DNA of 56,478 bases from an uncultured Eubacteriales bacterium (GTDB lineage Bacteria > Bacillota > Clostridia > Oscillospirales > Oscillospiraceae). Below the pieces are notes generated by a model. It did no database searches, was not told the origin of the DNA, and saw only the letters and a list, made by a program, of their open reading frames with translations. How positions within the stretch are numbered: position 1 is the first letter of the stretch; each line of letters begins with the position of its first letter. The stretch lies in assembly GCA_900317905.1 (NCBI GenBank), contig ONIN01000012.1, positions 1-56,478 of the forward strand, given 5' to 3'. Position numbers and translations under genes: made by a program. Positions 1 through 56,478 of the stretch are shown here, piece after piece.

Positions 1-722
1 AGGATCGGGATGCTGACGGCCTCGTATACCTGCCACACCATTCTGAGCGCCAGCGGGAAGACCGCCGGGCCGCTGAGGCCGCCGGTGATGTTCTTCAAAA
101 CCGGTTTTCGGGTATTCAGATCGATCCGCATGGCGAGGACGGTGTTAATCAGACTCAGACCGTCCGCCCCAGCCTCCTCGCAGGCTTTGGCGATGGAGAC
201 AATGTCCGTCACGTTGGGGGTGAGCTTCACGATCAGCGGTTTTCTGGTGGCAGCCTTCACCGCCGCGGTGACCTCCGAGGCCGATTCACAGCTGGCGCCG
301 AAGCCCATGCCGCCGCCGTGGACGTTGGGGCAGGAGATGTTCAGCTCCAGCCAGCCCACCTGGTCGCAGGCGTCGAATTTCTTTGCCACCTGCACATATT
401 CCTCCACGGAAAAGCCGCAGACGTTGGCGAGAATGGGTTTGTGAAAGACCACTGCCATTTTGGGCAGTTCCTCAGAGACCACGTGGTCGATGCCGGGGTT
501 CTGGAGCCCGACAGAGTTCAGCATGCCGCTGTTGCCCTCGGCGATCCGGGGCGCCGGGTTGCCGAAGCGCGGCTCCAAAGTGGTGCCCTTGCAGGAAAAG
601 CTGCCGAGGCAGTTGATGTCGTAGAATTTCGCAAACTCCAGCCCGTAGCCGAAGGTGCCGCTGGCGGGGATCACGGGGTTGTCCAGCTCGATCCCGCAGA
701 GGGACGTTTTCAAGCTTACCAT
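1..722 (-). CDS. pyrD: Dihydroorotate dehydrogenase, type 1B catalytic subunit (partial)
   Basis: Oxidises dihydroorotate to orotate in pyrimidine synthesis, passing electrons through FMN to the PyrK subunit and on to NAD+. About 240 residues are visible, beginning MVSLKTSLCGIELDNPVIPA; the rest, including the end of the FMN barrel, lies beyond the left edge. The N-I-S-C-P-N motif carries the catalytic cysteine of class 1 enzymes, and the G-T-F-G-Y-G segment is the usual FMN-binding start. The ATG overlaps the end of pyrK by 7 bases and has a GGAGGT site 8 bases upstream inside pyrK, so it is translationally coupled. The adjacent pyrK marks it as the NAD-dependent 1B form. Nothing looks damaged. 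Confidence 0.95.
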   Translation of the reverse strand, partial: MVSLKTSLCGIELDNPVIPASGTFGYGLEFAKFYDINCLGSFSCKGTTLEPRFGNPAPRIAEGNSGMLNSVGLQNPGIDHVVSEELPKMAVVFHKPILANVCGFSVEEYVQVAKKFDACDQVGWLELNISCPNVHGGGMGFGASCESASEVTAAVKAATRKPLIVKLTPNVTDIVSIAKACEEAGADGLSLINTVLAMRIDLNTRKPVLKNITGGLSGPAVFPLALRMVWQVYEAVSIPI

Positions 723-1444
723 ACGATCGTACCTCCGGGGAAGACCGGCCCGTCGGCGCAGACCCGTTTGGGGCCGTCGGCGGTCTCGATGGTGCAGCCC
801 ATGCAGGCGCCGAAGCCGCAGCCCATCCGGGCCTCCAGACTGAACTGGGCGTCCAGCTCCTCGTTGGCGTCCAATGCCGCCAGCATACCCAGCGGCCCGC
901 AGGCGAAGAGCTGGGAGTGGGTCAGCTCCAGCGCGTCCAGCGCGTTGCCTTTTTCGCCCAGAGAACCGTCCTCAGTATAAATATACACCTGCGCGTCCAA
1001 TTCTGCAAACTGGTTGACATAATATACATCTGCCGCCGTTCGGAAGCACAGCGCTGCGGAGACCACCTTGCCTCGGGCGGTGAGATTTTTCGCCAGACTG
1101 TAGAGGGCGCCCACGCCGCTGCCGCCGCCCACCAGCAGGGGGAGCGGGGTCACGTGCCGGGTGTTGAAGCCATTGCCCAGGCCGGTGAGCAGGTTCAGCT
1201 CCGTGCCGGCGTCGAGATTGCAGAGGATGTTGGTGCCCGCGCCGGATCTCCGGACACAGAGGGTCAGGACGTTGTCCTCCCAGTCCACGACGGAGAAGGG
1301 CCGACGGAGGAATTTCCCCGGCACCTCCACCTGCACGAACTGCCCCGGCGTGGTGATGGCCGAGCAGTCGCCTTGGAGCTTCAGCTCCTGCACCGAAGCC
1401 GTCAGGGCACTGTTTTGGATGATGGTAAAAGTAGATTGGTTCAT
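716..1444 (-). CDS. pyrK: Dihydroorotate dehydrogenase electron transfer subunit
   Basis: FAD- and [2Fe-2S]-containing partner of PyrD that hands electrons from dihydroorotate to NAD+. The N-terminal half is a ferredoxin-reductase-like FAD domain with the R-x-F-S-V motif (RRPFSV), the middle is the NAD-binding domain (GGGSGVGALYSLA), and the C-terminal cysteine loop CGFGACMGC followed by a fourth Cys (RVCADGPVF) binds the iron-sulfur cluster. I place the start at the ATG giving MNQSTFTIIQN (242 residues). A GTG four codons upstream, overlapping the carB stop codon as GTGA, is an alternative start and would add M-R-T-I. It lies between carB and pyrD with no gap, as in most Firmicute pyr operons. 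Confidence 0.94.
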   Translation of the reverse strand: MNQSTFTIIQNSALTASVQELKLQGDCSAITTPGQFVQVEVPGKFLRRPFSVVDWEDNVLTLCVRRSGAGTNILCNLDAGTELNLLTGLGNGFNTRHVTPLPLLVGGGSGVGALYSLAKNLTARGKVVSAALCFRTAADVYYVNQFAELDAQVYIYTEDGSLGEKGNALDALELTHSQLFACGPLGMLAALDANEELDAQFSLEARMGCGFGACMGCTIETADGPKRVCADGPVFPGGTIVW

Positions 1445-1452
1445 GATCGTTC

Positions 1453-4400
1453 TCACATATCGATCGTCGAGATGGAAATGGTGATCTCCTCCAGCACGTC
1501 CAGCAGGACGCGGACGGTGTCGAGGGCGGTGAAGATGGTGACGTTGTTTTCCACGGCGCAGCGGCGGATCTCGTATCCGTCGGAGTGGCTGGACATGCTG
1601 CTGATGTCGTGGGTGTTGATGACGTAGCTGACGTAGCCTTTGCGGATGGACTGGAGAATCTCGTCGCTGCCCTCGGAGAGCTTTTTCTTGACGCGGGTGC
1701 GGATGCCGTGCTCCTTGAGGAAGCGGGCGGTGCCGCCGGTGGCCTCGATGTTGAAGCCCAGGTCGTAGAACCGGCGGATCAGCGGCAGGGCCTCATCCTT
1801 GTCGGCATCGGCGATGGTGACGAAGACGGTGCCGGCGTTGGTGACGTTCATGCCGCTGGCCTGAAGGGCCTTGTAGAGGGCGCGGTTCAATGCGCGGTCA
1901 TAGCCGATGGCCTCGCCGGTGGACTTCATCTCGGGGGAGAGGTAGGCGTCGAGACCGGCGATCTTCGAAAAGCTGAAGGCGGGCGCCTTGACGTAGTATC
2001 TGGGCTTGTCCTCCGGGCAGAGAACACGGATGCCCTGCTCCGGCAGCTTCTTGCCCAGCATGGCGAGGGTGCCGATGTCCGCCAGGGACCAGCCGGTGGA
2101 TTTGGAGATGAAGGGCACCGTCCGGCTGGAGCGGGGGTTCACCTCGATGATGTAGACGTTGTCGCTGCGATCCACGATGAACTGGATGTTGTAAAGACCC
2201 ACGATGCCGATGCCGAGACCAAGACGCCGCGTATAGTCGAGAATGGTTTCTTTGACCTTATCGCTGAGACTGACAGCGGGATAGACGCTGATGCTGTCGC
2301 CGGAGTGGACGCCGGTGCGCTCCACGTGCTCCATGATGCCGGGGACAAAGACGTTCTCCCCGTCGCAGACCGCGTCCACCTCGACCTCCCGGCCGATGAT
2401 GTACTTGTCCACCAGCACGGGCTGCTTCTCGTCGATGCGCACGGCGTTCAGGAGATAGTGCCGGAGGCTGGCTTCCTCGGCCACGATCTGCATGGCGCGG
2501 CCGCCGAGGACGTAGCTGGGGCGCACCAGCACCGGATATCCGATCCGGGCGGCGGCCTCCACGCCGGCCTCGATGTTGGTGACGGCCTCTCCGGGGGGCT
2601 GGGGGATGTCCAGCTCCAGCAGCAGCTTTTCGAAGCAGTCGCGGTTCTCGGCCCGCTCGATGGCGTCGGCGTCGGTGCCGATGAGCCGCACGCCCCGCTC
2701 CATCAGCGGCTCCACCAGATTGATGGCGGTCTGGCCGCCCAGGGTGGCGATGACGCCCTTGGGCTGCTCCAGATCGATGATGTTCATCACGTCCTCCACG
2801 GTCAGCGGCTCGAAATAGAGCTTGTCCGAGCAGGTGTAGTCGGTGGAGACGGTCTCGGGGTTGTTGTTGATGATGATGGCCTCATAGCCCGCCTCGCGGA
2901 TGGTCTTCACCGCGTGGACGGTGGAGTAGTCGAACTCCACGCCCTGTCCGATGCGGATGGGGCCGGCGCCGAGGACGAGGATCTTCTCGCGATCTGAAAC
3001 CACGGACTCGTTTTCGTCCTCGTAGGTGGAGTAGAAGTAGGGGATGTAGCTCTCAAACTCGCTGGCGCAGGTGTCGATCATCTTGTAGACCGGGGTGATG
3101 CCCAGCGCCCGGCGCTTATCGCTGACCTCTTTTTCCGTGCATTTCCAGAGATGGGCCAGATGCTTGTCGGAGAAGCCCATGCGCTTTGCTTTCTTGAAGC
3201 CGTCGGGCTCGAAGGGGGTGTCCTTGATGGCCCGCTCCAGCTCCACGATGTTGTGGATCTTGTCGAGGAACAGCATGTCGATGCCGGTGATGTTGCAGAT
3301 GCGGTTGTAGTCCACCCCCAGCCACATGAGCTGGGCAATGGCGAAGATCCGGTCATCGGTGCCGATCTTGATGTACTCCATCAGCTCCTCGATGGGCATG
3401 TGGTGGAACTTGGGCATATAGACGTGGCTGACGCCGATCTCCAGGGAGCGGATGGCCTTCAGGAGACTTTCCTCGATGGTGCGGCCCACGCTCATGACCT
3501 CGCCGGTGGCCTTCATCTGGGTGCCCAGCTTGTTGGAGGCGCCGGCGAACTTGTCGAAGGGGAACCGGGGCATCTTCGTCACCACATAGTCCAGCGTCGG
3601 CTCGAAGCTGGCGGGCGTGTTGGCGATCTGGATCTCGTCCAGGGTCATGCCCACGGCGATCTTGGCGGAGACTCTGGCGATGGGGTAGCCGCTGGCCTTG
3701 GAGGCAAGTGCGGAAGAGCGGCTGACGCGGGGGTTGACCTCGATCAGATAATACTGGAAGCTCTCGGGGTCCAGGGCGAACTGCACGTTGCAGCCGCCCT
3801 CCACCTCCAGCGCCCGGATCAGCCGGAGAGCCGAGTCACGGAGCATGTGGTATTCCCGGTTGGTGAGGGTCTGGCTGGGGGCCACCACGATGCTGTCGCC
3901 GGTGTGGATGCCCACGGGGTCGATGTTTTCCATGTTGCAGACGGTGATGGCGGTGTCGTTTCGGTCCCGCATCACTTCGTATTCGATCTCTTTGTAGCCC
4001 TTGATGCTCTTCTCCACCAGCACCTGATGGACGGGGGAGAGAGCCAGGGCGTTTTTGGCGAGAGCGATCAGCTCTTTTTCGTCGTCCGCGAAGCCGCCGC
4101 CGGTGCCGCCCAGGGTGAAGGCAGGGCGCAGCACCACGGGGAAGCCGATCTCTCTGGCGGCGCGGCGGCACTCGTCCAGACTGGTGGCGATCTGGCTGGG
4201 GAGCACGGGCTCGCCCAGAGCCTCGCAGAGCTCCTTGAACTTCTCTCTGTCCTCGGCGCAGGCGATGCTCTCCGGCCGGGTGCCGAGGACTTCCACCTGA
4301 CACTCGTGGAGCACGCCCTGCTCATACAGCGCCATGACCAGATTCAGACCGGTCTGGCCGCCGATGCCGGGGACGATGGCGTCGGGCCGCTCATAGCGGA

Positions 4401-4632
4401 TGATGCGGGCCACATATTCGGGGGTCAGCGGCTCCATGTAGACCTTGTCCGCGATGGCGGTGTCGGTCATGATGGTGGCGGGGTTGGAGTTGGCGAGGAC
4501 CACCTCGTAGCCCTCTTCTCTAAGTGCCAGACAGGCCTGAGTGCCTGCGTAGTCGAACTCCGCGGCCTGGCCGATGACGATGGGGCCGGAGCCGATGACG
4601 AGGATCTTGTGAATGTCGGTGCGCTTCGGCAT
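1453..4632 (-). CDS. carB: Carbamoyl-phosphate synthase large subunit
   Basis: Makes carbamoyl phosphate from bicarbonate, two ATP and ammonia tunnelled from CarA. At 1059 residues it has normal full length: two homologous ATP-grasp halves (roughly residues 1-400 and 550-940) separated by the oligomerisation domain, then a C-terminal allosteric MGS-like domain ending in a short EEITISISTIDM tail. The paired A-D-K-V-Y-M-E-P-L-T and S-D-K-L-Y-F-E-P-L-T segments show the internal duplication. It starts 3 bases after carA with an AAAGGAGGT ribosome site that lies in the carA end. With one carAB pair next to pyr genes it is probably the pyrimidine-regulated enzyme; whether an arginine-specific copy exists elsewhere cannot be told from here. 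Confidence 0.97.
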   Translation of the reverse strand: MPKRTDIHKILVIGSGPIVIGQAAEFDYAGTQACLALREEGYEVVLANSNPATIMTDTAIADKVYMEPLTPEYVARIIRYERPDAIVPGIGGQTGLNLVMALYEQGVLHECQVEVLGTRPESIACAEDREKFKELCEALGEPVLPSQIATSLDECRRAAREIGFPVVLRPAFTLGGTGGGFADDEKELIALAKNALALSPVHQVLVEKSIKGYKEIEYEVMRDRNDTAITVCNMENIDPVGIHTGDSIVVAPSQTLTNREYHMLRDSALRLIRALEVEGGCNVQFALDPESFQYYLIEVNPRVSRSSALASKASGYPIARVSAKIAVGMTLDEIQIANTPASFEPTLDYVVTKMPRFPFDKFAGASNKLGTQMKATGEVMSVGRTIEESLLKAIRSLEIGVSHVYMPKFHHMPIEELMEYIKIGTDDRIFAIAQLMWLGVDYNRICNITGIDMLFLDKIHNIVELERAIKDTPFEPDGFKKAKRMGFSDKHLAHLWKCTEKEVSDKRRALGITPVYKMIDTCASEFESYIPYFYSTYEDENESVVSDREKILVLGAGPIRIGQGVEFDYSTVHAVKTIREAGYEAIIINNNPETVSTDYTCSDKLYFEPLTVEDVMNIIDLEQPKGVIATLGGQTAINLVEPLMERGVRLIGTDADAIERAENRDCFEKLLLELDIPQPPGEAVTNIEAGVEAAARIGYPVLVRPSYVLGGRAMQIVAEEASLRHYLLNAVRIDEKQPVLVDKYIIGREVEVDAVCDGENVFVPGIMEHVERTGVHSGDSISVYPAVSLSDKVKETILDYTRRLGLGIGIVGLYNIQFIVDRSDNVYIIEVNPRSSRTVPFISKSTGWSLADIGTLAMLGKKLPEQGIRVLCPEDKPRYYVKAPAFSFSKIAGLDAYLSPEMKSTGEAIGYDRALNRALYKALQASGMNVTNAGTVFVTIADADKDEALPLIRRFYDLGFNIEATGGTARFLKEHGIRTRVKKKLSEGSDEILQSIRKGYVSYVINTHDISSMSSHSDGYEIRRCAVENNVTIFTALDTVRVLLDVLEEITISISTIDM

Positions 4633-4635
4633 GGC

Positions 4636-5775
4636 TCAGACCTCCTTTCTTTCTTCAGCGGAGAACAGGGAGACCTGGGCTCCGGCGGGATTTTTGCTCT
4701 GCTCCAGCAGCTGGATGAACTGGTCGAAGAGATAGCCGCTGTCCTGAGGGCCGGGCGCGCTCTCCGGGTGATACTGGACGGAGAAGACCATGTCCTCCTC
4801 GCAGGCCACGCCCTCGATGGTGTTGTCCAGCAGATTGATGTGGGTGGCCTCCAGCTTCGTGCCCGCGAGACTCTCGCTGCGGACGGCGTAGCTGTGGTTC
4901 TGGCTGGTAATCTCGATCTTCCCGGTCTTGAGATTCCGCACCGGGTGGTTGCCGCCGCGGTGGCCGAATTTCAGCTTATAGGTCTCGGCACCGTAGGCCA
5001 GGGAGATGATCTGGTGGCCGAGGCAGATCCCGAAGATCGGCACCCTGCCCCGCATGGCCTTCACGATCTGGGCCACCTCCGGCACATCCTGGGGATCGCC
5101 GGGGCCGTTGGAGAGAAACACCCCGTCCGGCTGCATGAATTCGATCTCCTCCGGGGTGGTGTTGTAAGGGACGATGGTCACGTTGCAGCCTCTCTGGTTC
5201 AGGCTGCGGACAATGTTCAGCTTCATGCCGCAGTCCACCGCCACCACGGTGAATTTGTGGTTGGAGGTGCGGGAGTACCAGCGCTTTTTGCAGCTGACGC
5301 GGCTCACCTGATCTCGGGGGAGCTCGGTGGCTTTGAGAAGCTCCATAGCCTCCGCGTCAGGGGTCTCGGCGGAAGTGATCATGCACTTCATGCTGCCCAC
5401 GTCCCGGATCTCCCGGGTGATCTTTCGGGTGTCCACCCCCGCGATGCCGGGGATGTCGTGCTCCTGCATCAGCTCCGAGAGGGTCTTGGTGTAGCGGAAG
5501 TTGGAGGGGTTGTCGTTGTATTCCCGCACGATCAGCGCGCTGATGGTGGGGGTCTTGGTCTCATAGTCCTCGTCGGTGACGCCGTAGTTGCCGATGATGG
5601 GGTAGGTCATCACCACGCCCTGGCCGGTGTAGCTGGGGTCGGAGACGATCTCCTGATAGCCCACCATGGAGGTGTTGAACACGATCTCGCAGACGCACCC
5701 GGCCTCGGCGCCGAAGCCCGTCCCGTAATACACGCTGCCGTTTTCCAGCACCAGCTTGCGATTTAGTCCTTCCAT
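4636..5775 (-). CDS. carA: Carbamoyl-phosphate synthase small (glutaminase) subunit
   Basis: Hydrolyses glutamine and channels the ammonia to CarB. 379 residues beginning MEGLNRKLVLENGSVYYGTG. The N-terminal CPSase domain is followed by a class I glutamine amidotransferase with nucleophile in FGICLGHQII and the His/Glu pair in QYHPESAPGP. The start chosen has a GGAGGAGA site and overlaps the last 13 bases of pyrC; an in-frame extension upstream of it is not conserved-looking and lies inside pyrC. The unusually tight packing (overlap with pyrC, 3-base gap to carB) indicates one transcript and coupled translation, consistent with the 1:1 subunit ratio. Confidence 0.96.
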   Translation of the reverse strand: MEGLNRKLVLENGSVYYGTGFGAEAGCVCEIVFNTSMVGYQEIVSDPSYTGQGVVMTYPIIGNYGVTDEDYETKTPTISALIVREYNDNPSNFRYTKTLSELMQEHDIPGIAGVDTRKITREIRDVGSMKCMITSAETPDAEAMELLKATELPRDQVSRVSCKKRWYSRTSNHKFTVVAVDCGMKLNIVRSLNQRGCNVTIVPYNTTPEEIEFMQPDGVFLSNGPGDPQDVPEVAQIVKAMRGRVPIFGICLGHQIISLAYGAETYKLKFGHRGGNHPVRNLKTGKIEITSQNHSYAVRSESLAGTKLEATHINLLDNTIEGVACEEDMVFSVQYHPESAPGPQDSGYLFDQFIQLLEQSKNPAGAQVSLFSAEERKEV

Positions 5776-7019
5776 ACGATCTCTCCTCCGCAGATGGTCA
5801 TTTTTACTCTGCCGGTGACGGTTTTCCCGGCGAAGGGGGTGGCGCGGCCCATGGAGGCGAACTGCTCCGGGTCGATGGTCCACTCCTCATTGGGGTCAAA
5901 GACGCAGAGATCCGCCCTTGCCCATTCATAAATGCCGCAGGGCAGCCCGAAGCGCTTCGCCGGGGAAAGGGTCATGCGGTCGACCAGCGTTTCCATGGGC
6001 ACCTTCCCGGTCTTCACCAGTCCGGTGTACAGCACCGGGAGTGCGGTCTCCAGCCCCACCACGCCCATGAGGGAACCGGCGAGGCCCTTGGATTTCTCTT
6101 CTTTCGTGTGGGGGGCGTGGTCGGTGGCGATCATGTCCACCGTGCCGTCCAGGAGCCCTTCGATCAGCGCGTCCCGGTCGGCAGCTTCCCGGATGGGCGG
6201 GTTCATCTTGAATCTGCCGTCCTCCTGCAGATCGTCCTCGGTCAGCAGCAGGTAGTGGGGCGCGGTCTCACAGCTCACGTTGGCGCCTTCGGCCTTGGCC
6301 TTCCGAATGATCTCCACACTCTCTTTCGTGGAGACGTGGCAGACGTGGTACTTGCAGCCGGTCTCCTGGGCCAGGCGTACGTCCCGCTCCACCTGCTTCC
6401 ATTCGGATTCGGAGCAGATGCCCTTGTGGCCGTGCTCCTTTGCGTATTTGCCGTCGTGGATATAGCCGCCGCGGAGCAGAGTCTCGTCTTCACAATGGGC
6501 CACGATGGTCTTGCCCATGGCCATGGCCCGCTTCATGGCGTGGCGCATCATCACTTCCGACTGCACGCCCTTGCCGTCGTCGGAGAAGGCGAAGCATCTG
6601 GGCCCCATGGACTCCAGATCTGCCAGCCGCTCGCCCTTTTCGCCCACGGTGATGGCGGCGTAGGGCAGCACCCGGATCACGGCGTCCTCCCGGATCCGCT
6701 CCAGCTCCTGGTTCAGGTGCTCCAGACTGTCCGGCACGGGGTTTAAGTTCGGCATGGGGCAGACGGTGGTGTAGCCGCCCTTTGCCGCCGCCATGGTGCC
6801 GGTTTTCATGGTTTCTTTAAAAGAAAAACCCGGGTCTCTCAAATGAACGTGGACGTCAATGAGACCGGGCAGCAGCAGACAATTATGAAATTCAAAAACA
6901 GGTACCCCCTGCACCGCGGAATTGGGAGGGAGAATACGAAACACAGCGCCGTCGCGAATCAGCACGTCGGCGGGGACAAAAGCGCCCTCTTGGTAGACGC
7001 TGCAGCCTTTCAGATGCAT
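5763..7019 (-). CDS. pyrC: Dihydroorotase
   Basis: Zinc amidohydrolase closing carbamoyl aspartate to dihydroorotate. Class I (Firmicute) type: the metal-binding motif DVHVHLRDPG near residue 60, later histidines in AHCED and CHVSTKE, and the catalytic aspartate in MIATDHAPH. 418 residues from the ATG giving MHLKGCSVYQEG, which has GAGG seven bases upstream; a GTG five codons earlier is possible but has poor spacing. It is the first gene of the operon. pyrB, pyrE and pyrF are not in the window and would be expected further left or elsewhere. Confidence 0.95.
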   Translation of the reverse strand: MHLKGCSVYQEGAFVPADVLIRDGAVFRILPPNSAVQGVPVFEFHNCLLLPGLIDVHVHLRDPGFSFKETMKTGTMAAAKGGYTTVCPMPNLNPVPDSLEHLNQELERIREDAVIRVLPYAAITVGEKGERLADLESMGPRCFAFSDDGKGVQSEVMMRHAMKRAMAMGKTIVAHCEDETLLRGGYIHDGKYAKEHGHKGICSESEWKQVERDVRLAQETGCKYHVCHVSTKESVEIIRKAKAEGANVSCETAPHYLLLTEDDLQEDGRFKMNPPIREAADRDALIEGLLDGTVDMIATDHAPHTKEEKSKGLAGSLMGVVGLETALPVLYTGLVKTGKVPMETLVDRMTLSPAKRFGLPCGIYEWARADLCVFDPNEEWTIDPEQFASMGRATPFAGKTVTGRVKMTICGGEIVWKD

Positions 7020-7063
7020 CTCCAAACCTCGCACGACCTTTCCATCACAGTTTTATCTTTGAC

Positions 7064-7093
7064 ATTTTAGCAAAGAAAACCCGGCGCTGTCAA
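7064..7093 (-). promoter_or_regulatory. SigA promoter of the pyr operon
   Basis: On the minus strand TTGACA (7088-7093) is followed after 18 bases by TAAAAT (7064-7069). The predicted start near 7057 leaves only about 40 bases before pyrC, with no room for a PyrR-type terminator/antiterminator leader. Confidence 0.8.
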
Positions 7094-7204
7094 TGCTGAT
7101 TGGCATTTTTGGGGCTTTCGCCAACGATTTGGAAAAAAACCCCCATTTCGCGGCAATTTTCCACAAGAGCGGCCGGTTCTCCCGTTTTCGGAGTCTGAAA
7201 CAAA

Positions 7205-7236
7205 CTGCACAAGATTGCAGGTGCAGAATTGTGCAG
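7205..7236. promoter_or_regulatory. Inverted repeat upstream of the ECF genes (possible operator)
   Basis: CTGCACAA (7205-7212) and TTGTGCAG (7229-7236) are perfect 8-base inverted arms around a 16-base centre, which itself holds two more TGCAG copies. It ends 22 bases before the -35 box of the next promoter, a usual place for an activator or repressor site. The rest of the 7094-7345 gap shows no riboswitch or gene that I can support. Confidence 0.4.
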
Positions 7237-7258
7237 GATTTTATCCCCCCACCCGGGC

Positions 7259-7288
7259 TTGCGCGGAGCGGGGCCGATGATATATAAT
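7259..7288 (+). promoter_or_regulatory. Promoter of the ECF transporter genes
   Basis: TTGCGC (7259-7264), 18-base spacer, TATAAT (7283-7288). Transcription would begin near 7295, about 50 bases before the ecfT start; a small CCCGG/CCGGG hairpin lies in that leader. Confidence 0.6.
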
Positions 7289-7345
7289 GTAAAAACCAAT
7301 TTCATGCCCGGATCCCCCGGGCCGCCATGGAACGGAAATGAATCT

Positions 7346-8149
7346 ATGAATAAAATGGAAAAGGCGCTGCACGAGCTCAGCGAAATGGACGATCTCGCAG
7401 CGCAGCAGTCTCCCATCCACCATCTGCACCCGCTGGCAAAGCTGCTGGCTACGGTGGCGTACATCGTGACGGTGGTCTCCTTCGACAAATATAACCTCAC
7501 GGGGCTCATCATCTTCGTGCTCTTCCCGATTTTGCTGTTTCAGCTCAGCGGCATCCCGGTGCGCACCTGCTTTTATAAGCTTCGGATCGTGCTGCCGCTG
7601 GTGATGGCGGTGGGGCTGTTCAATCCCTTCTTCGACCGGGCGCCGTTGTTCCTGCTCGGGAACGTGGCGGTCTCCGGCGGCGTGGTCTCCATGATCACCC
7701 TGATGCTGAAGGGCGTGTTCTGCCTCATGGCGGCCTTCCTCCTGATGGCCACTACGGGCATCGACAAGCTCTGCGCCGCTCTACGAATGCTGCACATCCC
7801 CTCCATGATCGTGACCCTGATGCTGCTGACCTACCGCTACGTGGGCGTCATGACCGAGGAACTGGCCGTGATGACCGACGCCTATCATCTGCGGGCGCCG
7901 GGACAGAAGGGCATCCAGTTTTCCGCCTGGGGCTCCTTTCTGGGCCAGCTGCTGCTGCGGAGCATGGACAGAGCCGAGGAGCTCTATTCCAGCATGCAGC
8001 TGCGGGGCTACCACGGGCATTTCCACTATGTGAAAATCAACCGCATCCGCCCGGCGGACGTGCTGTATGTGGTGGTCTGCGTGGCGCTGTTCGTGCTGCT
8101 GCGGATCGTCCCGGTGACCCAGCTCATGGGCAATCAGTTTGTGGGGTGA
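7346..8149 (+). CDS. ECF transporter transmembrane component (CbiQ/EcfT family)
   Basis: Membrane scaffold that couples ATPase motion to a substrate-binding S component in energy-coupling-factor vitamin importers. 267 residues, five to six hydrophobic segments; the signature coupling region has the two Arg-containing motifs, H-L-R-A-P-G and M-Q-L-R-G-Y-H-G, in the cytoplasmic helices near residues 180-220. I chose the ATG giving MNKMEKALHELSEMDD; it has only a weak GGAA ribosome site. Six bases separate it from the ATPase gene. No recognisable S component is in the pair itself. The next operon encodes a queuosine-precursor transporter of a different family (VUT), so the substrate is unproven. 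Confidence 0.85.
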   Translation: MNKMEKALHELSEMDDLAAQQSPIHHLHPLAKLLATVAYIVTVVSFDKYNLTGLIIFVLFPILLFQLSGIPVRTCFYKLRIVLPLVMAVGLFNPFFDRAPLFLLGNVAVSGGVVSMITLMLKGVFCLMAAFLLMATTGIDKLCAALRMLHIPSMIVTLMLLTYRYVGVMTEELAVMTDAYHLRAPGQKGIQFSAWGSFLGQLLLRSMDRAEELYSSMQLRGYHGHFHYVKINRIRPADVLYVVVCVALFVLLRIVPVTQLMGNQFVG

Positions 8150-8155
8150 AGAACG

Positions 8156-8878
8156 ATGATCGAATTCAAGAATGTCTCTTTTGCATATGAAAAGAACGCT
8201 CCGGTTTTGAAAGACCTCTCCTTCCATGTGAAGAAGGGGGAGACCGTGGGCCTCATCGGGGCAAACGGCGCGGGCAAATCCACGGTGATGAAGCTGCTGC
8301 TGGGGCTCCTCTCCGGCGAGGGCGACGTGCTGGTGGACGGCGTCCGGGTGGAGAAAAACACCCTGGGCGAGATCCGCAAAAAGCTGGGCTTCGTGCTGCA
8401 GAACTCCGACAACCAGATGTTCATGCCCACGGTCTACGAGGACATGATCTTCGGGCCCCTGAACTACATGCTCTCCAGAGAAGAGGCCGAGGCCAGAGCG
8501 GACGCGGCATTGGAGCAGCTGGGGATCACGGACTTAAAGCACCGCCACAACCACAAGCTCTCCGGCGGCGAAAAGCGCATGGCGGCCATCGCCACCATCC
8601 TCGCCATGGAGCCGGAGGCCATCCTGATGGACGAGCCCACGGCGGCGCTGGACCCTTACAATCGCCGGGTGGTCATCAACACCATCAACAGCCTGCCCCA
8701 GACGAAGGTCATCACCTCCCACGATCTGGACATGATCCTGGACACCTGCGAGCGCGTGATCCTCCTGGATCGCGGCGAGATCGTGGCCGACGGCCCGGTG
8801 AAGGACATCCTCACCGACAAGGAGCTTTTGGAAGCCCACCGGATGGAGCTGCCCTTCTGCTTCGCCGGGAGAGCATAA
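8156..8878 (+). CDS. ECF transporter ATPase (CbiO/EcfA family)
   Basis: ABC ATPase that powers the ECF importer with the preceding membrane protein. 240 residues with Walker A GANGAGKST (35-43), a Q-loop in VLQNSDNQMF (the Q-N-x-D-N-Q form typical of CbiO/EcfA), signature LSGGEKRMA, Walker B ILMDEPTAALDP, and the H-loop S-H-D-L-D. Only one ATPase gene is present, so the complex would use a homodimer or recruit a second EcfA from elsewhere. The stop codon is followed by a possible 25-codon open frame and then a terminator-like hairpin. Confidence 0.92.
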   Translation: MIEFKNVSFAYEKNAPVLKDLSFHVKKGETVGLIGANGAGKSTVMKLLLGLLSGEGDVLVDGVRVEKNTLGEIRKKLGFVLQNSDNQMFMPTVYEDMIFGPLNYMLSREEAEARADAALEQLGITDLKHRHNHKLSGGEKRMAAIATILAMEPEAILMDEPTAALDPYNRRVVINTINSLPQTKVITSHDLDMILDTCERVILLDRGEIVADGPVKDILTDKELLEAHRMELPFCFAGRA

Positions 8879-8886
8879 ATTTCCCC

Positions 8887-8964
8887 ATGGCCTTCTTCTG
8901 GAACATGTTCGCCGCCGCGCCCTTCTGCCGGTGGATCTTCCCCAAGCTGTTCCCCGAAAAATAA
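8887..8964 (+). CDS. Possible 25-residue hydrophobic peptide
   Basis: ATG to TAA reads MAFFWNMFAAAPFCRWIFPK plus five residues (LFPEK). It begins 8 bases after the ATPase gene and is rich in Phe, Trp and Ala, like a small membrane peptide. The only ribosome-site candidate (GGGAGAG) is 12-13 bases upstream. I do not recognise it; it may be chance. Confidence 0.2.
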   Translation: MAFFWNMFAAAPFCRWIFPKLFPEK

Positions 8965-8966
8965 GG

Positions 8967-8995
8967 TTGCATTCTTGCGCGTGATGTGTTATGAT
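8967..8995 (+). promoter_or_regulatory. Promoter of the queuosine-transporter operon
   Basis: TTGCAT (8967-8972), 17-base spacer, TATGAT (8990-8995). The start near 9002 is about 28 bases before the riboswitch. The promoter overlaps the stem of the hairpin at 8977-9006. Confidence 0.7.
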
Positions 8996-9011
8996 ACGTC
9001 ACGCGCATTTT
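8977..9011 (+). terminator. Terminator-like hairpin after the ECF genes
   Basis: GCGCGTGA (8977-8984) pairs with TCACGCGC (8999-9006) and is followed by ATTTTT. It would end transcription from the ECF genes and overlaps the promoter of the next operon. Confidence 0.55.
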
Positions 9012-9029
9012 TGCGCCCACAAGTGAAAA

Positions 9030-9066
9030 AGGTGTCTCTTGCCAACCACCTGAAAAAAACAAGGAG
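9030..9066 (+). promoter_or_regulatory. preQ1-I riboswitch
   Basis: Stem AGGTG (9030-9034)/CACCT (9047-9051), a 12-base loop containing CTTG and ending in AAC, then an A-rich strand running into CAAGGAG. The loop CTTG can pair with CAAG at 9060-9063 to make the H-type pseudoknot, and the loop-terminal C is the position that contacts preQ1 in this class. The A-rich strand plus AACAAGG is the same pattern as the compact preQ1-I class (as in Thermoanaerobacter). The pseudoknot covers the Shine-Dalgarno AAGGAG, nine bases before the ATG at 9076, so ligand binding should block translation. Its position before a queuosine-precursor transporter fits exactly. Confidence 0.82.
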
Positions 9067-9075
9067 TCTTATCCC

Positions 9076-9777
9076 ATGAAAAAACTGATTTCCGAATTCC
9101 GCAGTATGCTGCAGACCGTTCCGCCGCTGCTGGTTTCCCTGATGATCCTCTCCGTTGTGGGGATGAATCTTCTGGCGAACAAGAGCATCAACACCGGCGT
9201 GGACTGGCTGGCCCTGGACTGCGGGATTTTGTTTTCCTGGCTGACCTTCCTGACCATGGACGTGCTGACCCAGAACTACGGCCCCCGCGCCGCCACCATG
9301 CTGAGCTTTGTGGCCCTGGGCATGAACCTTCTGATGGCGCTGATCTTCTTCCTGGCCAGCCGCATTTCCGGCGTCTGGGGCGAGAGCTTCGTGGAGGGCA
9401 GCGAGGCCGTCATCAACACCGCCCTGGATCACACCTTCGGCGGCACCTGGTTCATCATCCTGGGAAGCTCCATCGCCTTCATCGCCTCGGCGATCCTGAA
9501 CAACTTCCTCAACGCCTGGATCGGCAAGCTGCTGCAGAAAAATTCCGGCTTCGGCGTCTTTGCCGCCAGAGCCTACGTCTCCACCTTCGTCGCCCAGTTC
9601 GCGGACAACCTGATCTTCGCCCTTCTGGTGAGCAAGCTGTTCTTCGGCTGGACGCTGCTGCAGTGCTTCACCTGCGCCCTCACCGGCGCCTGCATGGAGC
9701 TGCTGTTTGAGGTGGTCTTCTCCCCGGCGGGCTACCGGATCTCCAGAAGACTCCGGCTCCAGCCCCAGGCAGCCTGA
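9076..9777 (+). CDS. Queuosine precursor transporter, VUT/YhhQ family
   Basis: Integral membrane protein of 233 residues with six hydrophobic segments, presumed to import preQ0/preQ1 or a related 7-deazaguanine for tRNA queuosine. The stretch WLTFLTMDVLTQNYGPRAAT is characteristic of the VUT (DUF165) family. The preQ1-I riboswitch over its ribosome site supports the substrate class independently of homology. It heads a three-gene transcript with an SDR and a GNAT protein, each after a 1-base gap. The upstream ECF pair could be an alternative import route for the same precursor, but that is inference. Confidence 0.88.
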   Translation: MKKLISEFRSMLQTVPPLLVSLMILSVVGMNLLANKSINTGVDWLALDCGILFSWLTFLTMDVLTQNYGPRAATMLSFVALGMNLLMALIFFLASRISGVWGESFVEGSEAVINTALDHTFGGTWFIILGSSIAFIASAILNNFLNAWIGKLLQKNSGFGVFAARAYVSTFVAQFADNLIFALLVSKLFFGWTLLQCFTCALTGACMELLFEVVFSPAGYRISRRLRLQPQAA

Positions 9778-9778
9778 T

Positions 9779-10426
9779 ATGAACGTACTCATCACCGGGG
9801 CCGCCGGCGGCATCGGCAGAGCCATAGCGGAGAAGTTTCTCGAAGCGGGCCACACCGTCTATGGCGTGGATCTGAAGGAGAGCGCCGTCGACCATCCGAA
9901 TTATCACCATCTGGTCTGGGACATCCGCGATCCGGAAACCCCGGCGCTGCCCCAGCCGGAGATCCTTATCAACAACGCCGGCACCATCGAGGAGCAGGAC
10001 GCCATCGACGTGAACCTGACAGCGACCATCCGCTTCACCGAGCAGTTTATCCGGAGCGAGCGTCTGCATTCGGTGCTGTTCATCGCCTCGGCCTCCGCCC
10101 GCAACGGCGCGGAGTTTCCCTGGTATGTGGCCAGCAAGGCGGGGCTGGTGGGGTACATGAAAAACCTCACGTTAAAGCTTGCCAAACGGGGCGCCACCTG
10201 CAACAGCATCTCTCCCGGCGGCGTCATCACCCCCATGAACAGGCACATTTTAGAGAGCCCTGCCCTCTACGAAGCCGTGAAGGCCGAGACCCTTCTGGGC
10301 AAATGGGCGGAGCCGGAGGAGATCGCGGATCTGGCCTTCTTCCTCACGGTCACCAACCGCTCCATCACCGGCGAGGACATCCTCATCGACAACGGCGAAA
10401 TGCTGAAGTCCAACTTCATCTGGTGA
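9779..10426 (+). CDS. Short-chain dehydrogenase/reductase
   Basis: 215-residue classical SDR: NAD(P)-binding TGAAGGIG at residues 6-13, NNAG in the middle of the Rossmann fold, active-site Ser in IASAS, and Y116-x-x-x-K120 in YVASK. The acidic D31 in GVDLKES after the second beta strand suggests NAD(H) rather than NADP(H). It is somewhat short for the family because the segment before NNAG is compact. The start directly follows the transporter stop codon, so it shares the preQ1-regulated transcript. The substrate is unknown; a role in modifying or salvaging a queuosine-related compound is possible but only suggested by location. Confidence 0.85.
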   Translation: MNVLITGAAGGIGRAIAEKFLEAGHTVYGVDLKESAVDHPNYHHLVWDIRDPETPALPQPEILINNAGTIEEQDAIDVNLTATIRFTEQFIRSERLHSVLFIASASARNGAEFPWYVASKAGLVGYMKNLTLKLAKRGATCNSISPGGVITPMNRHILESPALYEAVKAETLLGKWAEPEEIADLAFFLTVTNRSITGEDILIDNGEMLKSNFIW

Positions 10427-10427
10427 C

Positions 10428-10895
10428 ATGAACATTGAAACCGTCGAATTGAAAAGAGAGGATCTGCCCCGGCTGACCTTCTGGGTGAGGCGGGGTTACG
10501 GCGCGGTCACCAGCCACGATCTGCCGCGGGAAAACCCGGAGCTGTGGTTTGATTCTGTATCCAACCGCAACGACCGGCTGGACTGCATGGTGTATCTCTA
10601 TTACACCCAGGTGGGGCTGGCAGGCCTCACGGAGATCGAGCGAGAGACCGGCACCGCGCGGCTCTATCTGCTCTTGGGGGAGACCGGCTACAACAGCCTC
10701 CGCACCGGCACCTACGCCGCCCTGCAGATGCTGGATCGGGCCTTCGGCGATCTGGGCCTGCAGTCTGTGGAGACCACCGTCACCACCGAGGATCCGGATC
10801 TGCAGAGCATGTTCCCCAGGCTGGGCTTCCGGGAGACCGACACCGGCCTCATTATCACCAAAGCGGAATTTCAAAAACACAGATTTATATTTTAA
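10428..10895 (+). CDS. GNAT-family N-acetyltransferase
   Basis: 155 residues with the alternating strand/helix pattern of GNAT acetyltransferases: a central LAGLTEIERETGTARLYLLL beta region, a segment that replaces the usual R/Q-x-x-G-x-G/A acetyl-CoA loop (GYNSLRTGTYAALQM), and the C-terminal MFPRLGFRETD strand that resembles the common Y-x-x-x-G-F ending. The acceptor is unknown. It is the last gene of the transporter operon, one base after the SDR stop, and is followed at once by a terminator. Confidence 0.75.
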   Translation: MNIETVELKREDLPRLTFWVRRGYGAVTSHDLPRENPELWFDSVSNRNDRLDCMVYLYYTQVGLAGLTEIERETGTARLYLLLGETGYNSLRTGTYAALQMLDRAFGDLGLQSVETTVTTEDPDLQSMFPRLGFRETDTGLIITKAEFQKHRFIF

Positions 10896-10898
10896 GAG

Positions 10899-10927
10899 AA
10901 CCGGATGCTTCCGGTTTTCTTTTTTGG
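10899..10927 (+). terminator. Rho-independent terminator of the queuosine-transporter operon
   Basis: AACCGGA, four-base loop, TCCGGTT followed by TTCTTTTTT, directly after the GNAT stop codon. Confidence 0.85.
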
Positions 10928-10972
10928 CTTATGAGTTTACCATAATATAATTATGTAGATATATCAGCAACA

Positions 10973-11007
10973 GAAAAAACACGCCGCAGCTTTTCACCGC
11001 AGCGTGT
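10973..11007 (-). terminator. Rho-independent terminator of the phosphoribosyltransferase gene
   Basis: On the minus strand an 11-bp stem beginning ACACGCTGCGG with loop TGAAAAG (two G-U pairs) is followed by TTTTTT. It lies just below the stop codon at 11025. Confidence 0.85.
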
Positions 11008-11024
11008 GATTCTTATGATGTTTC

Positions 11025-11579
11025 TCAGCCCTTGACGGTGCCGTCGGGGTTGAAGACGGGGAGCTTCTCCAGGAAGATGATGTCGTCTCTCTCGGCGGCC
11101 TTGCCCTCGGCCAGAACGCACATCTTGCCGACGACCTCGCACTCCGCCTTGGCGCAGAGCTCTTCCATGGCGTGGAGGCTCTCACCGGTGGAGATCACGT
11201 CGTCCACGATGATGACGCGCTTGCCCTTGAGCATCTTCGCGTCCTCCATATCCAGCACCAGGGTCTGCATGCCCATGGTGGTGATGCTCTGGACGTTCAC
11301 GCTGAAAATACCCTGCATATAGGCCTTTGCCTGCTTGCGGGCGAGGAAGTACTTCTCCGCGCCGCTCTGCCGTGCCATTTCGTACAGCAGGGGAATGGCC
11401 TTCGCTTCGGGTGCGATGATGTAGTCATATTCGGGTGCCAGCTTCAGGAGCTCCGCCGCGCAGTGCACAGTCAGCTCCACATCGCCGAACATGACGAACG
11501 CGCCGATGTACAGGTCGTCGTTGACCTTGCACAGAGGCAGCTCGCGTTTCAATCCGGCGATATCTATTTCATAGGTCAT
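11025..11579 (-). CDS. Purine-type phosphoribosyltransferase (Apt/Xpt-like)
   Basis: 184-residue type I phosphoribosyltransferase. The 13-residue PRPP-binding motif is VIIVDDVISTGES (residues 122-134), and the N-terminal half carries the P-E-A-K-A-I-P loop that resembles the adenine/xanthine enzymes. It most likely salvages a purine base to its nucleotide, but such proteins can also be regulators (PurR/PyrR relatives), and no DNA-binding domain is seen here. It has its own promoter, a GGAGGAA ribosome site and its own terminator, so it is monocistronic. The flap region KQAKAYMQGIFSVNVQSITT is not the standard Apt sequence, so the base specificity is left open. Confidence 0.8.
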   Translation of the reverse strand: MTYEIDIAGLKRELPLCKVNDDLYIGAFVMFGDVELTVHCAAELLKLAPEYDYIIAPEAKAIPLLYEMARQSGAEKYFLARKQAKAYMQGIFSVNVQSITTMGMQTLVLDMEDAKMLKGKRVIIVDDVISTGESLHAMEELCAKAECEVVGKMCVLAEGKAAERDDIIFLEKLPVFNPDGTVKG

Positions 11580-11619
11580 GGGGTTGATTCCTCCTTATAA
11601 ACATTGATGACCAGCGTCT

Positions 11620-11647
11620 ATTATACATGAATCCGCTGAAAATGCAA
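11620..11647 (-). promoter_or_regulatory. Promoter of the phosphoribosyltransferase gene
   Basis: Minus strand TTGCAT (11642-11647), 16-base spacer, TATAAT (11620-11625). Confidence 0.75.
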
Positions 11648-11672
11648 GAGGAACCGGAAAGTTTACATAATT

Positions 11673-12962
11673 TTAACCTTCGATGGCCTCCAGCGCCTGC
11701 TGCAGATCCGCGATCAGATCCTCCTTGTTCTCCAGACCGCAGGAGATCCGCACCAGACCGGCCGGCACACCGGCGGCGATCAGCTGCTCGTCGGTCATCT
11801 GCCGATGGGTGGAGGTGGCGGGATTCAGGCAGCAGGTGCGGGCGTCGGCCACGTGGGTCTCGATGGCCGCCAGCTTCAGCTGCTTCATGAAGGCCTCGGC
11901 AGCTTTTCTGCCGCCCTTGAGCTCAAAGCTCACCACGCCGCAGGAGCCGTGGGGCAGATACTTCTGGGCTCTCTGGTAATAGGGATCGTCCGGCAGACCG
12001 CAGTAGCTGACCTTGGCCACCTTCGGGTGGTCGTGGAGGAACTCCGCCACGGCCTGCCCGTTTTCGCAGTGGCGGGCCATGCGGACGTGGAGGCTCTCCA
12101 GACCGAGATTCAGATAAAAGGCGTTCTGGGCGCTCTGGGTGCTGCCCAGATCCCGCATGAGCTGGCTGGTGCACTTGGTGATGAAAGCGCCCTCCTTGCC
12201 GAACTTCTCAGCGTAAACGATGCCGTGGTAGCTCTCGTCGGGGGTGCAGAGACCGGGGAACTTCTCCTTGTGCGCCATCCAGTCGAACTTGCCGCTGTCC
12301 ACGATGGCGCCGCCGACGGTGACGCCGTGGCCGTCGATGTACTTGGTGGTGGAGTGGGTCACGATGTCGGCGCCCCACTGGAAGGGACGGCAGTTCACCG
12401 GGGTGGCAAAGGTGTTGTCCACGATCAGCGGCACGCCGTGGGCGTGGGCGCACTTGGCGAAAAGCTCGATGTCCAGAACGGTGAGGGCGGGGTTTGCGAT
12501 GGTCTCACCGAAGACGGCCTTGGTGTTCTCCTTGAATGCGGCGTTCAGCTCCTCCTCGGTGCAGTCGGGGGAAACGAAGGTGGCCTCCACGCCCATCTTC
12601 GCCATGGTGGTGAGGATCAGGTTGAAGGTGCCGCCGTAGATGCTGCTGGAGGAGACGATGTGGTCGCCGCAATTGCAGATATTGAACAGGGCGAAGAAGT
12701 TGGCAGCCTGGCCGGAGCTGGTCAGCATGGCCGCGGTGCCGCCCTCCAGCTCGCAGATCTTCTTTGCCACCATGTCGCAGGTGGGGTTCTGGAGCCGACT
12801 GTAAAAATAGCCGCTGGCCTCCAGATCGAAGAGCTTGCCCATGTCCTCACTGGTGCTGTATTTGAAGGTAGTGGACTGGATAATGGGCATCTGCCGGGGC
12901 TCGCCGTTGCCGGGGGTGTAGCCGCCCTGGACGCAGATGGTGTCAAGATGGTTTTTGCTCAT
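11673..12962 (-). CDS. metY: O-acetylhomoserine sulfhydrylase (Cys/Met metabolism PLP enzyme)
   Basis: Makes homocysteine (or methionine, with methanethiol) from O-acetylhomoserine and sulfide. 429 residues, the usual length for MetY and longer than the approximately 380 of MetB/MetC. The PLP lysine is K207 in HSTTKYIDGHG; Q-S-T-T-F near the N-terminus, S-S-G-Q-A for phosphate binding, and D182 in VDNTF are all present. It starts with ATG behind TAGGAGC and has its own strong promoter. There is no S-box or T-box in the roughly 30-base leader, so control, if any, is not by those RNAs. The MATE gene is divergent. Confidence 0.93.
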   Translation of the reverse strand: MSKNHLDTICVQGGYTPGNGEPRQMPIIQSTTFKYSTSEDMGKLFDLEASGYFYSRLQNPTCDMVAKKICELEGGTAAMLTSSGQAANFFALFNICNCGDHIVSSSSIYGGTFNLILTTMAKMGVEATFVSPDCTEEELNAAFKENTKAVFGETIANPALTVLDIELFAKCAHAHGVPLIVDNTFATPVNCRPFQWGADIVTHSTTKYIDGHGVTVGGAIVDSGKFDWMAHKEKFPGLCTPDESYHGIVYAEKFGKEGAFITKCTSQLMRDLGSTQSAQNAFYLNLGLESLHVRMARHCENGQAVAEFLHDHPKVAKVSYCGLPDDPYYQRAQKYLPHGSCGVVSFELKGGRKAAEAFMKQLKLAAIETHVADARTCCLNPATSTHRQMTDEQLIAAGVPAGLVRISCGLENKEDLIADLQQALEAIEG

Positions 12963-12994
12963 TTGAATCGCTCCTAATCAAAAAAATCCTTTGT

Positions 12995-13023
12995 ATTATA
13001 TTACCAAATGCACAGCCCGTCAA
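12995..13023 (-). promoter_or_regulatory. Promoter of metY
   Basis: Minus strand TTGACG (13018-13023), 17-base spacer, TATAAT (12995-13000). Confidence 0.85.
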
Positions 13024-13039
13024 CCGTCTGCATTTTGGC

Positions 13040-13068
13040 TGGACAGGGTGGCCGGGCTGTGATAGAAT
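13040..13068 (+). promoter_or_regulatory. Promoter of the MATE transporter gene
   Basis: TGGACA (13040-13045), 17-base spacer, TAGAAT (13063-13068). Only 16 bases separate its -35 box from that of the divergent metY promoter. Confidence 0.65.
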
Positions 13069-13106
13069 ACCATACACATTTCGAAAAACGAACGGAGCAT
13101 TCTCCC

Positions 13107-14492
13107 ATGAAGCAGCATAAATTCTTCGGCGACAAGCCCTTCTACCGCCGGGTTTTCGCCGTGATGATCCCGGTTTTGATCCAGCAGGTGATCACGAACT
13201 TCGTGAGCCTTCTGGATAACCTGATGGTGGGTCAGATCGGCACCGAGCCCATGAGCGGCGTCGCCATCGTGAACCAGCTGTTCTTCGTCTTTGCCCTGAG
13301 CATCTTCGGCGGCATGGCCGGGCCGGGCATCTTCACCGCCCAGTACTACGGCAGTGAGGACGACGAGGGCGTGGCCCACACCTTCCGCGTCAAGTGGTGG
13401 GTGGGCATCGCCGCGGTGGCGATCTTCACGCTGATCTTTCTTCTGAAGGGCACGCCGCTGATCCAGCTCTTCCTCCACGAGGGCGAGGCGGGGTTGGACT
13501 TAAACGCCACCCTCCATTACGGCCAGCAGTATCTCCATGTGATCCTGCTGCAGATGCTGCCCTTCGTGGTGGTGCAGGTCTACGCCAGCACCCTCCGCGA
13601 GACCGGCGAGACCGTGGTGCCCATGACAGCGGGCCTCATCGCCGTGGGCGTGAATCTGGTGTTCAACTACATCCTGATCTTCGGCAAGCTGGGCGCGCCG
13701 GTGCTGGGCGTGCAGGGCGCCGCCATCGCAACCGTTTTGGCCCGCGTCACCGAGTGCGCCATCGTGGTCATCTGGACCCATCGGCATAAAGAAAAATGCC
13801 GCTTCATCGTGGGTGTCTACCGCTCCCTCCGGGTCCCGGCGGACTTGGTGGGCCGGATCGTGAAGATGGGCTTCCCGCTGCTGGTCAACGAGCTTTTGTG
13901 GTCCATGGGCATGACCATGCTGAACCAGTGCTATTCTCTCAGAGGGCTGGAGGTCATCTCCGCGCTGAACATCTCCTCCACCATTTCGAACCTGTTCTTC
14001 TGCGCCTTTTTCTCCATGGGCACCACGGTGTCCATCATGATCGGCCAGCTTCTGGGCGCGGGCAAGACGGAGCAGGCCGTCCGGGAGGATCGCTGGCTCA
14101 TCACCTTCTCGGTGCTGCTGTGCACCGGTGTGGGTGTGGTCATGGCGGTGATCGCGCCGTTGGTGCCGGAGCTTTATAACACCTCCGCACCGGTGAAGCA
14201 TCTGGCGTCGGAGTTCCTTCTGGTCTGCGCGGCCATGATGCCCTTCAACGCCTTCACCAACGCCTGCTATTTCACCCTCCGCTCCGGCGGCAAGACCCTC
14301 ATCACCTTCCTGTTTGACAGCGCCTTCGTCTGGGGCGTCTGCGTGCCCACGGCCTTCGTCCTCTCCCGCTATACCGCCATGCCGATCCTGACCATGTACA
14401 TCCTGGTGCAGTGTCTGGAGTTCATCAAATGCGTGGTGGGCTGGCTTCTGGTGCGAAGCCGCCGCTGGGTCAACAATCTGGTAGCTGCATAA
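13107..14492 (+). CDS. MATE family efflux transporter
   Basis: 461-residue cation antiporter of the multidrug and toxin extrusion family with twelve hydrophobic segments arranged as two bundles of six. The first bundle begins VFAVMIPVLIQQVITNFVSLLDNLMVG, whose D-N-L-M-V-G motif is typical, and the second repeats the pattern at LLVNELLWSMGMTMLNQCYS. The start is the ATG after AACGGAGC, seven bases away. It probably exports cationic organic compounds in exchange for Na+ or H+. It is expressed alone from a promoter divergent to metY and ends at a terminator shared with the convergent YARHG gene. Confidence 0.92.
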   Translation: MKQHKFFGDKPFYRRVFAVMIPVLIQQVITNFVSLLDNLMVGQIGTEPMSGVAIVNQLFFVFALSIFGGMAGPGIFTAQYYGSEDDEGVAHTFRVKWWVGIAAVAIFTLIFLLKGTPLIQLFLHEGEAGLDLNATLHYGQQYLHVILLQMLPFVVVQVYASTLRETGETVVPMTAGLIAVGVNLVFNYILIFGKLGAPVLGVQGAAIATVLARVTECAIVVIWTHRHKEKCRFIVGVYRSLRVPADLVGRIVKMGFPLLVNELLWSMGMTMLNQCYSLRGLEVISALNISSTISNLFFCAFFSMGTTVSIMIGQLLGAGKTEQAVREDRWLITFSVLLCTGVGVVMAVIAPLVPELYNTSAPVKHLASEFLLVCAAMMPFNAFTNACYFTLRSGGKTLITFLFDSAFVWGVCVPTAFVLSRYTAMPILTMYILVQCLEFIKCVVGWLLVRSRRWVNNLVAA

Positions 14493-14530
14493 AAAATCGC
14501 GCTGCGACGAACTGCCGCAGCGCGATTTTT
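14493..14530. terminator. Bidirectional terminator
   Basis: 14-bp perfect stem AAAATCGCGCTGCG/CGCAGCGCGATTTT gives a U-tract on both strands. It serves the MATE gene (plus) and the convergent YARHG gene (minus). Confidence 0.85.
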
Positions 14531-14539
14531 GTGATTTGT

Positions 14540-15190
14540 TTAATAATAGGATCCGCCGTAGAGGCTGTCCTCCAGTCTGGTGATCAGGTCGATGTTGGCA
14601 CGCTCAATGTTGGAGAGCATGTCGCTGGTGAAGGCGCTGGCGGGGATGGCGCCGTTGTACCAGGGCTGGGCGTCGAAATAGTCGCGCACCTCCGGCTGGG
14701 TGAAGAGCCTGCCGTGGCGGGCGAAGATCTCGTTGCGTGCCAAGGTCAGCTGCTCCCAGGTGAGCCCCTCCAGATCCGCCTCGGTGAGATACCGGCTGCT
14801 GCTGTCCATGAGGATGAAGCTGCCGTAGGTGGGAATCGGCGCGGGGGAGAGGAAGTCCACATCCGGCGGCTCCGTGGGCGTCGGCGCGGGCGTTGCGGTG
14901 GGCAGCGGCGTGGCCGTGGGCGCCGCAGTCTCAACCGACGCATCCGTGGGAACCGCCGTCGGCACCGCGAGATCGGCTTCGGACTTTTTGCCCAGCCTTC
15001 CGCTGAAGGCCAGGAACGTCACGATGATCAGCACCGCCAGAACCGCAATCATGGCGATCATCAGCGGCTTGTTGTTCACCGGCGCTTCGGTGGCGGCCTC
15101 CGACTCCTGAAAGCCGACGACCCGTCTGCCGCACTTCGGGCAGACGTTTTCCCCCGTGGGGATCCGCGCGCCGCAGTGGCTGCATTTCAT
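14540..15190 (-). CDS. Zinc-ribbon, single-TM, YARHG-domain protein
   Basis: 216-residue membrane protein in four parts. Residues 1-22 form a zinc ribbon (C-S-H-C ... C-P-K-C); about 43-65 is one transmembrane helix; about 75-115 is a Pro/Thr/Ala-rich flexible linker; the C-terminal 100 residues contain a YARHG domain (LTLARNEIFARHGRLF ... YFDAQPWYNG). The topology puts the ribbon inside and the YARHG domain outside the cell. YARHG domains occur in extracellular proteins thought to bind cell-wall material, but no activity is established. It has its own promoter with a hairpin at the predicted 5' end. Confidence 0.85.
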   Translation of the reverse strand: MKCSHCGARIPTGENVCPKCGRRVVGFQESEAATEAPVNNKPLMIAMIAVLAVLIIVTFLAFSGRLGKKSEADLAVPTAVPTDASVETAAPTATPLPTATPAPTPTEPPDVDFLSPAPIPTYGSFILMDSSSRYLTEADLEGLTWEQLTLARNEIFARHGRLFTQPEVRDYFDAQPWYNGAIPASAFTSDMLSNIERANIDLITRLEDSLYGGSYY

Positions 15191-15249
15191 GATTTGGAAT
15201 CACCTCCGCTGGTGGGATGATGAAATAATAAACATCTCGTTTCCAATAA

Positions 15250-15275
15250 AGACGCAGTAAATCCATACTGCGTCT
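15250..15275 (-). terminator. Hairpin with U-rich 3' side between plsY and the YARHG gene
   Basis: Minus strand AGACGCAGT (15267-15275) and ACTGCGTCT (15250-15258) form a 9-bp stem followed by TTATT. It can terminate the upstream plsY transcript, and it also sits at the very 5' end of the RNA made from the promoter at 15278-15306. Confidence 0.55.
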
Positions 15276-15277
15276 CT

Positions 15278-15306
15278 ATTTTATCCGATTTTTTTGCAGA
15301 ATGCAA
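15278..15306 (-). promoter_or_regulatory. Promoter of the YARHG gene
   Basis: Minus strand TTGCAT (15301-15306), 17-base spacer, TAAAAT (15278-15283). Confidence 0.65.
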
Positions 15307-15319
15307 CCGGCAGAATCGG

Positions 15320-15919
15320 TCACTTTTTGCCGAAACGGAATTCCGGCTCCTCGCCCCGGATCAGCCGCTTGATGTTGCTGCGGTGAAAGACGATCACCAG
15401 CACCATGATATACAGGCAGAGATAAAACGCCGGGCTCAGACCGGGGTGCAGCAGCAGATAGATCCAGGGATAGGCTGCCGCCGCGGTGATGGAGCAGACG
15501 GAGACCCGCTTCGCCAGAAAGAAGGTCAGGAAAAACAGCACCAGCAGGATCAGGAAAAACCGCCAGTCCAGCAGCAGCGCGATGCAGGCCGAGACGCTGA
15601 CGCCCTTGCCGCCGCGGAAGCCAAAATACACCGGCCAGCAGTGCCCGGTCAGGGCAGCGGCGCAGCCCACCGCCACGCCGGTCTCACCCAGAAGCCACCA
15701 GCCGATCAGGGCGGAGAGGGCGGTTTTCACCATGTCGAAGCCAAGGGTGATCAGCCCCGCCTGAAGCCCGTGGGTCCGCGCCACGTTGGTGGCCCCCGCG
15801 TTGCCGGAGCCCTCCTCCCGGACGTCCACGTGGTATTTCTTTTTGATGTAGATGATGGCCGAGCTGACGGAGCCCAGCAGATAGCCTGCCACTATGACCA
15901 GCAGATATTTCCAAAACAT
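15320..15919 (-). CDS. plsY: Acyl-phosphate:glycerol-3-phosphate acyltransferase
   Basis: First acylation of glycerol-3-phosphate in phospholipid synthesis, using acyl phosphate. 199 residues, five membrane helices, and the three cytoplasmic family motifs: GYLLGSVSSA near the N-terminus, EEGSGNAGATNVARTHG (glycerol-phosphate site), and FRGGKGVSVS. The ATG chosen has GGAGG eight bases upstream. It is followed by the YARHG gene with a separate promoter and preceded by a glycosyltransferase that may decorate membrane lipids, though there is no shared transcript. Confidence 0.95.
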   Translation of the reverse strand: MFWKYLLVIVAGYLLGSVSSAIIYIKKKYHVDVREEGSGNAGATNVARTHGLQAGLITLGFDMVKTALSALIGWWLLGETGVAVGCAAALTGHCWPVYFGFRGGKGVSVSACIALLLDWRFFLILLVLFFLTFFLAKRVSVCSITAAAAYPWIYLLLHPGLSPAFYLCLYIMVLVIVFHRSNIKRLIRGEEPEFRFGKK

Positions 15920-15961
15920 CGGAGCAGCCTCCAGAAAAGTTAAAAAATTTGAAGTGATTAC

Positions 15962-16001
15962 AGCATAGCACACTCCCCGGAGGGAAACAACCCCTCCGGG
16001 G
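15962..16001 (-). promoter_or_regulatory. plsY promoter overlapping a 10-bp hairpin
   Basis: Minus strand TTGTTT (15985-15990), 17-base spacer, TATGCT (15962-15967). The spacer and -35 region lie inside a perfect stem, CCCCGGAGGG (15975-15984)/CCCTCCGGGG (15992-16001). On the plus strand that stem is followed by a T-rich run to 16020, like a terminator facing the other way. Confidence 0.45.
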
Positions 16002-16034
16002 AACGTTTTAAAGTTTTTTTACAAATTGGAGGTT

Positions 16035-16109
16035 GTAGGGCGGGGACCTGTGCCCCGCCGCGTCGAATGTACTGCCGGATCAACGGCGGGGCACAGGTCC
16101 CCGCCCTAC
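16035..16109. repeat. Perfect 26-base inverted repeat (GTAGGGCGGGG family)
   Basis: 16035-16060 and 16084-16109 are exact reverse complements, separated by 23 bases. The arms start GTAGGGCGGGGACC and read through a G/C-rich core. It lies downstream of the glycosyltransferase gene, not in a coding region. A shorter related palindrome is at 22010-22033. Its form suggests a dispersed intergenic repeat. Confidence 0.85.
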
Positions 16110-16146
16110 GGTGTTCTTTATTAATACCCCGATAAACTATTATAAT

Positions 16147-17532
16147 TTACAGATATCTCTCCAGAATGCTCTGGGCCTTGTTCAGCTCCCGCTGGAGATC
16201 CTCGGCGGCCTCTTTGAAGGAAGCTCTGACGGTCTCTTTCACCGCGCCGCGCATGGAGTCCGCGGCAGAGCGGACCGCATCGGCAGTGTCGCGGGCGGCG
16301 GCGAGCTCGCTTCGCATCTCATCCCCGATGGTGTAAAACCCGCGCAGGGGCCCGGCCTTCGGCTGCAGCTTGCCGCTGCGGTGGTTTTCCAGAACGATGT
16401 GATACCGCTCGTTTGCCATGGAGACGCTCTCCGCCCAGGAGAGGTAGATCTCCTCCATGGCGTGCCGGCCGATCTCATGCATCTTCGGAATGTCCAGCTC
16501 CAGCAGCGCGGCGCCCAGGGCCTCTCCGGTCTCCTTGATCAGGATGCCGGTCCTGCCGTCGGCGACGCCTTCGGCGGCGCAGCTGCCCTTCACCAGCATG
16601 CTGCCCAGACCGCAGGCCGCGGCCTCTCTGACCACCAGGCCGTTGGTGTCGAAGGTGGAGGGGAACAACAGCAGATCCGCCCGGCAGTACCAGGCGCGCA
16701 CCTGCTCCCGATCCTGCACCGCGCCCACAAACCGGCAGCGATCGGTGAGTCCCAGCTCGTCGGCGTAAGCCTCGATCTCGGCCCTGTCCTGCCCGTCGCC
16801 CACAAATACCATGCAGAAGTCTTTCCCGGACTCGGCATACCGCTTCAGACCGTTCAGGATCAGCTTCTGCCCCTTGTACCACATCATCCTGCCAAGGAAC
16901 AGGAACACCGGCGCGTCGGCGGGCAGCTGCCACTGATCATTCAGCGCCTTGACGGCGGTCTCCGGCGCCTGGCCCTTCTCCAGATCCACGCCGTTGGGCA
17001 TCACCAGATAGTTGCCCTCGTAGCCCAGAGAGCGGAGATTCTCGCCGGCGCCCTCGCTGACCACCCAGACCTCGTCGCAGGCGGAGATGTTCCGCACCAG
17101 CACGTCGATGGCGGCCTGCTGCAGCAGCTGGCTGCGGACGGCCTTGGCGATGTCAATGTCGAATTTCGTGTGATAGGTAAAGATCACCGGCACGCCGCTG
17201 GCGTCGCGGAGAGAGCGGGCCAGAACGGTGGAGGCCACGGGACAGTGGCTGTGGATCAGGTTGAAGTCCATCCTTCTAAGGGTCTCCACAGTCTCCGGCA
17301 CCAGCGGATTGCCCGCCCGATAGCCCACCAGCTGGGTGGTGTCGATGCTGGGATAGCGGATGACGGGGAAGGGGTAGTCGTCCTGCACCCCCGGATATTC
17401 CGGGGTGGCCACGGCGCAGCTGCCGTGGGAGGCGGTGATGTGCTTTGCGTAATTCACGACCACATTGGCCACACCGTCGATGGTGGGCGGGAAGGAGTCG
17501 TTCATCAGGCATACGTTCAGTTTTTCGTTCAC
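16147..17532 (-). CDS. GT4-family glycosyltransferase
   Basis: 461-residue GT-B-fold retaining glycosyltransferase. N-terminal acceptor domain begins NVCLMNDSFPPTIDGVANVV, the common start of diacylglycerol glucosyltransferases and related GT4 enzymes; the C-terminal donor domain has FLGRMMWYKGQKLIL and the E-x7-E-like motif S-T-F-D-T-N-G-L-V-V-R-E-A-A. About 80 extra residues at the C-terminus (EMRSELAAARDTADAVRSAAD onward) look like an amphipathic helix or coiled coil, likely for membrane contact. Start is GTG, overlapping the metallophosphoesterase stop as GTGA. A glycolipid or lipoteichoic acid anchor role is plausible (plsY and an LTA-synthase-like gene are near) but not shown. Confidence 0.85.
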   Translation of the reverse strand: MNEKLNVCLMNDSFPPTIDGVANVVVNYAKHITASHGSCAVATPEYPGVQDDYPFPVIRYPSIDTTQLVGYRAGNPLVPETVETLRRMDFNLIHSHCPVASTVLARSLRDASGVPVIFTYHTKFDIDIAKAVRSQLLQQAAIDVLVRNISACDEVWVVSEGAGENLRSLGYEGNYLVMPNGVDLEKGQAPETAVKALNDQWQLPADAPVFLFLGRMMWYKGQKLILNGLKRYAESGKDFCMVFVGDGQDRAEIEAYADELGLTDRCRFVGAVQDREQVRAWYCRADLLLFPSTFDTNGLVVREAAACGLGSMLVKGSCAAEGVADGRTGILIKETGEALGAALLELDIPKMHEIGRHAMEEIYLSWAESVSMANERYHIVLENHRSGKLQPKAGPLRGFYTIGDEMRSELAAARDTADAVRSAADSMRGAVKETVRASFKEAAEDLQRELNKAQSILERYL

Positions 17533-18242
17533 GGGGTGTCCTCCAGGGTCATGTAATCCTGCATCAGGATGTGGAAATTCCCGACATGCTTGTTGATGTG
17601 CCAGTGGCCGCAGAGCCAGTGCTTGTAGCGGAGCCGGTCCTCGATGGTGTCCAGCCAGTCCTCGGTGCTGCGGTCCACGCCGCTCTGGTCGATGCCGGGG
17701 AGCATGGCTTCCACGGGGGTGAATTTTGCGGGACAGGTGTGGGTGAGGACGGTGTCGATCTCCCAGCCGATGGCGTCCAGCGCCTGCTCCACGTCGGCCT
17801 TGATCTCATCCGAGGGCTGCTCATCCTCGAACCAGGTCCAGCCCATCCGCTGGCGCCAGCGCTTGTCCACACTGTAGGCGCCGCCGCACACGATGGCCTG
17901 CCGCCCCTCCAGATCGAAGATCTCGCCGTCTCGGGCGAAGATCAGGTGGGGATAGTCGTCCTCGATCCAGACTCTTCCCCCGTGCCACTCGGTCTCTTTG
18001 TAGGTGGGTACGTGCCAGGGGCGCATGTCGTGGTTGCCGTGGATGCAGAAGATCTGCACCCCGGCCTTGGAGGCGGTCTGCTCCAGAGCCTGCTTGCGGC
18101 GGCGGTCCATGGCGTTCTTGTGGTAGTTTAACCCCAGATCGCCGAGGATCACCAGAATGTCGCCGGGGTTGACGTTGTGGCGGAGGATCCCCTCCCGCAC
18201 CCGCTTCACGTCCCCGTGAATGTCGCCGGTGTACCAGATCAT
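17529..18242 (-). CDS. Metallophosphoesterase (calcineurin-like)
   Basis: 237-residue calcineurin-like phosphoesterase. The metal motifs are in order: G-D-I-H-G-D (residues 6-11), G-D-L-G (near 33), G-N-H-D (near 62), and histidines in THTCPAK and CGHWHINKH. The DUF/ser-thr phosphatase relatives act on diverse phosphoesters, so the substrate is not predictable. The ATG chosen follows AAAGGAGG. Its stop overlaps the glycosyltransferase start by 4 bases, so the two are co-translated and probably functionally linked. Confidence 0.88.
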   Translation of the reverse strand: MIWYTGDIHGDVKRVREGILRHNVNPGDILVILGDLGLNYHKNAMDRRRKQALEQTASKAGVQIFCIHGNHDMRPWHVPTYKETEWHGGRVWIEDDYPHLIFARDGEIFDLEGRQAIVCGGAYSVDKRWRQRMGWTWFEDEQPSDEIKADVEQALDAIGWEIDTVLTHTCPAKFTPVEAMLPGIDQSGVDRSTEDWLDTIEDRLRYKHWLCGHWHINKHVGNFHILMQDYMTLEDTP

Positions 18243-18273
18243 GAAGCCGTGCCTCCTTTCCTGAATCCTCTCT

Positions 18274-18302
18274 ATTTTGCCCTGTTTTCCCGGTTCCGTC
18301 AA
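18274..18302 (-). promoter_or_regulatory. Promoter of the phosphoesterase-glycosyltransferase operon
   Basis: Minus strand TTGACG (18297-18302), 17-base spacer, CAAAAT (18274-18279). Confidence 0.65.
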
Positions 18303-18355
18303 GTGATATTTTTGGGTTCCATTTTTTGGTAAAACGCTGATTTTTCCCGCGTTGC

Positions 18356-18384
18356 TTGCATTCTCTTTCCGGATTTGCTAAGAT
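18356..18384 (+). promoter_or_regulatory. Promoter of the LTA-synthase-like gene
   Basis: TTGCAT (18356-18361), 17-base spacer, TAAGAT (18379-18384). Confidence 0.7.
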
Positions 18385-18414
18385 GTGCATGTTTTTTAGT
18401 AAGGAGTGTTCTGC

Positions 18415-21021
18415 ATGCAGAATCGGAAAGCGAACTGGATGGACTGGTTCCGAAACCTGCTGCTTCTGGTGGTCATCGGCGCTTATACAGAGCTTGCACT
18501 GCACCTGTGCATCTTCCACAGCGTCGGGCTGCATATTGTCTATCCGATCCTGTTCGGCATCGCGGTGGGCGCTGTCATGGCGCTGATCGTGTCCTTTGTG
18601 CCGGTGTGGCTGGGTCGGCTGCTGTCCGTGGTGCTCACGGTGGCCTATGTTATGTGGGCGGAGACCCAGTTTATCTACCACGCCATTTTCGGCGACTTTC
18701 TCAGCATGAGCATGGTCAGCATGGGCGAGGGCGTTCTGGAGAGCTTCTCCGAGCAGCTGCGCTTTGCCATGCGGCATAATTTCATCGGCATCATCATTCT
18801 GGCGCTGCCGGTGGTGCTGCTGGTCGCCATGCTGATCTCCAAGCGGGCATTGAGCTTCCGGATGGGCTGGTCCCACCGGCTGATGACGTTATTGATGATC
18901 GTAGTGCTCACCGTCGGCAGCGTGGAGCTGATGATCCTGGCGGAGGGGGAGCCGGTGTCGGCACTGAACCTGCTTCGAAGCCAGAGTGCCTCCACGGACG
19001 TGAGCTATCAGCACCTGGGCATGACCGCCACCACGGTGCAGGAGCTCAGGTTCATGTACTTCGGCGGCGAGAGCGGCAGAGCCGTTTTGAGCGGCGAGCT
19101 GCAGAAGAGCAGCTACGACCCGAGAGAATACAACGTCCTGAAGAACCTGGACTTCGCCAGACTCTATGACGAGACCGAGGACAAGGAGCTGCGGGATCTG
19201 GACGCCTTCTTCTCCGGCCGGGAGCCCACCCAAAAGAACGAATACACCGGAGCGCTGAAGGGCTATAACCTGATCTACATCTGTGCCGAGAGCTATTCCC
19301 CCTGGTTCGTGGATCCGGAGCTGACCCCGGCCCTCTACAAGATGACCAACCAGGACGGTTTCGTGTTCAAGAACTTCTACGGCACCTTCCAGTCGGTGAC
19401 CACCAACGGGGAGTACGCCTTCTGCATGGGCCTGCTGCCGGATCTGACGCGAACGAAAACCAGCTCCAGCTTCAATGTCTCGGCTGCAAACTATCTGCCC
19501 TTCTGCCTCGGCAACATTCTGGGAGATCAGGGCTACACCACCCTGGGCTACCACAACTATGTGGGCCACTTCTACAACCGCAACATCACCCATCCAAACA
19601 TGGGCTATACCTTCAAGACTCCGGACAACGGCCTGAACATGGAGGTGCAGACGCCCTCCTCCGATCTGGACATGATCAAGGCGTCCCTGCCGGACTACAT
19701 CAACAGCGAGGATCCCTTCCACGTCTACTACATGACCTACAGCGGCCACTATCAGTACAGCTGGGACAACGACATGAGCGCCAAGAACCGCGCCGCCGTG
19801 GAGAACCTGCCCTACACCTCCGAGACCGTCAAGGCCTTCGTGGCCTGCAATCTGGAGCTGGAGTACGCCATGGAGTACCTGCTGGACGCCCTGGAAGAGG
19901 CGGGGAAGCTGGACAACACCTGCATCGTGCTCACCAACGACCACTATCCCTACGGCCTCACCGAGGCGGAGTACAACGATTTGGCGGGCATCGCCATCGA
20001 CCCGGTGTTCGAGCGGTACCACAACTCCTTCATCTGCTACGCCCCGGGTCTGGGGGAGACCATCGAGGTGGACAATTACTGCTGCACCCCGGACATCCTC
20101 CCCACGGTGCTGAACCTCTTCGGACTCAAGTACGACTCCCGTCTGCTGGCGGGCGTGGATGCCCTGTCGGATTCCGAGCACATCGCCATCCTCTCCGATG
20201 AGAGCTTTTTGACTGAGAACGTCCGCTATGACGCCGCCACCGGCACCGTGATCACCTCGGACGGCAGCGAGCTGCCCGCCGAGGACCTCCGGCGGCTGCG
20301 GCAGGAGGTCTCTGATCGGTTCACCCTCTCCACCCGGATCCTGAACACGGACTACTACTCCCACGTCTTCGGCTCCGCCGACAGCGGCGAGGGGGAGGAT
20401 GAGACTGTGCAGTTCGAGGATCTGGACGCCAGAGACGATTACGGCATCTACTATCAGGCCGCGATTACCTACCTCTTTGACAACGGCTACGTCACCCCCG
20501 TCCGGGAGGACTATTACGGCGTCAACGACCCGGAGACCATCGCCCGCTTCGTGGACACCCTCTACCGCATGTCCGGCAGCCCCAGCGCCGATCCGAATGC
20601 TCTGCCCGAGGGCTATGGGAAGGACAAGGACGGCAAGGTGACGTTCAAACCCGGCGACGAGGGCTATGAGGCGGTCTGCTGGGCCTTCGAAAACGGCATC
20701 CTGACCCCGGGAGACGACTTCAACGCCCCCGACGGCCACCTGGGCCACCAGGTCTGCGCCCGGATCCTCTACCGCTACGGGCTGCTCACCGGGCTCACGG
20801 AGGCACCTGCCGACGCGGATGTGGAGTTCCTGCGGCAGGCGTTCCCGGGCGCGGGATCGGAGATCCTCAAATCCGTCTGGTGGTGCTTCAACGAAAACAT
20901 CATCGGCGCTGCCAACACGCCACAGAAGCTCATGGAGCTGGCCAACGAGACCACGCTGACCCGCGGCCACTGTGCCACCTACCTCTTCCGCCTCGCCACT
21001 CTGGCAACGGAGGGATCCTGA
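18415..21021 (+). CDS. LTA-synthase-like sulfatase-fold enzyme with C-terminal SLH repeats
   Basis: 868 residues. Five hydrophobic segments up to about residue 180 precede an extracellular alkaline-phosphatase-superfamily domain of the LtaS type. The equivalents of the LtaS catalytic residues are visible: E292 in ICAES, the nucleophilic Thr in SVTTNGEY (T329/T330), and D509-H510 in LTNDHYPYG. It would transfer glycerol phosphate from phosphatidylglycerol onto a polymer, or act as a related phospholipid-headgroup transferase. From about residue 660 the protein has three repeats that resemble S-layer homology domains (AITYLFDNGYVTP, AVCWAFENGILTP, SVWWCFNENIIGA), which usually bind pyruvylated wall polymer. 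ATG behind AAGGAG; the GTG three codons upstream overlaps that site. Confidence 0.85.
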   Translation: MQNRKANWMDWFRNLLLLVVIGAYTELALHLCIFHSVGLHIVYPILFGIAVGAVMALIVSFVPVWLGRLLSVVLTVAYVMWAETQFIYHAIFGDFLSMSMVSMGEGVLESFSEQLRFAMRHNFIGIIILALPVVLLVAMLISKRALSFRMGWSHRLMTLLMIVVLTVGSVELMILAEGEPVSALNLLRSQSASTDVSYQHLGMTATTVQELRFMYFGGESGRAVLSGELQKSSYDPREYNVLKNLDFARLYDETEDKELRDLDAFFSGREPTQKNEYTGALKGYNLIYICAESYSPWFVDPELTPALYKMTNQDGFVFKNFYGTFQSVTTNGEYAFCMGLLPDLTRTKTSSSFNVSAANYLPFCLGNILGDQGYTTLGYHNYVGHFYNRNITHPNMGYTFKTPDNGLNMEVQTPSSDLDMIKASLPDYINSEDPFHVYYMTYSGHYQYSWDNDMSAKNRAAVENLPYTSETVKAFVACNLELEYAMEYLLDALEEAGKLDNTCIVLTNDHYPYGLTEAEYNDLAGIAIDPVFERYHNSFICYAPGLGETIEVDNYCCTPDILPTVLNLFGLKYDSRLLAGVDALSDSEHIAILSDESFLTENVRYDAATGTVITSDGSELPAEDLRRLRQEVSDRFTLSTRILNTDYYSHVFGSADSGEGEDETVQFEDLDARDDYGIYYQAAITYLFDNGYVTPVREDYYGVNDPETIARFVDTLYRMSGSPSADPNALPEGYGKDKDGKVTFKPGDEGYEAVCWAFENGILTPGDDFNAPDGHLGHQVCARILYRYGLLTGLTEAPADADVEFLRQAFPGAGSEILKSVWWCFNENIIGAANTPQKLMELANETTLTRGHCATYLFRLATLATEGS

Positions 21022-21030
21022 AAAACCAAT

Positions 21031-21067
21031 CGCGCGCTGCAGAAAATGCAGCGCGCGGTGTTTTTTT
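21031..21067. terminator. Terminator between convergent genes
   Basis: Stem CGCGCGCTGCA/TGCAGCGCGCG with GAAAA loop, followed by GTGTTTTTTT on the plus strand and ATTGGTTTTT on the minus strand. Confidence 0.85.
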
Positions 21068-21074
21068 ATTTGGA

Positions 21075-21983
21075 TTATTTCCAGAACCCTTCGGGGTAGA
21101 CGCCGTCGTCGGTGAGGGCTTTCAATGCGGCCTTCACGTCGGGGAGATCCTGGGGATAGGTGACGCCGTGCCAGGCGTCGTCGGTGTGGAGCACCCGGAT
21201 GGTGGCGGTGCCGTCCTCCAGTTGGGCGTTGACGATGGAGGGGACGAAGTATTCGCACTTCAGCGGGTTTTTCGGGAGGTTCTCTTCCAGGAAGGCGCCG
21301 AAGCGGGCTTTCAGCTCTCGCAGATACAGCGGCGAGAAGCCCCAGAAGTTCATGCTGACCACGGTGTCGCCGGGGAGATCGACGTAGTGCTCGCCGTCCT
21401 CGGTGTAGGCGGCGTCATCCCCGCGCTTTTCGATCTTCAGCCGTTCGGTGACGGTCACCAGCAGGCCGTCCTTCTCGGTGCAGACGCCGCGGGCAACACT
21501 TCCAAATTCCGTGACCGTGTTTCTCAGTTTAAAACCGACCATAGCGTACTCGGACTCCGGGCGCTCCTCCTTCAGGAAGTCATAGAGCACCTGAAAGGCC
21601 TCCACACCGTAGTAGTCGTCGGCGTTGATGACTGCGAAGGGGCCGTCGATCTCCGGGGCTGCGCAGAGGACCGCGTGGGCGGTGCCCCAGGGCTTGACCC
21701 GGCCCTCGGGAACGGTGAAGCCCTCCGGCAGATCCGTCAGCCGCTGGGGGACGAACCGGGCGTCGAAGTGCTCTGTCACGCCTTCGCCCAGGGCCTCGGC
21801 AAACTCCTGCTCCAGACCGGGCTTGACGATGAACACCACCTTGCGGAACCCCGCGCGGTAGGCGTCAAAGAGGGAATAGTGCAGAATGAAGTGGCCGGCC
21901 TCGTCCACGGGGGTGGTCTGCTTCGGGCCTCCAAAGCGGCTGCCCATGCCGGCGGCCATGATGACCAATGCGGGAGCGTTCAT
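21075..21983 (-). CDS. Sugar-phosphate nucleotidyltransferase
   Basis: 302-residue NTP-transferase with the N-terminal signature MAAGMGSRFGGPKQ (G-x-G-S/T-R-x-x-x-x-K), which binds the nucleotide phosphate and metal, and the metal-binding INADDYYG. It activates a sugar phosphate (or choline-type phosphate) with an NTP. Its closest shape is the small single-domain enzymes found beside DUF or LicC-type genes rather than RmlA or GalU, so the sugar is not assigned. It follows the DUF1846 gene by 59 bases that hold a GC-rich palindrome; ribosome site AAAGGAG is good. Confidence 0.85.
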   Translation of the reverse strand: MNAPALVIMAAGMGSRFGGPKQTTPVDEAGHFILHYSLFDAYRAGFRKVVFIVKPGLEQEFAEALGEGVTEHFDARFVPQRLTDLPEGFTVPEGRVKPWGTAHAVLCAAPEIDGPFAVINADDYYGVEAFQVLYDFLKEERPESEYAMVGFKLRNTVTEFGSVARGVCTEKDGLLVTVTERLKIEKRGDDAAYTEDGEHYVDLPGDTVVSMNFWGFSPLYLRELKARFGAFLEENLPKNPLKCEYFVPSIVNAQLEDGTATIRVLHTDDAWHGVTYPQDLPDVKAALKALTDDGVYPEGFWK

Positions 21984-22009
21984 AATAAAACTCCTTTCAA
22001 GCGTATGCA

Positions 22010-22033
22010 GGGCGGGGCACAGCGTCCCCGCCC
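22010..22033. repeat. Short GC-rich palindrome related to the 16035-16109 repeat
   Basis: GGGCGGGG (22010-22017) and CCCCGCCC (22026-22033) flank eight bases. The sequence shares the AGGGCGGGG...CCCCGCCC core with the larger repeat. It has no U-tract, so a terminator role is doubtful. Confidence 0.6.
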
Positions 22034-22042
22034 GATAATTTA

Positions 22043-23527
22043 TTATCTGTGATACAGCTTCTGATTTTCAAAATGCGGCTCGCAGGTGACGTTCACCTTC
22101 AGACGCCGGAACACGTTCTCGTCCACGCCGGAGAGGATCACGCTGGTATGGGCCTCGCAGCCGGAGAGCTTTTCCAGCTGCTGCATGGCGATCTCCGCGG
22201 TGGGATCGGTGACGGCGCAGATGCTCAGGGCAATCAGCACCTCGTCGGTGTGGAGCCGGGGGTTCCGGTTGCCCAGATGCTCCACCTTCAGATGCTGGAT
22301 GGGCTCGATGATCTCGGGGGAGATCAAAGTCACCGCGTCGGGGATGTTCCCCAGCGCCTTCAAAGCGTTCAGCAGACAGGCGGAGGAGGCGCCCAGCAGC
22401 TCCGTGGTGCGGCCGGTGATGAGTCTGCCGTCGGGCAGCTCGATGGCGGCGGCGGGGCCGTCGGTCTTTTCGGCTCTCTCCAGGGCGGCGGCGATCACCG
22501 GGCGCTCGTCGAAGGTGATGTTCAGCCGCTTCATCAAAAGCTCCTGCCGGTGGAGCTCCGCAGGGGTGGCGAAGCCTCTGAGCTGGGCGCAGGCGGTCTC
22601 ATAGTAGCGGCGGACGATCTCGATCCGGCCGGCGGTGCGGCAGACCTCGTCGTCACAGATGCAGTTGCCGGCCATGTTCACGCCCATGTCCGTGGGGCTT
22701 TTGTAGGGGCTCTGGCCGTAGATCCGCTCGAACATGGCGTTCAGCACGGGGAAAATCTCCACGTCGCGGTTGTAGTTCACGGTGGTCTCCCCGTAGGCGT
22801 CCATGTGGTAGGGGTCGATCATGTTCACGTCGTCCAGATCCACGGTGGCGGCCTCGTAAGCCACGTTCACCGGGTGATTCAGGGCCAGATTCCAGATGGG
22901 GAAGGTCTCAAACTTCGCGTAGCCCGCCCGGACGCCGCGCTTGTGCTCGTGGTAGAGCTGGCTCAGGCAGGTGGCCATCTTGCCGCTGCCGGGGCCGGGG
23001 GCCGTGACCACGATGAGGGAGTGACTGGTCTCAATGTAATCGTTCTTGCCGAAGCCCTCGTCGCTGACGATCAGCGGGATGTCGGAGGGATAGTCGGGGA
23101 TGATGTAGTGGCGATAGACCCGGATGCCCAGCTGCTCCAGCCGCTGCTGGAACTTCACCGCCGCGCTCTGGCCGCGGAAATGGGTCAGCACCACGCTGCC
23201 CACATAGAGCCCGCAGCCCCGGAAGGCGTCGATGAGCCGGAGGGTGTCCTCGTCATAGGTGATGCCCAGGTCGCCGCGGCGCTTGTTGCGCTCGATGTCG
23301 TCGGCGGAGATTGCCACGATGATCTCGGCGTCCTCCTTCATCTGCATGAGCATCTTCACTTTGCTGTCCGGCTGGAACCCGGGCAGGACTCTGGAGGCGT
23401 GGAAGTCGTCAAACAGCTTGCCGCCGAACTCCAGATACAGCTTGCCGCCGAAAAATTCGATCCGCTCCCGGATCTTCTCCGACTGCATCTTCACATATTT
23501 GTCATTGTCAAAACCCAACGCACGCAT
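22043..23527 (-). CDS. DUF1846 domain-containing protein
   Basis: 494 residues, cytoplasmic, of the conserved Firmicute/Actinobacterial family PF08903. The N-terminus MRALGFDNDKYVKMQS...FGGKLYLEFGGKLFDDYHA-like region and the V-T-A-P-G-P-G-S-G-K-M phosphate-binding-like loop are diagnostic. The function is unknown to me; the glycine-rich loop and a histidine-rich region suggest a nucleotide- or phosphate-binding enzyme. The ATG giving MRALGFDNDKY has GAGGGG nine bases upstream and matches the family start; an upstream ATG (23551) has no ribosome site. It probably shares a transcript with the downstream nucleotidyltransferase. Confidence 0.9.
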   Translation of the reverse strand: MRALGFDNDKYVKMQSEKIRERIEFFGGKLYLEFGGKLFDDFHASRVLPGFQPDSKVKMLMQMKEDAEIIVAISADDIERNKRRGDLGITYDEDTLRLIDAFRGCGLYVGSVVLTHFRGQSAAVKFQQRLEQLGIRVYRHYIIPDYPSDIPLIVSDEGFGKNDYIETSHSLIVVTAPGPGSGKMATCLSQLYHEHKRGVRAGYAKFETFPIWNLALNHPVNVAYEAATVDLDDVNMIDPYHMDAYGETTVNYNRDVEIFPVLNAMFERIYGQSPYKSPTDMGVNMAGNCICDDEVCRTAGRIEIVRRYYETACAQLRGFATPAELHRQELLMKRLNITFDERPVIAAALERAEKTDGPAAAIELPDGRLITGRTTELLGASSACLLNALKALGNIPDAVTLISPEIIEPIQHLKVEHLGNRNPRLHTDEVLIALSICAVTDPTAEIAMQQLEKLSGCEAHTSVILSGVDENVFRRLKVNVTCEPHFENQKLYHR

Positions 23528-23568
23528 GGTACCGTCCCCCTCAATCAACATGTAGTAAAATCTTTTTT

Positions 23569-23597
23569 ATTCTACACCAAAGCTTGCGGCTGAGCAA
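23569..23597 (-). promoter_or_regulatory. Promoter of the DUF1846 gene
   Basis: Minus strand TTGCTC (23592-23597), 17-base spacer, TAGAAT (23569-23574). Confidence 0.65.
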
Positions 23598-23618
23598 GAC
23601 CGAAATTCCGATTTTTCG

Positions 23619-24560
23619 TCAAAAAATGCCGATACTTTTGAACAGCCAGATCCACAGGAAGAAGGTGGGGATGCAGAAGGCGGAGGTGCTCATGACGATG
23701 TCGCCGGCCAGCTCCGCGTCTCCGGCCTCCATCTGCTGGGCCATGGTGAAGGAGTTCACCGCCGTGGGGGAGGCGAAAATGCCGATCAGCGCCACGAATT
23801 CCACCCCCCGGAACCCCAGCAGAATCGCGAGGGTCAGCATGATGGCGGGGGTGATGACGAGCTTCACCGCCGTGAGCACGGTCAGCTCCTTTTTGTACCG
23901 CTTCAACCCGTCGAACCGGAAGAAGGCGCCAAGAAGAAACAGCTGCAGCGGCGTGCCGATGCTGCCGAGATTCTGCACCGCGTGGGAGATGAAGTAGGGG
24001 AGTTTGATTTTTAAGAGTAAGAACAGGATGCCGAGCAGGGAACCGGCCACGAAGGGGTTGGTGATGATCTGCAGCAGCATGTGGCCCGGCTTCGGCTTCC
24101 CGCCGCGAAAGCTCTCCAGGGTGATGACGGCAAGCAGATTGAACAGCGGCACCACCACGGCAATCAGCACCGACACCGGGCCGAGGTTTTCCGGTCCCAC
24201 CAGCGCCTCCGCGATGGGGAGTCCCATGATCACGAAGTTGCTGCGAAAGATCCCCTGGGCAACTACGCCCTTGCGGTCGGCCATGGGCTCAAATCTGCGC
24301 ACCGCCAGAATTGCGCAGGTGAACACGAAGAGCACGCCCAGCACCGCAAACACCATCAGCTTCGGCCGGATGGCCTGGCTTAAGTCGGAGCTGTAGATGT
24401 TGTGAAACAGCAGACAGGGGATGAACACCCGGAAGGCCACCTTGTTGAACTTCGGCACGTCATCCCTGGAGAGGATATTCAGATACCGTGCCAGATACCC
24501 CGCCGCGATGACGAGGAACATGGGCATCACCGCGTTGATAGAGAGCATCAGATTTTCCAT
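23619..24560 (-). CDS. AEC (auxin efflux carrier) family transporter
   Basis: 313-residue membrane protein with ten hydrophobic segments. It belongs to the AEC/YfdV family: N-terminal AVMPMFLVIAAGYLARYLNIL, the N-x-V-x-x-G-L-P motif in FRSNFVIMGLPIAEAL, and the second-half T-A-V-K-L-V-I-T-P. These carriers move small organic acids such as malate or malonate. The ATG chosen (MENLMLSINAV) has AAAGGAGG upstream; a longer basic N-terminal extension is open but lacks one. It is monocistronic from its own promoter. Confidence 0.88.
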   Translation of the reverse strand: MENLMLSINAVMPMFLVIAAGYLARYLNILSRDDVPKFNKVAFRVFIPCLLFHNIYSSDLSQAIRPKLMVFAVLGVLFVFTCAILAVRRFEPMADRKGVVAQGIFRSNFVIMGLPIAEALVGPENLGPVSVLIAVVVPLFNLLAVITLESFRGGKPKPGHMLLQIITNPFVAGSLLGILFLLLKIKLPYFISHAVQNLGSIGTPLQLFLLGAFFRFDGLKRYKKELTVLTAVKLVITPAIMLTLAILLGFRGVEFVALIGIFASPTAVNSFTMAQQMEAGDAELAGDIVMSTSAFCIPTFFLWIWLFKSIGIF

Positions 24561-24608
24561 GGCTGGCCTCCTTTCCGGCTTCGGGCGCCGTTTTTTCATA
24601 ACGTGACC

Positions 24609-24637
24609 ATCTTATCACGGAAAAACCCGCCGCGCAA
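24609..24637 (-). promoter_or_regulatory. Promoter of the AEC transporter gene
   Basis: Minus strand TTGCGC (24632-24637), 17-base spacer, TAAGAT (24609-24614). Confidence 0.65.
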
Positions 24638-24744
24638 CGGTCGATTTCCGTCGGTGAATGTGGCAATATTTAATTTAAATGGCTAAAAACTTAGGGCGTT
24701 TTATGTACAAACTAACAAAATTCTATCTTTTCCACTTATGCACA

Positions 24745-24773
24745 TTGACTTTTTTAAAGAAAAGGAGTAAAGT
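24745..24773 (+). promoter_or_regulatory. Promoter of the aromatic-transporter leader
   Basis: TTGACT (24745-24750), 17-base spacer, TAAAGT (24768-24773). The start near 24780 gives a 5' leader of about 190 bases before the lipoprotein gene, with the leader peptide beginning about 23 bases in. Confidence 0.75.
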
Positions 24774-24802
24774 GAACGCACATCAACAAAGGAGTTTTTT
24801 CG

Positions 24803-24850
24803 ATGGCTCACAGTCTGTTCGCACGTCGATTCTACTACTATTACTTTTGA
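24803..24850 (+). CDS. 15-residue leader peptide MAHSLFARRFYYYYF
   Basis: A short gene with a good ribosome site (AAAGGAG at 24788-24794, 8 bases before the ATG) and a TGA stop. It reads MAHSLFARRFYYYYF: four consecutive Tyr codons (TAC TAC TAT TAC) flanked by Phe codons at the end. Such a run is the hallmark of attenuator leader peptides, where shortage of the charged tRNA stalls the ribosome. The following hairpin begins inside the Tyr codons and a terminator follows. In another frame the same bases read as a Leu run, but no start or ribosome site for that frame lies within the transcript. I see no other reason for this peptide to exist. Confidence 0.75.
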   Translation: MAHSLFARRFYYYYF

Positions 24851-24929
24851 GAAAAGGTAATAGTCATTTGTGCTGACATTCTGTTCAATGAAACCTGCCC
24901 GCACAGACGACTGTGCGGCATTTTGTTTG
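24838..24929 (+). promoter_or_regulatory. Attenuator: pause hairpin and terminator before the ABC transporter
   Basis: Hairpin 1:2 is CTATTACTTTT (24838-24848, inside the Tyr/Phe codons) pairing with AAAAGGTAATAG (24852-24863), loop GAG, one bulged G. The terminator is CCGCACAG (24899-24906)/CTGTGCGG (24911-24918), loop ACGA, then CATTTTGTTTG. A candidate antiterminator pairs TTTGTGC (24867-24873) with GCACAGA (24901-24907), 6 Watson-Crick pairs and one G-U. If the ribosome stalls on Tyr codons, 24852-24863 is freed and can form a bulged stem with 24874-24880 that presents TTTGTGC in its loop. The hairpins are seen; the switching is inference. Confidence 0.65.
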
Positions 24930-24970
24930 CCATGGAAATGACCGATTTGTAAAACTTAGGAGGACAAATC

Positions 24971-25975
24971 ATGAAAAAGATCACCGCACTGGTGCTGGCC
25001 GCTCTGATGCTGTTCGCTCTGGCAGCCTGCGGAAACTCCAGCACCCCCGCCGGCAGCGCTGACGCTGTCGACGCTGTCACCCCCGCTGAGGGCGACGTGT
25101 TCACCGTTGGTGTCTGCCAGCTGGTGCAGCACCCCGCTCTGGATGCCGCCACCCAGGGCTTCGTTGATGTTCTGGAAGAGACCTTCGGCGAAGGCAACGT
25201 CGTTGTCGACGTGCAGAACGCCTCCGGCGACAGCGCCAACTGCGCCACCATCTGCAGCGGCTTCGTCTCTGAGGGCGTCGACCTGATTCTGGCCAACGCC
25301 ACCCCCGCGCTGCAGGCTGCCGCCGCCGCCACCAACACCATCCCCGTGCTGGGCACCTCCATCACCGAGTACGGCGTGGCTCTGGAGATCGCTGATTTCG
25401 ACGGCACCGTCGGCACCAACGTCTCCGGCACCTCCGACCTGGCCCCGCTGGATCAGCAGGCCGCCATGGTCACCGAGCTGTTCCCGGACGCCGAGAACGT
25501 GGGCATCCTCTACTGCTCCGGCGAGCCCAACAGCGTCTACCAGGCTGATGTCGTCAAGGCCGAGCTGGAGAAGGCCGGTCTGACCGTGAACGTCTACACC
25601 TTCGCTGACTCCAACGACGTCTCCTCCGTTGCTGCCCAGGCCTGCGACGAGAACGACGTGCTCTACATCCCCACCGATAACACCGCCGCCAACTGCGCCG
25701 AAGCCATCAACAACGTGGCCCAGCCCGCCGGCGTGCCCATCGTTGCCGGTGAGGAAGGCCTCTGCGCCGGCTGCGGCGTTGCGACCCTCTCCATCGACTA
25801 CTACGAGCTGGGCCGCACCACCGGTGAGATGGCCGTGCAGATCCTCAACGGCGAGTCCGATGTCTCCCAGATGGCCATTGAGTACTATCCCAACCCCGTC
25901 AAGAAGTACGACGCTGAGCGCTGCGCCGCTCTGAACGTCACCGTTCCCGACGACTTCACCGCCATCGAGGGATAA
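24971..25975 (+). CDS. ABC transporter substrate-binding lipoprotein, TrpX family
   Basis: 334-residue solute-binding lipoprotein of the PF04392 family (COG2984; the TrpX type). Signal peptide with lipobox L-A-A-C, C20 being lipidated. Two Rossmann-like lobes follow: T-V-G-V-C-Q-L-V-Q-H-P-A-L-D-A-A near residue 45 and NVGILYCSGEPNSVYQAD near 180. TrpX-type proteins in streptococci and other Firmicutes are associated with tryptophan transport, whereas the Tyr/Phe-rich leader upstream suggests tyrosine or phenylalanine here. GGAGGAC ribosome site 8 bases away. Codon use is strongly biased to C-ending and alanine GCT/GCC codons, as in a highly expressed gene. Confidence 0.85.
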   Translation: MKKITALVLAALMLFALAACGNSSTPAGSADAVDAVTPAEGDVFTVGVCQLVQHPALDAATQGFVDVLEETFGEGNVVVDVQNASGDSANCATICSGFVSEGVDLILANATPALQAAAAATNTIPVLGTSITEYGVALEIADFDGTVGTNVSGTSDLAPLDQQAAMVTELFPDAENVGILYCSGEPNSVYQADVVKAELEKAGLTVNVYTFADSNDVSSVAAQACDENDVLYIPTDNTAANCAEAINNVAQPAGVPIVAGEEGLCAGCGVATLSIDYYELGRTTGEMAVQILNGESDVSQMAIEYYPNPVKKYDAERCAALNVTVPDDFTAIEG

Positions 25976-25988
25976 TCCTTCCAATCCA

Positions 25989-26018
25989 GGAAAAGCCGCA
26001 CTGCGGTGCGGCTTTTCC
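25989..26018 (+). terminator. Strong hairpin between lipoprotein and permease genes
   Basis: 13-bp stem GGAAAAGCCGCAC/GTGCGGCTTTTCC with loop TGCG. The T-run is part of the stem and only TA follows, so it may be a partial terminator or a 3'-end stabiliser that lets the lipoprotein be made in excess over the permease and ATPase. Confidence 0.6.
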
Positions 26019-26027
26019 TATGTGGAA

Positions 26028-26063
26028 CCATGACCAAAGCATTGGAGCCTGTTTTGGTCATGG
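26028..26063 (+). repeat. 11-bp inverted repeat in the leader of the permease gene
   Basis: CCATGACCAAA (26028-26038) and TTTGGTCATGG (26053-26063) flank 14 bases. It could be an RNA hairpin or a protein-binding site; no U-tract follows. Confidence 0.6.
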
Positions 26064-26102
26064 CTCCGCGCATTATCTTAGTAAGAAAGAGGACGAACTG
26101 CT

Positions 26103-27083
26103 ATGAATCTATCACTCATGGCCGCCGGGCTGAGCTTACCGAATCTGATCGGACGGCTTCCGGGCGGCGTGGCACAGGGCATCATCTGGGGCATCATGGC
26201 GCTGGGTGTGTACATCACCTTCCGGCTGCTGGATGTGGCCGATCTGACGGTGGACGGATCCTTCACCACCGGCGGCGCCGTGACCGTCATGCTGATCCTG
26301 GCGGGCAAGCCCGCGTGGCTGGCGCTGCTGATCGCACTGATCGCGGGACTGCTGGCGGGCCTGGTCACCGGCCTGCTGCACACCAAGCTGGGCATCCCGG
26401 CGATCCTCTCCGGCATCCTGACCCAGTTTGCGCTGTACTCCATCAACCTGCGCATCATGGGCATGAGCGCCAACAAGCCGGTGAACCCGGACCGCTACAG
26501 CCTGCTGCTGACGGCCCGCACCGTGCCCATGGCCATTTTGGTGGGCGCCATTTTTGCCATTGCCATCATCGCGATCCTGTACTGGTACTTCGGCACCGAG
26601 CAGGGCTCCGCCATCCGCTCCACCGGCTCCAACCCCAATATGAGCCGGGCCCAGGGCATCAACATCAACAACATGAAGGTGCTGGGTCTGAGCCTCTCCA
26701 ACGGCCTCGTGGCCCTCTCCGGCGGTCTCATGAGCCAGTATCAGGGCTTCGCGGACATCAACATGGGCCGCGGCGCCATCGTCATCGGTCTCGCCGCCGT
26801 CATCATCGGCGAGGTGCTCTGCGATGCCTTCTTCCGCAAGGGCAGCAGCTTCTATACCCGACTGACCTTCGTGGTGCTGGGCGGCATCGCCTACTACATC
26901 GTCATGGTCATCATCCTCTGGCTGAAGCTGGACTCCAACGACCTGAAGCTGTTCACCGCCGTGCTGGTCGCCATCTTCCTGGCGGTGCCCTATCTGCAGG
27001 CCCAGCGGCGCAGCTCCTACCTGCTGGCGGGCCGCCGCAGCGCAGCCTTTTTGAAGGGAAAGGAGGCTGGGAAGGATGCTTAA
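26103..27083 (+). CDS. ABC transporter permease (TrpY-type)
   Basis: 326 residues, about nine hydrophobic segments, of the BPD_transp_2 superfamily (COG4120). The conserved segment LLDVADLTVDGSFTTGGAV early in the protein and the L-G-I-P-A-I-L-S-G-I-L-T-Q region are typical for this uncharacterised amino-acid/sugar-type permease group. It forms the membrane channel for the lipoprotein-captured substrate. The last 8 bases overlap the ATPase gene. Ribosome site GAGGA lies 10 bases from the ATG. Confidence 0.85.
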   Translation: MNLSLMAAGLSLPNLIGRLPGGVAQGIIWGIMALGVYITFRLLDVADLTVDGSFTTGGAVTVMLILAGKPAWLALLIALIAGLLAGLVTGLLHTKLGIPAILSGILTQFALYSINLRIMGMSANKPVNPDRYSLLLTARTVPMAILVGAIFAIAIIAILYWYFGTEQGSAIRSTGSNPNMSRAQGININNMKVLGLSLSNGLVALSGGLMSQYQGFADINMGRGAIVIGLAAVIIGEVLCDAFFRKGSSFYTRLTFVVLGGIAYYIVMVIILWLKLDSNDLKLFTAVLVAIFLAVPYLQAQRRSSYLLAGRRSAAFLKGKEAGKDA

Positions 27084-27876
27084 ACTGCACCAGGTCTCCA
27101 AGACCTTCAACCCCGGGACCATCAACGAAAAGAAGGCCCTGAAGAACATCGACCTCCATCTGGAGCCCGGCGATTTCGTCACCGTCATCGGCGGCAACGG
27201 CGCCGGCAAGAGCACTATGCTCAACGCGGTGGCCGGCGTCTGGCCCGTGGACAGCGGCGCCATCCTCATCGACGGCGTGAATGTCACCGGCATGCAGGAG
27301 CACCAGCGTGCTCAGTTCATCGGCCGCGTGTTCCAGGATCCCATGACCGGCACCGCGCCGAATATGCAGATCATCGAGAATCTGGCTCTGGCCGCCCGCC
27401 GCGGCAAGAAGCGCGGTCTCAGCTGGGGCGTCACCAAGGCGGAAAAAGAGGAATACGCCGAGAAGCTGAAGATCCTGGGCTTGGGTCTGGAGGATCGCCT
27501 CACTGCCAAGGTAGGCCTGCTCTCCGGCGGCCAGCGTCAGGCGCTGACCCTGCTGATGGCCTCCATGCAGCACCCGAAGCTGCTGCTTCTGGACGAGCAC
27601 ACTGCGGCGCTGGATCCCACCACCGCCGCCAAGGTGCTGGAGCTCAGCGACAAGATCATCTCCAGAGACAAGCTCACGGCCCTGATGATCACCCACAACA
27701 TGAAGGACGCCATTCGCCACGGCAACCGGCTGATCATGATGAACGAGGGCGAGATCATCCTGGACGTGAAGGGTGAGGAGAAACAGCACCTGACCAAGCA
27801 CGATCTGATGGACAAGTTCGCGGAGCTGGCAGGCACCACTCTGGACTCCGACGAGATCCTGCTTTCGAAAAATTAA
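27076..27876 (+). CDS. ABC transporter ATP-binding protein (TrpZ-type)
   Basis: 266-residue ATPase of the COG1101 group. Walker A GGNGAGKST, Q-loop VFQDPMTGTAPN (with the T-A-P longer Q-loop segment found in this group), signature LSGGQRQALTL, Walker B LLLDEHTAALDP, and switch H in MMITHNMKD. Translation is coupled to the permease by overlap, with AAAGGAGG inside the permease end. It drives uptake. It ends in a terminator that abuts spoVAD. Confidence 0.92.
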   Translation: MLKLHQVSKTFNPGTINEKKALKNIDLHLEPGDFVTVIGGNGAGKSTMLNAVAGVWPVDSGAILIDGVNVTGMQEHQRAQFIGRVFQDPMTGTAPNMQIIENLALAARRGKKRGLSWGVTKAEKEEYAEKLKILGLGLEDRLTAKVGLLSGGQRQALTLLMASMQHPKLLLLDEHTAALDPTTAAKVLELSDKIISRDKLTALMITHNMKDAIRHGNRLIMMNEGEIILDVKGEEKQHLTKHDLMDKFAELAGTTLDSDEILLSKN

Positions 27877-27887
27877 AGCATAAAATT

Positions 27888-27925
27888 TCACCTTCTGCGC
27901 AAGCTGATGCAGAAGGTGATTTTTT
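27888..27925 (+). terminator. Terminator of the ABC operon, also containing the spoVAD ribosome site
   Basis: 11-bp stem TCACCTTCTGC/GCAGAAGGTGA with a 10-base loop, then TTTTTT, and the next three bases are the spoVAD ATG. The 3' arm AGAAGGTGA resembles a Shine-Dalgarno at the right distance (about 6 bases). Confidence 0.8.
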
Positions 27926-28939
27926 ATGAAGAAAAACGGACACACCGTGGTGTTTTCGTCTCCGGTGGTCATCCGCGCCTCCGCCGCCGTGGTGGGGCAG
28001 AAGGAGGCGGAGGGCCCCCTGGGGGAATGGTTCGACCAGCGGGAGCCGGACGCGTATTTCGGAGAAAAGACCTGGGAGCAGGCGGAGAGCGCCATGCTGC
28101 TCCGGAGTCTGGAGCTGGCCTGCGACAAGGCGGGCCTTTCCATGGAGCGGCTGGACTATCTGCTCTCCGGGGATCTGCAGAACCAGTGCGCCGGGGCGGC
28201 CTACGCCATGCGCAGCACCGGCAGACCCTACTTCGGCCTCTACGGCGCCTGCTCCACCATGGCGGAGAGTTTAAGCTTGGGGGCGATCCTGCTGGCTGCC
28301 GGATGCGCGGAAACATGCGCCGCCCTCACCAGCTCCCACTACTGCACCGCCGAGCGGCAGTATCGGTTCCCGCTGTCCTACGGCGGCGTGCGGACGCCGA
28401 CCGCCCAGTGGACGGTCACCGGCGCCGGGGCGTTCATCCTGGGTAAGCAGGGGAGCGGTCCCCGGATCACCGCCGCCACCACCGGCATCATCGTGGACGC
28501 CGGGGTGAAGGACATGACCAACATGGGCGCCGCCATGGCCCCGGCGGCCTATGACACCCTGAAAAAGCATTTCGAGGACACCGGGCGCGGGCCGGAGTAC
28601 TACGACCTCATCGTCACCGGGGATCTGGGCCACATCGGCCACGCCGCGGTCTGCGAGCTGTTTCAGAGAGACGGCGTGGAGCTGGGAAAGCGCTATGACG
28701 ACTGCGGCCGCATGATCTTCGACCGGGAGCGGCAGGATGTCCACGGCGGCGGCAGCGGCGCCGGCTGCAGCGCCTCGGTGCTGGCGGGGCATCTGATGAA
28801 GCTGCTGGAGGCGGGGGAGCTGCGCCGTCTGCTCTTCGCCGCCACCGGCGCCCTCATGAGCCCCACGGCCTCCATGCAGGGGCAGTCCATCCCCGGCATC
28901 TGCCACGCCGTGAGCATTGAAGGAGTTGACACCGTATGA
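27926..28939 (+). CDS. spoVAD: Stage V sporulation protein AD
   Basis: 337 residues. Part of the SpoVA channel that loads dipicolinic acid into the forespore and releases it at germination; AD is the DPA-binding, thiolase-fold subunit on the forespore side. It begins MKKNGHTVVFSSPVVIRASAAVVG, and has the family segments GEKTWEQAESAML, YGACSTMAESLS, and TSSHYCTAERQYRFP-L-x-YG. The ATG lies immediately after the T-run of the ABC terminator. I see no convincing SigG promoter, although transcription from a compartment-specific one is expected. spoVAC, which normally precedes it, is absent here. Overlaps spoVAE by 4 bases. Confidence 0.93.
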   Translation: MKKNGHTVVFSSPVVIRASAAVVGQKEAEGPLGEWFDQREPDAYFGEKTWEQAESAMLLRSLELACDKAGLSMERLDYLLSGDLQNQCAGAAYAMRSTGRPYFGLYGACSTMAESLSLGAILLAAGCAETCAALTSSHYCTAERQYRFPLSYGGVRTPTAQWTVTGAGAFILGKQGSGPRITAATTGIIVDAGVKDMTNMGAAMAPAAYDTLKKHFEDTGRGPEYYDLIVTGDLGHIGHAAVCELFQRDGVELGKRYDDCGRMIFDRERQDVHGGGSGAGCSASVLAGHLMKLLEAGELRRLLFAATGALMSPTASMQGQSIPGICHAVSIEGVDTV

Positions 28940-29292
28940 TCTATCTGAAAGCCTTTCTGATCGGCGGGCTGCTGTGCGCCGTCGGCCAGATCATCATCGA
29001 CCGGACGAATCTGACTCCGGCCCGGATCCTCTCCGGCTATGTGGTGGCGGGGGTGATCCTCAGCGCCGTAGGTCTCTACCAGCCGCTGGCGGACTTCGCC
29101 GGGGCGGGCGCCAGCGTGCCGCTGACGGGCTTCGGCCACCTGATGGCAAAGGGCGTCCGGGAGGCGGTCTCCGAGCAGGGATGGCTGGGGGTCTTCACCG
29201 GCGGCTTCCACGCCGGCGCCGGAGGCGTCTGCGCCGCGGTGTTTTTCGCGCTGCTGGCGGCCATGTTCTTCCGCGCCAAGGCGAAAAAGTGA
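28936..29292 (+). CDS. spoVAE: Stage V sporulation protein AE
   Basis: 118-residue membrane protein of the SpoVAC/SpoVAEB family, a component of the dipicolinate channel in the inner spore membrane. Three to four hydrophobic segments with the signatures GGLLCAVGQIIID and LTGFGHLMAKGV. Overlap ATGA with spoVAD and ribosome site AAGGAG. It is probably the last gene in its transcript. Confidence 0.92.
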   Translation: MIYLKAFLIGGLLCAVGQIIIDRTNLTPARILSGYVVAGVILSAVGLYQPLADFAGAGASVPLTGFGHLMAKGVREAVSEQGWLGVFTGGFHAGAGGVCAAVFFALLAAMFFRAKAKK

Positions 29293-29299
29293 TGCGCAT

Positions 29300-29337
29300 A
29301 AAAAACCGCGCGCTGCAGAGAAATCTGCAGCGCGCGG
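29300..29337 (-). terminator. Terminator of the TetR gene
   Basis: 14-bp perfect stem CCGCGCGCTGCAGA/TCTGCAGCGCGCGG with a 4-base loop; the minus strand runs into TTTTTT. Plus-strand readthrough from spoVAE would meet the stem but no U-tract. Confidence 0.8.
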
Positions 29338-29351
29338 CGGCATAATCATGT

Positions 29352-29903
29352 TTATTTCTGCATGGATCTGAGGATGGCGGGGATGGAATTGAGCGCGGTA
29401 TCCAAGGTCTTGCGATAGTCATCATCATGAACCATCTCTTCACCGGTCCACTCCACCATGATGCCGAAGAACAGGTAGGCGATCACATGCGCCACCGTGT
29501 CCTGATCCTCCTTGGAGACGCCCTGGGCCTCGGGCATGGCGGCAATATAGTTGCGGGCAATGCGCAGGGAGGTCTGCAGCACGAAGCACTCCAGCTCCTC
29601 CTTACCATAGCCGTGATACATATTCAGGATCACCTGGCGATCGGAGCGGAAATAGCTGGTGAGATTCAAAAACTCGCTGCGCATGTTGTCGACGTCGCCG
29701 TTGCTCTCCAGGAACCGGCTGACCTGCTCATCACAGATATAGCGGGTCAGGGCATAGACGTCGGTGAAATAGTAATAAAAGGTTTTGCGGCTGCAGCCCA
29801 CGGTGTCGGTGATCATCTTGACGGTGATCTTGTCAATGGGATAATCTGCCAGGAGTCGGGTGAACGCAGATGCAATCGCCGCCTTGGTGCGGTTTTGTTT
29901 CAT
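29352..29903 (-). CDS. TetR/AcrR family transcriptional regulator
   Basis: 183-residue repressor. The N-terminal helix-turn-helix is clear (ITVKMITDTVGCSRKTFYYYFTDVYALTRYI, residues about 25-55). The C-terminal half is all-helical and of the DhaS/TetR_C_7-like type, with no identified ligand. It is expressed alone and divergent to htpG. A 24-base palindrome just upstream of its start (29919-29942) overlaps its likely promoter and suggests autorepression. No regulated transporter is adjacent, so the target is unknown. Confidence 0.87.
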   Translation of the reverse strand: MKQNRTKAAIASAFTRLLADYPIDKITVKMITDTVGCSRKTFYYYFTDVYALTRYICDEQVSRFLESNGDVDNMRSEFLNLTSYFRSDRQVILNMYHGYGKEELECFVLQTSLRIARNYIAAMPEAQGVSKEDQDTVAHVIAYLFFGIMVEWTGEEMVHDDDYRKTLDTALNSIPAILRSMQK

Positions 29904-29918
29904 TCTTCTTCCTCCATA

Positions 29919-29942
29919 ACATTATTGTTTCTAAAATAATGT
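29919..29942 (-). promoter_or_regulatory. Palindromic operator candidate of the TetR gene
   Basis: ACATTATT (29919-29926) and AATAATGT (29935-29942) flank 8 bases, about 15 bases before the start codon. A weak promoter (TTGCGG, 17 bases, TATTTT) on the minus strand overlaps the palindrome, as for a TetR self-repression site. Confidence 0.55.
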
Positions 29943-30086
29943 TTATTGTATTTTACCGCAAAGCTGACAGAAAAGCATCTCCCAAGAGCGAAAATGTGTA
30001 ACATTTTTTTGGAGAATTTTGACTGGGTATTTCTTCCTGTTTTGTGGAAAATGCTCATTCTGAATATTTTTTCCGTTTCCAAAAAA

Positions 30087-30122
30087 GTTACAATTGGATT
30101 GGGGCGGAAAGGTTGCAATTGG
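30087..30122 (+). repeat. Direct repeat before the htpG promoter
   Basis: GTTACAATTGG (30087-30097) and GTTGCAATTGG (30112-30122) match at 10 of 11 bases, 25 bases apart; the second covers the -35 box. No CIRCE element is present. The rest of the 29943-30112 stretch holds only a weak AT-rich hairpin. Confidence 0.45.
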
Positions 30123-30141
30123 CATGAAAATACGTTATAAT
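30113..30141 (+). promoter_or_regulatory. Promoter of htpG
   Basis: TTGCAA (30113-30118), 17-base spacer, TATAAT (30136-30141). Confidence 0.8.
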
Positions 30142-30219
30142 ATTCTGACTCAATATGGGAGGACTATGCCCGCCCGGAGTTTTTGATTCGTAATTCAATT
30201 TTTGGAGGCATATAGAACC

Positions 30220-32136
30220 ATGGCAAAGAAACAGTTCAAAGCAGAGAGTAAAAAGCTTTTGGACATGATGATCAACTCGATCTACACCCACAAGGAGATC
30301 TTCCTGCGTGAGATCATCTCCAACGCCTCTGACGCCATCGACAAGCTGTGCTACCTGTCCCTGACCGACGAGAACGTGGGCATGGAGCGGGGCGACTTCA
30401 AGATCCGCATCGACGTGGACAAGGAAAAGCGTCTGATCACCGTCTCCGACAACGGCATCGGCATGACCAAGGAGGAGCTGGAGCAGAACCTGGGCGTCAT
30501 CGCCCGCAGCGGCTCCCTCCGCTTCAAGGACGGTCTGGAGGAGGACGAGCAGGAGAACGCCGCCATTGACATCATCGGCCAGTTCGGCGTGGGCTTCTAT
30601 TCTTCCTTCATGGTCTCCGACGAGGTCACCGTGATCACCAAGGCCTACGGCTCCGACCAGGCCTACAAGTGGGTCTCCACCGGCACCGACGGCTACACCA
30701 TCACCGAGACCGAGAAGGAGAAGGTGGGCACCGACGTCATCATGCACATCAAAGAGGATGCCGACGGGGAGAAGTACAGCACCTATCTGGAAAACTGGAA
30801 GATCATGATGCTGGTGCGCAAGTACAGCGACTATGTCCGCTGGCCCATCGTCATGGAGGTGGAGCACAACGAGCTGGTGGAAACCGGCGAGACTGACGAA
30901 AACGGCAAGCCCAAGACGAAGATGGAGAACACCTGGGTGGAGGAGACCATCAACTCCATGGTCCCCATCTGGCAGCGCAGCCGGCAGGAGGCCACTGACG
31001 AAGAGTGCATCGAGTTCTATAAAGACAAATACAAGGACAACGACGATCCCATCGCGGTGATCCGCGTCAACGCCGAGGGTCTGATCAGCTACCGGGCGAT
31101 GCTCTTCATCCCCAGCAAGACCCCCCAGAGCTATTATACCCGCGAGAGCGAGCCCGGCCTGGAGCTCTACAGCTCCGGCGTCATGATCATGGACAAGTGC
31201 ACCGACATGCTGCCGGACTGCTTCGCCTTCTGCCGCGGCGTGGTGGACTCCCCGGATCTGAGCCTGAACATCTCCCGCGAGACCCTGCAGCATGACCGCC
31301 AGCTGAAGCTGATCTCCTCCAACCTGGGCAAGAAGGTCAAGGCGGAGCTGAAGAAGCTCATGAAGAACGACCGGGAGAAGTACGAGCAGTTCTACAAGAA
31401 CTTCGGCCAGGTCATGCGCCTGGGCGTCATCAGCGAGTACGGCGAAAAGGTGGACGAGATCAAGGATCTGCTGATGTACAACGTCAGCGAGGACAAGATG
31501 GTCTCCCTCCAGGAGTACGTGGACGCCATGCCCGCCGAGCAGGAGAAGATCTACTACGCCTGCGGCGACAACATGAAGCGTCTGATGAACCTGCCCCAGA
31601 CCGAGCAGCTGCGTCAAAAGGGCTACGACATCCTGTATATGTTCTCCCAGTACGACGAGTATTTCGTGGACACCATGAAGTCCTTCGCGGATAAGCCCTT
31701 CTGCAACATCGCGGTGGAGGATCTGGGTCTGGAGACCGAGGAGCAGAAGCAGGAGACCGAAAAGCAGCAGGAGGAAGCCAAAGACCTGCTGGCCTTCGTC
31801 AAGGAGACTCTGGGCGACGCCATCGAGCGGGCCCAGCTGAGCCACAAGCTGGTCAGCGGCGCCGTGTGCCTGAGCACCGAGGGCGGCGTGACCCTGGAGA
31901 TGGAGCGCTACTTCCGCGCCATGCCCGGCACCCCGGAGCACTTCCGCGCCATCCGCATCCTGGAGTTCAACGGCAATCACCCGGCCTACCTCGCCATGAA
32001 GGAGGCCTTTGAGGCCGGCGACAAGGAGCGGGCTGCCGACATTGCCAGGCTCCTCCACGCCCAGGCCCTGCTGATTGCCGGCGAGCCGCTGGAGGATCCC
32101 GCAGCCTATACCGAACTGGTCTGCAAATTCATCTGA
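30220..32136 (+). CDS. htpG: Molecular chaperone HtpG (Hsp90)
   Basis: 638-residue bacterial Hsp90, cytoplasmic ATP-dependent chaperone. GHKL ATPase at the N-terminus with E-I-I-S-N-A-S-D-A-I-D (the E/N pair), D-N-G-I-G-M, and the G-x-x-G-x-G-F-Y lid element in GQFGVGFYSSF. The middle and dimerisation domains follow normally. The start ATG (MAKKQFKAESK) has GGAGG eleven bases upstream; an in-frame TTG at 30202 would overlap it. It is followed by 35 bases, then hemW. Confidence 0.97.
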   Translation: MAKKQFKAESKKLLDMMINSIYTHKEIFLREIISNASDAIDKLCYLSLTDENVGMERGDFKIRIDVDKEKRLITVSDNGIGMTKEELEQNLGVIARSGSLRFKDGLEEDEQENAAIDIIGQFGVGFYSSFMVSDEVTVITKAYGSDQAYKWVSTGTDGYTITETEKEKVGTDVIMHIKEDADGEKYSTYLENWKIMMLVRKYSDYVRWPIVMEVEHNELVETGETDENGKPKTKMENTWVEETINSMVPIWQRSRQEATDEECIEFYKDKYKDNDDPIAVIRVNAEGLISYRAMLFIPSKTPQSYYTRESEPGLELYSSGVMIMDKCTDMLPDCFAFCRGVVDSPDLSLNISRETLQHDRQLKLISSNLGKKVKAELKKLMKNDREKYEQFYKNFGQVMRLGVISEYGEKVDEIKDLLMYNVSEDKMVSLQEYVDAMPAEQEKIYYACGDNMKRLMNLPQTEQLRQKGYDILYMFSQYDEYFVDTMKSFADKPFCNIAVEDLGLETEEQKQETEKQQEEAKDLLAFVKETLGDAIERAQLSHKLVSGAVCLSTEGGVTLEMERYFRAMPGTPEHFRAIRILEFNGNHPAYLAMKEAFEAGDKERAADIARLLHAQALLIAGEPLEDPAAYTELVCKFI

Positions 32137-32171
32137 TGATTTAATACCCCGACGAAAGGAGTGACAACCGC

Positions 32172-33452
32172 GTGGACGTACCGCGCATCGGACTATACAT
32201 TCACATACCGTTCTGCGCCAGCAAGTGCGGCTACTGCGATTTCTACTCCCGCGCCGGGTGTGAGGGGGACATGCCGCGCTATCAGCAGGCCCTGCGCACC
32301 CACCTGAGAGAGTGCATGCCGCGGATCGCCCCGGCCTACATCGACACGGTGTACTTCGGCGGCGGCACCCCCAGCTACTACGGTGCCAGGCGGATCGCGG
32401 AGCTTCTGGCGGAGATCAAAGCCTCCGGCCAGCTCCTGCGAACCGCCGAGATCACCGTGGAGGCGAACCCGGACTCTCTGACGAGGGCAGACCTCCGCCG
32501 CCTGCGGCACGCCGGGGTGAACCGGCTGAGCATCGGCATGCAAAGCGCCAACAACGATATTTTGAAAATGATCGGCCGCCGCCACAACTTCCAGCAGGTG
32601 GAGATGGCCATGAAGCACGCCCGGATGGAGGGGTTCGACAACGTCAGCCTCGATCTGATCTACGGGCTGCCCAGCCAGAGCACCGGCGACTGGGCCGAGA
32701 CCCTCTCCCGTGCCCTGGAGCTCCATCCGGAGCACATTTCCGGCTATGGCCTGAAGCTGGAGCCGGGCACCGCCATGTATGAGCTGAAGGATTCGCCCCT
32801 GATTCCCGATGACGACAAGCAGGCGGACATGTATCTCGCCATGGTGGAGACCCTGGCCCGATACAACTATCAACAATACGAGATCTCAAATTTCTGCATT
32901 CCCGGCTACGAGTCGAGGCACAATTATAAATACTGGCGTCTGGACGACTACATGGGCTTCGGCCCGGGGGCGCACTCCTGTGTGGGCAACCTGCGCTACA
33001 GCTACGTAAGGGATCTGCAGGGATATATCGACGGCGTGCTGAAAAGCGGCGACATGATCGACGAGTACGAGCAGATCGGCGACTTTGAGCGCGGCGCGGA
33101 ATATCTGATGCTGGGCCTGCGCACCACCTGGGGCATCACCAAGGCCGAGTATCAGGCGATCTACAACAACCGATTCGAGGAGATCGAGCAGCAGCTTCTG
33201 GAGTTTCAGCAAAAGGGCTGGGCCAAAGAGGAAAAGGGCCGCTGGCACTTCACGCCGGAGGGCTTCCTTCTGTCCAACCAGCTGATCGTCAAGCTGCTGG
33301 AGGCCCAGACCGACCGCCGGGCGGAACAGACGCCCTGGCTCCGGGAGCAGGTGGAGCAGGCAGAGCGGGAACCCATGCCGGCCCAGCGCCCGGCAACATT
33401 CGAGGAACAGTTTGGCCGCCAGGGAATCCTGCGCGGGAAAGAACAGGAATGA
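32172..33452 (+). CDS. hemW: Radical SAM heme chaperone HemW
   Basis: 426 residues. Radical-SAM protein related to coproporphyrinogen dehydrogenase HemN; the HemW branch is thought to insert heme into membrane proteins. C15-x-x-x-C19-x-x-C22 (FCASKCGYCDF) binds the 4Fe-4S cluster, followed by the SAM motif YFGGGTPS. The HemN C-terminal domain (GPGAHSCVGNLRYSYV, the G-x-G-A-H-S motif) is present. GTG start, preceded by AAAGGAG. Length is a little more than the usual 380 because of a charged tail of about 40 residues. Only six bases before the VanW-domain gene. Confidence 0.94.
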   Translation: MDVPRIGLYIHIPFCASKCGYCDFYSRAGCEGDMPRYQQALRTHLRECMPRIAPAYIDTVYFGGGTPSYYGARRIAELLAEIKASGQLLRTAEITVEANPDSLTRADLRRLRHAGVNRLSIGMQSANNDILKMIGRRHNFQQVEMAMKHARMEGFDNVSLDLIYGLPSQSTGDWAETLSRALELHPEHISGYGLKLEPGTAMYELKDSPLIPDDDKQADMYLAMVETLARYNYQQYEISNFCIPGYESRHNYKYWRLDDYMGFGPGAHSCVGNLRYSYVRDLQGYIDGVLKSGDMIDEYEQIGDFERGAEYLMLGLRTTWGITKAEYQAIYNNRFEEIEQQLLEFQQKGWAKEEKGRWHFTPEGFLLSNQLIVKLLEAQTDRRAEQTPWLREQVEQAEREPMPAQRPATFEEQFGRQGILRGKEQE

Positions 33453-33458
33453 GGAAAG

Positions 33459-35921
33459 ATGGCAAAGAATAACGGAACCAACAAACCGAATCCGGAGCAG
33501 GAGCTCCTGGACTTCCTGGCCGCCAGCAAGGAGGCCCGCCGTGTCACCGCCATGGATGACACCGAAAGGGAAAACATCGGCTCCGCCGAGCGCAGAGCCA
33601 GACGGGAAGCCGAAGCAAAAGCCAAGGCAGAGACTGAAAAATTGAAAGAGCTGCTGATGGAGGCGGAGGACGTACCGGATCAGGCGAAGGTCCTGGCCGC
33701 GAAGGAGGAAACTCCTGCCGAGCCGGAACTGCCCGTGGAACCGGAACTGCCTGTGGAGGCGGACGCGGAGCCGGCTGACTGGGAGCAGGAGCTCCCGGAG
33801 GCAGTAGACGATGATCTGCCGGAGCCGGAGGAACTGCCTGTCGAGGCGGAGGAGCTGCCTGTGGAGGCGCCCGTGGAGGAGGTCGTGTCCCAGACCGTCT
33901 CCGAGGCCGAGGCCCGGAAGCTGGGCGCCACGGTCTATACCAAGGCCCAGGAGGCCTATGACCCCATCGGGGACGCCGGCGAGCTGTTCGCCGCCATGGC
34001 CGCCAACGAGCGGGAGATGGAGGATCCCATCGGCACTGCGAACCAGCTGTTCGACAAGGAGTCTTCCAAGCAGGTAGCTGCCGCCGCTGCGGCGGAGGCC
34101 AAACGGCAGGAGGATGCCGAGCGGCTCCGCGCCGCCCGGGAGGAAGCAGCGAAGAAGAAAGAAAAGAAAGAGAAAAAAGAGAAGAAGGACAAGCCTGCGC
34201 AGAAAAAGCAGCAGTCTGCCCCGCAGACGAAGAAGGCTGCCAAGCACGCGCCGGAGTCCGACGAGGACGAAGGCAAGAGCGGCAAGGGCGGCTGGATTGC
34301 CCTGGGCGTCATTGCGGCGCTGCTGTGCATTGCGCTGCTGGGCGGCTCCTTCCTCGTGTCCCATAACGATACCATCTATCCCAACGTGAAGATGCAGGGC
34401 ATGATGCTGGAGAAGATGACCCCCGCCGAGGCGGAGAACACCCTCAAGGCCGCCGGCTGGGACGGCGCCAACGGCAAGATCCTCCATGTGACCCTGCCCG
34501 GCGACAACAGCTTCGACGTGCCCGCCTCCGCCATGGGCTGGACGGCCAGCGCCGAGGAGGCCGCCGACGTGGCCTATCAGTACGGCCGCGACGGCAGCAT
34601 CATCCACAACGGCATCATGTATGTCAAGAGCATGTTCAACGGCACCGATCTCACCGACCGGCTCACCGAGGGTCTGGACGAGAGCGCCCTCCACAAGCTG
34701 GTGGACAAGGCGGTGAAGGAAGCCAACGAAGCCGTCACCGATGATCTGAAGGTGGACGAGGAGCACAAGGTTCTCAGCCTGGTCAAGGGCAGCGAGCTTC
34801 TGGCCGTGGACGCCGACAGCGTCTATGACGCGGTGGTCTCCGCTCTGGAGGATCACGTCGCCAATCTGGAGTGCAACACCGATCTGAACCAGGACGCCAA
34901 CATCGACGACATGGACTTCGAGGATCTCCATGACGAGATCTGCGGCGAGCCTGTGAACGCCAGCTACGACCCCGTGAAGAAGGAGATCGTGGAGGGCGAG
35001 CCGGGCGTCGAGTTCGACATCGAGGAGGCCGAGCGCCTCTGGAAGGCCGCCAAGCTGGGCGAAACCGTGGAGATCCCCATCACCCTCACGGAGCCGAGCT
35101 TCAAGGCCGCCGATGTGACCGAGCTTTACAGCGATCTGCTGGCCAGCAAGTCCACTTCTCTCGCCGGCAGCAGCGCCTCCCGCATCAACAACATCACCCT
35201 GGCCGCGAGAAAGATCAACGGCGTGATCCTCATGCCCGGCGAGACCTTCTCCTACAACAAGACCGTCGGTCAGCGCACCACGGCTGCGGGCTTCCAGGAG
35301 GCCGGCGCCTACGCCAACGGCGAGGTCGTCTCCGAGGTGGGCGGCGGCATCTGCCAGGTCAGCTCCACGCTGTACTACTGCACGCTGATCTCCAACCTGA
35401 AGATCACCTCCCGCACCAACCACTATTTCCCTGTGGGCTACATCGAGTCCGGCATGGACGCCACCGTCAGCTGGGGCGCGCCTGACTTCACCTTCCAGAA
35501 CGACCGGACCTTCCCAATCCGGATCGACGCCTATGTGCAGAACGGCTCCGTCACCGTGCAGATTCACGGCACCGATGTGGACGGCAGCACCGTGCGCATG
35601 GACTCCACCACCAGCGGCATGACCACCACCACCTACCGCAACGTCTATGACAAGGACGGTGAGCTCGTCAGCCGCACCCAGGAGGCCGTCAGCGTCTACC
35701 ACAGCCACAACGAGGGCAATAACAACAATAATAACAACACGAACAATAACACGCGCCCCAACACCAACCCGAACCCCGCACCGACCCAGAACACGAATCC
35801 GAACCCGCCTGCACCGGTCCAGACCCAGGCACCGGTTCAGACCCAGGCACCGGTCATCAACACGCCCACCCCGGTGGAGACCATCAACACCCCCACCCCC
35901 GTGGACGATGACGCGGCATAA
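33459..35921 (+). CDS. VanW-domain membrane-anchored wall protein
   Basis: 820 residues in five parts. About 1-275 is a cytoplasmic, highly charged low-complexity region (first Glu/Pro-rich PELPVEAD-type repeats, then a Lys/Glu segment KKKEKKEKKEKKDK). About 278-300 is one transmembrane helix. About 310-540 is the peptidoglycan-binding-4-like region. About 578-710 is the VanW domain (MPGETFSYNKTVGQRT ... EVGGGICQVSSTLYY ... SGMDATVSW). The remainder is a flexible Asn run, then Pro/Thr/Gln-rich repeats. VanW proteins occur in vancomycin clusters and widely in ordinary Clostridia; here there are no van genes, so a housekeeping wall role is likely. Confidence 0.88.
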   Translation: MAKNNGTNKPNPEQELLDFLAASKEARRVTAMDDTERENIGSAERRARREAEAKAKAETEKLKELLMEAEDVPDQAKVLAAKEETPAEPELPVEPELPVEADAEPADWEQELPEAVDDDLPEPEELPVEAEELPVEAPVEEVVSQTVSEAEARKLGATVYTKAQEAYDPIGDAGELFAAMAANEREMEDPIGTANQLFDKESSKQVAAAAAAEAKRQEDAERLRAAREEAAKKKEKKEKKEKKDKPAQKKQQSAPQTKKAAKHAPESDEDEGKSGKGGWIALGVIAALLCIALLGGSFLVSHNDTIYPNVKMQGMMLEKMTPAEAENTLKAAGWDGANGKILHVTLPGDNSFDVPASAMGWTASAEEAADVAYQYGRDGSIIHNGIMYVKSMFNGTDLTDRLTEGLDESALHKLVDKAVKEANEAVTDDLKVDEEHKVLSLVKGSELLAVDADSVYDAVVSALEDHVANLECNTDLNQDANIDDMDFEDLHDEICGEPVNASYDPVKKEIVEGEPGVEFDIEEAERLWKAAKLGETVEIPITLTEPSFKAADVTELYSDLLASKSTSLAGSSASRINNITLAARKINGVILMPGETFSYNKTVGQRTTAAGFQEAGAYANGEVVSEVGGGICQVSSTLYYCTLISNLKITSRTNHYFPVGYIESGMDATVSWGAPDFTFQNDRTFPIRIDAYVQNGSVTVQIHGTDVDGSTVRMDSTTSGMTTTTYRNVYDKDGELVSRTQEAVSVYHSHNEGNNNNNNNTNNNTRPNTNPNPAPTQNTNPNPPAPVQTQAPVQTQAPVINTPTPVETINTPTPVDDDAA

Positions 35922-35939
35922 TCATAAGGAGGCAGAAGC

Positions 35940-37901
35940 ATGAGCAAGGAAAATACGTTCTACATTACCACACCGATCTACTATCCCTCGGATAAGCTCC
36001 ATATCGGCCACACCTACTGCACCGTCGCCACCGACTCCTTCGCCCGCTACAAGCGGCTGCGGGGCTATGACGTCATGTTCCTCACCGGCACCGACGAGCA
36101 CGGCCAGAAGATCGAGGAGAAGGCCAAGGAAGCCGGGGTCACTCCCCAGCAGTTCGTCGACCACATCGTCGAGGGCGAGGGCGGCATCCTGGACCTGTGG
36201 AAGCTGATGAACATCTCCAACGACCGCTTCATCCGCACCACCGATGATTACCATGTGAAGTCCATCCAGCGCATTTTCCGCCGGATGTACGACGCAGGCG
36301 ACATCTATAAGGGAAAGTATTCCGGCATGTACTGCACTCCTTGCGAGAGCTTCTGGACCGAAAGCCAGCTGGTGGACGGCAAGTGCCCGGACTGCGGCCG
36401 CCCGGTGAAATACGCCGAGGAGGAGGCCTACTTCTTCAAGCTCAGCAAGTACGCCCAGCCCGTGAAGGAGCTGCTGCTCACCGGTGAGTTCCTGCAGCCC
36501 ATGAGCCGCGTCAACGAGATGATCAAGAACTTCATCGACCCCGGCCTGGAGGATCTCTGCGTCAGCCGCACCAGCTTCAGCTGGGGCATCCCGGTGGACT
36601 TTGACCCAGGCCACGTGGTCTACGTCTGGGTGGACGCGCTGAGTAACTATATCACCGCCCTGGGCTTCGACAACGACAAGTACGACGACTTCGACCATTA
36701 CTGGCCGGCTGTCCACATCGTGGGCAAGGAGATCGTCCGCTTCCACTCCATCATCTGGCCCGCCATGCTCATGAGCATGGGTCTGCCCATGCCGAAGAAG
36801 GTCTACGGCCACGGCTGGCTGCTGATCGACGGCGGCAAGATGAGCAAATCCAAGGGCAACGTGGCAGATCCCTATCTGCTGGCGGAGCGCTACGGCGTGG
36901 ACGCCCTGCGCTTCTTCCTGATGCGCACCTTCCCCTTCGGCTCTGACGGCAACTTCTCCAACGAGCTGCTCATCAGCTGCATCAACGCGGACCTCGCCAA
37001 CGACCTGGGCAACCTGGTCAGCCGCACCACCGCCATGGTGAACAAGTACTTCGGCGGCACCCTGCCCACTGAGCAGGAGGGCGACGAGGAGAAGGACGCG
37101 GAGCTCATCCAGATGGCCTCCGCCCTCAGCGAGAAGTACGCCAAGGAGATGGACGCCTTCCAGCCCCAGAACGCCATCGGCGAGATCTTCAAGGTGCTCT
37201 CCCGCGCCAACAAGTATATCGACGAGAACGCCCCCTGGCTGCTGATCAAGGACGAGACCAAGAAGGCCCGTCTGGCCCGCGTTCTGTATAATCTGGTGGA
37301 GACCATCCGCATCTGCTCCGGTCTGCTGGTGCCCTTCATGCCCGAGACCGCGGCCGAGATCGCAAAGCGTGTGGGCGCCGAGGGCATCAACTGGGATGAC
37401 CTCACGAAGTTCGGCGTCCTGCCCGCGGACGTGACCACCCACACCGGCGACGCTCTGTTCCCCCGCATCGACATGGACAAGGAGCTGGCCGCTCTGGAGG
37501 AGATCAGCGCCGCCCAGAAGGCGGAGAAGGCTGCCGCCTCCGGCGCCAACGCCGACTTCAAGCCGGTGCTGCCCAACGTGAAGGTGGACGATTTCTATAA
37601 AAATGATCTGCGCGTGGTGGAGATCCTCGCCTGCGAGAAGGTGGAGGGCTCCGACAAGCTCCTGAAGTTCACCCTGAACGACGGCAGCGGCACCCCCAGA
37701 CAGATCCTCTCCGGCATGCAGCCCTTCTATCCGGATCCCTCCGTTCTGGTGGGCAAGAAGGTCGTGGCGATCCTGAATCTGCCCGGCCGCAAGATGGCTG
37801 GCCAGGCCTCCAACGGCATGCTCCTCAGCGCCGAGTCCGGCGATCTGGTGAAGCTGTGCCTGGTTCCCGATGAGATCCCCGCCGGCGCGACCATCAGCTG
37901 A
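35940..37901 (+). CDS. metG: Methionyl-tRNA synthetase
   Basis: 653 residues, charges initiator and elongator tRNA-Met. Class I motifs: H21-I-G-H24 and KMSKS near residue 300 (GGKMSKSKGN). The connective peptide has the zinc-knuckle cysteines CTPCESFW...CPDCG, the anticodon-binding helices follow, and the C-terminal 110 residues form a Trbp111/EMAPII-like tRNA-binding domain used for dimerisation. AAGGAGGC ribosome site, 18 bases after the VanW gene, so it is probably co-transcribed. No T-box leader precedes it. Confidence 0.97.
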   Translation: MSKENTFYITTPIYYPSDKLHIGHTYCTVATDSFARYKRLRGYDVMFLTGTDEHGQKIEEKAKEAGVTPQQFVDHIVEGEGGILDLWKLMNISNDRFIRTTDDYHVKSIQRIFRRMYDAGDIYKGKYSGMYCTPCESFWTESQLVDGKCPDCGRPVKYAEEEAYFFKLSKYAQPVKELLLTGEFLQPMSRVNEMIKNFIDPGLEDLCVSRTSFSWGIPVDFDPGHVVYVWVDALSNYITALGFDNDKYDDFDHYWPAVHIVGKEIVRFHSIIWPAMLMSMGLPMPKKVYGHGWLLIDGGKMSKSKGNVADPYLLAERYGVDALRFFLMRTFPFGSDGNFSNELLISCINADLANDLGNLVSRTTAMVNKYFGGTLPTEQEGDEEKDAELIQMASALSEKYAKEMDAFQPQNAIGEIFKVLSRANKYIDENAPWLLIKDETKKARLARVLYNLVETIRICSGLLVPFMPETAAEIAKRVGAEGINWDDLTKFGVLPADVTTHTGDALFPRIDMDKELAALEEISAAQKAEKAAASGANADFKPVLPNVKVDDFYKNDLRVVEILACEKVEGSDKLLKFTLNDGSGTPRQILSGMQPFYPDPSVLVGKKVVAILNLPGRKMAGQASNGMLLSAESGDLVKLCLVPDEIPAGATIS

Positions 37902-37917
37902 CGCTTCTTGAATAATC

Positions 37918-37951
37918 TGCCTCGCGGTTCTCTGTGAGAATCCGCGAGGCA
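37918..37951 (+). other. Long hairpin after metG
   Basis: TGCCTCGCGG-TTCTC and GAGAA-T-CCGCGAGGCA form a near-perfect 15-bp stem (one bulged T). It lacks a U-tract (AAAAGATG follows), so it is either a degenerate terminator or an mRNA-end stabiliser. Confidence 0.6.
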
Positions 37952-38043
37952 AAAGATGATTAATATTTGGAATGATGAAACTTTCTTTGACCAATTGCGT
38001 CATGGATAGAGAGAAATAGTGATCGAAGGAGCGTAACGCGCCA

Positions 38044-39930
38044 TTGAAGATTTTCAGCAGTAAATATTCACCGGAGGAGACGGAGCAGAAACGTCCGCCG
38101 GTGGAGCGAAAGGCCAGCAGCGGTGATGCCGCCGCAGGGCAGAAGCCGGACTCCGCCAAGACCGTCGTCAAGCCGAAAACGCAGACGTCGCGGCCCACGG
38201 CGAAGTCTACCATCCAGCCCTCCCGGCCGGTGAGCACCAGCCGCAGCGCGGCCCAAAAACCAAAGAGCGCGGCCCCGGCGGCAAAGAGCGCGTCGGCCGC
38301 AAAGCCGGCTGCGAAACCGGCGGCCAAGCCTGCCCAGACTTCGAAACCGGCTGCCAAGCCCGTTCAGAAGCCGAGACCGGCCACCAGACCCGCGGCCCAG
38401 ACCGCGAAGCTCCAGGTGCCCGCCGAGCTCACCAACACCGAAAAGCTGAAGGCCCAGACTGCCACCTCCACCAAGGCGGTGCGCAGCACGGTCTCCAAGG
38501 CAGCGGCGGCCCAGACCGTCCGAGGCGAGCGCACCATGGCGGAGTCCGCGGCCCTGCGCAGAGAAGAGCTGCGCAAAAAGCAGGCGGAGGACGCCGCGGC
38601 TGTCATCACTGAGTATCAGCCCCGCGTCAAGGCCGGCTTCGTAGACACCAACTACGACCCGGAGCCTCTGCCCGACCCGGTGAAAAAGAAGAAGAAACGC
38701 AGAAAAAAGAAGAAGAAAAAGAAAAAGTCCGTCGGCGGCAGACTGCTGCGTCTGGTGGTAGCCCTTCTGGTGATCGTCGCTTTGTATTTCACGGCGGTGT
38801 TCTCCAGCATCCCCTTCATCGCCAAGTGGCGCACCATCTATATCCAGACCGCCATGGCCACCATGCGCCACCAGTGGCTGGCCACCTACTTCATCCCCCA
38901 CAGCGTCATCGACAAGGTCATGATGGATCTGGAGGAATCCCGCCAGAGCCAGGTGGGCGTGAACACCCTCTGGGACAATCCCGTTCTGGACGGCGACTCG
39001 GACGAGATCCGCAACCCGTCTCTCAAGGACACCAAAGGCATGAGCAAGGCGGAGATCAAGTTCTTCAACACCTTCTGGGAGATCGACGTGAGTTCCATGC
39101 TGGAGTATGTCCGCTCCCACCCCGAGGCGGTGGCCAACGGCTGGGATAACATCGACATCAACGAGTCGGCGCTCACCTCCAACGGCACCACCATCCGCAC
39201 CGTGCAGAGCGAGCAGGTGCTGGCCGTGGACGCCAAAGAGGGCATTCTCATCATCCGCGAATCCGGCACCGGCTACCGCGGCGTGCTGGTGGTCTGCAAG
39301 GATCCCTCCAGACTGAGTCTGCAGCCCGCCTCCACCATCGGCTCCGTGGGCCAGGTGGTGGGTGAGATCGGCTCTGCCCACAACGGCATCCTGGCCATGA
39401 ACGGTTCCGGCTTCGAGGACGCAGGCGGTGTCGGCAACGGCGGCACGCTGGTGGGCTGGGCCATGTGCAACGGCCAGACCTTCGGCCAGCACATGCTTCC
39501 GGGCTACAAGCGTCTGGAGCTCCACGAAGATAACCTCATCTATATCCGCGACGCCGGTGAGGACGTGGCCTGGGACTGCACCGATGCGGTGGAATTTTCT
39601 CCGGCCATGATCATCGACGGCAACATCGTCGTGGACGACCGGAGCGGCTTCAGCGATCTGCAGCCCAGAGCCTGCATCGGCCAGAGCCAGTACGGCGAGA
39701 TCCTCATGCTGCTGGTGGAGGGAAGACTCCCCACCGTCTCTCTGGGCATCAGCGTGCCGGACTGCGCCGTGATCCTCTCGGATCATAAGTGCGCTCAGGC
39801 CATGAACCTGGACGGCGGCACCAGCGCCATGGTGTGGTACAAGGGCGACTATATCATGAAGAGCTCCAACCCGGTGCTCCAGGCCGGCCGTACCCTGCCC
39901 AACGCATTTGTCTATGAATCCATCGACTGA
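38044..39930 (+). CDS. Phosphodiester glycosidase (NAGPA) family exoprotein with long basic cytoplasmic tail
   Basis: 628 residues. The first 230 are a cytoplasmic low-complexity region rich in Ala, Lys, Pro (K-P-A-A-K repeats), ending in a run of about 15 Lys/Arg residues just before one transmembrane helix (LLRLVVALLVIVALYFTAVF). The extracellular half carries the NAGPA/PF09992 domain, identified by the late motif NLDGGTSAMVWYKG and the GILAMNGSGF and VGWAMCNG segments. These domains cleave sugar-phosphodiesters in glycopolymers. Start is TTG (AAGGAG 12-13 bases upstream), the only plausible start near this end. It is closely followed by ferritin. Confidence 0.83.
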   Translation: MKIFSSKYSPEETEQKRPPVERKASSGDAAAGQKPDSAKTVVKPKTQTSRPTAKSTIQPSRPVSTSRSAAQKPKSAAPAAKSASAAKPAAKPAAKPAQTSKPAAKPVQKPRPATRPAAQTAKLQVPAELTNTEKLKAQTATSTKAVRSTVSKAAAAQTVRGERTMAESAALRREELRKKQAEDAAAVITEYQPRVKAGFVDTNYDPEPLPDPVKKKKKRRKKKKKKKKSVGGRLLRLVVALLVIVALYFTAVFSSIPFIAKWRTIYIQTAMATMRHQWLATYFIPHSVIDKVMMDLEESRQSQVGVNTLWDNPVLDGDSDEIRNPSLKDTKGMSKAEIKFFNTFWEIDVSSMLEYVRSHPEAVANGWDNIDINESALTSNGTTIRTVQSEQVLAVDAKEGILIIRESGTGYRGVLVVCKDPSRLSLQPASTIGSVGQVVGEIGSAHNGILAMNGSGFEDAGGVGNGGTLVGWAMCNGQTFGQHMLPGYKRLELHEDNLIYIRDAGEDVAWDCTDAVEFSPAMIIDGNIVVDDRSGFSDLQPRACIGQSQYGEILMLLVEGRLPTVSLGISVPDCAVILSDHKCAQAMNLDGGTSAMVWYKGDYIMKSSNPVLQAGRTLPNAFVYESID

Positions 39931-39952
39931 TTTTTGAAAAGGAGTGTTTTCC

Positions 39953-40462
39953 ATGGATGCAAAGGTTTCCGCGCTGCTGAACACGCAGATCAACAAGGAG
40001 CTCTACTCCGCTTACCTCTATCTGGACATGGCGAATTTCTACCAGTCCAAGGGGCTGGACGGCTTCTCCAACTGGTTTGAGATCCAGGCCCAGGAGGAGC
40101 GGGACCACGCCATGCTGATGTACAAGTACCTGCACAACAACGGCGAGACCGTGACCCTCGAGGCCATCGACAAGCCCGCCCTCAGCTACAGCGACCTCAT
40201 GGATCCGCTGAATGAGGCGCTGAAGCACGAGAAGTACGTCACCAGCCTGATCCACACGATCTATCTGGCAGCCAAGGAGGCCGACGACTTCCGCACCATG
40301 CAGTTCCTGGACTGGTTCGTGAAGGAGCAGGGCGAGGAGGAACAGAACGCCTCCGACAACATCAACAAGATGACCCTCTTCGGCTCCGACGCCAGAGCCC
40401 TCTACATGCTCAATCAGGAGCTGGCCGCCCGAGTCTACTCCGCACCCTCTCTGGTGCTGTAA
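39953..40462 (+). CDS. Ferritin
   Basis: 169-residue non-heme ferritin that oxidises and stores iron in a 24-subunit shell. Ferroxidase ligands are visible: E in NKELYSAYLYLDM (helix A), E-E-x-x-H in QEERDHAMLM (helix B), E in helix C (LNEALKHEKY) and the E/Q pair in VKEQGEEEQN. ATG behind AAAAGGAG. It probably has its own or shared transcription with the upstream gene (22-base gap) and stops at a strong terminator. Confidence 0.95.
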   Translation: MDAKVSALLNTQINKELYSAYLYLDMANFYQSKGLDGFSNWFEIQAQEERDHAMLMYKYLHNNGETVTLEAIDKPALSYSDLMDPLNEALKHEKYVTSLIHTIYLAAKEADDFRTMQFLDWFVKEQGEEEQNASDNINKMTLFGSDARALYMLNQELAARVYSAPSLVL

Positions 40463-40477
40463 GCGATCATTAAAACC

Positions 40478-40511
40478 AAAACCGCTGTGAAAACCATCAC
40501 AGCGGTTTTTC
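40478..40511 (+). terminator. Terminator after ferritin
   Basis: AAAACCGCTGTGA/TCACAGCGGTTTT, 13-bp stem with a 6-base loop, then T. Confidence 0.88.
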
Positions 40512-40771
40512 TGTGTTTAAAGGAGAAAAGTGCGACGGCATGCGACCGCATGCCAAATACAACACAACCCCAAAAACAAAAACAACACAACTCCAACCAC
40601 AGAAGCAAATAGGGTGCAAAAAACGCCCCTACAGCCTGTGGAAAACTCGTTTTTTGTGGAAAAATCGGTGGAAAACCGGCTGTGGCGCGCGGGAATTACG
40701 TTTTTCTTCCGGACAGATGCACCCGCAGGGGTGCAAGTATTTGTCAAATCTGTAATTAAATGTTGAACATC
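40512..40771. other. Non-coding gap with GTGGAAAA repeats
   Basis: No convincing gene. It includes GGCATGCG/CGCATGCC around 40537 (perfect palindrome), an A/C-rich stretch of CAAAAACAAAAACAACACAAC type, and three GTGGAAAA-type motifs at 40637-40645, 40655-40663 and 40667-40675. Confidence 0.5.
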
Positions 40772-40800
40772 TTGCCACGTTCGAGATCTGATGGTATGAT
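40772..40800 (+). promoter_or_regulatory. Promoter of the LRR-protein gene
   Basis: TTGCCA (40772-40777), 17-base spacer, TATGAT (40795-40800). Confidence 0.75.
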
Positions 40801-40836
40801 ACGATCAGCATGATAGCTGAGTAAAGGAGGAAAACT

Positions 40837-43800
40837 ATGAAAAAACGGATCTTATCACTCTTGCTGGTGCTGGCGCTGGCGGCGTCTCTGCTGGTATTCC
40901 CGGCCAGCGCGGCGAAAAACGCCGAAAGCGGCGCCTGCGGCGAAGCCGTGACCTGGACGCTGGACAGCAACGGCCTGCTGACCATCAGCGGCCAGGGAGA
41001 GATGACAGATTATGATTGGGATGCCTCTCCCTTTTACGGCAGGAAGGACATCCGGAACATCGTGATCGGCTCCGGCGTCACGACCATCGGCGCGAATGTC
41101 TTCAATGAATGCGGCGCTGTGGAGTCTGTCGTGATCCCGGACAGCGTGGTCAGCATCGGGGATGACGCATTCTACTATTGCAGGAATCTGGAGGAAGTGA
41201 CCATCCCGGAGCGCGTCGTCAGCCTGGGCCTCGACGCCTTCATGGGCTGCACAGCGCTGACGGAAGTGACCATCCCGGAGAGCGTGGAGCAGATCGGCAA
41301 TTCTGCCTTTATGGGTTGTACCAGTCTGGAGGAGATCACGGTCGCAGCGGGCAATCCGGCCTACCAGTCCATCCGGGGCGCCCTGCTGACCGGGGACGGT
41401 ACCGAGCTGATCTGCTGCCCCGCCGGAAAAAGCGGCGCCTATGTGATCCCGGAGGGTGTTGTCCGGATCGGGGACTATGCCCTTGTGGAATGCAAAAACC
41501 TGACGGACGTGACCATCCCGGCGAGCGTCACGGAGATCGGCTGCACTGCATTTGGCTACTGTGAGCAGCTGGCGGAGATCCGGATCCCGGCCGGTGTCAA
41601 TACCATTGGAAACCAGGCTTTTGAAGGCTGCCTCAGCCTCCGGGAGATCCAGGTCTCGGAGGATAATCCGTATTTTCAGTCTGTGGACGGCATCCTGATG
41701 AACCGGCTGAGAACAGAGCTGCTGCGCTGCCCTCCGATGAAAACCGGCGCCTATGTCATTCCGGAAGGCGTTAAGAACATCGCAAGCGGGGCCTTTGAAT
41801 GCTGCACCGGTCTGACAGGCGTGACCATCCCGGTCAGCGTCACCGAGATCGGAAGCTCGGCATTCTATGACTGCCAGGGATTGACGAGCATGGTCGTCCC
41901 GAAGGGTGTCTCTGCGATCGCTTCCAATACGTTTATCGGCTGCGGGTTGAAGAGCATCTACCTTCCGGAGAGCATCACGGAGATCCGGGGATTTGCATTC
42001 AGCGGCTGCAATGCCCTCACCGATGTTTACTTCGGGGGCACGGAGGCGCAGTGGAACGAGATCGAGATCGACGCGTTTGAAAACGATCCGCTGCTGAATG
42101 CCGAGGTCCATTGTGATGTCCCCGACTTCTGCATCCTGATGCAGCCGACGCATGTGCAGAATGCAGTCGGCGTTTCGACGTTTTTCAACGTGGTTGCCAT
42201 GGGCTCCGGCCTGACCTATCAGTGGCAGTATCAGACGCCCGCCTCTGACATATGGGAAGACTGCGGCCCCGAGTATGAGGGCTATCGTGCTCCAAAGCTG
42301 ATCGTGGAAGTGACGGGGGCACGGAACCACTACCGGTATCGGTGCGTCGTGACCGACAAGACCGGCAGTCAGCTGACCTCTGACGCGGGGGAGCTGACGG
42401 TGCGGAGCGATGCGGATTCCCTGATGTATCTGCTGGAGGACGGCGAGGTCACCATCACGGGCTTCAACTATGATTTTGAGCCGCCCGCTTCGCTGGTGAT
42501 CCCCGACACGATCGAGGGCTGCCCGGTCACAGCCATCCAGTTCTGGGCGTTTTCAGACTGCACGGCCCTGGAGAGCGTGGAGATCCCGGACACCGTCACC
42601 AGCATCGGTGAAGCGGCGTTCTTCAACTGCAGCGGTCTGGAGCGCGTGAAACTCCCGGCGAATCTGACCGAGCTTCCGAGCAACGCTTTTGGGTATTGCC
42701 GGAATCTGACGCAGGTGACCATTCCGGACAGTGTCACCAGCATCAGCAATCACGTGTTTTACAATTGCTCCAGTCTGACGGAAGTGACGATCCCGGCCAA
42801 TGTCAGCTATATTGACCTGGGCATTTTCGAGGGATGCACCAGCCTGCAAGAGATCCGGGTGGATCCGGATAACGAGTGGTATCGATCCGTGGACGGCGTA
42901 TTGATGACCGAAGACGGCACCCGCCTGCTTCAGTACCCTGGAGGAAGAGCGGGCAGCTATCAGGTTCCCGAAGGTGTGATGGTCATTGACCCAAGAGCGT
43001 TTCAAGGCCGAACCGCGCTGACAGACTTGACCATTCCTGCAAGTGTGAACAACATCGGAGACGACGCGTTCCGTGGCTGCACTGCCATGACGCGCATCGA
43101 AGTCGCGGCAGAAAACCCGGGCTATCGGTCTGAGCAGGGCGTATTGCTGGACAAGTCCGGAACGCTGCTGATCTGCTGCCCTGCGGGCATGCCCGGCGAA
43201 TATACGGTTCCGGATCACGTCTCCGTCATCGGGAGATATGCGTTTTCGGGATGCGGAGAGCTCACCGATATTCGCCTCCACAGCGGCGTTGCCTCCATCG
43301 AGGAGGGCGCATTCGACCAGTGCAGCAGTATCACCTCCATGGAGCTTCCGGAAGGGATCACCACCATGGAATCGTGGATGTTTAGTGACTGCACCAGTCT
43401 GCAGCATGTCACGATCCCAAAGAGCGTGACTTCCATCGGCCCGTATGTATTCATGGGCTGCTGGAGCTTGCAGTCGGCAGAGATCCCGGAGGGCGTCACC
43501 AGCATCAGCGGAGCGGCATTCAGCGATTGCCGTGCGCTTCAGTCGGTCACCCTTCCGGACAGTGTGACGTCCATCGGAGACGGTGCCTTTGAAGGCTGCA
43601 CCCGGCTGACGTCGCTGACCATCCCCAGCCGTGTCAGCAGCATTGGGAGCTTTGCATTCTTAGAAAACCAGGGGATGACCTCGGTGGTGATCCCGGCGCG
43701 CGTCACACTCATCCGGGAATGGACCTTCTACCATTGTCAGAACCTGACCGAGGTTTGGATCCCGGCGGAAGTGGGCAGCATCGGAGAATTTGCTTTTGGG

Positions 43801-44982
43801 AATTGCATCAACCTGACGGACGTTTACTTCGCCGGCACCGAGGAACAGTGGAACCGCATCGTCGTCGGTGAGGAAAATGAACCCCTGCAAAACGCGAAGA
43901 TCCACTTCAATTCTCCCGCCTTTGCCATCACCGCCCAGCCGCAGGATTACGTGGGCAAGCTGAACTCCACCGCCAGCTTCACCGTTGCGGCGGAAGGAAC
44001 CGGCCTCACCTACCAGTGGCAGATCAGCGACGACGGCGAGAACTGGACCAACAGCTCCGTGAAGCGCGCGGTCTACACCTCCAGGCTCACAGCCGAAAAG
44101 AACGGCAGAATGGTGCGCTGCGTGGTCACCGACGTCAATGGAGATTCCCTCACCAGCAAAGCGGCAGTCATGCGTCTGGTCGGCCCCGTCATCACTGCCC
44201 AGCCGCAGGACTATGTGGGCAAGCTGAACTCCACCGCCAGCTTCACGGTTGCCGCCGAGGGCGACGGCCTCACTTACCAGTGGCAGATCAGCGATGACGG
44301 TGAGAACTGGACCAACAGCTCCGTCAAGCGCGCGGCCTACACCTCCAAACTCACCGCTGAGAAGAACGGGCGTATGGTGCGCTGCATCGTCACCGACGCC
44401 GACGGCAACGCCGTCACCAGCGAAGCGGCAGTCATGTCGCTCTCCGGCCCCGTTATCACCACCCAGCCGAAGAATTACACCGGCAAGGTGAACTCCACCG
44501 CCAGCTTCACGGTGGCGGCGACCGGCGACGGGCTCACCTACCAGTGGCAGATCAGCGATGACGGCGGCAAGACCTGGACCAACAGCTCGGTGAAAAAGGC
44601 GGTCTATACCACCAAGCTCACCGCGGAAAAGGACGGCAGACAGGTGCGCTGCATCGTCACCGACGCCGACGGCAGCAAGGCCACCAGTGCGGCGGCGGTC
44701 ATGAAGCTCTCCGGTCCTGTGATCACCACCCAGCCGAAGGATTACACCGGCAAGGTGAATTCCACCGCCAGCTTCACGGTTGTGGCGGAAGGGGAGGGCC
44801 TCACCTACCAGTGGCAGGTCAGCGATGACAACGGCGCCACCTGGAGCAACAGCTCCGTGAAGAAAGTGGTCTATACCTCGAAGCTGACCGCCGCCAAGGA
44901 TGGCAGAATGGTGCGCTGCATCGTCACCGACGCCGACGGCAACGCCGTCACGACCAACGCCGTCACCATGAAGATCGGATAA
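40837..44982 (+). CDS. Secreted LRR_5 (BspA-type) protein with Ig-like C-terminal array
   Basis: 1381 residues. A Sec signal peptide (MKKRILSLLLVLALAASLLVFPASA) starts it. Residues about 35-425 and 530-1025 are tandem BspA-type LRRs (I-P-x-S-V-T-x-I-G-x-x-A-F-x-x-C repeats). One Ig-like domain separates the two blocks (about 427-525), and four closely similar Ig-like modules of about 88 residues (ITAQPQDYVGKLNSTASFTV ... YQWQISDDGENW ... VRCVVTD) end it. No LPXTG, SLH or C-terminal TM is seen, so attachment, if any, is non-covalent. Adhesion or host interaction is the usual suggestion for BspA-like proteins. RBS AAAGGAGG; codon use is less biased than its neighbours in the LRR part. Confidence 0.88.
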   Translation: MKKRILSLLLVLALAASLLVFPASAAKNAESGACGEAVTWTLDSNGLLTISGQGEMTDYDWDASPFYGRKDIRNIVIGSGVTTIGANVFNECGAVESVVIPDSVVSIGDDAFYYCRNLEEVTIPERVVSLGLDAFMGCTALTEVTIPESVEQIGNSAFMGCTSLEEITVAAGNPAYQSIRGALLTGDGTELICCPAGKSGAYVIPEGVVRIGDYALVECKNLTDVTIPASVTEIGCTAFGYCEQLAEIRIPAGVNTIGNQAFEGCLSLREIQVSEDNPYFQSVDGILMNRLRTELLRCPPMKTGAYVIPEGVKNIASGAFECCTGLTGVTIPVSVTEIGSSAFYDCQGLTSMVVPKGVSAIASNTFIGCGLKSIYLPESITEIRGFAFSGCNALTDVYFGGTEAQWNEIEIDAFENDPLLNAEVHCDVPDFCILMQPTHVQNAVGVSTFFNVVAMGSGLTYQWQYQTPASDIWEDCGPEYEGYRAPKLIVEVTGARNHYRYRCVVTDKTGSQLTSDAGELTVRSDADSLMYLLEDGEVTITGFNYDFEPPASLVIPDTIEGCPVTAIQFWAFSDCTALESVEIPDTVTSIGEAAFFNCSGLERVKLPANLTELPSNAFGYCRNLTQVTIPDSVTSISNHVFYNCSSLTEVTIPANVSYIDLGIFEGCTSLQEIRVDPDNEWYRSVDGVLMTEDGTRLLQYPGGRAGSYQVPEGVMVIDPRAFQGRTALTDLTIPASVNNIGDDAFRGCTAMTRIEVAAENPGYRSEQGVLLDKSGTLLICCPAGMPGEYTVPDHVSVIGRYAFSGCGELTDIRLHSGVASIEEGAFDQCSSITSMELPEGITTMESWMFSDCTSLQHVTIPKSVTSIGPYVFMGCWSLQSAEIPEGVTSISGAAFSDCRALQSVTLPDSVTSIGDGAFEGCTRLTSLTIPSRVSSIGSFAFLENQGMTSVVIPARVTLIREWTFYHCQNLTEVWIPAEVGSIGEFAFGNCINLTDVYFAGTEEQWNRIVVGEENEPLQNAKIHFNSPAFAITAQPQDYVGKLNSTASFTVAAEGTGLTYQWQISDDGENWTNSSVKRAVYTSRLTAEKNGRMVRCVVTDVNGDSLTSKAAVMRLVGPVITAQPQDYVGKLNSTASFTVAAEGDGLTYQWQISDDGENWTNSSVKRAAYTSKLTAEKNGRMVRCIVTDADGNAVTSEAAVMSLSGPVITTQPKNYTGKVNSTASFTVAATGDGLTYQWQISDDGGKTWTNSSVKKAVYTTKLTAEKDGRQVRCIVTDADGSKATSAAAVMKLSGPVITTQPKDYTGKVNSTASFTVVAEGEGLTYQWQVSDDNGATWSNSSVKKVVYTSKLTAAKDGRMVRCIVTDADGNAVTTNAVTMKIG
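43924..44979 (+). repeat. Four tandem coding repeats (Ig-like modules), first array
   Basis: Units start at 43924, 44188, 44452 and 44719, about 264-267 bases each. Each begins with the codons for I-T-A/T-Q-P. They also match the four units at 46921-47989 in the next gene at both DNA and protein level. Confidence 0.9.
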
Positions 44983-44998
44983 ACCATATGGAACCATG

Positions 44999-45027
44999 AT
45001 CCCCTCTGCTCTGCGGAGGGGATTTTT
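44999..45027 (+). terminator. Terminator of the LRR-protein gene
   Basis: ATCCCCTC/GAGGGGAT with a 9-base loop, then TTTTA. Confidence 0.8.
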
Positions 45028-45100
45028 ATATAGGGTGGAAATCTGCGTCGACTGCGAGTGTTCAAATTCCAGTTTATCGGGGAGTAGGATGATGCTGCAC

Positions 45101-45280
45101 ACCCCTTGGCTCTCCCTCTGGGAGAGCTGGCACGGCGGGAAATAGCCGTGACTGAGAGAGTTTGTGGTCACTACCGACGCACTGATTTTTCTGCGTTCCA
45201 AATCCTACGTTTTGCCCTCTCAGTTGCTCGCAAGCTCGCGACAGCTCTCCCGGAGGGCGAGCCATGTGGGTCTGGCAGAC
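45101..45280. repeat. Composite palindromic intergenic repeat (MITE-like)
   Basis: Two related monomers in opposite orientation. Left: GGCTCTCCCTCTGGGAGAGC then TGGCACGGCGGG...GTGACTGAGAG. Right: CCTCTCAGTTGCTCGCAAGC...CGACAGCTCTCCCGGAGGGCGAGCC. The ends form imperfect terminal inverted repeats, and each monomer contains two hairpins. The right monomer recurs, inverted, at 56385-56474. No transposase. The sequence from 45281 to 45373 shows nothing recognisable. Confidence 0.75.
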
Positions 45281-45373
45281 AAACTCCCAATTTACCGCAA
45301 AAATGTGGAGTCTGGTTTAAACTTCACACTCCACACTCCTGACTCCGTCTGATTTCCATTAACTGGCTTTCCC

Positions 45374-45402
45374 TTGCATTTTCGGTGTCACCGTGGTAAA
45401 CT
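45374..45402 (+). promoter_or_regulatory. Promoter of the second Ig-array gene
   Basis: TTGCAT (45374-45379), 17-base spacer, TAAACT (45397-45402). Two small palindromes lie here: GGTG-T-CACC in the spacer and CTTGT-C-ACAAG at 45401-45411. Confidence 0.65.
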
Positions 45403-45442
45403 TGTCACAAGTGCGAAACCCTGAAATGAAAGGAGCATTACG

Positions 45443-47992
45443 ATGAAGAAAAAAATTTTGGCCCTTCTTCTGGCCGCGGTTCTGGCACTGTCGCTTTTGC
45501 CGACGGCTGCGCTGGCGGACGGCCCGGACTACGGGGTCATCACCAATTACGAGCAGCTGCTGGCAGTCAAAGACAGCAGCAGCACCTACATCCTCAACCC
45601 GGCGGCGGACTTCGGCTGGCCGGAGGAGGAGACGGAGCTGAGCGTCTCGACAACCCTCCAGATGCGGGGGGACTGGACCATCCCGGCGCAGGTGACCCTG
45701 GACTTCAGCGGTTCGCTGACGCCGGACTATGAATCCGGCGACTACTGCTGGCGGACGCTGACCGTGGACGGCACGCTGATCCTCTATCCGCGCCACGCCT
45801 TTCAGGTCTACCGCATGGTCATCGGCGGCAAGCTGATCCTCAACGGCTACGGCGCGAGCCTCTGTGCGGACGAGGGCGAGCTTCTGAGTACCGGCACCCT
45901 GCAGCTGAAATCGGACATCAGCACCTATTCCTTCAATCTGAGCGACGGCCCCCGGTATATGCGCCACCGTGACACCGCCGAATACCGAACCCACTGGGTG
46001 TTCCATGAGGGAGCCCAGTTCCTGGGAAAGGAAAACAGCGCCTCTGCGGGGGAAATCGCCATTCCCGCGACCGGTGAGGAGAATGCCCCCGCCGTGCTTC
46101 TGGAGGCCGTTGGCACGGTGCAGTGCCCCTATAGGCTTGCGCAGTTTACTGGCGATTATGTGACGCTGAAGGGTGACTGGAAGCTGGACGGCATCTCGGT
46201 CAGAGGCGATTCCAAACTCTTGCTCGACGGTTCCGCCAGCACCCGCGATCTGAGTCTGGATTGCAGCAAGACCGGAGATGCATCGATCGACAATGACCCG
46301 ACCCGCTGCGCCCGCATCACCGTCCCCGGGGGCAGTACCCTTGCATTGGAGAAGCGGGAGGACGCGCCCCAGTTTGGCGCCAGCTCCGACGCGGACGGAA
46401 ACACGGAGATCCTGGTGAACGGAACCCTGCGTCTGGGGGACGGTACCAGAAATGACAGCGAGCTTTCGATCACCGGCACCGGCACCATCGACGCCCGCGC
46501 CCGGTTTGAGGACGGCACCAATCAGCCGCGATTCTTCACCAGTGACGTGGAATTCACCATGACCGACGTCATCCTCGATCGCGCCGCCTATGCCGACACC
46601 ATCGCGGAGACCATCACCATCGAGCGGAACTGGAAGCTCATCCCGAAGATCCTCACCCAGCCCCAGAGCGTCACCGTCAACGCCGGGGAGGAGGCGGTCT
46701 TCTCCGTGGAGGCCAGGCCGGCGGAGACCTATCAGTGGATGTACAACACCGGCACCAACACCTACAGATGCACCGACGAAATGGGTACCGGCGCGGATAC
46801 CGACACCTTCCGCCTCATCGCGAAGCCGGAGTATGATGGCTATCAGTTCTTCTGCCGTGTGACCAGCGAGGAAAGAGCCAGAACCTCCGACAGGGCTACC
46901 CTCACGGTGCTGGGCCCGGCTGTGGAGATCACCGCCCAGCCGCAGGACTACGTGGGCAAGCTGAATTCCACTGCCACCTTCACGGTTGCCGCCGAGGGCG
47001 ACGGCCTCACCTACCAGTGGCAGATCAGCGACGACGGCGAGAACTGGACCAACAGCTCGGTCAAGACAGCCAAGTATTCCACCAAGCTCACTGTGGCGAA
47101 GAACGGCAGACAGGTGCGCTGCGTCGTCACCGATGAAGCCGGCAATTCCCTCACCAGCGACGCCGCCGTCATGAAGCTCTCCGGCCCGGCCATCACCACC
47201 CAGCCGAAGGACTACACCGGGAAGCTGAACTCCACCGCGACCTTCACCGTTGCGGCAGTGGGGGAGGGCCTCACCTATCAGTGGCAGGTCAGTGACAATG
47301 ACGGAAGCACCTGGAGCAACAGCTCGGTGAAGACGGCGAAGTATTCCACCAAGCTGACCGCGGCGCGGGATGGCAGACAGGTGCGCTGCATCGTCACAGA
47401 CGCCGAGGGCAACCAGGCCACCAGCGAGGCGGCTGTCATGAAGCTCCAGTCCACCGGCGTCACCATCACCGCCCAGCCGAAGGACTACACCGGCAAGGTG
47501 AATTCCACCGCGTCCTTCACAGTCGTGGCGGAGGGCAGCGGCCTCACCTACCAGTGGCAGGTCAGCGATGACAACGGCGCCACCTGGAGCAACAGCTCTG
47601 TGAAAAAGGCGGTCTATACCTCGAAGCTGACCGCCGCCAAGAATGGCAGACAGGTTCGCTGCATCGTCACGGACGCCAACGGAAACAAGGCCACCAGCAC
47701 GGCGGCGACCATGAGGCTCTCCGGCCCCGTCATCACCACCCAGCCGAAGAACTACGTGGGCAAGGTGAATTCCACCGCCTCCTTCACCGTGGCGGCGGAG
47801 GGCAGCGGCCTCACCTACCAGTGGCAGGTCAGCGATGACAACGGCGCTACCTGGAGCAACAGCTCCGTGAAGAAAGCGGTCTATACCTCGAAGCTGACCG
47901 CCGCCAAGGATGGCAGAATGGTGCGCTGCATCGTCACCGACGCCGAAGGCAACGCGGTTACCACCAACGCCGTCACCATGAAGATCGGCTGA
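45443..47992 (+). CDS. Secreted protein with unknown N-terminal region and Ig-like C-terminal array
   Basis: 849 residues. Signal peptide MKKKILALLLAAVLALSLLP... cleaved near residue 25. Residues 26-400 have no family I can name; short beta-like repeats (TLILYPRHAF, GKLILNGYGASL, GTLRLGDGTRN) suggest a right-handed beta-helix or similar. About 405-490 is a diverged Ig-like domain (QPQSVTVNAGEEAVFSVEA). From about 490 four Ig-like modules of 88-90 residues follow, nearly the same as those ending the upstream LRR protein, and both proteins end T-N-A-V-T-M-K-I-G. RBS AAAGGAGC. Its own promoter and terminator make it a separate unit. Confidence 0.82.
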   Translation: MKKKILALLLAAVLALSLLPTAALADGPDYGVITNYEQLLAVKDSSSTYILNPAADFGWPEEETELSVSTTLQMRGDWTIPAQVTLDFSGSLTPDYESGDYCWRTLTVDGTLILYPRHAFQVYRMVIGGKLILNGYGASLCADEGELLSTGTLQLKSDISTYSFNLSDGPRYMRHRDTAEYRTHWVFHEGAQFLGKENSASAGEIAIPATGEENAPAVLLEAVGTVQCPYRLAQFTGDYVTLKGDWKLDGISVRGDSKLLLDGSASTRDLSLDCSKTGDASIDNDPTRCARITVPGGSTLALEKREDAPQFGASSDADGNTEILVNGTLRLGDGTRNDSELSITGTGTIDARARFEDGTNQPRFFTSDVEFTMTDVILDRAAYADTIAETITIERNWKLIPKILTQPQSVTVNAGEEAVFSVEARPAETYQWMYNTGTNTYRCTDEMGTGADTDTFRLIAKPEYDGYQFFCRVTSEERARTSDRATLTVLGPAVEITAQPQDYVGKLNSTATFTVAAEGDGLTYQWQISDDGENWTNSSVKTAKYSTKLTVAKNGRQVRCVVTDEAGNSLTSDAAVMKLSGPAITTQPKDYTGKLNSTATFTVAAVGEGLTYQWQVSDNDGSTWSNSSVKTAKYSTKLTAARDGRQVRCIVTDAEGNQATSEAAVMKLQSTGVTITAQPKDYTGKVNSTASFTVVAEGSGLTYQWQVSDDNGATWSNSSVKKAVYTSKLTAAKNGRQVRCIVTDANGNKATSTAATMRLSGPVITTQPKNYVGKVNSTASFTVAAEGSGLTYQWQVSDDNGATWSNSSVKKAVYTSKLTAAKDGRMVRCIVTDAEGNAVTTNAVTMKIG
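46921..47989 (+). repeat. Four tandem coding repeats (Ig-like modules), second array
   Basis: Four units of about 265-270 bases beginning near 46921, 47182, 47455 and 47725. The last unit is almost base-for-base the last unit of the first array (44719-44979). Confidence 0.9.
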
Positions 47993-48008
47993 CCCCAAAG
48001 ACAAAACG

Positions 48009-48039
48009 ATCCCCTCCGGAGTACCCGGAGGGGATTTTG
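48009..48039 (+). terminator. Terminator of the second Ig-array gene
   Basis: ATCCCCTCCGG/CCGGAGGGGAT with a 5-base loop, then TTTTG. Confidence 0.8.
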
Positions 48040-48059
48040 CATGCAGTTTCAGGGCGGAT

Positions 48060-48488
48060 TCACTCCGCGTCGGCATCGGATTCCCGGAAGGCGAAGAGCC
48101 GCTGGCCCAGATAGTTCAGACCGGTGAAGAGCACCATGCCCACCAGCATGGAGACGTTGTCTCTCAGGCTCACCGAGGCGTTGGCCATCAATTTGAGGCA
48201 CAGGGGCTTTGCGATGCCGTAGGCTACCAGATAGCAGACCGCGATGTTGATGACGAACCGCAGCACCTGAGCGGCGCTCTGCTCCTTATTCTTAAAGGTG
48301 AAGTACTTGTTCAGAAAGAAGCTCAGGATGCTGGTGAGGATGTAGTTGGCGGCGGAGGAGACCCAGTAGGAGCAGCCCGCCAGATTGTACAGGCCGAACA
48401 TGATGGCCATGCCCACCAGCGTATTGATGACGCCCACGATCAGAAATCGCAGGAGCTTCGCGTCGAAGAGGGAAAGGATTTTTTTCAT
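48060..48488 (-). CDS. GtrA family membrane protein
   Basis: 142 residues, four transmembrane helices, GtrA/DPMS family. Signatures: LLRFLIVGVINTLVG at the N-terminus, SSAANYILTSILSFFLNKYFTF in the middle. Relatives translocate polyprenyl-phosphate-linked sugars across the membrane in glycopolymer or O-antigen modification. It stands alone, with a GGAGG ribosome site and own promoter, convergent with the Ig-array gene. Confidence 0.92.
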   Translation of the reverse strand: MKKILSLFDAKLLRFLIVGVINTLVGMAIMFGLYNLAGCSYWVSSAANYILTSILSFFLNKYFTFKNKEQSAAQVLRFVINIAVCYLVAYGIAKPLCLKLMANASVSLRDNVSMLVGMVLFTGLNYLGQRLFAFRESDADAE

Positions 48489-48507
48489 ATCACGCCTCCT
48501 GCCACCG

Positions 48508-48536
48508 ACTTTACCACAAACCGCGGGGAAAGTAAA
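48508..48536 (-). promoter_or_regulatory. Promoter of the gtrA-like gene
   Basis: Minus strand TTTACT (48531-48536), 17-base spacer, TAAAGT (48508-48513). Confidence 0.5.
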
Positions 48537-48578
48537 GCCGGCCTACCGGAATCGAGCCTTACAGAAATTGGGAGAAAT

Positions 48579-48607
48579 TTGACAGAAGGGGGCAATTGCG
48601 GTATAAT
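48579..48607 (+). promoter_or_regulatory. Consensus SigA promoter of the 70-residue protein gene
   Basis: TTGACA (48579-48584), exactly 17 bases, TATAAT (48602-48607). It is the only fully consensus promoter in the window. The leader holds two hairpins: GCGCTGGC/GCCGGCGC and CCGCC/GGCGG; the second reaches the ribosome site. Confidence 0.85.
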
Positions 48608-48678
48608 GTCCAATGCATTGTTATGCGCTGGCGGGAGCCGGCGCGGGAAGTCCGCCTTTGGGCGGGGAGGATACAACC

Positions 48679-48891
48679 ATGAGATATTCGACAGAGGACC
48701 AGATGCAGACCCTTTTGGCCGCGCCTGAGGCGGTGGAGGTGCTGGAAAAGCACTTTCCCAAGTTCCTCAAGAACCCGGCCCTGCAGATGACGCGCTTCAT
48801 GTCGCTGCGATGCGTGGCGGCCTTTGCGCAGTCGGGCCTGTCAGCGGAGCAGCTCGATCAGATCGACGCAGAGCTCCGCAAGCTGGACTGA
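48679..48891 (+). CDS. Small helical protein of unknown function (70 residues)
   Basis: Begins MRYSTEDQMQTLLAAPEAVE behind GGGGAGGA. It is all-helical with the pattern L-L-A-x-P-E-A-x-x-V-L-E-K-H-F-P...M-S-L-R...G-L-S-A-E-Q-L-D-Q-I-D, which resembles a short module found at the C-termini of various Clostridial proteins or alone. I do not know its function. The strong consensus promoter implies high expression. An in-frame ATG at 48613 is very near the transcript start and has no ribosome site. Confidence 0.7.
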   Translation: MRYSTEDQMQTLLAAPEAVEVLEKHFPKFLKNPALQMTRFMSLRCVAAFAQSGLSAEQLDQIDAELRKLD

Positions 48892-48910
48892 GCGCTTTTT
48901 GAGCGCACGC

Positions 48911-48946
48911 ACATGCGGCCTTATGCATTGTCAGGAGGCCGCATGT
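48911..48946 (+). terminator. Hairpin after the 70-residue gene
   Basis: ACATGCGGCC (48911-48920) and GGCCGCATGT (48937-48946) form a 10-bp stem followed by ATTCTGTT; weak U-tract. Confidence 0.5.
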
Positions 48947-48968
48947 ATTCTGTTAGACGAGGTTATTT

Positions 48969-49850
48969 ATGAAGGATTTGAAATATCCGCCCTTAAAGCG
49001 GATCGCGGCCATCCACGATCTGTCGGGACTGGGGAAGTGCTCTTTGACCGTGGCGCTGCCGGTGATTTCGGCCACGGGGGTGGAGTGCGCCTGCATCCCC
49101 ACGGCGGTGCTCAGCACCCACACCGGCGAGTTCACCGGCTGGACCCTTCGGGATCTGGCAGACGACATGCTGCCCATGGCACGGCACTGGCAGACCACCG
49201 GCGCGAAGTTCGACGGGATCTACACCGGCTATCTGGCGAACCCCGGACAGGCGGAGACGGTCATCAGGATCCTCTCGCTGCTCTCCGGAGAGGACACCCT
49301 CGTGGTCGTGGACCCGGTCATGGCGGACAACGGGCGGTACTACTCCAATCTGGACGACCGGATGTGCCAGGCCTTCCGCAGGCTCATCGCCCACGCCGAT
49401 GTCATCACCCCCAACATCACCGAGGCGGCCCTTCTCGCGGGGATGGACTACCAGCACGCGGATCACGGGGAGACCTACCTCCGCACCCTCTTCAACCGGA
49501 TGGCGGATCTGGGGCCCAAAACCATCGTCATCACCGGCGTCCGCACCGGGCAGACTGAGATCGGCAACCTGGCCTACGACGTGAAAACCGGGGAGATCTG
49601 CCGCTGCATGCGCCCGGCGCGGGAGGGCGTGTTCTACGGCACCGGCGACATTCTGGCCTCCTCTCTGGCGGCGCTGCTGGTGCGCGGCGCCACGGTCCGG
49701 CAGGCCCTCACCGCGGCCACGCTGCTCACCGACGACAGCATCGAGCGCAGTCTCCACCACGACACCCCCAGACGCTTCGGCGTGGATTTCGAAGGGGCGC
49801 TGCCGGCCTACATCCGCCGGGTGGAGGAGATTTTCAATACAGAAGGATGA
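48969..49850 (+). CDS. Pyridoxamine kinase (PfkB/ribokinase-like)
   Basis: 293 residues, phosphorylates pyridoxal, pyridoxamine or pyridoxine in vitamin B6 salvage. Starts RIAAIHDLSGLGKCSLTVALP, typical of the PdxK/PdxY group; T-P-N-I-T-E-A contributes to the ATP site, and the catalytic anion hole GTGD is at about residue 224 (FYGTGDILAS). The ThiD/PdxK split is settled by the P-T-A-V-L-S-T-H-T-G-E-F segment of the pyridoxal kinases. Weak RBS GAGG. Probably read from the promoter of the preceding small gene through an imperfect terminator. Confidence 0.88.
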   Translation: MKDLKYPPLKRIAAIHDLSGLGKCSLTVALPVISATGVECACIPTAVLSTHTGEFTGWTLRDLADDMLPMARHWQTTGAKFDGIYTGYLANPGQAETVIRILSLLSGEDTLVVVDPVMADNGRYYSNLDDRMCQAFRRLIAHADVITPNITEAALLAGMDYQHADHGETYLRTLFNRMADLGPKTIVITGVRTGQTEIGNLAYDVKTGEICRCMRPAREGVFYGTGDILASSLAALLVRGATVRQALTAATLLTDDSIERSLHHDTPRRFGVDFEGALPAYIRRVEEIFNTEG

Positions 49851-49876
49851 ATATCTGACATTCTGTTTATTAATGT

Positions 49877-49896
49877 GGTTTTTTCCGGAAAAAACC
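49877..49896. terminator. Perfect 20-base palindrome after the pyridoxamine kinase gene
   Basis: GGTTTTTTCC/GGAAAAAACC with no loop. As RNA it would be a weak hairpin; it may serve as a terminator-like or protein-binding site. Confidence 0.4.
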
Positions 49897-49907
49897 GTCA
49901 GAAAAGG

Positions 49908-49936
49908 TTGACAATAAGAGTAGAATATCGTATAGT
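49908..49936 (+). promoter_or_regulatory. Promoter of the RND permease operon
   Basis: TTGACA (49908-49913), 17-base spacer, TATAGT (49931-49936). The start near 49943 leaves a leader of about 170 bases. Confidence 0.8.
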
Positions 49937-50046
49937 GTATTGAGACGTTTTTTAATCTTTATGTTAACATTTTGATACTTTATCAGTGAAAAACATAAGG
50001 ATTTTCAAGCATTTTGCGGTTGTCACTGCTTTGTAATTATTTCACA

Positions 50047-50078
50047 GGTCACGGCGCGGGAACGCCGGTGGCCGTTTT
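50047..50078 (+). promoter_or_regulatory. Terminator-like hairpin in the RND operon leader
   Basis: GGTCACGGCG pairs with CGCCGGTGGCC (one bulge), loop of about 6, followed by GTTTTGG, 36 bases before the start codon. It could attenuate transcription. I see no known riboswitch or leader peptide in the rest of the 49937-50113 leader. Confidence 0.4.
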
Positions 50079-50113
50079 GGCGTCCTATATGAGGGAATAA
50101 AAGAGGGCTTTTC

Positions 50114-52615
50114 ATGCAGAGAAAATCATTCATGGAGCGGCTGGCCGGGTTCATCGTGGACAAACGATATCTGTTCCTGGTACTCTTCGCCGCCCTATGT
50201 ATTATGTCAATCTTCACCTCCGCGGGGGTGCGGGTCAACGAGGATCTGACCGACTACCTGCCGGACGACTCCGAGACGCGGCAGGGTCTCGCCATCATGA
50301 ACCGGGAGTTCGTCACCTACGGCAGCGCCCGCGTGATGGTGTCGAACATCACCTACGACAAGGCCGAACAGCTGGCCGACATGCTCCGGGACGTGGACGG
50401 CGTCAAGACCGTGGAGATCTCGAACGACCCCCAGCACTTCCGGGACGCCGCCGCCCTCTTTGAGGTGACCTTCCAGGGGGAGAAGCTGGACGACATCGCC
50501 ATCCAGGGCGTGGAGAACGTCCGCGAGGCGCTGAAAGACTACGACACTTACATCTACACCGAGGTGGGCAACCCCACCGGCATCATCCTGGAAAAGGAGA
50601 TGCAGATGGTGCTGGTGATCCTGGTGGCCATCATCATCGTGGTGCTGCTGCTCACCAGCAGGACCTTCGCGGAGGTCCCGGTGCTGCTGATCGTGTTCGG
50701 CGTGGCCGTGTGGATCAACAAGGGCACCAACTTCTGGTTCGGTGAGATCTCTTTCATTACGAACTCCATCGCGGCGGTGCTGCAGCTGGGTCTGGCCATC
50801 GACTACGCCATCATCCTCTGCCACCACTACACCGAGCAGCGGGAGACCATGGAGCCCAAGGAGGCCGTGGTCAAGGCCCTCAGCATGGCCATCCCGGAGA
50901 TCTTCTCCTCCAGTCTGACCACCATTTCCGGTCTGCTGGCCCTGGCCTTCATGAAGATCAAGATCGGCCAGGACATGAGTTTGGTTCTGATCAAGGCCAT
51001 CATCTTCAGCATGCTGTCGGTGTTTCTGCTGATGCCGGCGCTGCTGCTTCTGGCGAGCCCTCTGATCGACCGAACCCACCACAAGAGCTTCCTGCCGAAG
51101 ATCAGCGGCTGGGGACGCTTCACGGTGAAGAGCCGCTACGTGGTGCCGCCGATCTTTCTGGTGGTGGTCATCGCCGCGGCGATCCTTGCAAACCACTGCC
51201 CCTACGTGTTCGGGTACAGCACCCTGGACACCATGAAGCAAAACGAATACAAGCTGGCGGAAAAGAAGATCAACGAGACCTTCGGCGAGCTCAACGAGGT
51301 GGCGCTGATCCTGCCCTTCAAGGACTATGAGACCGAGGAAAAGCTCTACGCCGACTTAAGCGAGCTGGAGGGCATCGACGAGATCATCGCCCTGGCCGGC
51401 ACCGAGGCCAGAGACGGCTACATGGTCACCTCGGGCATGACGCCGAGAGAGTTCTCCGACCTCACCGATCTGGACATCGCCGTGTCGAGGGCCCTCTACA
51501 TGGCCTACAGCACCCAGAACGACAATCTGGCCCAGGCGGTGGGACAGCTCATCGACGTGACCAACATCGACAATTCCCGCATCCCGCTGATCGAGATGAT
51601 CAAGTTCGTCTATGATCAGAGAGACGCCTACCAGTCCAGGATCGACTCCGAGATGATGGATGACCTCACGGAGCTCTACGACGAGCTCATCGACGGTGAG
51701 TGCCAGCTCCACACCCCGGACTACTCCAGAATGCTGCTGCATCTGAATCTCCCGGTGGAGAGCGAGGAGACCTACGATTACCTCATGGTGATCAAGGGCG
51801 TCATCGGGAAGTACTACACCGAATCCTACTTCGTCGGCGAGACCGCCAAGGACCGGGACTTCTCCTCCGCCTTCGGAGAGGATAACCTGCTGATCAGCGT
51901 GCTGACCCTGGTCTTCGTGGTGGTGATCCTGCTTTTGACCTTCAAGAGCGCGGCGCTGCCGCTGCTGCTGATTTTGGTCATTCAGGGCAGCATCTGGATC
52001 AACTTCGCGGTGCCGACGGTGATGAAATCCAATCTGTATTTCCTGGCGTATTTAATCGTCAGCGCCATCATGATGGGCGCCAACATCGACTACGCCATCG
52101 TGATCTCCAGCCGGTATCTGCAGTTCAAGGAGCAGATGAACTACAAGGACGCCATGGTCGAGGCGCTGAACGTCTCGTTCCCCACGGTGGTCACCTCCGG
52201 CACCATCCTGGCTGCCGCCGGCGTCGCCATCGGGCTTCTGAGCTCCGAGAACACCGTCGCCGCCATCGGCGTTTGCCTGGGCCGCGGCACCATCCTGAGT
52301 ATGATGCTGGTCATGGGCGTGCTGCCGCAGCTGCTTCTGCTGGGCGACAGCATCGTGGAGAAAACATCCTTTAACATCGGCAGACCCACCCAGCTGCAGA
52401 GCCTCCAGGGGGCCATGCGCATCAACGGTCACGTGAGAGGCTACATCAACGGCTTCGTGGACGCGGAGGTGCGGGGCTTCGTCAACGGCACCGTCAGCGC
52501 CTCCATCGACATCGGCAAGGTGGAGATGGCGGAGGAACAGCCCGACAGTGAACAAATCAACCAACCCGACTACGAATCCATTTCCGACGGAATCGGGGGA
52601 GGAGAAGAGCAATGA
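50114..52615 (+). CDS. RND/MMPL family transporter
   Basis: 833 residues, two repeats of one TM helix, a large extracytoplasmic domain and five or more TM helices. The proton-relay aspartates of the family sit in matching motifs GLAIDYAIIL (TM4 equivalent) and GANIDYAIVI (TM10 equivalent). The N-terminal periplasmic-type domain starts VNEDLTDYLPDDSETRQG, as in Firmicute predicted exporters. The C-terminal tail of about 70 residues (MRINGHVRGYINGFVDAEVRGFVNG) is soluble. It overlaps the GLUG gene by 4 bases (ATGA), so the two are made together. Substrate unknown, lipid or hydrophobic compound likely. Confidence 0.9.
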   Translation: MQRKSFMERLAGFIVDKRYLFLVLFAALCIMSIFTSAGVRVNEDLTDYLPDDSETRQGLAIMNREFVTYGSARVMVSNITYDKAEQLADMLRDVDGVKTVEISNDPQHFRDAAALFEVTFQGEKLDDIAIQGVENVREALKDYDTYIYTEVGNPTGIILEKEMQMVLVILVAIIIVVLLLTSRTFAEVPVLLIVFGVAVWINKGTNFWFGEISFITNSIAAVLQLGLAIDYAIILCHHYTEQRETMEPKEAVVKALSMAIPEIFSSSLTTISGLLALAFMKIKIGQDMSLVLIKAIIFSMLSVFLLMPALLLLASPLIDRTHHKSFLPKISGWGRFTVKSRYVVPPIFLVVVIAAAILANHCPYVFGYSTLDTMKQNEYKLAEKKINETFGELNEVALILPFKDYETEEKLYADLSELEGIDEIIALAGTEARDGYMVTSGMTPREFSDLTDLDIAVSRALYMAYSTQNDNLAQAVGQLIDVTNIDNSRIPLIEMIKFVYDQRDAYQSRIDSEMMDDLTELYDELIDGECQLHTPDYSRMLLHLNLPVESEETYDYLMVIKGVIGKYYTESYFVGETAKDRDFSSAFGEDNLLISVLTLVFVVVILLLTFKSAALPLLLILVIQGSIWINFAVPTVMKSNLYFLAYLIVSAIMMGANIDYAIVISSRYLQFKEQMNYKDAMVEALNVSFPTVVTSGTILAAAGVAIGLLSSENTVAAIGVCLGRGTILSMMLVMGVLPQLLLLGDSIVEKTSFNIGRPTQLQSLQGAMRINGHVRGYINGFVDAEVRGFVNGTVSASIDIGKVEMAEEQPDSEQINQPDYESISDGIGGGEEQ

Positions 52616-55600
52616 AACGAAACAGACGCAGACTGCTTGCCATTGGCCTTGCCGTGGTGCTGTGCTTCCTCATGGGCGCAGGCTCCACGCTGGCAGAGCA
52701 GAATACGATCCGCATCACCACCGTGGAGGAGCTCCAGCAGCTCAGCGAAAGCTGCAGCTATGACGCCTACTCCAGAGACAAGACCGTTTATCTGGAAAAC
52801 GATCTGAATCTCAGCGGATCTGATTTCACGCCCATCCCCATCTTCGGCGGCGTGTTCGATGGCCAGGGCCACACCATCTCCGGACTGTCTCTGGAGGGTG
52901 ACTCCAGCCACATGGGCCTGTTCCGCTATGTGCAGGAGGGCGGCACCGTCAAGGATCTCACCGTCACCGGCAACCTGAACCCCGCCGGCGGCATGAGCGA
53001 GATCGGCGCCATCGTGGGCACCAACCTGGGCACCGTCAGCGGCTGCAGCTTCTCCGGCACCGTCAACGGCTCCTATAACGTCGGCGGCATCGCCGGCACC
53101 AACGAGCCCACCGGCATGATCTACAACTGCAAGACCGAGGGCTACGCCTCCGGCGACCACTACGTGGGCGGCATCGTGGGCCAGAATCTGGGCACCATTT
53201 CCTACTGCTCCAACACCGCCGGTGTGAACCTCTCCACCGAGGAGAACGTCACCACCGCGGCCGAGGTGGACATCGAGGCCCTCACCGACGAAGAGGGCGA
53301 GGTCCACACCGCCACCGACGTGGGCGGCATCGCGGGCTTCAGCTCCGGCGTGGTCATCGGCTGCACCAACTGGGGCAGCGTGGGCTATGAGCATGTCGGC
53401 TTCAACGTGGGCGGCGTGGTCGGACGCCAGAGCGGTCTGGTCTCCGGCTGCACCAACTGGGGCAGCGTCAGCGGCCGCAAGGACGTGGGCGGCATCGCCG
53501 GCCAGATGGAGCCTTACATCACCATCGACCTGGGCTCCGGCAGCGCGGCCAAGCTGGAAGCGGATCTGAACACCCTGCACGGCGGGGTGGACACCCTTTT
53601 GAACCACACCGGCGCCGCGGCCTCCGCCATCAGCGCCACCATCGGCCAGATCGCGGCCAGCGCATCCAGCGCCACCGAGCACGCGCGCTATGTGGCAGAG
53701 CAGACCGCCTCCTATGTGGATGAGACCACCGGCACCATCAACGAGGTCATGATGCGCATCAGCACCTCGGAAAAGATGGTCTCCCCGGCCATCACCGAGT
53801 TCTCCCAGGGCGCCATCGCTTTGGACGGCGCAACCAGATTCTTCTCCAACGGCTTCGATTCTCTCGACGCCATCGACGAAATGACCGCGGCGGATAAGTC
53901 CAGCTTCAAGGGCGCCACCAGCGATCTGAGCACCACCTCCGAGCGGCTGAACGCGGCCATGGCCTATTGCGGCTGGCTCATGAAGGTGGCCGACAACCAG
54001 GCCGGCACCGGCAACTACGACCTGCTCTCCGAGCGGCCGGACAACTGGCTGGAGATGTCCAACAAGTACGGTTATCAGTACGATCCCGACGCGCTGACCT
54101 CCTATGAGGGCGTCCGCGACGCGCTTTTGAAGGGCGTGGGCGACGCTGCCAGCGCCGCGGGCGTCCTGTCCGGCGACATTTCCACCATGACCCGCATCAT
54201 CAACCTCTACTACCTCACCGAGGATGTGGACGGCAACACCCGCATGGAGAACACCAGCGCCGCTTTCAAGACAGCCTTCGATACCCTGCGCGGCGCCACC
54301 AGTCACTTCTCCACCGGCATGAGCTACATGGATCAGGTGGGCAGCTACCTCTCCGGCAACGAGGATCTGACGCTCCCCGGCGTGGACAGCGACTTCCGCA
54401 CCGCCATGGAGGGCATGTTCGACGACCTGGGCAGCATCTCCGGCGGCCTCGGCAACCTGAGCACCCAGAGCGCCAACTTCTCTGCGCAGATCATCGCCGA
54501 CATGCAGACCGTCAACGACCAGTTCAACGTGGTCATGATCGACCTGGTGGATATCCTCCAGCTGGCCATGGATCCCGATATGGAGAACATCATCGAGGAT
54601 ACCTCCGAGGCCGACCTCAGCACCACCAACGGCAAGGTCTACAACTGTGAAAACTACGGCACCGCCATGGGCGACATCAACGCCGGCGGCATTGCGGGCA
54701 CCATGGCCATCGAGTATGACTTCGACCCGCAGAATGACTCCAACGCCATGGAGGACAGCACCCTCACCAGCAAGTACTTCACCAAGTGCGTCCTGGCCGA
54801 GAGCCGCAACTACGGCGCTGCCACCGCCCGCCACGACTGCGCCGGCGGCGTCTGCGGCGACAGTGAGCTGGGCGTCATCACCGGCTGCCAGGGCTTCGGC
54901 CCCGTTGAGAGCACCGGCGGCGACTACGCCGGCGGCATCGTGGGCCTTTCTAAGAGCGCGGTCCGCTCCAGCTGGGCCAAGTGCGCCGTCACCGGCGGCA
55001 GCTATGTGGGCGGCGTGGCCGGCTTCGGCAAGAACGTCTCCGACTGCGGCACCCTGGTGAACCTCAGCGCCCGTGACAACTGCCTCGGCACCATCGCCGG
55101 CGATCTGGACGCGGAAGGCACCGCCACCGGCAACGTCTATGTCCACGACAGCCTCTCCGGCGTGGACGGCATCAGCTATCAGGGCGTGGCCGAGGAGCGC
55201 ACCTACAACGACTTCATGGCCCAGGAGAACGTTCCCGCGGAGTTCTCCAGCTTCACCGCAACCTTCTCCGCCAACGGCGAGATCGTCAAGACCATCACCT
55301 TCGGCTACGGCGGCTCCATCGACGAGAGCGAGATCCCCGAGTGCCCGCCCATGGACGGCAACTACGGCCGCTGGCCCGAGATGAATTACAAGAACCTGAC
55401 CTTCGATCTGGACATCAAGGCCATCTACTCCTCCAGCGCTGCTGTGGTGGAGGGCGACCTCTACGCCGATGACACCGACACCCCGCTGGTGCTGGTGCAG
55501 GGCGTGTTCGACCCGGCCGCCTCTGTCCATGTGGCGGACTCCAAGACCCCGGCACCGGATCTGCCCAAGGGCCAGGAGCTGGAGATGCAGTATGACGTCG

Positions 55601-56319
55601 AGATCCTGAACGATCAGCCCGTCAGCGGCGAGGATGCGGCGGTCAACGTCCGTGTCTACGCCCCCGAGGGCACCCACACCATCTATACCTACCGCGACGG
55701 CGAGTGGAACAAGGTGGAGGCCTCCAGAGACGGCAGCTACCTGGTGTTCCAGAACCCTGACCGCGACGTGACCTTCGCCGTGGCCAAGGGCGGCGGCAAC
55801 CAGCTGGGCTACTTCATCGCCGGCATCGCCATCCTGGCGGCAGCCATCGGCGGCTTCTGGTTCCTGCGCAAGCGGGGCAACAAGAAGGATTCCGACGACG
55901 CCATCGCCAGAGCCGCTGCCGTTGAGGAGCAGGTGCCCGTGGCGGTCCCGGTGACCGAGGAGTTCTACCGGAAGCAGCAGGCCAATGAGCCTGTCGTGGA
56001 GACCGCTCCCGTCGTCGAGGAAGTCCCCGTTGTGGAGACCGTGGAAGTGAAGGAGCCCGTGACGGTTCCCGACGTCGAGGTTAAAGCCGTGGAGACCCCG
56101 GCGGAGAACGTGGTCGATACCGTGGAAGCGGCGGCCGAGTCCGCTGCGGAGTCTGTGGAAGACTTCGTGGAAGAGGTCATCGAGCCTGTGGCCGACGAGG
56201 TCACCGACCCCGAGCCGGAGCTCACCATCCGCCGCCCGGTGTTCGATGAGTCCGCACCCCTCACCGAGGAGACCATCGAGGCCCTCTTCGGAGATCCCAC
56301 CGACACCCCCGAGGAGTAA
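52612..56319 (+). CDS. Large membrane-anchored GLUG-repeat protein with helical insertion
   Basis: 1235 residues. Signal peptide (MKRNRRRLLAIGLAVVLCFL). GLUG repeats (V-G-G-I-A-G-x-N type; also CTNWGSV repeats) occupy about 75-305 and again 675-825, flanking an approximately 360-residue all-helical insertion (about 306-670) with heptad-like S/A/T-rich helices. About 950-1060 is a beta-rich region; 1064-1085 is one transmembrane helix followed by the basic stop LRKRGNKK; the last 150 residues are an acidic Val/Glu/Pro-rich cytoplasmic tail. It appears to be an extracellular beta-helix/helical-bundle partner of the coupled RND permease, perhaps a docking or accessory subunit. RBS GGAGGAG. Function unknown. 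Confidence 0.82.
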   Translation: MKRNRRRLLAIGLAVVLCFLMGAGSTLAEQNTIRITTVEELQQLSESCSYDAYSRDKTVYLENDLNLSGSDFTPIPIFGGVFDGQGHTISGLSLEGDSSHMGLFRYVQEGGTVKDLTVTGNLNPAGGMSEIGAIVGTNLGTVSGCSFSGTVNGSYNVGGIAGTNEPTGMIYNCKTEGYASGDHYVGGIVGQNLGTISYCSNTAGVNLSTEENVTTAAEVDIEALTDEEGEVHTATDVGGIAGFSSGVVIGCTNWGSVGYEHVGFNVGGVVGRQSGLVSGCTNWGSVSGRKDVGGIAGQMEPYITIDLGSGSAAKLEADLNTLHGGVDTLLNHTGAAASAISATIGQIAASASSATEHARYVAEQTASYVDETTGTINEVMMRISTSEKMVSPAITEFSQGAIALDGATRFFSNGFDSLDAIDEMTAADKSSFKGATSDLSTTSERLNAAMAYCGWLMKVADNQAGTGNYDLLSERPDNWLEMSNKYGYQYDPDALTSYEGVRDALLKGVGDAASAAGVLSGDISTMTRIINLYYLTEDVDGNTRMENTSAAFKTAFDTLRGATSHFSTGMSYMDQVGSYLSGNEDLTLPGVDSDFRTAMEGMFDDLGSISGGLGNLSTQSANFSAQIIADMQTVNDQFNVVMIDLVDILQLAMDPDMENIIEDTSEADLSTTNGKVYNCENYGTAMGDINAGGIAGTMAIEYDFDPQNDSNAMEDSTLTSKYFTKCVLAESRNYGAATARHDCAGGVCGDSELGVITGCQGFGPVESTGGDYAGGIVGLSKSAVRSSWAKCAVTGGSYVGGVAGFGKNVSDCGTLVNLSARDNCLGTIAGDLDAEGTATGNVYVHDSLSGVDGISYQGVAEERTYNDFMAQENVPAEFSSFTATFSANGEIVKTITFGYGGSIDESEIPECPPMDGNYGRWPEMNYKNLTFDLDIKAIYSSSAAVVEGDLYADDTDTPLVLVQGVFDPAASVHVADSKTPAPDLPKGQELEMQYDVEILNDQPVSGEDAAVNVRVYAPEGTHTIYTYRDGEWNKVEASRDGSYLVFQNPDRDVTFAVAKGGGNQLGYFIAGIAILAAAIGGFWFLRKRGNKKDSDDAIARAAAVEEQVPVAVPVTEEFYRKQQANEPVVETAPVVEEVPVVETVEVKEPVTVPDVEVKAVETPAENVVDTVEAAAESAAESVEDFVEEVIEPVADEVTDPEPELTIRRPVFDESAPLTEETIEALFGDPTDTPEE

Positions 56320-56330
56320 TTCAAACTAAG

Positions 56331-56366
56331 AAAAGCCTTCCCGTGCACGCGGGAAGGCTTTTTTGA
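56331..56366 (+). terminator. Terminator of the RND-GLUG operon
   Basis: AAAAGCCTTCCCG/CGGGAAGGCTTTT, 13-bp stem with a 6-base loop, then TT. Confidence 0.9.
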
Positions 56367-56384
56367 TGGATGGATTGGCGTTTA

Positions 56385-56478
56385 TCTGCCAGACCCACAT
56401 GGCTCCCACTCTGGGGGAGCTGTCGCGAGCCTGCGAGCGACTGAGAGGGCAAAACGTGGGATTCGAAATGCAGGAAAT
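56385..56478. repeat. Palindromic intergenic repeat, second copy, cut by the window end
   Basis: Reverse complement of 45191-45280 with scattered differences: both hold the segments TCTGCCAGACCCACAT, GGCTC...GGGAGCTGTCGCGAGC and GACTGAGAGGGCAAAACGT. The rest of the element is beyond the edge. Confidence 0.75.

Follow-up and report, generated by a model that had tools for sequence, protein, structure and literature searches.

The window analyzed here, a stretch of 56,478 nucleotides from an uncultured Eubacteriales bacterium, a gut-type member of the Clostridia, carries at positions 24745-24930 a promoter, a ribosome site, a 15-codon gene, a 12-bp hairpin and an intrinsic terminator, located 5' of the operon for a PF04392 ABC importer; all the parts of the leader and the operon described below are on the forward strand. 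The promoter (24745-24773) is of the sigma-70 type, with TTGACT as the -35 element (24745-24750), a 17-nt spacer and TAAAGT as the -10 element (24768-24773). It was recognized by direct reading and by its match to the consensus, and all nine subtype-A leaders compared (see below), one of which is the window's copy, show it as well. A ribosome-binding site read directly from the sequence, AAAGGAG (24788-24794), precedes the leader gene (24803-24850), which was identified by direct reading and through homologous leaders. This gene starts with ATG at 24803, comprises the 15 codons MAHSLFARRFYYYYF and ends with UGA at 24848-24850. Its codons 10 to 15 (24830-24847) specify Phe or Tyr; tandem codons for the amino acid that would be regulated are thus found within a short predicted leader ORF. 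The terminator (24899-24928), a match to the consensus, consists of a stem at 24899-24918 followed by CAUUUUGUUU, with the U-rich tail CATTTTGTTT directly 3' of the stem, and is predicted at -14.4 kcal/mol for 24897-24920. Taken alone, the promoter and terminator matches are weak evidence (one promoter versus 0.5 upon shuffling, and two terminators versus 1.4).

The RNA from 24780 to 24945 folds at -53.2 kcal/mol (z = -4.15), a value equalled by none of 200 dinucleotide shuffles. This fold contains the 12-bp hairpin, or 1:2 hairpin (24837-24848 with 24853-24864; -11.0 kcal/mol), whose 5' arm, region 1 (24837-24848), consists mostly of Tyr/Phe codons. Its 3' arm (24853-24864) was assigned from the fold and from covariation, which is found in a core formed by 24838-24844 with 24857-24863. 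As judged from the fold and the covariation, the region of the predicted stall overlaps the 5' arm of this protector hairpin. Region 2, the 5' arm of a putative antiterminator (AGUCAUUUGUGC, 24862-24873), shares 3 nt with the 1:2 hairpin, and region 3, the 3' arm (GCACAGACGACU, 24901-24912), takes up most of the terminator 5' arm, the terminator loop and the first 2 nt of the terminator 3' arm; both were assigned from covariation and duplex energy. The two regions pair at 11 of 12 positions, with one A.C mismatch, at -12.6 kcal/mol. Direct reading and folding bear out the promoter, ribosome site, 15-codon gene ending in FYYYYF, hairpin and terminator described in the original prediction, in which the antiterminator had only 7 bp (24867-24873 with 24901-24907); the helix extends to the full 24862-24873 with 24901-24912. 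A loop-to-stem interaction, which had been raised as a possible route to antitermination, is therefore unnecessary, the antiterminator being an ordinary helix, and we discarded it. Terminator and antiterminator are mutually exclusive, with covariation. With region 1 masked, the forced antiterminator is near balance with the free fold that contains the terminator (-18.4 versus -19.6 kcal/mol). The terminator is slightly favored at equilibrium, and the switch must therefore be kinetic, with the order of synthesis deciding the outcome.

The importer operon begins with a gene for a substrate-binding lipoprotein (24971-25975; PF04392, CD0873-like by domain match and alignment), followed by genes for a permease (26103-27083; PF02653) and an ABC ATPase (27076-27876; PF00005), both assigned by domain match; spoVAD and spoVAE come next. 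A strong inverted repeat, GAAAAGCCGCACTGCGGTGCGGCTTTTCC, lies between the binding-protein and permease genes (25990-26018) and may raise the level of the binding protein above that of the permease. Elsewhere, the binding-protein gene was seen in two adjacent copies on one contig (G075:C19, locus L073, and G215:C13). The transporter had been predicted to be of the TrpX type and to import aromatic amino acids. The binding protein is, by its profile score, a relative of TrpX, but one outside the tryptophan equivalog NF041285, which it matches with 231.9 bits, under the curated cut-off of 390. Its closest solved relative is 6HNI, the CD0873 protein of Clostridioides difficile. CD0873 is described as a tyrosine-binding protein whose Glu-263 forms a bond with the hydroxyl and whose Tyr-279 stands where its Streptococcus pneumoniae relative has the glutamine that allows it to accept tryptophan (PMC6816091). 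Glu-261 and Tyr-277 of the window's protein align with Glu-263 and Tyr-279, the tyrosine-selecting positions, as would be expected of a CD0873-type protein. Tyrosine is therefore the likely cargo; the predicted import of aromatic amino acids agrees with both the closest relative and the two selectivity residues, and the importer is likely best read as a tyrosine importer. Both residues are kept in all 50 orthologues examined, 31 of which come from outside the two leader lists given below (at least one of these 31 loci, L053, does have a subtype-B core). The Glu/Tyr pair is thus family-wide and does not track the presence of a leader.

Matches to the importer at 1e-30 were found in 113 of 200 genomes of the same family and in eight of 10 in the genus. 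We examined 104 upstream regions, obtained from 118 by removing 14 (duplicates, short regions and signal-peptide-only matches), for an aromatic leader, defined as an ATG-started ORF that has a ribosome site and specifies four or more Phe/Tyr residues in eight codons, within 300 nt upstream. Such ORFs are present in 25 of the 104 regions, the window's included; shuffling of the same 104 regions gave a mean of 0.32 and a maximum of 2 over 50 rounds, and the leader is therefore not a product of chance. The leaders are of two kinds. Subtype A, the window-like kind, is made up of a Tyr run followed by GUAAUAG, a stretch resembling UUUGUGCUG and the terminator, and is found in 10 of the 104 regions (L031, which is the window's copy, L002-L005, L032, L034, L056, L096 and L089, the last by model). 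It had been proposed that an alignment of relatives would show a conserved Tyr/Phe run between drifting flanks, and this is the pattern obtained. In a nucleotide search with the whole leader, the nearest relatives were 93% and 91% identical, and the next matches were short pieces in G005 and G009. No leader was found at the importer in two of the eight genus genomes that have the importer (G001 and G006).

Subtype B is a different RNA, unrelated in sequence to subtype A, that occurs at the same importer in 21 of the 104 regions (L035, L036, L038, L039, L044, L046, L047, L050, L053, L067, L073, L075, L079, L081, L086, L087, L091, L101, L103, L113 and L114). It has an aromatic cluster and, in 16 of the 21, the codons GCG GGC inside the ORF, with which the 5' arm of the terminator can pair; the predicted duplexes range from -5.3 to -17.5 kcal/mol, without a shuffled control, and are weaker than -7 in five of the 21. 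The other 73 regions, those of the importers in G001 and G006 among them, were assigned to neither subtype.

Covariation in small early alignments of subtype A was modest, the percentage of paired positions being reached by 48 of 500 shuffles (alignment A2) or 17 of 500 (A3), and we therefore enlarged the set of elements. A first covariance model was built from seven subtype-A leaders, with L034 (whose terminator had been misplaced in alignment A2) and L056 left out; the model recovered both (E of 1e-8 and 0.011, respectively). At E ≤0.01 it matched 85 places, which fall in 80 of the 400 family genomes scanned and lie before genes for DAHP synthase (68), the importer (11), chorismate mutase/prephenate dehydratase (three), a sodium symporter (one) and phenylacetate-CoA ligase (one), with one cut off at a contig end. 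All 85 places were read (30 as loci and 55 more) and, together with the weaker matches L056 and L089, gave 87 elements from which a second covariance model was built. In the order, this model found 36 places in 35 of 295 genomes (the window, four already in the set, 25 new ones that were read and six left out). It found 25 places in 24 of 391 genomes of the class (the window and 24 new ones, all read) and four places in four of 398 genomes of the phylum (the window and three new ones, all before DAHP synthase). The downstream gene codes for DAHP synthase at 25 of the 25 new loci in the order, 21 of 24 in the class and three of three in the phylum; the other class loci precede, one each, chorismate mutase/prephenate dehydratase, prephenate dehydrogenase and phenylacetate-CoA ligase.

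In total, 139 elements were read, the 87 plus 52 loci from the three wider scans: 117 before DAHP synthase, 13 before the importer, four before chorismate mutase/prephenate dehydratase, two before phenylacetate-CoA ligase, one each before prephenate dehydrogenase and the sodium symporter, and the one cut off. Most copies thus lie before DAHP synthase, the enzyme that opens aromatic amino acid synthesis; the element is widespread in Clostridia, and the importer is one of its less frequent targets. The target genes serve the same amino acid supply: a gene for Phe/Tyr synthesis, transport or use lies downstream in 137 of the 139 elements, the symporter and the cut-off element being the exceptions. 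Because the covariance model contains nothing about the downstream gene, this context is independent evidence; the aromatic codons in the matches are there partly by construction, since the models include the Tyr/Phe codon stretch. The DAHP synthase labels come mostly from BLAST to a cluster, with Pfam used for two members and the three phylum loci assigned by eye from the start of the protein. L096 (the same as L150) and L089 are on pieces too short for a gene call and count as importer loci by their origin in the importer search. Our choice of ORF favors ribosome sites and ATG, so that the frequency of these features is biased upward, and the GTG-started leader of L292 was identified by eye.

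The two leaders before phenylacetate-CoA ligase (L209 and L282) are Phe-rich, and their context suggests that the breakdown or salvage of aromatic amino acids is controlled in this way too. By eye, the DAHP synthase genes of G005 and G009 also carry a leader of the same kind (L283 and L284); the family scan did not list them, and the scans therefore miss real members. These two genomes have a leader both at the importer and at DAHP synthase, so two per genome are possible. The model scan found a single element in the window's genome, an assembly 79.6% complete in which neither an AroF-type DAHP synthase nor a chorismate synthase was found; chorismate synthase is present in the other eight genus genomes searched. 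Aromatic auxotrophy was considered as a reason why the importer is the target here; the two absences would fit it, but the assembly is incomplete and the eight other genomes do have chorismate synthase. AroF-type DAHP synthase was found in two of nine genus genomes (G005 and G009) and not in G000, G001, G002, G004, G006, G007 and G008, of which five are only 79-83% complete and six (not G000) have chorismate synthase.

In the enlarged set, both the antiterminator and the 1:2 hairpin covary; covariation in the latter was among the checks suggested with the original prediction. The alignments were fitted to the model and lean toward the structure, and the shuffles use the same alignment. Among the 87 elements, 92.6% of the antiterminator cells are paired versus 80.6% upon shuffling, double-change cells number 119 versus 32.7, and 11 of the 12 pairs have changed on both sides; none of 500 shuffles reached any of these values. 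Similarly, at 49 loci outside the training set, 92.6% of the cells are paired versus 76.0% and 72 are double-change cells versus 17.6, with 11 of 12 pairs changed on both sides, a figure equalled by one of 500 shuffles. For the core of the 1:2 hairpin, 90.6% of the cells are paired versus 85.3%, and five of seven pairs are double-changed (equalled by eight of 500 shuffles). The main change here replaces the Tyr codon UAU by the Phe codon UUU, with a matching shift from GUAAUAG to GUAAAAG.

The position of the antiterminator 5' arm relative to the leader gene bears on what is conserved, RNA or peptide. In 130 of 136 elements the stretch that holds this arm could be placed relative to the leader: 44 have it in frame 0, 22 in frame 1 and 64 in frame 2. 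The leader ORF ends ahead of the arm in 69 of the 130, continues across it in 54 and has its stop within it in seven. As the arm is read in all three frames, it is the RNA and not the peptide that is conserved there. In region 1 it is the codons that are kept, in region 2 the bases, which is what sensing by a ribosome that stalls would predict. In leaders whose ORF continues across region 2, a translating ribosome would itself block the pairing of that region.

The 136 leaders together have 613 Phe, 532 Tyr and only six Trp residues, which makes tryptophan an unlikely signal. Considering the best ten-codon stretch of each leader, Tyr is the commoner of the two in 11 of the 13 leaders at the importer, and Phe in all four prephenate dehydratase and both phenylacetate-CoA ligase leaders. 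DAHP synthase leaders are mixed (47 with more Tyr, 51 with more Phe and 16 equal; n = 114). The importer and prephenate dehydratase leaders differ in composition with a Fisher p of 0.006, in a post hoc comparison of related sequences in which two of the four dehydratase leaders are identical. The lone prephenate dehydrogenase leader has three Tyr and four Phe, and Tyr would be expected if composition tracked the product. That the Tyr:Phe composition may follow the target is a lead offered by these counts.

We consider it very probable that the leader works by ribosome-mediated transcription attenuation, sensing charged tRNA-Tyr (and perhaps tRNA-Phe), and that it controls a tyrosine importer. 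The attenuation reading had been put forward in the original prediction, and the kept Tyr/Phe run, the covarying pairings and the aromatic gene context all support it. When tyrosyl-tRNA, or possibly phenylalanyl-tRNA, is short, the ribosome would stall within codons 10 to 15 and cover region 1, so that region 2 (24862-24873) could pair with region 3 (24901-24912) ahead of the synthesis of region 4. This antiterminator would block the terminator, and the tyrosine ABC importer would be transcribed. A stall on codons 11 to 14 would be enough to leave region 2 free and give read-through. When tyrosine is plentiful, the peptide would be finished, region 1 would refold onto region 2, region 3 would pair with region 4 and transcription would end near 24928. 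A ribosome on the UGA codon presumably covers only to about 24860, by our estimate of its footprint, just short of region 2; termination under plenty would therefore need release of the ribosome and refolding of the 1:2 hairpin. The anatomy, the covarying alternative pairings, the conservation, the gene context and the tyrosine-type binding residues are all read from sequence; the stall, the direction of the response, the choice of Tyr over Phe and the site of termination are what we infer.

Other mechanisms would place the sensor elsewhere. In nascent-peptide arrest, of which TnaC is an example, the peptide in the ribosome tunnel would itself sense tyrosine. In its favor, an R-F/Y-A-G motif is kept in subtype-B leaders and Phe-Ala precedes the run in many subtype-A leaders, but the flanks of the peptide vary, and what follows the run occurs in all three reading frames; moreover, the GCG GGC codons of 16 of the 21 subtype-B leaders can pair with the terminator arm, which points to conservation at the level of the RNA. 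We regard arrest as very unlikely. Even less probable is a T-box riboswitch, in which the leader RNA would directly bind uncharged tRNA-Tyr. The trpX gene of Streptococcus suis, of the same importer family, is described as under T-box control, for tryptophan (PMC9382623), but the window had no Rfam match and its leader, of about 150 nt, has a predicted translated ORF. A search with 4227 Rfam families at the gathering threshold found nothing in the window and 70 relative loci other than two tRNAs at one locus; the 70 include 20 importer loci without a detected leader, among them L041, which has the two tRNAs. At E up to 5, the window gave only an unrelated minus-strand CbSR9. The absence of covariance-model matches speaks against a T-box or another known Rfam leader family. 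Finally, the short ORF with its promoter, ribosome site and terminator resembles a small protein gene with its own 3' terminator, unconnected to the control of the importer, but the covarying alternative pairing, the three-frame region 2 and the consistent aromatic gene context make this the least credible of the alternatives, and we dismiss it.

In the phe and trp attenuators of enterobacteria, a leader ORF with many codons for the regulated amino acid is combined with 1:2, 2:3 and 3:4 pairings and an intrinsic terminator. The attenuator proposed here shares this layout, leader ORF, pairings and terminator alike, but differs in its occurrence in Clostridia, its run of both Tyr and Phe, its DAHP synthase and importer targets, and an ORF that extends through region 2 in the 54 of 130 members noted above. 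A study of five genomes, Clostridium novyi among them, describes two uORFs in which Phe and Tyr stand out, both located upstream of genes for shikimate metabolism (Stav 2019; PMC6429828). Compared by description only, these candidates resemble ours in having a Phe/Tyr uORF at shikimate genes, and part of the DAHP synthase branch may already have been anticipated there; they differ in that an importer is a target here, whereas we found none named for theirs (PMC6429828). The uORFC-13-1 motif (Brewer 2021; PMC8632094), a uORF with Phe codons and a terminator before aroF, is likewise an aromatic-codon uORF with a terminator, but is described, with 24 representatives, only from Acholeplasma and environmental sequences, and Phe codons are the only ones named. 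A survey of 50 genomes presents eight uORF candidates, and its main text is without aroF, tyrosine or phenylalanine (PMC11109978). His leader peptides are described in Firmicutes (PMC2965389, PMC9413887); they too are a case of leader-peptide attenuation in Gram-positives where T-boxes would be expected, but theirs serve histidine-related genes. The trpXYZ operon of S. suis codes for an importer of the same family and is also controlled by transcription attenuation, but for tryptophan and by direct tRNA sensing through a T-box; the term leader peptide is absent from the text of that paper (PMC9382623). We found no report, in the literature searched, of this importer family with a leader peptide. 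Leader-peptide attenuation as such is well known, and what we describe is an RNA family that is new but of an established type, possibly anticipated in part.

More tentatively, Clostridia may have a general Phe/Tyr attenuator of their own: one old element, present across many of the families in the class, that takes at DAHP synthase the part played elsewhere by T-boxes and has been re-used at prephenate dehydratase, prephenate dehydrogenase, phenylacetate-CoA ligase, the sodium symporter and the tyrosine importer, with the Tyr:Phe mix tuned to the target. We regard this as possible rather than probable; if true, the substrate would be readable from the leader. Accounts of how Firmicutes regulate their aromatic amino acid genes usually center on T-boxes and protein regulators. 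The element, found in 80 of the 400 genomes scanned in a single family and also in other families, both of the order and of the class, offers a simple way into Phe/Tyr supply in Clostridia of the gut and rumen, and one that can be tested. It also points to tyrosine as the cargo for an importer family usually named after tryptophan, and the composition of the leader may allow substrates to be predicted from sequence.
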